From: an uncultured Flavobacteriales bacterium
GTDB taxonomy: Bacteria; Bacteroidota; Bacteroidia; Flavobacteriales_D; Crocinitomicaceae
DNA length: 34,684 nt
Direction of reading: 5' to 3'
Assembly: GCA_913056215.1 (NCBI GenBank)
Contig: CAJXMN010000020.1
Span: 1-34,684 of the forward strand
In this document: positions 1-34,684 of the stretch, in pieces
Numbering within the stretch: position 1 is the first letter of the stretch
How the letters are laid out: every line of letters starts with the position of its first letter
The notes under the pieces: generated by a model
Seen by the model: the letters and a program-made list of their open reading frames with translations, nothing else
The model's database searches: none
Told to the model about the DNA's origin: nothing
Position numbers and translations under genes: made by a program

Positions 1-1361
1 TTATTCAGTCCGACAAAAACTATACTGAAGATGATTTTACTATAATCATTGAAGATCTGGGGCTCCATCTTTCATCATTTCAAAAGACCGATAAAGTCAT
101 TTCTCCTTCCGCGACCCCTGCTTACACCAAAAAATGTTGTGAAATACAGTTAATTATGCAAGACAGCTATGAAGATGGTTGGAACGGAGGATATCTAACC
201 GTAACGATTGATGGCACATCTCAGGATTACAGCGCCAGTGGAAGTGGTACTCTGGAATACCTTTCTTATTGTGACACCAATGCTATCACTATCGAATATA
301 CAGCGGGGAGTTATGAAAGCGAAAACACTTACGAATTTGAGTTCCCCGACGGATCAACGTTTTCCGATGGTCCCAGCCCCGCCACAGGTACTGTTTTTAG
401 TGGGTCTTTCATGTGTGGTAATGCGACATCTCAGGACTGTGAAGGAGCAGAGATGGTATGTAGCAACGAATCGTTTCAGGGAAACTCGAGTGGTTCTGGA
501 AATTATTATGATTTAAAGTCATCTAATGACGGTTGTCTCGGGGGCGAAAACCAATCGTCTTGGTACTACATTTATATTGATACTGGAGGAACGCTATCCA
601 TGGAAATTGCACCAGACAATGGAACAGACGATTATGATTTTGCAATTTGGGGTCCCTATGATGAAACAACAGCGCAAAACAACTGTCCTCCAGTAGAAGA
701 TCCTGTTCGCTGCAACTGGGTGCTTTTTCCAAAATCGGGAAGTTGTGGAACGAACACCAATCCTACAGGGTTAGCACTCGATGCGTCTCTTCCAACGTCA
801 AATGACGATTGCACGAACAATCCTTACGTACGACATTTAGACACCCAAGACGACGAGGTGTACATTCTGGTCATTGATAATTATTCATCCAGTTCTGAAC
901 CCTTCGATCTCACATGGGGCGGTACTGCGATGATGGGCTGTAAATCAATTGTTCTTCCCGTAGAGCTGATCTCTTTCGAAGCAAAGAACTACAATTCTTC
1001 CAACCGCATCCACTGGTCAACAGCCAGTGAAAATAACAACGATTATTTCACACTGGAATATTCATCAGACGCGGATCACTGGGAGGAATTAGCACAAATC
1101 GATGGCGCGGGGACATCTTCTTCTACACGCACCTATAGTTTTGAACATCGCGATTTTACACCCGGAGTCAATTACTATCGACTCATGCAGTTCGATTACG
1201 ATGGAACCAAAAAAACATTCAATGCTATTTCCATTGACAACAAGAACCAAAGCACAATAGTCAAGCGCGTGAATACTATGGGGCAAGTTGTGGATAAAAA
1301 CTTCAAAGGGCTGGTCATACTGTATTATGATGATGGTTCCATAGTAAAAACCGTTCAGTAA
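1..1361 (+). CDS. T9SS-secreted surface protein, 3' part (5' end outside window)
   Basis: The reading frame is open from the first complete codon (position 3) to the stop at 1359-1361. The ATG at 156 is therefore internal and the true start lies upstream of the window. The visible part begins with a DSYEDGWNGG segment, a motif common in secreted Bacteroidota proteins. A Cys-containing, Asp/Ser/Gly-rich middle follows (about positions 430-950). Next comes an LPVELISFEAKN...HWSTASENNNDYF module, the Ig-like stretch that usually precedes a T9SS sorting signal. The end, VNTMGQVVDKNFKGL...YYDDGS, fits the MGQVVD-type variant of the T9SS C-terminal domain. Inference: the protein is exported, passed through the T9SS and displayed or released at the surface. 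Its function is unknown. Nothing downstream on the plus strand appears co-transcribed, and the next recognisable coding remnant is on the other strand. Confidence 0.85.
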   Translation, partial: IQSDKNYTEDDFTIIIEDLGLHLSSFQKTDKVISPSATPAYTKKCCEIQLIMQDSYEDGWNGGYLTVTIDGTSQDYSASGSGTLEYLSYCDTNAITIEYTAGSYESENTYEFEFPDGSTFSDGPSPATGTVFSGSFMCGNATSQDCEGAEMVCSNESFQGNSSGSGNYYDLKSSNDGCLGGENQSSWYYIYIDTGGTLSMEIAPDNGTDDYDFAIWGPYDETTAQNNCPPVEDPVRCNWVLFPKSGSCGTNTNPTGLALDASLPTSNDDCTNNPYVRHLDTQDDEVYILVIDNYSSSSEPFDLTWGGTAMMGCKSIVLPVELISFEAKNYNSSNRIHWSTASENNNDYFTLEYSSDADHWEELAQIDGAGTSSSTRTYSFEHRDFTPGVNYYRLMQFDYDGTKKTFNAISIDNKNQSTIVKRVNTMGQVVDKNFKGLVILYYDDGSIVKTVQ

Positions 1362-1419
1362 TCGGAGAAACAGGGTTGCAGTGGTATGATTTACTGAATA
1401 TTCATCACGTGGTGACCAA

Positions 1420-1638
1420 CTAATGCATGTCATTCATATCCATCATTTTCTGTATTCCTTCCAATTCTTCCGCTATTTTTTTTAGCTGTTTGTTGCAAAA
1501 CGGACACTATTGACCACGATGAAAAACAACTACGATGAATCCTTTTTGTATTTCATTATTTAATTGAAACGCTTCCCCGTGCAGGTCTATTGCTGAAAAA
1601 TCAGGTACTTCGTCGCCTACTTTTAATCCTTTTGCCAT
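1420..1638 (-). pseudogene. Broken AhpC/TSA-family peroxiredoxin
   Basis: The minus strand from the ATG at 1638 reads as the first 43 residues of an AhpC/TSA peroxiredoxin (MAKGLKVGDEVPDFSAIDL...). It then meets an in-frame TAG at 1507-1509, exactly where the conserved Trp of the catalytic RGQWCPxC motif should be. The frame continues after the stop with CPFCNKQLKKIAEELEGIQK and ends at 1420, 73 codons in total. A complete family member needs roughly 100 more residues, so the copy has both a nonsense codon and a lost 3' half. An intact relative with RGQWCPIC lies at 11804-12421. One base (TGG to TAG) explains the stop, so a sequencing error there is possible, but the 3' truncation does not depend on it. 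Confidence 0.8.
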
Positions 1639-1716
1639 ATATACAGTTTTGTCATTGGTCGGTTTAAATTGAGATGCTTACACATTACCTCTAATGCATT
1701 TGTCAAGTGCTGTTTT

Positions 1717-1763
1717 CACCATTATTTTTAGGAACCATTAAGGCATGAAGAGACATTAAGGGG
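1717..1763 (+). repeat. Left copy of 47-bp direct repeat flanking the GxxExxY gene
   Basis: This copy matches 2381-2426 with one substitution and one missing base (45 of 47 positions). The shared core is GGCATGAAGAGACATTAAGG. The pair brackets the GxxExxY gene and its other repeat arms. Confidence 0.8.
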
Positions 1764-1795
1764 GGTTCTTAATGAGTCTTAACTTCTTAATGGTT
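1733..1795 (+). repeat. Imperfect inverted repeat (29-bp arms)
   Basis: The left arm 1733-1761 and the right arm 1767-1795 are inverted copies, complementary at 22 of 29 positions and separated by 5 bases. Both outer ends read AACCATTAAG (inverted on the right). It could fold as a hairpin immediately 3' of the GxxExxY gene and might act as its terminator, although no strong T-tract follows. Confidence 0.65.
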
Positions 1796-1804
1796 ACTTT
1801 TCTT

Positions 1805-2209
1805 TCAGTCAGGTAATTGTGAAAAGAATTCATTTACAAAAGGTTTTTTAGATTTGGTAATATTATCAGAATAAAAATTTATGAGTAACCCTTGAGGTTT
1901 TTTCAATATCTTCATATACGTTAATAATTGAGCTTCATGAACGGGAAGAATGGTTTCTACAGCTTTCAATTCTACTACAATAGTCTCATTTACTAATAAA
2001 TCAACTCTTAAATTAACGTCCATTTCTAATAAGTCATAAATGACTGGAACGACCATTTGTTGTTTAACTTCAAATCCATTTTTAATAAGTTCGTATTTTA
2101 AACACTGCTCATAGACACTTTCTAATAACCCCGGACCAAGTTCTTTGTGAACTTTAATGGCACAGCCAACAATCTCATAGGATAACTGAGTAACTTCTTT
2201 TTTCGTCAA
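1805..2209 (-). CDS. GxxExxY-family protein (PD-(D/E)xK nuclease-like)
   Basis: This 134-residue protein carries the family signature GLLESVY at residues 27-33, following VHKELGPG. A PD-(D/E)xK-like core follows, with Asp70 in LRVDLL and Glu80-x-Lys82 in VVELKAV, and then HEAQLLTYM at 91-99. The length is near that of the family (about 125-135 residues). The family (Pfam PDDEXK_3) is placed by fold in the nuclease superfamily, but its biological role is not established. The start is an ATG at 2207-2209 with no better upstream choice. The gene stands alone, is visibly A+T-rich, and is surrounded by related short repeats on both sides, which suggests insertion as a unit. Activity on nucleic acid is an inference from the motif only. 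Confidence 0.85.
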   Translation of the reverse strand: MTKKEVTQLSYEIVGCAIKVHKELGPGLLESVYEQCLKYELIKNGFEVKQQMVVPVIYDLLEMDVNLRVDLLVNETIVVELKAVETILPVHEAQLLTYMKILKKPQGLLINFYSDNITKSKKPFVNEFFSQLPD

Positions 2210-2257
2210 AACATTATTTTTAAATCATTAGTAACATATAAAAAGATAAGTATTATA

Positions 2258-2360
2258 TCTTAATGATTCTTAACTTCTTAATGGTTATTATTTTCACCAT
2301 TTTAATTTGAACCATTAAGGCATTAAGAGTATTAAGGGGTTTGTCTTAATGATTCTAAGC
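2258..2360 (+). repeat. Cluster of inverted-repeat arms upstream of the GxxExxY gene
   Basis: Segment 2258-2286 matches the right arm at 1767-1795 in 28 of 29 bases. Segment 2310-2337 is a variant of the left arm (AACCATTAAGGCATTAAGAG...). Segment 2344-2360 is a shortened right arm (TCTTAATGATTCTAAGC). With the copy at 2381-2426, these account for most of the 340 bases between the GxxExxY gene and the next gene. No coding signal was seen from 2430 to 2549. Confidence 0.7.
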
Positions 2361-2380
2361 TTTTTCATGTTTTTACCTTT

Positions 2381-2426
2381 CACCATTCTTTTTAGGAACC
2401 TTAAGGCATGAAGAGACATTAAGGGG
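2381..2426 (+). repeat. Right copy of 47-bp direct repeat flanking the GxxExxY gene
   Basis: This is the partner of 1717-1763 in the same orientation, 45 of 47 positions shared. The distance between the copies (664 bases start to start) would define a cassette containing the GxxExxY gene. Confidence 0.8.
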
Positions 2427-2549
2427 TAGCTCAATAGGCATCTAATTCGTAATGTGGGCTGCTTTTTTACGATTCATTCTTTGACTTTTTGTAAGCAAAT
2501 GAAATCCAAGTCGTCTACTCTATCGTAATTATAACAACGCCAATACTGT

Positions 2550-3263
2550 TTGAAACGAATTTCTAAGATAGCATTACTTGTTTTTGTGCGCGAAGCGCGT
2601 CAGGAAGCTCGGTTAAAACCTATCTTTAGCGGTGACGATTCCAGAAATGAGCAGTTGTTCACCTTTCTCAACAAACGAATCATCAATGAGGCCAAAGCCA
2701 GTTCCTTTGAATATTTTGTAATCAGCACCAAAGATCAGGTTGGTCAGGATTTTGCCGATCGATTCAAAAATGCTTTCAAATCTATTTTTGAACTGGGGTA
2801 CGATGCGGTCATCAGTGTGGGTAACGATGTTCCTCAAGTCAATAGAAAAACGATCGCTTCTGTACACGATGCATTTGCAGAACACGATGTAGTCATTGGT
2901 AAAACAACTAGTAATGGAGCATATACCCTGGGATTAACCAAATATGCCTTTTCTAAATGCGACTTTGACGCCGTCGACTGGAGTTCAAAAAATGTCGTTC
3001 GTTCAATAGAAGACCGTGCTGAAGTTCAAGGAAGTACTTACCGACAACTTGATGAAATCTATTATGAGATCAACTCTCACGATGACCTAACCGTTTTTAT
3101 TGAATGTGTCGCTCATTGCCAGTTCACGTTTCATGGAGTGCTTTTCTTAATTGGTCTGTATTACAATAAACACCAACAAATTGATCATCAGAAACGAATT
3201 CAATCATTTTTTCATTCTACTTCATTTGAAATTAGAGGATCGCCCTGTTTGTTTTTAACATAA
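2550..3263 (+). CDS. DUF2064 / TIGR04282-family glycosyltransferase-like protein
   Basis: This 237-residue protein has the pattern of the DUF2064 family, a nucleotidyl/glycosyl-transferase fold originally named rSAM/selenodomain-associated transferase 1. The N-terminus is SKIALLVFV (residues 5-13). The core is LGYDAVISVGNDVPQVN (82-98), whose GND is the counterpart of the family's G-x-D metal/sugar-nucleotide site. DVVIGKTTSNGAYTLGL (113-129) stands in place of the usual GPaxDGGYYLiGL. The start is the TTG at 2550: an in-frame TAA lies 18 bases upstream at 2532-2534 and no ATG intervenes. It is the first gene of a tight plus-strand operon, 37 bases before susC. The donor and acceptor are unknown. 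Database names linking this family to arsenosugars need an arsS gene nearby, and none is in the window. Confidence 0.7.
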   Translation: MKRISKIALLVFVREARQEARLKPIFSGDDSRNEQLFTFLNKRIINEAKASSFEYFVISTKDQVGQDFADRFKNAFKSIFELGYDAVISVGNDVPQVNRKTIASVHDAFAEHDVVIGKTTSNGAYTLGLTKYAFSKCDFDAVDWSSKNVVRSIEDRAEVQGSTYRQLDEIYYEINSHDDLTVFIECVAHCQFTFHGVLFLIGLYYNKHQQIDHQKRIQSFFHSTSFEIRGSPCLFLT

Positions 3264-3300
3264 AGCAAATAAATCAAGGTTTTACTCTAAATTATGAAAA

Positions 3301-6300
3301 ATGAAAATAGCTATTACGGCCCTATTTTGTGCGGTCGCGATGATTACGTTGTCTCAAAAGACAATTGAAGGAAAGGTGATGGATCAAAAAGAACAGCCCA
3401 TTCCTTTCGCAAAAGTTAAAATTATTGGAAAAAATCAAGGTACCACAACAAAAGAAGATGGTGGTTTCGAATTGAAGGTCAACTCGAACGATTCCCTGCG
3501 GTTTTCAGCAGCGGGTTTTGAATCCAAAACGATCCCCGTATCGGGAGAAACAGAATGGACAATTACTCTACCGTCGTCCATCAATGAATTGGACGAAGTA
3601 GTTGTTACAGCGCTCGGTCTCAAAAGGAACAAAAGAGATTTGGGATATGCTGTTCAAACGCTCGAGGGAAAGGAGATCACAGAGGTGCGACATCCGAACC
3701 TCGTTAATTCCCTAGCAGGAAGAGTAGCTGGTGTGCAAACGACCAATGGCTCCTCAGGAGTTGGCTCTTCTTCGCGTGTCATCATTCGTGGAGAAACATC
3801 GCTATCTGGAAACAATCAACCCTTGTTTGTTGTAGACGGAGTTCCTGTCAGTAATGAATTCATTGCCAACGATACGGAAAATCTCGAATCAGGATTCCAT
3901 GAGGTCGATTACGGAAATGGTATGGGTGATTTCAGTTCCGATGATATCCAATCTATATCTGTTTTGAAAGGACCCAGTGCAGCAGCATTATACGGGTCTC
4001 GAGCTGCTGGAGGTGTGATCGTGATTGAAACGAAAGAAGGTCAGCGAACGGACGGTGTTGGAATCAGTGTAAACTCCAGTGTTACCATGGAACAGATTGC
4101 TTTCCTGCCCGAATTTCAAAATGTGTATGGACAAGGATCCGGCGGACAATTCGCTTATGAAGATGGACTGGGCGGTGGTACTAACGACGGAGGACTGGTC
4201 AGTTTTGGCCCCCAAATGAACGGTCAGTTGATTACTCAATATGACGGACCTTCTTTTGATCAAGATGGTAACCCCGTTCGCGGTGGCGACGTCATAGCGC
4301 GACAGGGAAATCCGATTACGCCGACGCCTTGGACAGCAAATCCGGATAATGTTCGCAACTTTTTTGAAACGGGAGTTACAAGTCAGCACAACATTGCTTT
4401 TTCTGGTGCCAATGATGATGGAAGTTTCAGATTATCTTACACGCGAATGGACCACGAAGGAACAATTCCGAACACAGATTATCGAAGAAATAACTTGTCT
4501 TTCACTGGTACGTATGATTTATCAGAACGATTATCTATTCGGGCATTTGGAACATTCATTAACTCCAACTCAGATCACCGGCCCGGATTGGGGTATGGAA
4601 GTGAAAATGTGATGTATTCATTCTTATGGATGGGGCGACAGGTAAATCTGGATGCTGCAGAAAATTATTGGCAGGCAGGACGTGAAGGATTTCAACAGTT
4701 CAATTACAACACGCAATGGCTCGACAACCCGTTCTTCAATGTTTTTGAAAACAGAAACGGTTTCAATAAGAATCGACTCCTTGGAAATGCCGTATTGAGC
4801 TACAAGATCTCCGAAAACTGGAAACTTCGGTTTCGTTCTGGTGTAGATACATACACAGATTTGCGTACTTCGAGAAGAGCATTCAGTACGCAACGGTTTC
4901 CGAACGGAGCATATCGGGAAGACGATGTGGCTTTTACGGAGATCAACACGGATCTTCTGCTATCCTATGACAAAAAAATCAGCGAAAAATGGAATTTCAA
5001 TGCAGCGCTGGGGGCAAACAATTTTACGCAAGAGACACGCTACAAAAGTTTAACAGCAGGTCAACTCTCTGTTCCTGGAATTTACAATTTTGAAAATTCA
5101 AAAGTAGCCCTTGAAGCTTCTCAGTATAATTCACAGCGACAGATCAATTCAGTCTACGGACTTTCAGGAATTAATTTTGATCGATTCCTGTTTTTAGATG
5201 TTACCTTGAGAAATGACTGGTCGACAACGCTTCCGGTAGAGAACAATTCATTTGCCTATTACTCAGTAAATGGGGCAATCGTTTTTAGTGAAAAACTCAA
5301 TCTTCCCGAGTGGTTCAATTATGGAAAATTGCGATTAAACAGTTCCAGTGTTGGAGCCGATACTGATCCTTTCCAGTTGCGAAACACGTATCAATTCAAT
5401 CAGAATTATGGCAGTTATCCCTTGTTGACGAATAGCAGTAAATTGTTGAATCAGAATTTGCGTCCGGAACGGATCAACGGTTTGGAAACTGGTTTAGAAA
5501 TGTACTTCTTTCAGGAGCGTTTAGGACTAGATGTGACCGTTTATCAAAATACGGCAAAAAATCAGATTATTTCGCTACCGACGTCATCAGCGAGTGGCTA
5601 TTCAAGTCAGATTGTGAATGGCGGAGTTATCCAAAGTCGCGGTATCGAAATCATGCTCACCGGAGATGTGATTCGCGGTGAAGACTTCAAGTGGACAGCT
5701 TTTGCCAACTTTAGTAAAGGGGCAAGTTATGTACAGGAATTACCCGAAGGTATTGATCAATATACTACGGGTTTTGCGCGCTTATACACCACTGCTGAAA
5801 ACACGATCTTTTACATTGCCAACGCTCAAAAAGGCGGTCGTGTAGGAGATATGTACGGAACAGGTTTTCAGGAAACGGAAGACGGTCGTATTATTTATGG
5901 GGACAATGGTTTGCCGCTGAGAGATAATGAACTGCGTTATCTCGGAAACTACAATCCTGACTTCATTCTTGGATTGGGTAATACGTTTGAGTATAAAGGA
6001 TTTGAGCTCAATATTTTACTCGACTGGAGACAAGGAGGCGTTGTCGTTTCGCGAACACGAGCTGTTGGTTCTACCTCTGGGGTATTGTCTGAAACGCTTG
6101 AAGGTCGGGAAGATGGAATTGTCGGAGACGGCGTTGTAAATGTCGGAACCGAAGAAAACCCCGTTTATGAAGAGAATACAACTTCGGTTTCAGCTGCGGA
6201 GTATTACAATCAATTCTACAATCGCGCCAATGAAGAAAGTTCTACTTATGATGCTTCCTACGTTAAGATTCGGCAGATCGGACTAACGTATACTTTCCCG

Positions 6301-6498
6301 GATAAGTGGACTAAAAAAATGGGAGTTCAGGATTTCAAGATCGGCTTTATTGCCCGCAATCTATTTACGTGGACAGAAAATCCACATTTCGATCCTGAAT
6401 TGAGTGCGATGCAAGGTACTTCACAGGTATTTGGTGTAGAAGACCTTTCCTATCCATCAACGAGAAGTTTTGGAATGAATATTCAATTTAATTTTTAG
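3301..6498 (+). CDS. susC: SusC/RagA-family TonB-linked outer-membrane transporter
   Basis: This 1065-residue outer-membrane active transporter has a signal peptide at residues 1-19 (ending ITLSQ). It is followed by a carboxypeptidase-D regulatory-like beta domain (about 22-95, TIEGKVMDQKEQPIPFAKV) typical of Bacteroidota SusC proteins. A plug domain (about 100-250) contains NSLAGRVAGVQTTNG, the VIIRGETSLSGNNQPLFVVD region and the GPSAAALYGSRAAGGVIVIE signature. The rest is a beta-barrel ending in FGMNIQFNF with the usual terminal aromatic residue. The length is normal for the family. The susD gene follows after only 4 bases. SusC forms the TonB-powered pore under a SusD lid and imports oligomers or other large nutrients. 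The substrate cannot be read from sequence. No glycoside hydrolase is nearby, so a polysaccharide is not indicated. Confidence 0.95.
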   Translation: MKIAITALFCAVAMITLSQKTIEGKVMDQKEQPIPFAKVKIIGKNQGTTTKEDGGFELKVNSNDSLRFSAAGFESKTIPVSGETEWTITLPSSINELDEVVVTALGLKRNKRDLGYAVQTLEGKEITEVRHPNLVNSLAGRVAGVQTTNGSSGVGSSSRVIIRGETSLSGNNQPLFVVDGVPVSNEFIANDTENLESGFHEVDYGNGMGDFSSDDIQSISVLKGPSAAALYGSRAAGGVIVIETKEGQRTDGVGISVNSSVTMEQIAFLPEFQNVYGQGSGGQFAYEDGLGGGTNDGGLVSFGPQMNGQLITQYDGPSFDQDGNPVRGGDVIARQGNPITPTPWTANPDNVRNFFETGVTSQHNIAFSGANDDGSFRLSYTRMDHEGTIPNTDYRRNNLSFTGTYDLSERLSIRAFGTFINSNSDHRPGLGYGSENVMYSFLWMGRQVNLDAAENYWQAGREGFQQFNYNTQWLDNPFFNVFENRNGFNKNRLLGNAVLSYKISENWKLRFRSGVDTYTDLRTSRRAFSTQRFPNGAYREDDVAFTEINTDLLLSYDKKISEKWNFNAALGANNFTQETRYKSLTAGQLSVPGIYNFENSKVALEASQYNSQRQINSVYGLSGINFDRFLFLDVTLRNDWSTTLPVENNSFAYYSVNGAIVFSEKLNLPEWFNYGKLRLNSSSVGADTDPFQLRNTYQFNQNYGSYPLLTNSSKLLNQNLRPERINGLETGLEMYFFQERLGLDVTVYQNTAKNQIISLPTSSASGYSSQIVNGGVIQSRGIEIMLTGDVIRGEDFKWTAFANFSKGASYVQELPEGIDQYTTGFARLYTTAENTIFYIANAQKGGRVGDMYGTGFQETEDGRIIYGDNGLPLRDNELRYLGNYNPDFILGLGNTFEYKGFELNILLDWRQGGVVVSRTRAVGSTSGVLSETLEGREDGIVGDGVVNVGTEENPVYEENTTSVSAAEYYNQFYNRANEESSTYDASYVKIRQIGLTYTFPDKWTKKMGVQDFKIGFIARNLFTWTENPHFDPELSAMQGTSQVFGVEDLSYPSTRSFGMNIQFNF

Positions 6499-6502
6499 AA
6501 TC

Positions 6503-7918
6503 ATGAGAAATTTAATAATAATAGTACTCGTAGCAAGCGCTTTGTTCAGTTGTAAAAAATTCGATAAAGCCAATATCAATCAAAACGCTCCGGAGGAGGT
6601 GAATCCGCAATTTTTATTGTCGAATGTTCTCGCCGAAGGAGCAGACAATCAAGCATACTGGGGATGGCACGCAGGAAATCTATTGTCTCAACATGCGGCA
6701 AACCTGGAATTTTTACCTGTAGACCGTTATAACCTGGGGTCAAACGAAGGACTTTGGACAGAGACCTATCGGTTGATGAAGGATCTGCAAGATGTAAAAA
6801 ACAGCGAAGAGGGAAATAGAGCTTACGATGCAGTAGCCGATATTCTCACGGCACATCAGGCGAGTTTGGTTACCGATTTGTGGACAAATGTTCCCTTTTA
6901 TGAGTCCCTGGAAGCAGAAGAGGGGAATTTCACTCCCATTTTTGATGAACAAGAAGCAATTTATACGGGAGAAGGTGGAATCCTCGATCTTTTAAGCGCT
7001 GCCGTAGAAACGCTCGAAAACACACAAGAGACTATCGAGGGCGATTTGATGTATCAGGGAAATCTGAATAAGTGGATTAAATTTGCCAATAGCTTGCGCG
7101 TTCGATATTTGGTACGGATCAGTGATCAAGTGAACGTTTCAACGGAATTGCAACAGATCATCGACGATGGGAATATTTTCCAGGATGTAAATGATGAAGC
7201 TGTGGTACCTTATTTATCGGCATCTCCCAATCAATGGGTGATTTTCACTGAAAGAGAAGGTCGATACGTAGACGTTCGTATGAGTAAAACAGCAGAAGAC
7301 ATTTTAACTCCACTCAATGATCCGCGCATGGAACATTATTACAAACCAACAGCAAATTCCTCTGGTGGAACTGAAGTTTACCTCGGGATACCCAACGGAC
7401 TGAGTCGCGAAAGTCAGAACAGCTACGATTTGGGTGATGTTTCATTGATGGGGTCGTATTTACGAGATGAGCCCGATGGAGTGAAAGCCGCTTTCATGAC
7501 TTACGCAGAGCTGCAGTTCTGTTTAGCAGAAGCAGCACAAAAAGGGCTCATTTCAGGAAATGTATCCACTTATTATGAAGCGGGAATTCAAGGTTCTTTT
7601 GATCATTTGGGATTGACGCTCCCTGCGGGGTATTTATCTCAGCCAAATGTTATATTAGACGGATCAAATGATTTGGAACGGATCGTGACACAAAAATGGA
7701 TTGCCTCATTTATGAATGGATACGAAGCCTGGTTTGATTTTAGGAGAACGGGATATCCCGATCTGCCCCTACCCCAGGACAACTTAAACAATGATGTTTT
7801 CCCCGTGCGTTATGCATATCCTTCCACAGAACAAGCAGTAAACGGATCGAATTATTCTGACGCCGTAAATGCCATAGGAGGAGATGACTACAACAGCCCG
7901 GGTTGGTGGGAAAATTAG
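6503..7918 (+). CDS. susD: SusD/RagB-family surface lipoprotein
   Basis: This 471-residue SusD-like substrate-binding lid has a lipoprotein signal ending in the lipobox LFSC, with Cys17 as the lipidation site. The following KK and acidic residues resemble a surface export context. Features of the SusD-like group include NVLAEGADNQAYWGWHAGN near residue 41, YDAVADILTAHQASLVTDLW near 108-127, and the C-terminal GYEAWFDFRRTGYPDL. The SusD start is 4 bases after susC, and the stop at 7916-7918 touches the symporter start. Alone it would capture ligand at the surface and close over the SusC barrel. The predicted partner is the SusC at 3301-6498. The substrate is unknown. Confidence 0.93.
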   Translation: MRNLIIIVLVASALFSCKKFDKANINQNAPEEVNPQFLLSNVLAEGADNQAYWGWHAGNLLSQHAANLEFLPVDRYNLGSNEGLWTETYRLMKDLQDVKNSEEGNRAYDAVADILTAHQASLVTDLWTNVPFYESLEAEEGNFTPIFDEQEAIYTGEGGILDLLSAAVETLENTQETIEGDLMYQGNLNKWIKFANSLRVRYLVRISDQVNVSTELQQIIDDGNIFQDVNDEAVVPYLSASPNQWVIFTEREGRYVDVRMSKTAEDILTPLNDPRMEHYYKPTANSSGGTEVYLGIPNGLSRESQNSYDLGDVSLMGSYLRDEPDGVKAAFMTYAELQFCLAEAAQKGLISGNVSTYYEAGIQGSFDHLGLTLPAGYLSQPNVILDGSNDLERIVTQKWIASFMNGYEAWFDFRRTGYPDLPLPQDNLNNDVFPVRYAYPSTEQAVNGSNYSDAVNAIGGDDYNSPGWWEN

Positions 7919-9270
7919 TGGAAAATATCACATTTTGGCAATGGGTGCTCGTCATTGGGACGAGTGCCCTGCTTATTATACTGTCTCCATTGGCGAAAAC
8001 GGCGGGTCAATTCTTTACTGCCAAACGCAAAGGAAGAACACCCAATTTTTGGATGCTCAGTGGAAGTCTGATTATCTCCTGGGTCTTTGCCAAGTCAATC
8101 GCCAATGCATCCGAACTTGGGTTTGAGTATGGAATTACGGGTGGACTGGCTTATACCTCGTACTATGCATCATTTCTCGTTGCGGGTGTGATTATCTACC
8201 GCATGCGAGTGGTCGGTGGAGTAAAGAGTATTCATACCTTCCTTGGTGACAAGTTTGGTCAACGCGCCTTACAATTATTCTCAATCGTAATCGCGATTCG
8301 ATTGTTCAACGAAGTGTGGTCAAATACGATGGTTATTGGATCCTATTTTGGAGACCATGGAACAGGTAGCTATTATAGTGCCATATTGATATTTACTGCA
8401 CTTACACTGGTCTATTCACTAAAAGGCGGATTGAGTAGCTCAATTTTCTCAGACATTATACAAATGGCACTATTTGGTATACTTCTGGTAGCAATTTTGT
8501 GGTTATTCAACGACCAGCAAGAGCAAAAAATAGAAGCCGTAATGCAGCAGGGTCGTTTCTCATTTGATAGTGGTTTGAATTTGATCATTGTCGGCCTAAT
8601 TCATAGTTTTTCTTACCCATTTCACGATCCGGTAATGACCGATCGAGGGTTCATTAGTTCACCCAGAACAACTTTGTGGAGTTTTATCGTAGCTGGAATC
8701 ATTGGTGGAGCTTTGATCTTTTTATTCAGTCTGGTGGGTGTGTTCGGAAAATTAAATGGTGCACCGTCCAGTGAATTATCGAAGTTTGGAGAACTCTTTG
8801 GTCCAATTATGTTGTTATTGATCAATTTTATCATGATTGTTTCAGCCGCATCAACTTTAGATTCTTCATTTTCTTCAGCATCCAAACTATTGGCTGTTGA
8901 CCTCAAAAGAGGAGCCACGTTAAAAGTAGGACGATGGTCTATGATTGTATTTGCCGTTGCAGGTACGATTCCATTATTTTTCAATCCAGCCATCTTATCT
9001 GCAACCACAATTAGCGGAGTCATGGTGATTGGATTAACACCTGTTTTCTTGTTTTGGAAACAAAAAGCACCCAGGTTGAGTTATTTCTTGAGTGTATTTG
9101 TAGGCATTAGCTTTGGAATATTACTTGCATTGGATGCTATTCCTAAGCCTCTGTTGCTCTTTAAAGGGCCTTACAGTGATTTACTCTCGACAACCTTAGT
9201 GGCGCTCGTACTCGTATTTATTGTATATTTTATTCCAGTCGGCTATCAAAAATGGAAATATGGAAAATAA
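7918..9270 (+). CDS. Sodium/solute symporter (SSS) family transporter
   Basis: This is a polytopic inner-membrane protein of about 450 residues with roughly a dozen hydrophobic segments. The SSS-family helix motif AASTLDSSFSSASKLLAVDL lies about 120 residues from the C-terminus, and LVYSLKGGLSSSIFSDIIQM matches another conserved stretch. Members couple sodium entry to uptake of sugars, amino acids or other small solutes. No ATG precedes the first helix. A GTG at 7918 shares a base with the susD stop (TAGTG), and a TTG at 7903 is the longer alternative. I prefer GTG because it gives MENITFWQW directly before the first helix. The stop overlaps the start of the next gene. As part of the SusCD operon, it likely carries the SusCD cargo, or its breakdown product, across the inner membrane. 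Confidence 0.88.
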   Translation: MENITFWQWVLVIGTSALLIILSPLAKTAGQFFTAKRKGRTPNFWMLSGSLIISWVFAKSIANASELGFEYGITGGLAYTSYYASFLVAGVIIYRMRVVGGVKSIHTFLGDKFGQRALQLFSIVIAIRLFNEVWSNTMVIGSYFGDHGTGSYYSAILIFTALTLVYSLKGGLSSSIFSDIIQMALFGILLVAILWLFNDQQEQKIEAVMQQGRFSFDSGLNLIIVGLIHSFSYPFHDPVMTDRGFISSPRTTLWSFIVAGIIGGALIFLFSLVGVFGKLNGAPSSELSKFGELFGPIMLLLINFIMIVSAASTLDSSFSSASKLLAVDLKRGATLKVGRWSMIVFAVAGTIPLFFNPAILSATTISGVMVIGLTPVFLFWKQKAPRLSYFLSVFVGISFGILLALDAIPKPLLLFKGPYSDLLSTTLVALVLVFIVYFIPVGYQKWKYGK

Positions 9271-10069
9271 CAAGTATTTATTCTTAGGAGGAACGTACAG
9301 TAATTTGCACGCGCTTCAGCAAATCAAAGTGGAAGCAGAACAAATGGGAATTACTCCCGATCGCATCTTTCATACTGGAGACGTGGTTGGATATTGCGCT
9401 TTTCCAGAGGAAACAATCAATTTAGTCAGGTCCTGGGGAATTAACGTTATCGCTGGAAATGTTGAAGTGCAGCTCAGAGAAGGAGCATCCGATTGTGGCT
9501 GTAATTTTGAAGAAGGATCGCGCTGTGCGGATTTCTCGACATTGTGGTATCCCTATGCGCAAACGCAGGTGAGTCAGAAAAACATAGATTGGATGCACGC
9601 GCTGCCAACACATCAAATTGCTGATATTGCTGGTAAAAAATGGGGATTTATTCACGGAGGCCTGGATGATATTTCGCAGTTTTTTTTTGCTTCAACACCC
9701 TGGCGAGAAAAACGACAAATTTTCGATCGATTGCATGCCGAAGTTATCGTTGCTGGTCACTGCGGACTTCCCTTTATTGAACAAAAAGAAGCAAAAACCT
9801 GGATCAACCCCGGTGTGTTAGGAATGCCCGCAAATGATGGTACACAGCGCGTTTGGTATGGTGTATTTGATGCAGATACGGACTTATTTGAACTCAAATC
9901 TCTGAATTACGATGCGAAGTCAGCCAGTGAAGCTATGTATCATCAACAACTTCCAGAACAATATGCTAAAACGCTCGTCACGGGTTTGTGGGACAATTGC
10001 GAGATCCTGCCAGCTGAGGAAACCGCACAGCAAAATAGCGCATTAGAAGAAAAGCGGGTTTTGATTTAA
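9260..10069 (+). CDS. Metallophosphoesterase-like protein with altered metal site and Cys cluster
   Basis: This 269-residue protein has the calcineurin-like/YfcE phosphoesterase layout. The ATG at 9260 begins MENNKYLFLGG, directly before the first beta strand, and overlaps the symporter stop by 11 bases; the longer frame from 9221 adds symporter-overlapping sequence with no counterpart. Recognisable elements are the first strand and loop at 7-18, HTGDVVGYC (38-46), GNVE (66-69), IHGG (131-134), AGHCGLP (166-171) and WINPGVLGMP (181-190). Compared with canonical motifs, the first D-x-H reads G11-T12-Y13, GNHD/E reads GNVE, and GHxH reads GHCG. A cysteine cluster, DCGC at 78-81 plus Cys89, is inserted after the third motif, with Cys46 and Cys168 near the site. 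A phosphatase or phosphodiesterase acting on the imported compound is plausible but unproven, and a different metal or a non-catalytic role is possible. Confidence 0.75.
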   Translation: MENNKYLFLGGTYSNLHALQQIKVEAEQMGITPDRIFHTGDVVGYCAFPEETINLVRSWGINVIAGNVEVQLREGASDCGCNFEEGSRCADFSTLWYPYAQTQVSQKNIDWMHALPTHQIADIAGKKWGFIHGGLDDISQFFFASTPWREKRQIFDRLHAEVIVAGHCGLPFIEQKEAKTWINPGVLGMPANDGTQRVWYGVFDADTDLFELKSLNYDAKSASEAMYHQQLPEQYAKTLVTGLWDNCEILPAEETAQQNSALEEKRVLI

Positions 10070-10243
10070 TTGAATCGATATTTGGACAGCTTTACCGTTG
10101 CCTCCATTTTAAATCCAAACATTTATTCCAGAACCGGAGTCCTTTCGGAAAAGTTTGTCACTTGATAGTTAACAAAGGAACTTTTTTATTTGAAAAAAGG
10201 TGAGATTGTTTCAAGGCTATTGCTGTTATTTCTAATTATACTT

Positions 10244-10304
10244 TATGTTAACTCAAAATTTATGTTATGTAATTTCAAAATATTATTCATGTTAATTCAA
10301 AATA
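10244..10304 (+). repeat. Three 17-bp direct repeats at exact 22-bp period
   Basis: Copies start at 10244, 10266 and 10288 and fit the consensus TATGTTAATTCAAAATA, with 2-4 differences between copies. The period is two DNA helical turns, so all copies face the same side. They sit 7 bases upstream of a likely -7 promoter box and resemble a regulator-binding array for the ATPase gene. The rest of 10070-10243 is A+T-rich with no coding signal or clear terminator. Confidence 0.7.
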
Positions 10305-10310
10305 ATAGCC

Positions 10311-10318
10311 TAATTTTG
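10311..10318 (+). promoter_or_regulatory. Bacteroidota -7 box (TAnnTTTG) before the ATPase gene
   Basis: TAATTTTG fits the TAnnTTTG -7 consensus of Bacteroidota housekeeping promoters and lies 17 bases before the ATG at 10336. No good TTG -33 element is found at the expected distance, so a bound activator at the adjacent repeats would make sense. Confidence 0.45.
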
Positions 10319-10335
10319 CCTAAAACAGGTGTTCT

Positions 10336-11487
10336 ATGACGGTAGAAAGAAGCATAAAGTTTAAAATAGAAAAGTTTAAAAATAAGTATCCGATATTGGC
10401 GATTACTGGACCGCGACAATCAGGCAAAACAACATTGTTAAAAGAACTTTTCCCACAATATACTTATATAAGTTTGGAGAATCCTGATAACTTTGATTTT
10501 GCCTCTTCAGACCCAAGAGCCTTTTTAGAAATGTACAATGACCAGGTTATTCTGGATGAAGTACAAAAAACACCTGAATTATTTTCTTACTTGCAATCTA
10601 TCGTTGATGAATCCGGGAAAATGGGGCAGTACATTTTGTCAGGATCTCAGAATTTTCTTTTGATGAAAAGCATTACACAAAGTCTTGCAGGTAGGGTCAT
10701 TTTGTTCAAATTACTTCCTTTCGATTTTAGTGAATTACAATCTGCCGGCTGGCTTCCTGAGACTTATGAAGACTTATGTTTGAAAGGAAGCTACCCATCC
10801 ATATATGATAGAAATATTCCAAATGATGTTTTCTATAATAACTATATACAAACTTATGTGGAACGCGATGTTTCTGAAATACTGAATATCCATGACTTAG
10901 CACAATTCAGAAAGTTCTTAATGCTTTGTGCAACTCGAGCTGGACAATTATTAAACTTAAGTGTACTTGCAAAAAAAGCGGGGATCACACAGCCTACGGC
11001 AAAATCATGGCTATCGGTTTTAGAGAGTAGTTATATCACATTTCTTTTGCAACCCTATTATGAAAATTTCAGCAAAAGAATAGTAAAAACGCCAAAACTT
11101 TATTTTTACGATACGGGGTTGTTAACGCATTTGTTGAAAATAAAAAATAGCGATCAACTCGCAAAACACCAGCTCAAAGGTGCGTTATTTGAAAACCTTA
11201 TCATCTCTGAAAAATTTAAACAAAACCACCATCATTACTTAATGGAAGATTACTGGTTTTGGAGAGATAGTAATCATAAAGAAATCGATTTAATCGTTGA
11301 GCAAGCGGACAAATTTGACATTTACGAAATAAAATCGACCACCACGATTACCCAAAAACTATTTGAGAATTTAAATTATTTTTCAGCGGTGGCTTCAAGA
11401 ACTGTAAAAAATAAGTTCTTGATTTATGGAGGACATCAAAATCAAAAAAGAAGCAGCGCAGAAGTTTTATCTTGGAAAGATTGTTAG
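10336..11487 (+). CDS. AAA-family ATPase with DUF4143 domain
   Basis: This 383-residue protein is of the AAA_14/DUF4143 type. The N-terminal ATPase has Walker A GPRQSGKTT (residues 25-33) and Walker B VILDEVQ (71-77), followed by YILSGSQNFLLM with a sensor-like Ser/Gln/Asn. The C-terminal part contains a winged-helix-like segment (LSVLAKKAGITQPTAKSWL) and the DUF4143 region, with GALFENLI and EIDLIVEQ...IYEIKST. The latter is a PD-(D/E)xK-like arrangement seen across the family. Members are widespread, often scattered in accessory DNA, and their cellular job is not defined. The gene stands alone with its own promoter region. It is visibly richer in A+T than the neighbouring operon, consistent with later acquisition. 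The length is normal, and no frameshift was seen. Confidence 0.9.
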   Translation: MTVERSIKFKIEKFKNKYPILAITGPRQSGKTTLLKELFPQYTYISLENPDNFDFASSDPRAFLEMYNDQVILDEVQKTPELFSYLQSIVDESGKMGQYILSGSQNFLLMKSITQSLAGRVILFKLLPFDFSELQSAGWLPETYEDLCLKGSYPSIYDRNIPNDVFYNNYIQTYVERDVSEILNIHDLAQFRKFLMLCATRAGQLLNLSVLAKKAGITQPTAKSWLSVLESSYITFLLQPYYENFSKRIVKTPKLYFYDTGLLTHLLKIKNSDQLAKHQLKGALFENLIISEKFKQNHHHYLMEDYWFWRDSNHKEIDLIVEQADKFDIYEIKSTTTITQKLFENLNYFSAVASRTVKNKFLIYGGHQNQKRSSAEVLSWKDC

Positions 11488-11803
11488 TTATTAAGGCTGG
11501 TCATTCAATAGGATCGAACAATTTTGATTGAATCACTCAAGATCCTCAAATTCACAAATAGAAGTTGTATAGATTGCCAAGTTGAAACGATCCAGCAATG
11601 AAAAAGACAATTTCGAAATTCACTTCATCAGCATCAAAATAATTCAACATTTCTGTTCCTTCTTCATTAGGTATTGTTCCCTGATGCACGGATATTATAT
11701 GGATCAAACTATTTTATAAAATAGTATTTATCAATAATGAATAGATATGTTTATCGTAAATGAACACTCTTTAAAACTTAATTGAATTTTTCAGTTTTAA
11801 ATA
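11488..11803. other. 316-bp gap; one weak minus-strand reading frame, nothing firm
   Basis: The gap lies between the convergent ATPase and peroxiredoxin genes and is A+T-rich. The only notable item is a minus-strand frame from a GTG at 11689 to a TGA at 11552 (45 residues, including MLNYFDADEVNFEIVFFIAG). It is amphipathic and protein-like in composition but matches no family I recognise. It may be the end of a decayed gene or chance. No clear terminator hairpin was found. Confidence 0.4.
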
Positions 11804-12421
11804 TTACGGCAAATTGTCAATGATCTGCGCTACGGAAGCACGCTCTTTATAATCCCGATCGAAATGTTTCCACACCACTTCGCCTTCCTGATTAATGATA
11901 AATGTAGCCGGAACGGGCAATCGCTGTGAATTGTCGGAATGTGCCTCTTCAAGATTGGCATCTAATCGCTCATTGTACAACTTAATCGTTTTGTCATCGG
12001 GACGAAAAAGAACATCAAACTGTTTTGATATTTTATAATCTTCATCGTATAGTAAAGTGAACGATGCACCGGTTTTTTCTTGTGTTTTCTTTAAATTTTC
12101 TTGTTTTTCGGGGGAAACAGCGACCACTTGAATGCCTTTTTCCTCGAGGTAAGACAAACTATCCTGCAAATTACTCAAATGTCGACTACAAATCGGACAC
12201 CATTGACCGCGATAAAAAATAACAACAACCGCTTTTTCCGTCAGTGCATTTTTTAAGCTGAAGGTCTTTCCATTCTGATCCACTGCATTAAAATCAGGAA
12301 CTGTTGTTCGAACCGATATACCCCTCGCCTCTTCTACTGTTTTATATTCATCTTGCGAACAAGCGTTTAAACTTGTCACCAATAGTAACAGTAAGGAGAT
12401 CAATACACTATTTTTCATCAT
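11804..12421 (-). CDS. Peroxiredoxin-like (AhpC/TSA) lipoprotein
   Basis: This 205-residue thiol peroxidase of the AhpC/TSA group has a lipoprotein signal with lipobox LNAC, Cys21 being the predicted lipidation site, so the enzyme would be anchored in an envelope membrane. The thioredoxin fold follows: VPDFNAVDQNGKTFSL (41-56), then the active site FYRGQWCPIC (69-78). Cys75 is the likely peroxidatic residue and Cys78 its CxxC partner. VVAVSPEK (99-106) and LPVPATFIINQEGEVVWKH are typical of the family. It probably reduces peroxides near the periplasm using an unknown donor. It lies 42 bases downstream of the DksA-like gene on the same strand and may share its transcript. The broken copy at 1420-1638 has the same motif but no signal peptide, so it derives from a cytoplasmic relative rather than this gene. 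Confidence 0.9.
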   Translation of the reverse strand: MMKNSVLISLLLLLVTSLNACSQDEYKTVEEARGISVRTTVPDFNAVDQNGKTFSLKNALTEKAVVVIFYRGQWCPICSRHLSNLQDSLSYLEEKGIQVVAVSPEKQENLKKTQEKTGASFTLLYDEDYKISKQFDVLFRPDDKTIKLYNERLDANLEEAHSDNSQRLPVPATFIINQEGEVVWKHFDRDYKERASVAQIIDNLP

Positions 12422-12463
12422 CTATAATTTAAAAATATAGTGAACTCATTTTAAAAAATTGAA

Positions 12464-12787
12464 TCATTGAGCGCACTTTACACAATACCGACTCTCGGGT
12501 CGAATAAAAATGCGTTTGATGGGGATTGCCTGTCCACAGCCAGCACATTTGCCAAAATTTTCCTCGTCGAGGTGTTCTTTCACGTAATTCAGTCCTTTCA
12601 AACGCTGTTCCGCTTTTCTCAAGGCAGCTTCCAATACACTGCGGTTGTTAATAGCATCCATGCGCGAGACGCGACCAATTGCATTGTCTGGTGCTTCAGG
12701 TTTGGTGAGCTCCTTATATTCGACAATGTTTTCAGTCGTTTTCTCAATTTCCCGATCAATGACTTTGCGCAGCTTTTGTTTATCCAT
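12464..12787 (-). CDS. TraR/DksA-family C4 zinc-finger protein
   Basis: This 107-residue protein has a coiled-coil N-terminus (about 1-75). A C-terminal zinc finger follows, CAGCGQAIPIKR (81-92) and YCVKC (101-105), with the four ligands Cys81, Cys84, Cys102 and Cys105. Family members enter the secondary channel of RNA polymerase and adjust initiation, often with ppGpp. This one is shorter than E. coli DksA (151 residues) and lacks a clear DxxDxA tip motif; MDAIN at 43-47 is the nearest counterpart. A DksA-like role is likely but the exact effect is uncertain. The gene precedes the peroxiredoxin lipoprotein by 42 bases on the same strand. Confidence 0.85.
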   Translation of the reverse strand: MDKQKLRKVIDREIEKTTENIVEYKELTKPEAPDNAIGRVSRMDAINNRSVLEAALRKAEQRLKGLNYVKEHLDEENFGKCAGCGQAIPIKRIFIRPESRYCVKCAQ

Positions 12788-12968
12788 TTCTCATGTGTTT
12801 GGAATGGTACAAAATATCATTTTTTATTCGGTTTTGGTGAAGAATGATATTGAGACAATCTAATTTACTGACAATTAATGTCTTTAGCAAGCGTGCTTCA
12901 ATTTTACCAATATGATAGTTTAATAATTCTGTCTCTCCTTCGTTTTAACCGCCCAGGAACGCCATTCT

Positions 12969-13005
12969 GCAAAGTTCGCAGAAATCGTTTTTAGCGAACT
13001 TAGCG
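12969..13005 (+). repeat. Imperfect inverted repeat in the MFS-dksA gap
   Basis: GCAAAGTTCGC at 12969-12979 is mirrored by GCGAACTTAGC at 12994-13004, 10 of 11 pairs with a 14-base loop. Another related word, AACGCAAAG, lies at about 13042-13050. It is downstream of the MFS gene on the minus strand and could be a transcript-end hairpin or a small dispersed repeat. The remaining bases of 12788-13064 show no gene. Confidence 0.5.
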
Positions 13006-13064
13006 TCTACTCTGCACCCATTGCTGTTCTAAGCATAGCAAAACGCAAAGAAACAAGACCAAGT

Positions 13065-14324
13065 TCATTTAAATGCACTCTTACGTCTCAGGAAATAATC
13101 AACAAACTTCACCGAATTCCCCTCACCACATTTCATGCGCACATAGATAATCCCGGCTGAGACGAAGGTTAAAATACCAATAAAGACAATCGAAGCAATT
13201 GTACCAAATGAATCGGCGATAATCCCAGTTAAAATTGCACCTACAGCATATCCCAGATCTCTCCACAAACGAAAGATACCAATACTTTTTGCACGGTCTT
13301 GCGGGTGGGTGTTTTCCGCTACAGTCGCCAAGAATGTAGGATAAACCATCGCTGTACCCCAACCTAAAATACCTGCTAATATCACAAAGTGGGTCATGGA
13401 TGTCGCCCAAATAAAGAAAATCAGCGCAACAGCTTGTAACAACATACCAGTAAATAACATGTCTTTTTTGCAAAACTTATCTGCCATCTTGCCTGTAAAC
13501 AACTGACCTATACCCCAAACACCAGGGTAAACCGCTACAATAATCCCAATCTGATCGAGGTTAAAATTTCTACTCGCCAAAAGCATCGGAAAAATCCCCC
13601 AGGCCATACCATCATTCAAATTGTTAATCAACCCGGCTTGTGAAACCGATCCTAAGTTTTTGTTCTTCCAGGTGGTATCCCAAAAGATGTTTTTAAGTTT
13701 TGGAATCGTGTTGTTTGTTGCTTCAGCCGCCACATGCCCGCGCGTATCTTTAATGAAGAAAATACTCATCGCCAATCCTAAGATGACCAATCCAATTCCG
13801 AGGTAAAACGGGTACGGACGAATCCCATACTCACTAGCGATATACCCCGTGAGGAATGCAAATATTGCCACTGCTATATAACCCGCAAACTCATTCAGTC
13901 CCATAGCAAAACCACGCTGTTTTTCGCCCACCAAATCAATTTTCATCACTACAGTTGAGGACCAAGCCAAACCTTGATTAATACCGAGCAATACATTGGC
14001 TGCAATAATCCAATTCCAACTTGAAGCATACATCAAGATTAATGGAATGGGAATAGCAACCAACCAACCGACGACCAATAAGTTTTTTCGGCCAAATTTG
14101 TTGGCCAGAGCGCCAGTGTAGTAATTGGTGACAGCTTTAACAATTCCAAAAACGATAATAAAAGAAAGAATGGCTGTTTTAGCGGCAATGCCAAATTCAC
14201 CTTCAGCTATTTGTGGTAAAATCGAACGTTCTAAGCCTACCATTCCACCCACAAAGGCGTTGACAATTACTAAAAGTGTAAATTGTTTCCAGTTTTCTTT
14301 TAATCCCAATTTAATTTGATCCAT
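13065..14324 (-). CDS. Major facilitator superfamily transporter
   Basis: This 419-residue inner-membrane protein has about 12 hydrophobic segments in two halves. The MFS loop 2-3 signature appears as GALANKFGRKNLLVVGW (about residues 72-88), and a weaker counterpart, GKMADKFCKKDMLFTG, sits in the second half. Loop residues between the halves (about 195-225) are polar and charged. The family moves small solutes or drugs by proton coupling, and the substrate here is unknown. The ATG at 14324 gives a short cytoplasmic N-terminus before helix 1. The decayed Crp/Fnr regulator lies 156 bases upstream on the same strand and may once have controlled this gene, but that is conjecture. There are no same-strand genes close enough for an operon. 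Confidence 0.9.
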   Translation of the reverse strand: MDQIKLGLKENWKQFTLLVIVNAFVGGMVGLERSILPQIAEGEFGIAAKTAILSFIIVFGIVKAVTNYYTGALANKFGRKNLLVVGWLVAIPIPLILMYASSWNWIIAANVLLGINQGLAWSSTVVMKIDLVGEKQRGFAMGLNEFAGYIAVAIFAFLTGYIASEYGIRPYPFYLGIGLVILGLAMSIFFIKDTRGHVAAEATNNTIPKLKNIFWDTTWKNKNLGSVSQAGLINNLNDGMAWGIFPMLLASRNFNLDQIGIIVAVYPGVWGIGQLFTGKMADKFCKKDMLFTGMLLQAVALIFFIWATSMTHFVILAGILGWGTAMVYPTFLATVAENTHPQDRAKSIGIFRLWRDLGYAVGAILTGIIADSFGTIASIVFIGILTFVSAGIIYVRMKCGEGNSVKFVDYFLRRKSAFK

Positions 14325-14480
14325 TGTTCTTATTTTTTACAAATATCGTGGGGTTTTGGACGGATTCCTTTAACATTTGATACATAGTAAAAATAGAAGA
14401 TTGATTGAAAAAACTATGAATTTTTCGAGTATACTTGAAAATTAGTACGAATATTTGGATTAGATGAGTTTTTTCAGAAT

Positions 14481-14628
14481 TTACGCACCAACTTTAGCCC
14501 AAATGCGACTCAAACTCACTTGTGTAATTCCCAAATAAGAAGCAATATGTTTTAGCGATACGCTTTTGTGTTGATAATAAATCCATGTATCGTTCTTCTG
14601 CAGAATGAATTTGCAGACTTTCCGTTTT
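14481..14628 (-). pseudogene. Remnant of a Crp/Fnr-family regulator (5'-truncated, frameshifted)
   Basis: On the minus strand just after the glycosyltransferase stop, one frame reads TESLQIHSAEERYMDLLSTQ, the helix segment before the DNA-binding domain in Bacteroidota Crp/Fnr proteins. The next frame reads VSLKHIASYLGITQVSLSRI, their helix-turn-helix, and ends with a stop at 14481. The two pieces adjoin at about 14560-14568, with roughly four codons fewer than expected between them, so a small out-of-phase deletion explains the shift. The whole cyclic-nucleotide-type sensor domain is missing. An uninterrupted 72-codon frame covers 14481-14699, but its N-terminal third is the glycosyltransferase end in another frame, so it is not a gene. 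Confidence 0.8.
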
Positions 14629-14631
14629 ACA

Positions 14632-15735
14632 CTAATTTTTAGCGTTAATTCTCCTTCCTTTCCAAGGTGGATCATAAAAAGAGGAAACGATGAGAACAAC
14701 TAAGAATAGCAGTGGATAAATAATTTGCATAAGGGGTATCAACCACCAATAACCATAGTCTTTGAACTGCTTTCGAAAGTGTATTAATACGAGCGCATCA
14801 GTAACCAATCGGATTCCAAAAATAATGAGTCCAGCGCCGTAATTGCTTTGTATAAGACTTAAGACGAACAAGACAAACGTACCTAAAAGGTAGCTGATTA
14901 TTAATACACCAAGAAAAGATTCTCTCCAATCGAATACGGTCCGCGATTTGCGCAACCATCGCACCCGCTGATTCAAATAGTCCCTTACGCCTTTCGGTGC
15001 TGGCGTGTACACGATATCTTGGTTTTGAATACTATGAGCAATACCTGCATTATTTTTCTGAAAATTTCGAAGCAGAAAATAATCATCACCTGAAGCAATG
15101 TGCTGATGTACGTCAAATCCCCCTCCTTCAAAGTACGTTTCACGCTTCACCAACAAATTAGCCCCACTGGCTGAAAGCGTATAGAAGGGATTTACCCAGT
15201 AACTAAAAGCATTAAAAAACTGGTATTCAATAGCAGCCATTTTGCCAAGTATAGACTGACTTACCATCAAAACGGGGCGAATTTGCAAATCCACCTCGGA
15301 ATTTACTGAAAGTGAATCAAAAAATGTGTTATTCATCCACACATCGGCGTCCATTGTCAAACAATAAGGAAAAGAAGCGAGCTGCATTGCTCTATGAACA
15401 CCTTGTTTCTTACCCTTTAGAAAACGTGGTAAAGATTCTACCGTTACGTTGTTCTTTTCTTTCGACCATTCTTCGAGTATAGACAACGAATCGTCGGTGG
15501 AATGATCATTAACAAATATGATTTCAGCTGGATACACGACCTGTCGCTCTAAACATCTCAGTAAGCGCGGTAACGATTGAGCTTCATTCCGAAAAGGAAT
15601 AATTACAGAACATTGATCTGCCCGGATCAAATTCGTTAACGAATCTGATTGTTTATGCGTTGCGAAAAAATACCATCTAAGAAGCACAAAAGGCATTAAA
15701 GTTAGTATAACGATGACCACAACCGCTTCAACCAT
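14632..15735 (-). CDS. Family 2 glycosyltransferase, membrane-anchored
   Basis: This protein of about 367 residues has one N-terminal membrane helix (about 2-24). A GT-A glycosyltransferase domain follows: CSVIIPFRNEAQSLPRLL (42-59), FVNDHSTDDS (74-83), and the metal-binding DAD at 129-131 in LTMDADVWM. GGGFD and SGDDYFLLRNF come next, then LNQRVRWLRKS, the Q/RxxRW-like motif. Several membrane helices close the protein. It resembles processive or lipid-linked GT2 enzymes. The preferred ATG at 15735 (MVEAVVVIVI) overlaps the stop of the upstream gene by 8 bases, suggesting coupled translation; the longer frame from 15795 would add residues lying inside that gene. The sugar and acceptor are unknown. 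The partner gene suggests work on a membrane lipid or envelope glycan. Confidence 0.88.
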   Translation of the reverse strand: MVEAVVVIVILTLMPFVLLRWYFFATHKQSDSLTNLIRADQCSVIIPFRNEAQSLPRLLRCLERQVVYPAEIIFVNDHSTDDSLSILEEWSKEKNNVTVESLPRFLKGKKQGVHRAMQLASFPYCLTMDADVWMNNTFFDSLSVNSEVDLQIRPVLMVSQSILGKMAAIEYQFFNAFSYWVNPFYTLSASGANLLVKRETYFEGGGFDVHQHIASGDDYFLLRNFQKNNAGIAHSIQNQDIVYTPAPKGVRDYLNQRVRWLRKSRTVFDWRESFLGVLIISYLLGTFVLFVLSLIQSNYGAGLIIFGIRLVTDALVLIHFRKQFKDYGYWWLIPLMQIIYPLLFLVVLIVSSFYDPPWKGRRINAKN

Positions 15736-16672
15736 TACTTTTGTTTTTGTTTTGCATAAAATAGTAGAATCCAATGAGTGTCGGAAGTACCACATTGATT
15801 CCCCAAAGTGTTAGGGACGCAAAAATGATTAATGCAGCGTTTGGTATCATAAAACCGAGTATCATTAACGCAGAAGTTTCACGTACAACGATTTTACCAA
15901 AGAAAATAGATGGAACAGCTGTGGTTACAAGATAGTGAACAAATATAGCATAACTGAGTTCATGTGTATAGCTAACTCCAAATGCAATCAAAATCAAAAT
16001 AAATTGCAAAGCAAAAACGAGATAACGCACGGTACTCAATAACAGTAGTACAAAAGCTATTTTTCTCATTTTTTTACGAAAGTCAGCTAGAACGCGTTTC
16101 TTTTTGCGAAACCAACGCCATTTTTCAAATGGTAAAATAGGCACTAACAGGTAAATTAAAAGTGAAGTTCCTCCAATTACCCAGCCCAAATTTTGGATAT
16201 ATGGATCAATTCGTAATTGAAACAATACATGTCCTAAATAAAATCCGCCGATGATACCAAAGAAAAATGTAGCTAAAAACTGGGCCAAATTTCCGTACAA
16301 CGTACCTAAAGACAGCATTAGACGCTTCTTACCAGCAAAAAATCCTATTCTTCCTATGAAATTGCCCAAACGATTTGGAGTTACAAACCCCGTTGCTATA
16401 CCTGCCAATAATGAAGCCTTTATTTTTGAGAAAAGTGATGTCTGGTCAAAGCTTCGCACTATGACAAACCATTTAAAAAGTTCTAAACCCCAATTAAACA
16501 CCACGAGAATAATAGCGTACAACAAATACGAATAGCTCAAGATTTCCAGGTTCTGAACAGCGCTCCACTCAATTTTCACCAATTGTCTGAACAGCAAATA
16601 AAGCGCAAGCAGGAATACACCTATTTTGAGTAACAAGCGCCAATTCTTTCTTATATTTATCTTTCGGTACAT
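15728..16672 (-). CDS. Lysylphosphatidylglycerol synthase TM-region-like (flippase-like) membrane protein
   Basis: This polytopic protein of about 314 residues has at least six hydrophobic segments and resembles the LPG_synthase_TM/UPF0104 group. Typical traits are FKWFVIVRSF, then GIATGFVTPNRLGNFIGRI (a conserved T/P-x-R-x-G-E/N-like loop), and the late GKIVVRETSALMILG. Such proteins lack the aminoacyl-transfer domain of MprF and are often named flippase-like beside glycosyltransferases. The ATG at 16672 gives MYRKINIRKNWR, a basic cytoplasmic start. The longer frame to 16735 overlaps ruvC by 49 bases and adds an unlikely extension. It is transcribed divergently from ruvC with 14 bases between starts, and its 3' end overlaps the glycosyltransferase start. 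The transported or supported lipid is not known. Confidence 0.8.
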   Translation of the reverse strand: MYRKINIRKNWRLLLKIGVFLLALYLLFRQLVKIEWSAVQNLEILSYSYLLYAIILVVFNWGLELFKWFVIVRSFDQTSLFSKIKASLLAGIATGFVTPNRLGNFIGRIGFFAGKKRLMLSLGTLYGNLAQFLATFFFGIIGGFYLGHVLFQLRIDPYIQNLGWVIGGTSLLIYLLVPILPFEKWRWFRKKKRVLADFRKKMRKIAFVLLLLSTVRYLVFALQFILILIAFGVSYTHELSYAIFVHYLVTTAVPSIFFGKIVVRETSALMILGFMIPNAALIIFASLTLWGINVVLPTLIGFYYFMQNKNKSNG

Positions 16673-16686
16673 GGAATAGCAAGCAA

Positions 16687-17265
16687 TTGAAAGTTGAAGA
16701 TAAAATAATTCTCGGAATAGACCCTGGTACAACAATTATGGGCTATGGTTTAATACATATCAAAAAGAACAAAATGTACGTCATCACGTATGGGGTTTTA
16801 CATTTGAGTAAATTGAAGAATCACGCCGACAAATTATTGAAGATATTTGAGCGCATGGATGAAGTCATTCGGGAATACAAACCAGACGAGATGGCTATCG
16901 AAGCACCTTTTTTTGGCAAAAACGTTCAATCGATGCTCAAGCTAGGCAGAGCACAGGGAGTATGTATTGGAGCTGCTCTCAACAAATCTGTCCCCTTTGA
17001 AGAATACACGCCAAGAAGAATTAAGCAGGCCATAACAGGGAAAGGTGGGGCGAGTAAGGAGCAAGTTGCAAAGATGTTACAAAGTCTTTTAAAGATGGAA
17101 GAGCTTCCAAAGCATCTCGATGCTACTGATGGCTTAGCTGCTGCGGTATGTCATTACTATTCAAAAGGACGGGGAGAACATAACAAGACAAAGGTGTCGA
17201 ATTGGAAAGCCTATATCAATCAAAATCCAAAAAGGAATGTTTCCCCAAAAAACAAGAAAAATTAA
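16687..17265 (+). CDS. ruvC: Crossover junction endodeoxyribonuclease RuvC
   Basis: This 192-residue Holliday-junction resolvase has an RNase H-like fold. The acidic catalytic set is present: Asp12 in ILGIDPGTT, Glu72 in AIEAPFF, and Asp145 and Asp148 in LDATDGLAAAVCH, with His156 following. The length fits RuvC (about 170-190) with a basic C-terminal tail. RuvC works with RuvAB to cut four-way junctions during recombinational repair. No ATG is available between the upstream in-frame TGA (16627) and the first strand, so the TTG at 16687 is the start. It lies 14 bases from the divergent membrane-protein gene. The 3' end overlaps the convergent HIT gene by 4 bases. Confidence 0.95.
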   Translation: MKVEDKIILGIDPGTTIMGYGLIHIKKNKMYVITYGVLHLSKLKNHADKLLKIFERMDEVIREYKPDEMAIEAPFFGKNVQSMLKLGRAQGVCIGAALNKSVPFEEYTPRRIKQAITGKGGASKEQVAKMLQSLLKMEELPKHLDATDGLAAAVCHYYSKGRGEHNKTKVSNWKAYINQNPKRNVSPKNKKN

Positions 17266-17651
17266 ACATCCCGAATTGATTGGGCGATCGCTTTCATTTG
17301 TTCATTACTTAAGGATAGTTTCTCCTTTGCAAAGTCCATATCAGTAACCCCATTTATAGGCATCAAATGGACGTGAGCATGTGGAACTTCAAGCCCAATC
17401 ACTGAAACACCGATACGCTCGCAATCGAATACCTTATCCATTTTTTTAGCCACTTGTTTTGCAAAACGCATTAATTCGGAGAGCTGTTCATCGGTCAAAT
17501 CAAAAATATAATCCGTTTCAATTTTAGGGACAACCAACACATGACCGCGCGTCACAGGTTCAATATCAAGAAAGGCATAGCAAGTATCATTTTCAGCTAC
17601 TTTAAAACTCGGTATATCACCGTTAATTATCTTTGTAAAAATGGTACTCAT
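17262..17651 (-). CDS. HIT-family (histidine triad) protein
   Basis: This 129-residue nucleotide-binding hydrolase is of the Hint/HinT branch. It has the N-terminal TIFTKIINGDIPSFKV (3-18), DIEPVTRGHVLVVPK (29-43), and the triad VPHAHVHLMP with His91, His93 and His95. Hint proteins hydrolyse nucleoside phosphoramidates or related AMP conjugates, and the physiological substrate here is open. Its start overlaps the greA stop by 4 bases (ATGA), indicating one transcript and coupled translation with greA. The stop overlaps the convergent ruvC stop. The length is typical. Confidence 0.93.
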   Translation of the reverse strand: MSTIFTKIINGDIPSFKVAENDTCYAFLDIEPVTRGHVLVVPKIETDYIFDLTDEQLSELMRFAKQVAKKMDKVFDCERIGVSVIGLEVPHAHVHLMPINGVTDMDFAKEKLSLSNEQMKAIAQSIRDV

Positions 17652-18124
17652 TCTCTGGTGATTTCAAGAACTTCAAATTGAATTATACCATTAGGCGTTT
17701 CGATATCTGCAATATCTCCAACAGATTTACCTAATAAACCTTTGCCGATGGGCGAATCCACAGAAATCTTTTTGGCTTTAAGGTCAGCTTCATTCTCTGC
17801 TACAAGCATGTATCTCTGTTCAGCGTTCGTCTTTAAATTTTTGATACGAACAGTAGAAAGAATTAAAGCTCTTGATGCATCAATTTCCGAATCATCAATG
17901 ACTCGTGCATTAGCAATTACATCCTTCAGTTTAGCAATCCGCATCTCAAGAATACCCTGAGCTTCTTTCGCAGCATCATATTCTGCATTCTCTGAAAGAT
18001 CTCCTTTATCCCTTGCTTCACCGATCTGTTTTGAAATTTTTGGACGTTCAACCGCTTCCATTTCGTGTAATTCGTCTTTCAATTTCTTTAACCCTTCTTC
18101 TGTATAATAGTTTATTTTGGACAT
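17648..18124 (-). CDS. greA: Transcription elongation factor GreA
   Basis: This 158-residue GreA has an N-terminal antiparallel coiled coil (about 1-76) containing the tip motif GDLSENAEY, whose acidic residues enter the RNA polymerase active site to stimulate cleavage of backtracked RNA. The FKBP-like C-terminal domain (about 80-158) includes DSPIGKGLLGKSVGDI and ends FEVLEITRE. The size is normal. It is the first gene of a greA-HIT pair, with a 4-base overlap. Upstream, a strong terminator at 18141-18176 ends the PorV/PorQ operon, so greA needs its own promoter within about 80 bases, overlapping that hairpin. Confidence 0.96.
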   Translation of the reverse strand: MSKINYYTEEGLKKLKDELHEMEAVERPKISKQIGEARDKGDLSENAEYDAAKEAQGILEMRIAKLKDVIANARVIDDSEIDASRALILSTVRIKNLKTNAEQRYMLVAENEADLKAKKISVDSPIGKGLLGKSVGDIADIETPNGIIQFEVLEITRE

Positions 18125-18140
18125 GATGAATCATTTATTA

Positions 18141-18176
18141 AAACAAAAAACAAGAGAGCCAAAAGACCCTCCTGTT
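18141..18176 (-). terminator. Rho-independent terminator of the receptor/PorV-Q operon
   Basis: On the minus strand, AACAGGAG (18176-18169) pairs with CTCTTGTT (18156-18149), with one G-U pair and a 12-base loop. TTTTTTGTTT follows (18150-18141). It lies 26 bases after the PorV/PorQ stop. Confidence 0.75.
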
Positions 18177-18201
18177 TCAACAAATATAATATAAAAATTT
18201 C

Positions 18202-19260
18202 TTATTTCAGACTCAATGTGACACCGAACGTATGTATCAAACCAAAAGGACTTGAAGTACGTACAGCGTATTCAAAACCCATAGGGGTCTTCTTTTCCCC
18301 TAGTAAGGCATCTACTGAAAAACCAGCAGTTAAACCTGTCAAACTATTCGTAGAAGATTCTCTATCAAAAATATCTTTTTCACCTACGAATCCGGCACGT
18401 ACATTTATCGCTGCTTTTTCGAGAGACATACCATAGTCTAAACCAACGTTAAATTGATCATTGGTATACGAATTAGCATGAAAAGCTGCAGCAGCAGTTA
18501 ACTTACTGTCCTCACTAAATATGAAATCGTAAGAACCACCAATTCCTAATAATGAAGGCATCTCAAAAGAAGCAGGACGCTGCTGTAACGTTGCATTACC
18601 TCCAGTAGACTGATAAAATATCTCTTGACCTAAACCGTCACCCTCAAATTCCATTGGGGTACCCACATTTTTAAGTGTAATACCGAACTTAACGTGATCC
18701 TGTTCACCCGTTACATAGCGAACACCAGCATCAAATGCTACTCCTGTCGCTTTTAGGTTTGAGATGTTCTCATTCACAACCTTCATGTTAATACCTGCAT
18801 AAATCGAATTAGAGAATTCTCGCGCATACGCCAAATTAATGATATTTTTTCGTGGACTAAACTCACCAATACCACCCTCAGGCAGATTAACAGTAGTACG
18901 TTGAATATCACCGAAACCAAAAGATTGAATACTCATAGCAATAACACTTTGATTTCCAACACGCTGGGCAATACCAGCAGAATTCAAAGAAATATCAGCA
19001 TTACCCAACCAATTTGAATAATTAAACTTAATCTGTGTTCGATCAGTAAACGCTAATCCTGCCACGTTCATAAACTGGGCTTCTAATCCATTCGTAGAAG
19101 CGATACCAGCACTACCAAAAGCAGTGGAACGCGCCCATGGATTCACTAACAACTCAGCAGCTCCTGCGGAACCTATTCGATCTTCATTCCCGGCCAAAAC
19201 AACCGTAGAGATTGTCAAGGCACCGGCTAGTAAAGATCCTTTAATTATTGACTTCATCAT
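18202..19260 (-). CDS. PorV/PorQ-family outer-membrane beta-barrel protein
   Basis: This 352-residue protein has a signal peptide (about 1-23, ending VVLAGN). The family N-terminal pattern follows: GSAGAAELLVNPWARSTAFG then GLEAQFMNVAGLAFTDRTQI, where LLVNPWARSTA-G and N-x-AGLA recur in PorV-type proteins. The remainder alternates beta strands to a terminal FGVTLSLK, fitting a FadL-like 14-strand barrel. PorV shuttles T9SS cargo from the translocon to the PorU attachment complex. PorQ and other paralogs have less defined roles. Position makes this a dedicated paralog: it lies 29 bases after the gene for a 1402-residue secreted protein and is the last gene before the terminator. The MM start leaves 19260 or 19257 open. 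It is not claimed to be the genome's main porV. Confidence 0.82.
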   Translation of the reverse strand: MMKSIIKGSLLAGALTISTVVLAGNEDRIGSAGAAELLVNPWARSTAFGSAGIASTNGLEAQFMNVAGLAFTDRTQIKFNYSNWLGNADISLNSAGIAQRVGNQSVIAMSIQSFGFGDIQRTTVNLPEGGIGEFSPRKNIINLAYAREFSNSIYAGINMKVVNENISNLKATGVAFDAGVRYVTGEQDHVKFGITLKNVGTPMEFEGDGLGQEIFYQSTGGNATLQQRPASFEMPSLLGIGGSYDFIFSEDSKLTAAAAFHANSYTNDQFNVGLDYGMSLEKAAINVRAGFVGEKDIFDRESSTNSLTGLTAGFSVDALLGEKKTPMGFEYAVRTSSPFGLIHTFGVTLSLK

Positions 19261-19289
19261 ATCTAAAATTTCGTTTTAAAATCTTATTA

Positions 19290-22200
19290 CTACAAGTTTT
19301 CTAAATCCGGTTGACGTAGACCACCGAAGAATTTCACAATGCGCTCGCCAACACCTTCAACATCAACATGAATCAGGTAAACTCCTCCAGAGACCGGGAT
19401 ATTATCTGAATTCTTAAGATCCCAATCGATAGATGTAATCGGACTATCCTTATCGTAGGAGCGGATTAATTTACCAGAAACATCGTAAATGCGTACCTTA
19501 CATCGTTCTGGTAGGTTCGTGATTTTCACACGTGTATCCAATTTCGAACGCTCATATTGAGAGTATGCATAATAAGGGTTGGGAACAACGTTAATCAAAT
19601 CAAGCGCATCTGCCAACGCTTCCGTATCACCTTTTTGTGTACCTTGATTATCCATGTTCCACTCGTAAGTTGGACGACCACCATTAACTCCAGTTTTTGT
19701 ATACTCCTCATAATTCTTGTTGATACGCAATCTCAACCTTACATCTGTAGCGAGCAATTCAGAACCTGGGTTTAGCATTGGTTGCATCACCCATGATAAG
19801 TTTTTATATACATCACGAAATTCATTCGTTGCTTCTGCAGATAATTTTTCATGAATATAAGCACCACCATCATATTCAGGCATTCCTTCTCCATCTCTGG
19901 CGAATACATAAATTGTATGCTGACCACCAAGCAACGGACTACCCACTGAATTAAAGAATGCCGAAGTTGGATTCCATATCATATCTGCACCATTTTGCCC
20001 AGATAAGAACGAGTTCTCACAGTACGCCATATTTACACGACGTCCCGTTTCTACATCAATAGCATAGCCTGGGAACCACCCCATACCTGTAGGTGTATTA
20101 CCATCAGGATTCGCTTGAGACGCGTTATATCCAGGATCGCCTGCTTGTCGACCATTCTTATCAATAGATGGACTCTGACGCAATAATCCCGCAACTCCGT
20201 CATTCACGGACAAATCAGGATCATCATTCAATTCAATAACGGGACATCTCGTCCACTTCGATTTGTCAGAAGTTACGACTATATCGACACTCGGATGGAA
20301 AACGGAAGATAGATCTGTTGATGCCAAAGAGCCAAATGCACTCTGCGCTAAAACAGGAGTTCCTGGTATCCCTATGGGATTGTACGAACAACCATTAAAT
20401 CTTGCCAACTGACCAATCGTTACCGTACCACTAATAAGATTTGCAAATAATTTATCAGGGTCTTTACCCGTCAAATCAGGGTAACAACAAGGATCATTAA
20501 TCCCTTCATTTGGTAAACAATCAGCTGGCTCTTCAGGGTTGAAATCACCAGATGTAATCCAGTTTTGCGGTGTATAACTATCCACATCTGGAAGACCAAT
20601 CAACCATAATTTTGAGCTATCCTCAAAGTCAATCGTACTTTCTATAGGTTCAGCAATTCGATCTCTAAAAGCACAATTCGGATCACCATTAGCACAAGGG
20701 TATTCAACTTGTTCGATCGCAACTGATATACCCCATTCAGGTATCAACTGCTCATTCTTTGATCGAATCGTACGATCAGAACTAACAGACTCAAGCAATT
20801 CGCCACCTTTTTCATCATAACGATTCAGCGTCCAGCTAGCCGTATCAATCTCATCGTATTGATCAAATTCCAATCGGAAATAACCATCAACTAAATTTAA
20901 AGGATCGATAACCTGAATATCTATGGGTCCAGCATCCACTCTATAAGTTGGCGCATCTATCGATCCATTTTCAACGACAAAGTCTTCGGATGCTTCTGTT
21001 AGATCGAGTGCCCTGTTACCATTACCACGACCATCTAGTGTTGTGATTTCTGGAGATGAACCATAAGGTAAACCAGCCACTGCACCATCAAAACGAGGAG
21101 CAGGATTGTGGGGTATACCAGCAACAGGCTTTATTGCAGAACCATCAGCAGCCAATCTCGAACTAATATATGGAATTTTCTGTCCATCGATTAAATCAGC
21201 ATCATTTGGATCATAAGGCTTAAATTCATTATGCGCATAAGCGATAGCTACATAATAATACGTTTTATGATTCACAAGTTTCGGTGGACCACTCGCAAAA
21301 GCATCCTCAGTTATTTGAAATGAATGTTGGATACCATTATTTTCTCCATCCACCTTCTCAACGGGAACTGAAAATCCAAGTGCTTCATCAAATTCAAAAT
21401 TGATGATACGACTGATATCGTTTTCAATATCACATTGTGCCACCAATCGAGCTTTGTCAATGTCACCAATATCACCAACACCAGCTTCAGCATCACTCAT
21501 TTGATAGATTTGATATCCTTCGAATCGATAAACCTTATCAATTGAAGAACCATCTACTGGATCAACGATATTAATATTATCCTCTTCAGCATACGATTCA
21601 TCAACATTATTACCGATAGGATTATCAAGTAATAATACGAGTTCATTTTCAAGTTCCACAATTTCTAATACCGGTGCACTTGGTGGATCCAAGATTTCAA
21701 AACAATTGTCAAATAATGCCTGAGCTTTGGTATCATTTTGACGTAAAACTTCTACGGATGCGAATGAATTTCCTTCAAAAGCGCGTCCGTAAACAACACC
21801 AACAGTAAGGTTATTTATTGCACCCGGAGTTAAGGTAAATGGACCAGCAGACTGTAAGAAACGTCGGTCACCTCGGTCGTTCGAGTTACCACTACCATCA
21901 GTATCCGTTTCAGACCAATCCCAACCCATATCTTGTCCTTCAGTACCGAAGTTCAACGGATCAGTATTTCCAGGGTAACAATAAGCCGCCTCTACATTGG
22001 TTAGTCCTGTCGATCCTGTATAACCAGTACCGCCATAGTAAATAGGAGAGTTATCCTTCCAAAAACCAGTCATATAGTTATAGAAATCAGATGGCGATTC
22101 AGGGTCCAACGTCGCATTCGGGAACCCTAATCCCCCACGGTTAAAATAGTTAAACCTTCTCATTCCGAAACGTTCATTATCTACAATTCCATCAGAGTAT

Positions 22201-23498
22201 CCGATACCGATACCATCATAAACAATTCCGTCTCCCGATAAAGCTTCATTCACTGTAGGTACCACAAGCTCCACACTACCGTCAGTTTGCGTTTCAAAAC
22301 GTGGTCCTACATTATCTAAGTTATCTGCATCTTGATAAGGACCTTCAAAATAATCTACACCAACCGCTGGAGGATTATCCCCATATCCAGGTGAACCGTT
22401 TCCTCCCGGATCATTATTGGTTGCGTTATAAGCATAACCGAGACCTCTAGAAACGTCACAACCGACAAAATCGTCATCCGAGAAACCGACATCCGCATCG
22501 ACATACTGTGTAAAGTACGTATCATACAAAGTCTGCGTACTTCTATTAATCATTTCATAGTTATAAAAAGTCATACGGTTCACTTCGTCATTTGTCGCAA
22601 AAGAGAATGCTTGCGCACGAATTTCCATACCGATAGGGTCTGCACCCGTCTCAGTGTGAATGTTCCCTTTATCGTTAAATACCCACCAGTTGGTTTTATC
22701 ACCAAACAAAGTTACACGTCGATCAACACCACATTCAACATCATCGCGATCGAGTATATCATCAAACCAAGGTATATCTCCTTGGGAAGGATCGTAAACA
22801 CCATCTCCAGAACCTCCCTGGCTCGGATAATCATAAAACGGCGCTAAATAAAAATCTTGACCTCGAGAAACATCTCCGTGAGCGGGCCAATTATTGATTC
22901 TATTGATAGCATCATTAGTTATTGTAAACTCTTCATCACAATTGGGATCCTTATTACATTCAAAGATTCGCGTAAATGCAACAACCTCAGCTTTAGATAT
23001 CGTGAAGAAATCATCGTATTGATCACAAACATCAGGATCAATTGTTGCAGCACCAAAATCTCTGGTCGCATTGAAACCTACAGGCTGGCTAGGATCATAA
23101 TTCCCTGAACCAACAGTTTGAGAAAGTGGTCCAGCCCAGAAATCATTACCTTCTCTAAATAATATCGCTGCCAATTTCAACTGACCATTAACATCGACAC
23201 CTCCCATCCAGATAGAACCTGAATAGATGACGTGATTATTACCACCTATAGGCACCTCATAAGAAGCAGAATTATTCTGACGGTTTTGCCATAGAGAACC
23301 ACCAACTTCAACGAGTGCACGAACATCATTGAATTCCATGAACAGTCGCTCATTAGATGGCGGACAATTCGCTTTCAGATATGCCTCTTGCTCAGCATTT
23401 AAATCTGGCTTACCAGACTCATTTGGAGTGGGCAACCTTCTAGCATTAACTTCAAAAACTGAAGCCAGAACTAAAATTGATATTATTACTAATCTCAT
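19290..23498 (-). CDS. Giant secreted protein with T9SS/FlgD-like C-terminal domain
   Basis: This 1402-residue protein has a signal peptide (about 1-19, ending FEVNA). The bulk is Asp/Asn/Gly-rich and beta-like, with no enzyme domain I recognise. Visible features are WMGGVDVNGQLKLAA near residue 98, a fibronectin-like stretch with TYYYVAIAYAHNEFKPYD (about 750), several CxxxDPNC-type cysteine pairs, and a CC pair in INDPCCYPDL. The C-terminal ~100 residues hold NVVPNPYYAYSQYE and a CTD-like beta domain (RVKITNLP, VRIYDVSGKLIRSYDKD, GGVYLIHVDVEG). After VKFFGG there is a short extra tail, LRQPDLENL. It lies 19 bases after the TonB-receptor gene and 29 before the PorV/PorQ gene, and it is surely co-transcribed. 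Inference: a surface partner of the receptor whose export or anchoring uses the barrel. No precise function can be given. Confidence 0.8.
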   Translation of the reverse strand: MRLVIISILVLASVFEVNARRLPTPNESGKPDLNAEQEAYLKANCPPSNERLFMEFNDVRALVEVGGSLWQNRQNNSASYEVPIGGNNHVIYSGSIWMGGVDVNGQLKLAAILFREGNDFWAGPLSQTVGSGNYDPSQPVGFNATRDFGAATIDPDVCDQYDDFFTISKAEVVAFTRIFECNKDPNCDEEFTITNDAINRINNWPAHGDVSRGQDFYLAPFYDYPSQGGSGDGVYDPSQGDIPWFDDILDRDDVECGVDRRVTLFGDKTNWWVFNDKGNIHTETGADPIGMEIRAQAFSFATNDEVNRMTFYNYEMINRSTQTLYDTYFTQYVDADVGFSDDDFVGCDVSRGLGYAYNATNNDPGGNGSPGYGDNPPAVGVDYFEGPYQDADNLDNVGPRFETQTDGSVELVVPTVNEALSGDGIVYDGIGIGYSDGIVDNERFGMRRFNYFNRGGLGFPNATLDPESPSDFYNYMTGFWKDNSPIYYGGTGYTGSTGLTNVEAAYCYPGNTDPLNFGTEGQDMGWDWSETDTDGSGNSNDRGDRRFLQSAGPFTLTPGAINNLTVGVVYGRAFEGNSFASVEVLRQNDTKAQALFDNCFEILDPPSAPVLEIVELENELVLLLDNPIGNNVDESYAEEDNINIVDPVDGSSIDKVYRFEGYQIYQMSDAEAGVGDIGDIDKARLVAQCDIENDISRIINFEFDEALGFSVPVEKVDGENNGIQHSFQITEDAFASGPPKLVNHKTYYYVAIAYAHNEFKPYDPNDADLIDGQKIPYISSRLAADGSAIKPVAGIPHNPAPRFDGAVAGLPYGSSPEITTLDGRGNGNRALDLTEASEDFVVENGSIDAPTYRVDAGPIDIQVIDPLNLVDGYFRLEFDQYDEIDTASWTLNRYDEKGGELLESVSSDRTIRSKNEQLIPEWGISVAIEQVEYPCANGDPNCAFRDRIAEPIESTIDFEDSSKLWLIGLPDVDSYTPQNWITSGDFNPEEPADCLPNEGINDPCCYPDLTGKDPDKLFANLISGTVTIGQLARFNGCSYNPIGIPGTPVLAQSAFGSLASTDLSSVFHPSVDIVVTSDKSKWTRCPVIELNDDPDLSVNDGVAGLLRQSPSIDKNGRQAGDPGYNASQANPDGNTPTGMGWFPGYAIDVETGRRVNMAYCENSFLSGQNGADMIWNPTSAFFNSVGSPLLGGQHTIYVFARDGEGMPEYDGGAYIHEKLSAEATNEFRDVYKNLSWVMQPMLNPGSELLATDVRLRLRINKNYEEYTKTGVNGGRPTYEWNMDNQGTQKGDTEALADALDLINVVPNPYYAYSQYERSKLDTRVKITNLPERCKVRIYDVSGKLIRSYDKDSPITSIDWDLKNSDNIPVSGGVYLIHVDVEGVGERIVKFFGGLRQPDLENL

Positions 23499-23517
23499 AA
23501 TTACGATAATTTACTAA

Positions 23518-26500
23518 TTAAAAATCTAATTTTACACCTAAACGAATTGTTCTTGGACGACTAATGTTAAACGGATTCCTCATGAACATGCTATACAAAT
23601 CACGGTACGACTGCTCATCCAATTGGTTTTGAATGGTAGTTTGCCATTGAGCAGCAGCAAGGAACCCATCATCATCAGGAACACCCGTCGCTCGGTACAC
23701 ATTGATTACGTTAAATTGATTGAAAAGGTTGGTCGCACGAACGTATACATTTAAGAACGCACGCTTTTTCTTTTCACCTTCTTTACCAAATTCCAGATTA
23801 AATGTACGATCAAGCTGTAAATCCAATCGGTATGTCCATGGCTTTCTCGAACCATTTAATCCACCAACAAGCTGTGGAGTACCACCTCCAGCTGCAGCAG
23901 GTGTTATGTTCTTCTGACGAGAATAAGGTTCACCTGAATTAATCAACGTAATCACATTTAGGCCTGTATTTTCAAGAATATTGACATCTTTTATAACGGG
24001 ACCGTTGTAGTCTTTACCTTGTCCGTATCGGTAGTCAAATGTAATTGAGAACGCGTGACGCTGATCGTAAGAAAACGGATAAACTGTTCTCAAGTCAGGT
24101 TGGTTTGAATTCACAAAACTTAACGCGGAATTGGGGTCAGAACCAGTACCATTCGCAAACTGTAGCGTATAATTCGCAGTCATTCGTATATTACCAGTTC
24201 TACGTAAATCATATTCTACTGTCAAACCTTTAACCGTACCAAAATCGCGGTTCCCATAAGTTCTGTACGTTGAAGGATAAGCTTCGAAAACATTTCTTAC
24301 CTGCACCATGTCACGCAATTCACGATAGAATGCATTAAACTTAAGCGATGAAGTTCGCGTCACTACCTGTTGGAATCCGAAAGAATAATCAATCGTTTTC
24401 TCCGGACGCAAATTCGCATTATTAATGATATTACTTCTATCCTCAACAAACTGATAATCCAATGGATCAAAGCGTAAACCAGAAGTTGGACGTTTTGTTA
24501 AGATATCATAGTTCGCAAAGAAACTCGCTTCATCTGAAATAGGGAAAGAGAATGCAATACGCGGCATGAAGTTAATAGCAACATCATAATCTTTAAACGC
24601 ATCCGCAGAAGGAGTTTCTTGCTCTGGATTTAACAACCAAGGAGCAATACCTGCACTACCTGTTATCGTTGAAGGGTCTTGCGTTTCAATACCTTCAGCA
24701 TTATACCAGGTTTCTCCATTTCTAAAGCCATTAATTTGAGTAGGATTATTGACATCATTGACATAAACAACGTAATCATCTCCAATACTTTCAGGAATAT
24801 CTACCCAGTCATAAGTAATTGGATCATCCGCTTTTAATGATTGTGCTTCAGAAGCCGAACGCGCATTAAAGAATAAGTGCTGGTCTTTTAATACCGGCTG
24901 GTTGGCGTCAAATACATCCACACGCAATCCTACGTTAAAAATTATATCATCGAAGGAGAACTTGTCCATTATATATCCAGCCACGTACGTAGGTTGAAAA
25001 GCACCAATGAATCGACGGTAATTACCATTTTCATCCGTTTCATTAAAGTACGCATTAATATCAGTGTTACCTGAAACACGCTCACCTGTGTGATCATAAC
25101 CATAATAAGAAACGAAATTCTGACCTTGGTTAAACAATTCATCAGGTGTAAACATATCCAAGGAGAAAATATTTGGATCATATGCATCGATATCAACAAA
25201 TTCATTACCCGCAGGGTCCAAGCCAATTTCATTTCTAAAGTTGTAATCAAAGAAAGTCTGCTCATCATTTTCTACTGCTCCACCAAATTCTCCATCACCT
25301 TCGTTTGCTGCATACCCCGTATTTAAACGATCGTAGGTTACACGTGGATAAGTACCGTAAAAGTCGTAAGAAGCATCATTTTTGTCTAACTCAGTAATAT
25401 GTGAATTCATATATTGGCGAGCAACCTCCCAGATACCGATCGGTCCAAGGTTACCATTACTCCAACCACGGTCCCAACGTTGTTCAACCTCAACACCGAG
25501 CGAAATATTATGACCTCCTATAGATATAGACGCCGAACCCGTAAAACGCAATTGCTCCGCTTCAACTTTTGAAAAACCATTAAAGGGGGTGCCTAAATTA
25601 CCCCAGAGGCTGTAGACGCTGCTTGGTTGATCACCGTTTCGAAGGCCATTCCCCTGTAATATCTGAGTTAAGTTTTCGTAACGACCAGCAGGGTTACCTT
25701 CATTAATCCGGTAATACTGACTTGTAATAGCTGCAAGCGATGGATTGATTTCTGAGGGTGTAAAATCGACCTCAACATCTCTAAAACCATCATGAATCAA
25801 ACTGTCGTTCGCATCATTGAAAGAGTAAGTTGGACGACGTGTTGTTTCAAAATAACCAACATGACCGTAGTTAAAAATGTTATATTCATGGCTCTCATCA
25901 AACGTCTCTCTATTTGACTTCGAATAATCAACCATCAGGTTATAATAAAAACTCTCTACTTTGGAACTACTGCTCTCATCAGTATTTCTGAAGCGCTGCT
26001 GAAAACGACCGTAAACACGCCAGTCTAGACTATTTCGATCTGCAAAGTTTTCAAAATTATACAATGAATTCGCATAGCTATAATTCTTACCAAAATTATA
26101 GTTCATTGATCCACCGAATGTTAAGTTTACCGTGGGTCCAGTATTTACATCAATTTTTCCAGCACCAGAAATAGTTGTTCTACGCGCATTCATTTTCCAT
26201 GGTACTTTTTCAAAATCTTCCTTCCGCAAGAAGTCTGAATTATTGAAGTTACCTTCCCCTCCTGAAGAGGGCCGCAATGGGTTTTCTAATAATTCCTGTC
26301 GCACATCCTTCTTTATACGCCAAGCACCATCAGCAAACGGCCGTGGATCCAATCGATCATTAAACGTTGCAGAAACTAAAAATCCTAGTATTGGTTCTGT
26401 CTTCTTCCCTGTAGAGTCTTTTTTCATTAATAGAGGTCCCGAGACCATACCTTCGAAAAGATTGTATCCAAATTTATCAAGTCCATAAACCTGACCATCA

Positions 26501-27270
26501 TAACCTAGTGGATCTTCACCTTTCACATAGAAACCTGAAGAAACGGCCTCAATACTACCGAAATACTTAGCAGAAGGACCACGTGTTGTCACAGAAATAA
26601 TCCCTCCGGTAGCATCACCGTAGTTGGCGGGCACACCTCCAGTAATCACCTGCACCTCTTGAAGCGCAGACTTCGGAAGATTGGAAGACCCACGAACTTT
26701 AATACCATCTATATAGTAATAAGAAGCGCCTTCACGAGATCCTCTCACACTAATCCCACCAGATCCTTCAGACTCGTTCACTCCACCAACAGTAGAAGCA
26801 ACACCTGAAGCTGAACGTACTGGTAGTTTATCAATATCTTCACGAGTAATCGTCGAACCTTGAGCGCCACCATCTTTATTAATCAAAGGAACCTTATAAG
26901 CAACAATCTCTACTTCTTCCATTTCCTGAACATCCTCAGGCTTGGTCAATTCTGTTTTATCCAAAAAGGTAATTTTTTCTGGAGAGACTTGTACATCGTT
27001 AATTCGTACCGGCTGATGTTCAGTAGAACGAAATTCAACATCATAAGTACCAGAAGTTACTGATGGAAATTGAAATTTACCATCAAAGTCAGTTTCTGTA
27101 CCACCTTTCACAATGCCCCCCTGATAAAGTACAACTTTAGCAAAAGGAATAGGCTCTTTTGAATCTCCATCAATTACTGAACCTTTAATGGTTCCACTAC
27201 CCGCCTGACCGAAAGAATACCCGGCCGTTAATACGAGACTTAATAGTACAAAGTAGAGTTTACGTATCAT
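23518..27270 (-). CDS. TonB-dependent receptor with carboxypeptidase-like N-terminal domain
   Basis: This 1250-residue outer-membrane receptor has a signal peptide at 1-22 (ending AGYSFGQ). A carboxypeptidase-D regulatory-like domain lies at about 25-108 (GTIKGSVIDGDSKEPIPFAKV). The plug, about 120-235, includes TITREDIDKLPVRS, GGISVRGSREGASYYYIDG and GGVPANYGDATGGIISV. A very long beta-barrel follows, containing NANLRPEKTIDYSFGFQQ, and it ends RPRTIRLGVKLDF with a terminal Phe. It is longer than usual for such receptors, with large Asp/Asn-rich loops around 600-900. It is the promoter-proximal gene of a three-gene operon, with the giant protein 19 bases downstream. It is not a SusC partnered with SusD, since no susD follows. 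The giant protein may take the lid or binder place. The ligand is unknown. Confidence 0.92.
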   Translation of the reverse strand: MIRKLYFVLLSLVLTAGYSFGQAGSGTIKGSVIDGDSKEPIPFAKVVLYQGGIVKGGTETDFDGKFQFPSVTSGTYDVEFRSTEHQPVRINDVQVSPEKITFLDKTELTKPEDVQEMEEVEIVAYKVPLINKDGGAQGSTITREDIDKLPVRSASGVASTVGGVNESEGSGGISVRGSREGASYYYIDGIKVRGSSNLPKSALQEVQVITGGVPANYGDATGGIISVTTRGPSAKYFGSIEAVSSGFYVKGEDPLGYDGQVYGLDKFGYNLFEGMVSGPLLMKKDSTGKKTEPILGFLVSATFNDRLDPRPFADGAWRIKKDVRQELLENPLRPSSGGEGNFNNSDFLRKEDFEKVPWKMNARRTTISGAGKIDVNTGPTVNLTFGGSMNYNFGKNYSYANSLYNFENFADRNSLDWRVYGRFQQRFRNTDESSSSKVESFYYNLMVDYSKSNRETFDESHEYNIFNYGHVGYFETTRRPTYSFNDANDSLIHDGFRDVEVDFTPSEINPSLAAITSQYYRINEGNPAGRYENLTQILQGNGLRNGDQPSSVYSLWGNLGTPFNGFSKVEAEQLRFTGSASISIGGHNISLGVEVEQRWDRGWSNGNLGPIGIWEVARQYMNSHITELDKNDASYDFYGTYPRVTYDRLNTGYAANEGDGEFGGAVENDEQTFFDYNFRNEIGLDPAGNEFVDIDAYDPNIFSLDMFTPDELFNQGQNFVSYYGYDHTGERVSGNTDINAYFNETDENGNYRRFIGAFQPTYVAGYIMDKFSFDDIIFNVGLRVDVFDANQPVLKDQHLFFNARSASEAQSLKADDPITYDWVDIPESIGDDYVVYVNDVNNPTQINGFRNGETWYNAEGIETQDPSTITGSAGIAPWLLNPEQETPSADAFKDYDVAINFMPRIAFSFPISDEASFFANYDILTKRPTSGLRFDPLDYQFVEDRSNIINNANLRPEKTIDYSFGFQQVVTRTSSLKFNAFYRELRDMVQVRNVFEAYPSTYRTYGNRDFGTVKGLTVEYDLRRTGNIRMTANYTLQFANGTGSDPNSALSFVNSNQPDLRTVYPFSYDQRHAFSITFDYRYGQGKDYNGPVIKDVNILENTGLNVITLINSGEPYSRQKNITPAAAGGGTPQLVGGLNGSRKPWTYRLDLQLDRTFNLEFGKEGEKKKRAFLNVYVRATNLFNQFNVINVYRATGVPDDDGFLAAAQWQTTIQNQLDEQSYRDLYSMFMRNPFNISRPRTIRLGVKLDF

Positions 27271-27454
27271 AAGATTTTATTAATTAATTCTTACTTATTT
27301 TTTCGAAGACCGTAAATATAGAAAAAATCATTTAGATAATTTAACAACTTTTAAAATTGTATTCACAGTGACGAAATGTTCCTGTAACAAATCTAAGCTC
27401 ATTTTAGAATAAAAAAATTTGTTAAATGATAGAATTTTCTAAAACTATACACGT

Positions 27455-27976
27455 CTATCGTGGTTCTTCTTGCCAATCTGCGTACATCCTATAGTTTGAA
27501 GCAATGCGTTCAATCTCTTGTTCGAACTGATCCTGACTAAGTGTTTTAACTTTTCGAACAGGGGTACCCGCATAGATGGCGTTAGGTTCGAGCTGACTAT
27601 TCTCGAGCACCACACTACCAGCCGCGATGATAGTATTGGAATTAATGACGGCATGATCCATAATAATTGCCCCCATACCTATAAGTACATTGGACGCAAT
27701 ATGACAACCATGAACGATCGCATTGTGACCAATGGAAACATTTTCACCAACCCAGGTTTTAGATTTTTCATAAGTACAATGAATCACGACACCATCCTGA
27801 ACATTAACATTCTTACCTAACTGTACACTATTTACATCACCCCGTATTACTGCATTATACCAAACCGTAACCCCATCTTCCATGTGAACATCTCCTACAA
27901 TTGTCGCATTTTCAGCTATCCAATGAGCCTTATCTAATTGCGGGCTTTTACCCTGAATCGTTTTAATCAATGCCAT
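27455..27976 (-). CDS. Gamma-carbonic anhydrase family hexapeptide-repeat protein
   Basis: This protein of about 173 residues is a left-handed beta-helix with recurrent hexapeptides (ATIVGDV, VTVWYNAVIRGD, VNVQDG, VLIGMGAII). The three zinc ligands of gamma-carbonic anhydrases are in place: His66 in VVIHC, and His84 and His89 in SIGHNAIVHGC. The family (PaaY/YrdA/CaiE-like) often has weak or no measured carbonic anhydrase activity. A GTPVRKVKTL turn and a C-terminal helix complete the usual trimer-forming unit. The ATG at 27976 begins MALIKTIQGK and overlaps the murI stop by 14 bases, so the two are probably co-transcribed. The longer frame from 28054 would add residues from inside murI and is not supported. 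Confidence 0.9.
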   Translation of the reverse strand: MALIKTIQGKSPQLDKAHWIAENATIVGDVHMEDGVTVWYNAVIRGDVNSVQLGKNVNVQDGVVIHCTYEKSKTWVGENVSIGHNAIVHGCHIASNVLIGMGAIIMDHAVINSNTIIAAGSVVLENSQLEPNAIYAGTPVRKVKTLSQDQFEQEIERIASNYRMYADWQEEPR

Positions 27977-28802
27977 TATCTGAAATTTTAATTTGTTCTG
28001 CACGACAACGTTGCCCAAACAATTCGAAAACCCGCCTTTCAAAAATAACAGCATTTTCTGTCGTCATGTATTGAACTGAACGTCCTGTCTGAAGTTTTCG
28101 AACGAGCCATGAATGCCTTTTAAGATAACGTTCCAGCGATGTAGCCACGACCTCTCCTTGACTTACGACATGAATCTGATCTTCTATAACAGCCTGAAGA
28201 AAGGGCTCGAGGACAGGGTAATGCGTGCACCCGAGAAGATAGACATCTGCGTTAGGATACAATCTTCGTACCTCATGAATATTTTTCTGAATCATAAGTT
28301 GGCCTTCCGGTGTTCTATATTCACCGCTTTCTACTAAAGGGACCCACATGGGGCAAGCGTGCTGGTGAACTTTGGTAGAAGGACTAAACTTCGCAAACTC
28401 CATCGGGTAAGATGCTGACTTCACGGTGCCCTCAGTTGCTAAAACGACAATCTCATTGGTCTTACTTAATTTACCGATGTTTTCTGCGCTTGGGCGGACC
28501 ACACCAAGAACGCGCCTTCCAGGGTAATCCAGTAGCTCTTTTTGCTGAATACTTCTCAATGCCTTCGCAGAAGCTGTGTTACACGCCAATATCACGAGTT
28601 GACAACCCTGTTCAAACAACGTGCGCACTCCTTGCCAGGTATAGTCATACACGACGTCGAAGGAACGTGTGCCATAGGGAGCTCGAGCATTATCTCCCAA
28701 ATACAGGTAATTGTATTCGGGCAACAAAAGACGTACTGCTCGCAATACCGTAATTCCACCGTATCCTGAATCAAAAAATCCTATTGGACCTTGTTTGGGC
28801 AT
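27963..28802 (-). CDS. murI: Glutamate racemase MurI
   Basis: This 279-residue enzyme converts L- to D-glutamate for peptidoglycan. The first active-site loop is FFDSGYGG (9-16, Asp11 and Ser12). LGDNARAPYG (35-44) follows, with the catalytic cysteines Cys74 in ACNTASA and Cys192 in GCTHYP, each with the neighbouring Asn/Thr or Thr/His expected. The length is normal. Tyr stands in the DSG-x-GG position that is Val or Ile in many homologs, which is not expected to abolish activity. The gene is separated from the upstream ompH by a terminator and about 240 bases, so it has its own promoter. It overlaps the gamma-carbonic anhydrase gene at its 3' end. Confidence 0.95.
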   Translation of the reverse strand: MPKQGPIGFFDSGYGGITVLRAVRLLLPEYNYLYLGDNARAPYGTRSFDVVYDYTWQGVRTLFEQGCQLVILACNTASAKALRSIQQKELLDYPGRRVLGVVRPSAENIGKLSKTNEIVVLATEGTVKSASYPMEFAKFSPSTKVHQHACPMWVPLVESGEYRTPEGQLMIQKNIHEVRRLYPNADVYLLGCTHYPVLEPFLQAVIEDQIHVVSQGEVVATSLERYLKRHSWLVRKLQTGRSVQYMTTENAVIFERRVFELFGQRCRAEQIKISDNGID

Positions 28803-28806
28803 AATC

Positions 28807-28814
28807 CAAATATA
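28807..28814 (-). promoter_or_regulatory. Possible -7 box (TATATTTG) at murI start
   Basis: The minus strand reads TATATTTG, an exact TAnnTTTG match, ending 4 bases before the murI ATG. If used, it would give a nearly leaderless transcript. The upstream TTG is at the wrong distance, so this is tentative. Confidence 0.3.
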
Positions 28815-28982
28815 GTTTAATTTCTACAAAATGATTTGATTCGCTAAAACATAGATTAGAAGACTTGATAACTTCACTGCTTAACTATTTTATTACACCG
28901 AAACAAAGTGTATAACGAGGTTTATTTTTCTTCAAACGCGATCCAACATTTTTTTAGCTATAACTTGTTGGTTTTATAGCAC

Positions 28983-29017
28983 AAAAAAAAGGTCGTCATC
29001 AATTAAGATAACGACCT
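28983..29017 (-). terminator. Rho-independent terminator after ompH
   Basis: On the minus strand, AGGTCGT (29017-29011) pairs with ACGACCT (28996-28990), with further partial pairing inside the loop. A run of eight T follows (28990-28983). It lies 27 bases after the stop of the second ompH gene and would end the uppS-bamA-ompH-ompH transcript. Confidence 0.85.
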
Positions 29018-29043
29018 ATAATTTTCTTTGTAGTATCCTTTAA

Positions 29044-29577
29044 TTATTCATCATCCAAATCTGGAACATTAACTTTGGATTCATTTTCCATTTTCATAAC
29101 CTCTTTAATCACAAGGTTAGTCAAATCTTTTCCGTTACTATATAACAATGATGACTCGTCAATCACATAGTCAATCTTTTCTGATTCACAGACCTTCTCG
29201 ACACCTTTTTGAACCCGTGCTAAAATTGGTTTGTTTAATTCCTGACTCAATACTTGGATCTGCTGATCCAATTCTTGTTGTCTCGTTTGAAATTCCTGCG
29301 ACTTCTTCATCAATCGTTCTTCTTCGAATTTATAAGCCGTAGGACTCATCGTCGATTTCTCTTGTTGAAGTTTCTTGTAATCTGACTGAAGCTTCTGTTG
29401 AGTCTCCTGCAACTCTTTAACTGCACGCTGCTCAAAATTTTGAAGTTCTTTTTCGGCAGCTTTGCGCGAAGGCATTGTATCCAACACACGCTGCGTATTA
29501 ACATGTGCCACTTTTGATTGTGCGAAATTCATCGTTGATGCCATCATCAACACTAATAAAACAATTAATTTCTTCAT
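29044..29577 (-). CDS. OmpH/Skp-family periplasmic chaperone (second copy)
   Basis: This 177-residue protein has a signal peptide at 1-19 (ending MNFA). The Skp start pattern VAHVNTQRVLDTMPSRKAAE follows, then a long Gln/Glu/Lys-rich coiled coil (about 40-125). The C-terminal return strand and helix (IDYVIDESSLLYSNGKDLT) has the D-S-x-Y-x-N-G-x-D-L-T pattern usual in Bacteroidota Skp proteins. Skp trimers hold unfolded outer-membrane proteins in transit to BamA. It lies 28 bases after the first ompH copy and is the last gene before the terminator. An acidic tail (PDLDDE) is present. Confidence 0.92.
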   Translation of the reverse strand: MKKLIVLLVLMMASTMNFAQSKVAHVNTQRVLDTMPSRKAAEKELQNFEQRAVKELQETQQKLQSDYKKLQQEKSTMSPTAYKFEEERLMKKSQEFQTRQQELDQQIQVLSQELNKPILARVQKGVEKVCESEKIDYVIDESSLLYSNGKDLTNLVIKEVMKMENESKVNVPDLDDE

Positions 29578-29605
29578 AATAATATCTTCTATTTTTATTG
29601 TTAAA

Positions 29606-30172
29606 CTATTGCGGTGTCACCCCCAATTCTCTTAATACCATTTTACTAATATCGTATTTTGGATCAGCAAATATAAGATTTGATTGATTCGCTTTGTCAA
29701 AAACGAAGGCGAAATTTCGATTACTGGCTACCTTTTTCATGGCTTCGAAAACTTTATCTTGAATAGGTTCTATCAATTCCTTCCGTTTCGCGAATAGATC
29801 TCCTTTTACTCCGAATCGCATTTGTTGCATTTCTAATGTTTCCGTTTCCATTTCTTCAATCTCAGTTTTTCTTGCCTCTCGTTCTTCGTCAGGGAGTATA
29901 GCTTCTACACGCATAAACTCCTCTTTTCTTTTTTTAATCTTTTTATAGCGATCTTCAATCTCTTTTTGCCATCGTTCAGAGTACTTATTTAGTTCCTCCT
30001 GTGCTTCATTATAAGCCGGCATACTTTCCAAAATATAATCCGAATCGATATAAGCATACTTCTGAGCATAAAGAGCAAAAGACGTACCAAAAACTATTAT
30101 CAAGGTCCAACCGACCGCTATCAAAGAAGGTATAAGCTTATAAACAGAGTAGTTTTTCAACGGTATTTTCAT
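29606..30172 (-). CDS. OmpH/Skp-family periplasmic chaperone (first copy)
   Basis: This 188-residue Skp-like protein has an unusually long N-terminal region. A basic stretch (1-12) is followed by a hydrophobic segment (about 13-35, ending FALYA) that acts as signal peptide or anchor, then QKYAYIDSDYILESMPAYNE. A highly charged coiled coil spans about 50-130. The end, FAFVFDKANQSNLIFADPKYDIS, has FDK in place of the YSNGKDLT-like ending of its neighbour, so the two copies belong to distinct subtypes usually found as a pair in this phylum. It lies 13 bases after bamA and 28 before the other copy. The role is delivery of unfolded outer-membrane proteins to BamA. Confidence 0.92.
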   Translation of the reverse strand: MKIPLKNYSVYKLIPSLIAVGWTLIIVFGTSFALYAQKYAYIDSDYILESMPAYNEAQEELNKYSERWQKEIEDRYKKIKKRKEEFMRVEAILPDEEREARKTEIEEMETETLEMQQMRFGVKGDLFAKRKELIEPIQDKVFEAMKKVASNRNFAFVFDKANQSNLIFADPKYDISKMVLRELGVTPQ

Positions 30173-30185
30173 AGTTATAGGTTTA

Positions 30186-32696
30186 TTATAAATCTCCTAA
30201 ATTCTTTCCAATAATGAATTGAAACGCGCCAACTGGACTGCCCCCCATCCTTGAGACGTCGTTGCCTGAGCCAAATCCTTGACTATGTGGATCGAGTGCA
30301 TCGAAGCCCCATCCGTAATCAAAACCTAACAGACCAAACATTGGCAAATAAACGCGAACGCCACCTCCAACACTTCGCTTCACATTAAAAGGGTTATAGG
30401 TATCGAACCCAGTAAAAGTATTTCCTGCTTCAGCAAAAGCAAGTACGAAAAATGTCGCAGAAGGATTCAGGGAAATCGGATACCGTAATTCTACTGAATA
30501 TCTAGAAATAATCGGATCACCGAGCGAAGATGAAATCTCCTGTTCTTCATAACCACGCAATGAAATTAGTTCGCGACCATCCAAACGAGCAACTCCTGTA
30601 AGTGCGTTTCCACCCAAATAAAAACGCTCAAAAGGAGTCAACCCTTTTGCTTGAGAATAAGCACCCATAAAGCCAAATCCTATCTTCGGACTTAATACGA
30701 GTTTTTTGTCAGGTGTCAAAGGCAAATACCATTCACCAGTAAACTTAATTTTATAATACTCTGCATATTTGTTACGCGTTTGTTCACTTACTGCACTGTA
30801 ATCATCTATTCCATCAAAAGAAGAATAGGGCAATGTCGCCTTTCCTGTAAGTGCTATTTTAGAACCGCTTTTTGGATAAATAGGTGCGTCTATTGAATTA
30901 CGAGAAAGCACATATTTCAAGGCTATGTTATTTGAATAACCATCGTCAAAGTCAAACACAGAGCCGTAATCCGTCACATCGTAATAATTATAGGACAATT
31001 CATAATAGGCACTGAAAAAATCATCTGGTATTTTCTTGCGTCGTTGCAATCCTACCCCGACACCAGTAATGGAAACACCTGAATAATCAGGTTCTTTTCG
31101 GTTGAAGCCATTTCCAAATTGCGAATGGTTCATCCAAACTGAAAATGCATTTGGTTTTTTACCGCCAAGCCAAGGCTCAGTAAATGAGAAATTGTATGAT
31201 TGATAAAATGTACCATTGGTCTGAGCACGAAGGGACAACGTCTGCCCATCCCCAGCAGGCAACGGCTGCCAGGCCGATTTGTTAAATAAATTTTGAATCG
31301 AGAAATTATTGAACGTCAATCCAAGCGTACCAATTAATCGCTGAGCTCCATAACCTCCTGAGAGCTCAATTTGATCCGATGATTTTTCCTTTACGATATA
31401 CTCGATATCGACTGTACCGTCTGCTGGATTTGGAATCGGATTTACCTGGAATGATTGTTCATCAAAATAGCCGAGCTGCGCCAATTCACGCTGGGTACGA
31501 ATAATGTCATTGCGATTAAATAGATCACCGGGCTTTGTTCTAATTTCGCGACGTATTACGTAATCATTGGTCTTGTAATTTCCTTTAATGATAATATTTT
31601 CGACCCGTGCTTCTTTTCCTTCAACTATGCGCATTTCATAATCTATATGATGATCATCCACATTGACCTCAACTGGTGTTATTTGAAAGAACAAGTGTCC
31701 CTTATCCATATAGAGAGAAGTGATATCTCGCCCATTCATCGATTGAAACAACCGCGTTTCCAATAATTCTTTATTGTAGATGTCTCCTTCATTTATTCCT
31801 AATACGGTGTCCAGATACCCCGAGGTATATTTCGAATTACCAACCCATTCGATATCTCCAAAGTAATATTTTTGTCCTTCATCAATGTAGATATCAATCC
31901 CCAGATTCTTTTCATCTATCATATAGATTGAGTCCTTCACAATCTCAGCATCGCGCAACCCAATTGCCTGAAACTCCATCATCATCGCTTCAATGTCGCG
32001 TTCGTATGCAGAAACTGTAAATTTCGATCGTTTGAAGAAACGCCAGAATGCTTTTTCCTTGGTATCCTTCATTTTTCGTCTCAACTTTCCTTCCTTCACT
32101 GATTCCACACCATAAAAGTTAATTTCGCCAATCTTCACTCGCTCCCCTTTTTCAATCTGAATAATAAAGATTTCAGAATTGTTCATAAGAGAATCCTGAA
32201 CGCGTTTGATATTAACATCTACATTGTAATATCCCTTTTCGCGATAAAACCCAGTTACTTTGGACCGAGTCGTAAAAAGCAAATTCTCTGTTATGTTCTT
32301 TCCAGAAAACAAATTGATCTTTTCACGAATTTTATCCGCCTCTTTCTTTTTGGCTCCTTCAAAACGAAATCGCGATAATTTTGGGCGCGGTTTTAGGTGA
32401 ATCGATAAATACGCAATATCTCCGACTACCTTATCCAGTTTGATTTGCACATCTGAGAAAAGATCTTCTTTCCATAAGTTACGTATGGCTTTTGTAATAT
32501 CGTCTCCCGGTATGGTTATTTTTTGCCCTTGTCTTAATCCTGCAATAAGCTTAATTGCCTGATGATCAAAATTATCTACACCTTTAACACGAATAGGTCC
32601 TATCTCATAGGTTTGGGGAGTACTATAATCGATTTTCTGCCCAAAAGATGAAAAGGTCAGAAAGATCAAACATATTATAGAAAGCAAGTGTCTCAT
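30186..32696 (-). CDS. bamA: Outer-membrane assembly factor BamA
   Basis: This 836-residue Omp85 protein has a signal peptide (about 1-19, ending FSSFG). Five POTRA domains follow (about 25-420), with the typical starts IGPIRVKGVDNFD, LSRFRFEGAKKK, VKIGEINFYGV, YFGDIEWVGNSKY and RVENIIIKGNYKT. A 16-stranded barrel (about 440-836) carries the loop-6 motif LRGY at ELISLRGYEEQE. It inserts beta-barrel proteins into the outer membrane and is essential. The C-terminus, FIIGKNLGDL, extends a few residues past the usual final aromatic-ending strand. It lies 1 base after uppS and 13 before ompH, a common order in this phylum. Confidence 0.95.
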   Translation of the reverse strand: MRHLLSIICLIFLTFSSFGQKIDYSTPQTYEIGPIRVKGVDNFDHQAIKLIAGLRQGQKITIPGDDITKAIRNLWKEDLFSDVQIKLDKVVGDIAYLSIHLKPRPKLSRFRFEGAKKKEADKIREKINLFSGKNITENLLFTTRSKVTGFYREKGYYNVDVNIKRVQDSLMNNSEIFIIQIEKGERVKIGEINFYGVESVKEGKLRRKMKDTKEKAFWRFFKRSKFTVSAYERDIEAMMMEFQAIGLRDAEIVKDSIYMIDEKNLGIDIYIDEGQKYYFGDIEWVGNSKYTSGYLDTVLGINEGDIYNKELLETRLFQSMNGRDITSLYMDKGHLFFQITPVEVNVDDHHIDYEMRIVEGKEARVENIIIKGNYKTNDYVIRREIRTKPGDLFNRNDIIRTQRELAQLGYFDEQSFQVNPIPNPADGTVDIEYIVKEKSSDQIELSGGYGAQRLIGTLGLTFNNFSIQNLFNKSAWQPLPAGDGQTLSLRAQTNGTFYQSYNFSFTEPWLGGKKPNAFSVWMNHSQFGNGFNRKEPDYSGVSITGVGVGLQRRKKIPDDFFSAYYELSYNYYDVTDYGSVFDFDDGYSNNIALKYVLSRNSIDAPIYPKSGSKIALTGKATLPYSSFDGIDDYSAVSEQTRNKYAEYYKIKFTGEWYLPLTPDKKLVLSPKIGFGFMGAYSQAKGLTPFERFYLGGNALTGVARLDGRELISLRGYEEQEISSSLGDPIISRYSVELRYPISLNPSATFFVLAFAEAGNTFTGFDTYNPFNVKRSVGGGVRVYLPMFGLLGFDYGWGFDALDPHSQGFGSGNDVSRMGGSPVGAFQFIIGKNLGDL

Positions 32697-32697
32697 A

Positions 32698-33441
32698 TTA
32701 TTCTGTCAATTGTTCTGAAACTTTGCCAAAACGGCGTTCCCTATTTTGATAATCGAGTACAGCACGAAATAAATCTTCTCGTGTAAAATCAGGCCAAAGC
32801 TTCTCTGTAAAATAAAGTTCGGCATAGGCAATTTGCCAAAGTAAAAAGTTACTGAGTCTATATTCTCCGGAAGTGCGAATAAGTAATTCTGGATCTGGGA
32901 TTTCAGGCATCGCTAATTCCTGCTCAAATTTCGATTCATTTACTTCGTTTGCAACAATATCTCCTTCTTCAACGCGTTTTGCAATATTTCTCACTGCATT
33001 TATGATTTCCCATCGAGCGCTATAATTTAAAGCAAGAATTAAATCAATCGACTTATTTTCAGAAGTTGCAACCTGAGCGCGATGCAACTCATTCTTACAA
33101 GCATCCGGCAACTTTGATTCATCACCAATACTTCTCAAACGAACATCATTCTCATTCAGTTCGCTTACTTCATTAGCAATGGTTTCGACCATTAAATTCA
33201 TGAGACCATCAACCTCTTCTTTGGGCCGGTTCCAGTTTTCTGTTGAGAACGCATAGAGCGTCAAGTGCTTCACTCCCAAATCAACACAGGCTTTTAAAAC
33301 GTCACGAACGGCTTCAACACCACTGGAATGTCCGAACAACCGAACTTCTCCTTGTTGTTTTGCCCATCGCCCATTACCATCCATGATAATTGCAATGTGC
33401 TGAGGACATTTTTCCAAATTTATTTTATCGATTAGACTCAT
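32698..33441 (-). CDS. uppS: Isoprenyl transferase (undecaprenyl diphosphate synthase)
   Basis: This 247-residue cis-prenyltransferase builds the C55 lipid carrier for peptidoglycan and surface glycans from farnesyl and isopentenyl diphosphates. The catalytic Asp lies in HIAIIMDGNGRWA (15-27). LTLYAFSTENWNRP follows, then the C-terminal signature LLIRTSGEYRLSNFLLWQ with the diphosphate-binding Arg residues and AELYFTEKLWPDF. The length and all motifs are normal. It is the first gene of the uppS-bamA-ompH-ompH unit. The atp terminator sits about 80 bases upstream, so a promoter is expected at 33442-33518, though no perfect TAnnTTTG box was found. Confidence 0.96.
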   Translation of the reverse strand: MSLIDKINLEKCPQHIAIIMDGNGRWAKQQGEVRLFGHSSGVEAVRDVLKACVDLGVKHLTLYAFSTENWNRPKEEVDGLMNLMVETIANEVSELNENDVRLRSIGDESKLPDACKNELHRAQVATSENKSIDLILALNYSARWEIINAVRNIAKRVEEGDIVANEVNESKFEQELAMPEIPDPELLIRTSGEYRLSNFLLWQIAYAELYFTEKLWPDFTREDLFRAVLDYQNRERRFGKVSEQLTE

Positions 33442-33518
33442 TTTTAATACAAACGCCGAATTTACAATATCTAACGCAGATAAGCCGAAAAAATTGAACG
33501 CTAGTTAACTTAGTTTAA

Positions 33519-33550
33519 CAAAAAGGGGGGACTGCATAGCATCTCCCCCC
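33519..33550 (-). terminator. Rho-independent terminator after atpC
   Basis: On the minus strand, GGGGGGA (33550-33544) pairs with TCCCCCC (33531-33525) around a 12-base loop, followed by TTTTTG. It lies 25 bases after the atpC stop and separates the atp genes from uppS. Confidence 0.88.
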
Positions 33551-33574
33551 AATTCTATTTAATGAATAACCTGG

Positions 33575-33865
33575 TTAATCTGCTAACACAATAATGCTAC
33601 CGTTTCGCATTTCCATCACACCTCCTTTGATGGACAAACGGATAACACGAGCATCTGAAGGATCTGACTCAACAGAACCAGAAAACTCATCAAAATCCTT
33701 ATCGTCATTAGCGAGATCGACTTTAATCTTCCCCTCTTTTAAAGATGAAATGATCGGAGCGTGATTATTGAGCACCTGAAATGACCCGTCCACACCAGGA
33801 AATTGTACCGCCTGAACTTCACCTTCGAACATTTTTTTTTCAGGTGTTATTACTTGTAATTCCAT
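33575..33865 (-). CDS. atpC: ATP synthase F1 epsilon subunit
   Basis: This 96-residue protein consists of the N-terminal beta-sandwich only: MELQVITPEKKMFEGEV, VQFPGVDGSFQVLNNHAPII and GGVMEMRNGSIIVLAD. The C-terminal two-helix inhibitory domain of E. coli epsilon (about 139 residues) is missing. Short forms near this length are common in Bacteroidota, so this is not a truncation. An insert (LANDDKDFDEFSGSVESDPS) lies at about 51-70. It couples the central stalk to the c-ring. It lies 12 bases after atpD and before a strong terminator, so atpDC end their own transcript. Confidence 0.93.
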   Translation of the reverse strand: MELQVITPEKKMFEGEVQAVQFPGVDGSFQVLNNHAPIISSLKEGKIKVDLANDDKDFDEFSGSVESDPSDARVIRLSIKGGVMEMRNGSIIVLAD

Positions 33866-33877
33866 AGCTATTGTTGT

Positions 33878-34684
<807 letters not shown>

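Follow-up and report, generated by a model that had tools for sequence, protein, structure and literature searches.

A conserved SusCD and sodium symporter operon that accompanies ArsS in Bacteroidota, with a possible role in arsenical uptake

Results

The stretch of DNA analyzed in this work (the window) comprises 34,684 nucleotides from an uncultured Flavobacteriales bacterium. As an earlier note on this DNA had described, five plus-strand open reading frames lie at positions 2550-10069 (2550-3263, 3301-6498, 6503-7918, 7903-9270 and 9221-10069), with gaps of 37 nt between genes 1 and 2 and of 4 nt between genes 2 and 3, and with two overlaps, one of 16 nt between genes 3 and 4 and one of 11 nt between genes 4 and 5 when the latter is read from its conserved start, the ATG at 9260 indicated by the alignment. 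The features are as follows:

2550-3263, plus strand, TTG start: possibly non-catalytic, diverged paralog of the DUF2064/TIGR04282 type, resembling GT-A nucleotidyl/glycosyltransferases and carrying RGSP as its C-terminal tail
3301-6498, plus strand: SusC-type TonB-dependent outer-membrane transporter (TIGR04056, 596 bits; TIGR04057 above cut-off)
6503-7918, plus strand: SusD-like outer-membrane lipoprotein (SusD-like_2; PF12771, 308 bits)
7903-9270, plus strand: Na+/solute symporter of the SSS family (weak SSF match, 26 bits)
9260-10069, plus strand: cysteine-loop protein with calcineurin-phosphoesterase fold (Metallophos_2, 46 bits; altered motifs; CxCxFx5C loop)
13065-14324, minus strand: MFS transporter, a possible satellite 3 kb from the block and on the opposite strand

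The block is likely transcribed as one unit. A consensus scan gave 19 promoter-like sites against 17.8 in shuffled sequence and 9 terminator-like sites against 6.9, about the shuffled rate, and an RNA element was discarded because no Rfam match reached the gathering score within the window.

The product of gene 1 matches PF09837 (DUF2064) with an E value of 1.3e-15 and scores 68.4 bits against the arsenosugar transferase family TIGR04282, below the family cut-off of 134 bits; in Cochleicola the copy of gene 1 scores 98.5 bits against this model and the canonical paralog 216.6. The N-terminal part of the protein gave no alignment with the solved putative transferase 3cgx. Considering both the score and the unaligned N-terminal part, transferase activity of this protein, which the earlier note had called a DUF2064 transferase, is doubtful. 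A C-terminal tail, [KR][GA][SP]P, is present in 67 of 67 copies of gene 1, and since its synonymous codons vary among the copies, selection acts on the protein; the idea that the gene ends in a DNA or RNA signal was rejected on this ground.

The SusD-like protein carries a lipobox-like LFSC close to its N-terminus (identified by eye), and the symporter stretch SYPFHDxVxTDR is invariant in all 34 aligned copies; the solved symporters nearest to this protein in sequence carry urea, choline and glucose. The block contains a SusC/SusD pair, as a polysaccharide utilization locus (PUL) does, but the family search detected no carbohydrate-active enzyme among the five genes, as the earlier note had pointed out for glycoside hydrolases, and a polysaccharide locus was rejected for this reason. 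No match to another phosphatase family was obtained among the five genes in the same search.

The AlphaFold model of the last protein (pLDDT 94.2) and its Foldseek matches 3rqz (E 9e-17), 3qfm and 1nnw show a calcineurin-phosphoesterase fold (the earlier note had named a phosphoesterase fold), but the motifs of an active enzyme are altered. Like the SapH/YfcE-type calcineurin-like phosphoesterases represented by these structures, the protein retains the Asp of GDxxGY. Unlike them, it has GG-x-YSN in place of the D-x-H of motif I and GHxG in place of GHxH, losing the final His (both in 15/15 and 53/53 aligned sequences), and the catalytic His of GNH[D/E] is also lost (GNVE in 53/53 sequences, GNCE in a relative from Roseomonas). 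As a control, the ordinary paralogs L018 and L019 retain SDIHGN at motif I; L017, which yielded no usable frame, was excluded from this control. The last protein further differs in an added loop, CxCxFx5C, with three invariant cysteines (C79, C81 and C89 in the numbering that starts at the 9260 ATG). With the Asp and His of motif I, the His of GNH and the final His of GHxH all lost, the protein probably does not work as a phosphoesterase, which argues against the cleavage of a phosphorylated compound envisaged before. Its catalytic site has clearly been rebuilt on an enzyme fold. VPS29, in which a phosphoesterase fold acts as a binding scaffold, is found among its fold matches, weaker than 3rqz, and offers a working analogy for such a fold serving as a protein partner; VPS29 is not known to have a cysteine loop.

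A scan of the genome contigs with the single last protein returned no relative, whereas a profile scan gave 580 matching stretches, some loci being possibly counted twice. In loci selected by similarity to the last gene and labeled by BLASTP best hit, 84 of 88 non-redundant loci have the symporter gene directly upstream of the last gene. Where at least 7.5 kb of upstream sequence was available, the order SusC-SusD-SSS-last gene is uninterrupted in 71 of 79 loci, and in 62 of the 79 a DUF2064-type gene additionally stands in front. The five families are therefore adjacent elsewhere, in an order conserved far beyond chance, and the single conserved uptake module proposed earlier was borne out.

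Every one of the 20 genomes in which the last gene was found also encodes the radical SAM enzyme ArsS, and TIGR04283 scores above its cut-off in the same 20. Within the order sample, the last gene occurs in 14 of 249 genomes, all 14 ArsS-positive, and ArsS in 81 of the 249 (hypergeometric p 6.5e-8, ignoring relatedness); in the phylum draw it occurs in 7 of 316 genomes, 7/7 ArsS-positive, with ArsS in 128 of the 316, the window's own genome being counted in both samples. The earlier note had suspected an arsS-like radical SAM gene nearby, and ArsS is indeed linked to the block in 41 of 62 full-flank loci (called by BLASTP best hit, with 57-100% identity to a copy scoring above the ArsS cut-off). 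At least one of ArsS, ArsO, ArsM and TIGR04283 stands beside the block in 43 of these loci, and no arsenosugar gene does so in the other 19 of 62 or in the window itself. The window's genome has its ArsS (TIGR04167, 450 bits) on another contig (G000:C67:1524-2420), together with a rhodanese and a canonical TIGR04282-type gene, and TIGR04283 on C8. In many Flavobacteriaceae the five genes are enclosed by the arsenosugar cluster (ArsM, ArsS TIGR04167, ArsO TIGR04169, TIGR04282 and TIGR04283), in the order ArsO-ArsS-...-nucleoside phosphorylase-(ArsM)-TIGR04283. The context of the block is arsenosugar metabolism.

Four loci carry a fusion of the last protein with ArsO, in frame in L072 and L103 and as an ArsO match within the same open frame in G424 and G550; as coded by the tool, these fusions fall in two families. 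ArsO itself is absent from 8 of the 20 genomes with the last gene, including all five examined genomes of the window's genus. A dedicated ArsM (NF038099 above cut-off) was found in 3 of the 20 block-bearing ArsS genomes, compared with 44 of 83 ArsS genomes of the same class that lack the block (CMH p 0.0008, in a test that ignores phylogeny), and any ArsM-like match in 12/20 and 70/83, respectively (p 0.026, phylogeny again ignored). Eight block genomes, of 98-100% completeness, thus seem to combine ArsS with no methyltransferase of their own, as would be expected if they imported an arsenical that is already methylated; 13 of the 83 ArsS genomes without the block likewise lack an ArsM-like match. 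Since 17 of the 62 full-flank loci have ArsM close to the block, nine of them directly behind the last gene, the block is no simple replacement of ArsM, and a full replacement was ruled out.

Roseomonas has a relative with 40% identity to the last protein, which bears no more than the annotation "metallophosphoesterase family protein". It closes an operon that also holds TIGR04282, DUF547, a pair of radical SAM genes and an importer. Neither radical SAM gene is ArsS, the higher-scoring of the two reaching 61 bits against a cut-off of 300. The binding protein of the importer belongs to the phosphite/hypophosphite class and is HtxB-like (E 2.7e-72), as in the reduced-phosphorus ABC importers HtxBCDE and PtxABC, whereas the examined Bacteroidota loci carry SusCD and SSS in that place. 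The Roseomonas operon pairs a relative of the last protein with another type of importer. In the alignment, the pocket of its binding protein mixes PtxB and HtxB features (W52 kept, N128 changed to S, F158 changed to H) and would fit three-oxygen anions better than dimethylarsinate; the latter was rejected as a ligand proposed from HtxB likeness alone, since two of three HtxB specificity positions differ.

Discussion

A search of mostly open-access literature found no work relating SusCD, an SSS or other transporter, or the cysteine-loop protein to arsenosugars. The present findings make it testable why bacteria produce arsenosugars and how arsenic enters their cells, as a widespread operon found only with ArsS encodes both an outer-membrane and an inner-membrane importer. 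On the likeliest reading, at close to even odds, this operon serves the arsenosugar pathway as its uptake branch and imports an arsenical. SusD would catch the arsenical at the cell surface, SusC would pull it across the outer membrane with TonB energy, and the SSS symporter would move it into the cytosol with sodium. There, the cysteine-loop protein, a phosphoesterase fold presumably repurposed as a binding or redox partner, might receive the arsenical, holding trivalent arsenic on its three cysteines, and deliver it, jointly with ArsO in many species, to ArsS and the enzymes that follow; the DUF2064 paralog may act as a further partner. The likeliest cargo is a methylated arsenical, followed by a ready-made algal arsenosugar. 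Marine bacteria may therefore actively take up an arsenic compound and, if the block carries an arsenical, these cells take up arsenic on purpose.

More tentatively, we hypothesize that Bacteroidota have a dedicated, energy-driven arsenical importer in which a cysteine-loop pseudo-phosphoesterase works as cytosolic arsenic carrier or reductase feeding ArsS, arsenic being handled like a nutrient, and that Roseomonas recruited a related carrier to work behind an ABC importer of the phosphite type. As for the earlier note, its uptake module and its arsS hunch stand, but not the cleavage of a phosphorylated compound, and transferase activity of the DUF2064 protein is in doubt.

It is a real, if somewhat doubtful, possibility that the block belongs to the arsenosugar pathway with a cargo other than arsenic. 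This could be an acceptor (a sugar or lipid unit or a glycerol), a nucleoside, or phosphorus in reduced or organic form, and the cysteine-loop protein would then be zinc-stabilized or redox active. SusCD and SSS transporters usually carry organic solutes, the solved carriers closest to the symporter are those for urea, choline and glucose, and the Roseomonas counterpart has a phosphite/hypophosphite-type binding protein; nevertheless, the ArsO fusion and the presence only in ArsS genomes point to the arsenic steps, and dedicated ArsM genes are fewer where the block is present.

Salvage and breakdown of algal arsenosugars to supply carbon or ribose, in which case ArsS would operate only as a side activity, is very unlikely, because the constant partners of the block are the biosynthetic ArsS and TIGR04283 genes and it has no glycosidase, even though SusCD would suit glycosides of this size and many hosts in the profile-scan list carry names of marine genera.

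Only slightly better placed, and still unlikely, is an ordinary phosphate-scavenging SusCD locus that imports and hydrolyzes phosphoesters, much as the earlier note proposed, its tie to ArsS being ecological, through phosphate starvation. Arsenolipids are said to spare phosphorus (PMC5552862), and loci of the phosphate utilization system (PUS) type, with SusCD and phosphatases, are known in Flavobacterium (PMC8115612). Like these loci and PULs, the block combines an outer-membrane SusC/SusD pair with accessory genes, but it has neither a carbohydrate-active enzyme nor an intact phosphatase among its five genes, and its SusD belongs to PF12771, whereas the two F. johnsoniae PusD proteins described there carry PF07980/PF14322 (PMC8115612). 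Ordinary phosphate scavenging was rejected on these grounds, together with the loss of phosphoesterase residues in the last protein and the co-localization and fusion of the block with arsenosugar genes.

A minor observation concerns the MFS transporter of the window, which shares 65% identity with an MFS transporter directly behind the last gene in one other locus only, L026 of Lishizhenia.

An importer-like operon associated with arsenosugar genes

Our findings establish that the five-gene block at 2550-10069 is a conserved importer-like operon associated with arsenosugar synthesis genes. Its families are DUF2064 (gene 1), SusC, SusD-like_2, SSS and Metallophos_2 (the last gene, 9260-10069, plus strand), and our ORF check agreed with the earlier note on all five ORFs as well as on strand, spacing and overlaps. 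Among solved structures, the urea carrier DUR3, a choline carrier and SGLT1 come closest in sequence to the SSS profile. A literature search for an earlier description of the block with arsenosugars found none.

Searching 249 genomes of the order with the last protein gave matches in 17: 14 clear orthologs (own genome included, 44-100% identity) and three weak matches (24-29%). A profile scan of public genomes returned at least 580 matching stretches, a count from two patterns in which one locus may appear twice; the best 80 loci, which we take to be mostly from Bacteroidota, were retained for comparison. The window, 13 order relatives and 74 of these best 80 form 88 non-redundant loci, in 84 of which the SSS gene lies directly upstream of the last gene. 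Among the 79 loci with 7.5 kb of upstream sequence, SusC, SusD, SSS and the last gene are unbroken in 71, and a DUF2064-type gene stands in front of the block in 62.

The eight exceptions to contiguity among these 79 loci
L026 (Lishizhenia): two genes inserted
L062: additional ORF call
L076: SusD call absent
L027, L077, L086, L111: no SusC and SusD directly upstream
L090: none of the partner genes

The two inserted genes in Lishizhenia (8169-9607), between symporter and last gene, encode a GNAT acetyltransferase and a second protein that matches no family.

Arsenosugar genes around the block

In Cochleicola (L053), the block sits within an arsenosugar gene cluster, a frame repeated in many Flavobacteriaceae.

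Gene order in Cochleicola
First part: ArsO (TIGR04169), ArsS (TIGR04167, 436 bits), gene 1, SusC, SusD, SSS, last gene
Second part: rhodanese, TIGR04282, purine nucleoside phosphorylase, ArsM (NF038099, 574 bits)
Last part: OlsE-like protein (below cut-off), DUF547-like gene (labelled by BLAST to a Roseomonas gene annotated DUF547), TIGR04283

Labelling neighbours by their BLASTP best matches to the Cochleicola genes (identity 57-100% for ArsS, 66-100% for ArsO and 86-100% for ArsM), we found ArsS in 41, ArsO in 37, the phosphorylase in 39, ArsM in 17 and TIGR04283 in 23 of the 62 loci with full flanks, while ArsS, ArsO, ArsM and TIGR04283 were all absent from 19, including relatives of the window's genus. 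The window's own genome (3.2 Mb, 192 contigs) carries ArsS, a rhodanese and a DUF2064 gene that lacks the gene-1 tail (see below) together on one contig (C67), TIGR04283 on another (C8) and an ArsM-like match below cut-off on a third (C4); an ArsO match is absent from it.

ArsS was present in all 14 order genomes carrying the last gene, against 81 of 249 overall (p 6.5e-8, relatedness uncorrected), and in all seven such genomes of the phylum draw (7/316, own included), where ArsS occurs in 128 overall. The converse fails, the block being absent from 67 of the 81 order and 121 of the 128 phylum genomes with ArsS. Cellulophaga tyrosinoxydans (L072) and a Maribacter MAG (L103) have an in-frame fusion, in which the last protein continues into a tail 80-83% identical to ArsO, and in two further genomes (G424, G550) an ArsO match lies within the last protein's own frame of 414-415 codons. 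The block has no stronger links to arsenic chemistry than these.

Dedicated ArsM over cut-off was found in 1/14 order ArsS genomes with the block versus 29/67 without it, and in the rest of the class in 2/6 versus 15/16, so that across class ArsS genomes it is rarer with the block (CMH p 0.0008, relatedness uncorrected). Counting any ArsM-like match, the class figures were 12/20 versus 70/83 (p 0.026, likewise uncorrected). The phylum scan took in 80 of the 128 ArsS genomes; the 58 outside the class had the block in none and dedicated ArsM in three. In nine loci ArsM directly follows the last gene. The lower ArsM frequency is no more than a hint that cells can obtain methylated arsenic by way of the block.

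The last protein and gene 1

The last protein is modelled with high confidence (pLDDT 94) as a calcineurin-type phosphoesterase fold, nearest to structures 3rqz, 1nnw and the Ap4A hydrolase 3qfm. In all 53 sequences compared, SDxHGN has become GGxYSN, GNH[DE] GNVE and GHxH GHxG; GDxxGY keeps its Asp and GN its Asn, and two His are retained. After the altered GNVE motif comes a CxCxFx5C loop with three invariant cysteines (53/53), usually DCGCxFxEGSRC; of all segments of the model, the loop region has the lowest confidence (65). L018 and L019, two ordinary paralogs found in this order, keep all phosphoesterase motifs and lack the loop. No signal peptide was seen by eye, and the protein is therefore taken as cytosolic. 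ArsS is described as a radical SAM enzyme that adenosylates arsenic (PMC12159101). We infer that the block's cargo is an arsenical, which the cysteine loop would bind.

Gene 1 scores 68 bits against TIGR04282 (cut-off 134). A profile built from 41 copies of it aligns with 3cgx, a putative NDP-sugar transferase of solved structure, along positions 61-198 of 232; its N-terminal part gives no significant match. All 67 copies carry, after a variable linker, a [KR][GA][SP]P tail (3230-3263 in the window) that lies no more than about 20 residues from the C-terminus and in most copies 2-6 residues from it; the tail is absent from the two canonical copies inspected (L034, L020). In the gene-1 model, strands and helices alternate in a confident core, and the tail is of low confidence. 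Selection on the [KR][GA][SP]P tail acts at the protein level.

A counterpart in Roseomonas and other features of the window

Plasmid p546-1 of Roseomonas haemaphysalidis carries an operon whose final gene encodes a relative (40%) of the last protein.

Roseomonas operon
L020, 3853-10813: TIGR04282 (over cut-off), DUF547, two radical SAM genes (not ArsS), PhnCDE-type importer, cysteine-loop protein

The importer's binding protein is closest to HtxB. At the HtxB positions W52, N128 and F158, as given in PMC5700983, the alignment reads W52 retained, N128 replaced by Ser and F158 by His, a pocket that would be of mixed PtxB/HtxB type. The operon is possibly a reduced-phosphorus or arsenic locus.

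Other features of the window
1805-2209, minus strand: PD-(D/E)XK nuclease-superfamily protein (PF13366), adjoining the operon
2247-2415, upstream of gene 1: a pair of imperfect direct repeats of 83 nt (73%), with inverted arms
10336-11487, plus strand: AAA ATPase with DUF4143, immediately past the operon
13065-14324, minus strand: MFS transporter

The MFS transporter, which may be an efflux partner, shares 65% identity with an MFS gene of Lishizhenia (L026, 10464-11672) that directly follows the block there.
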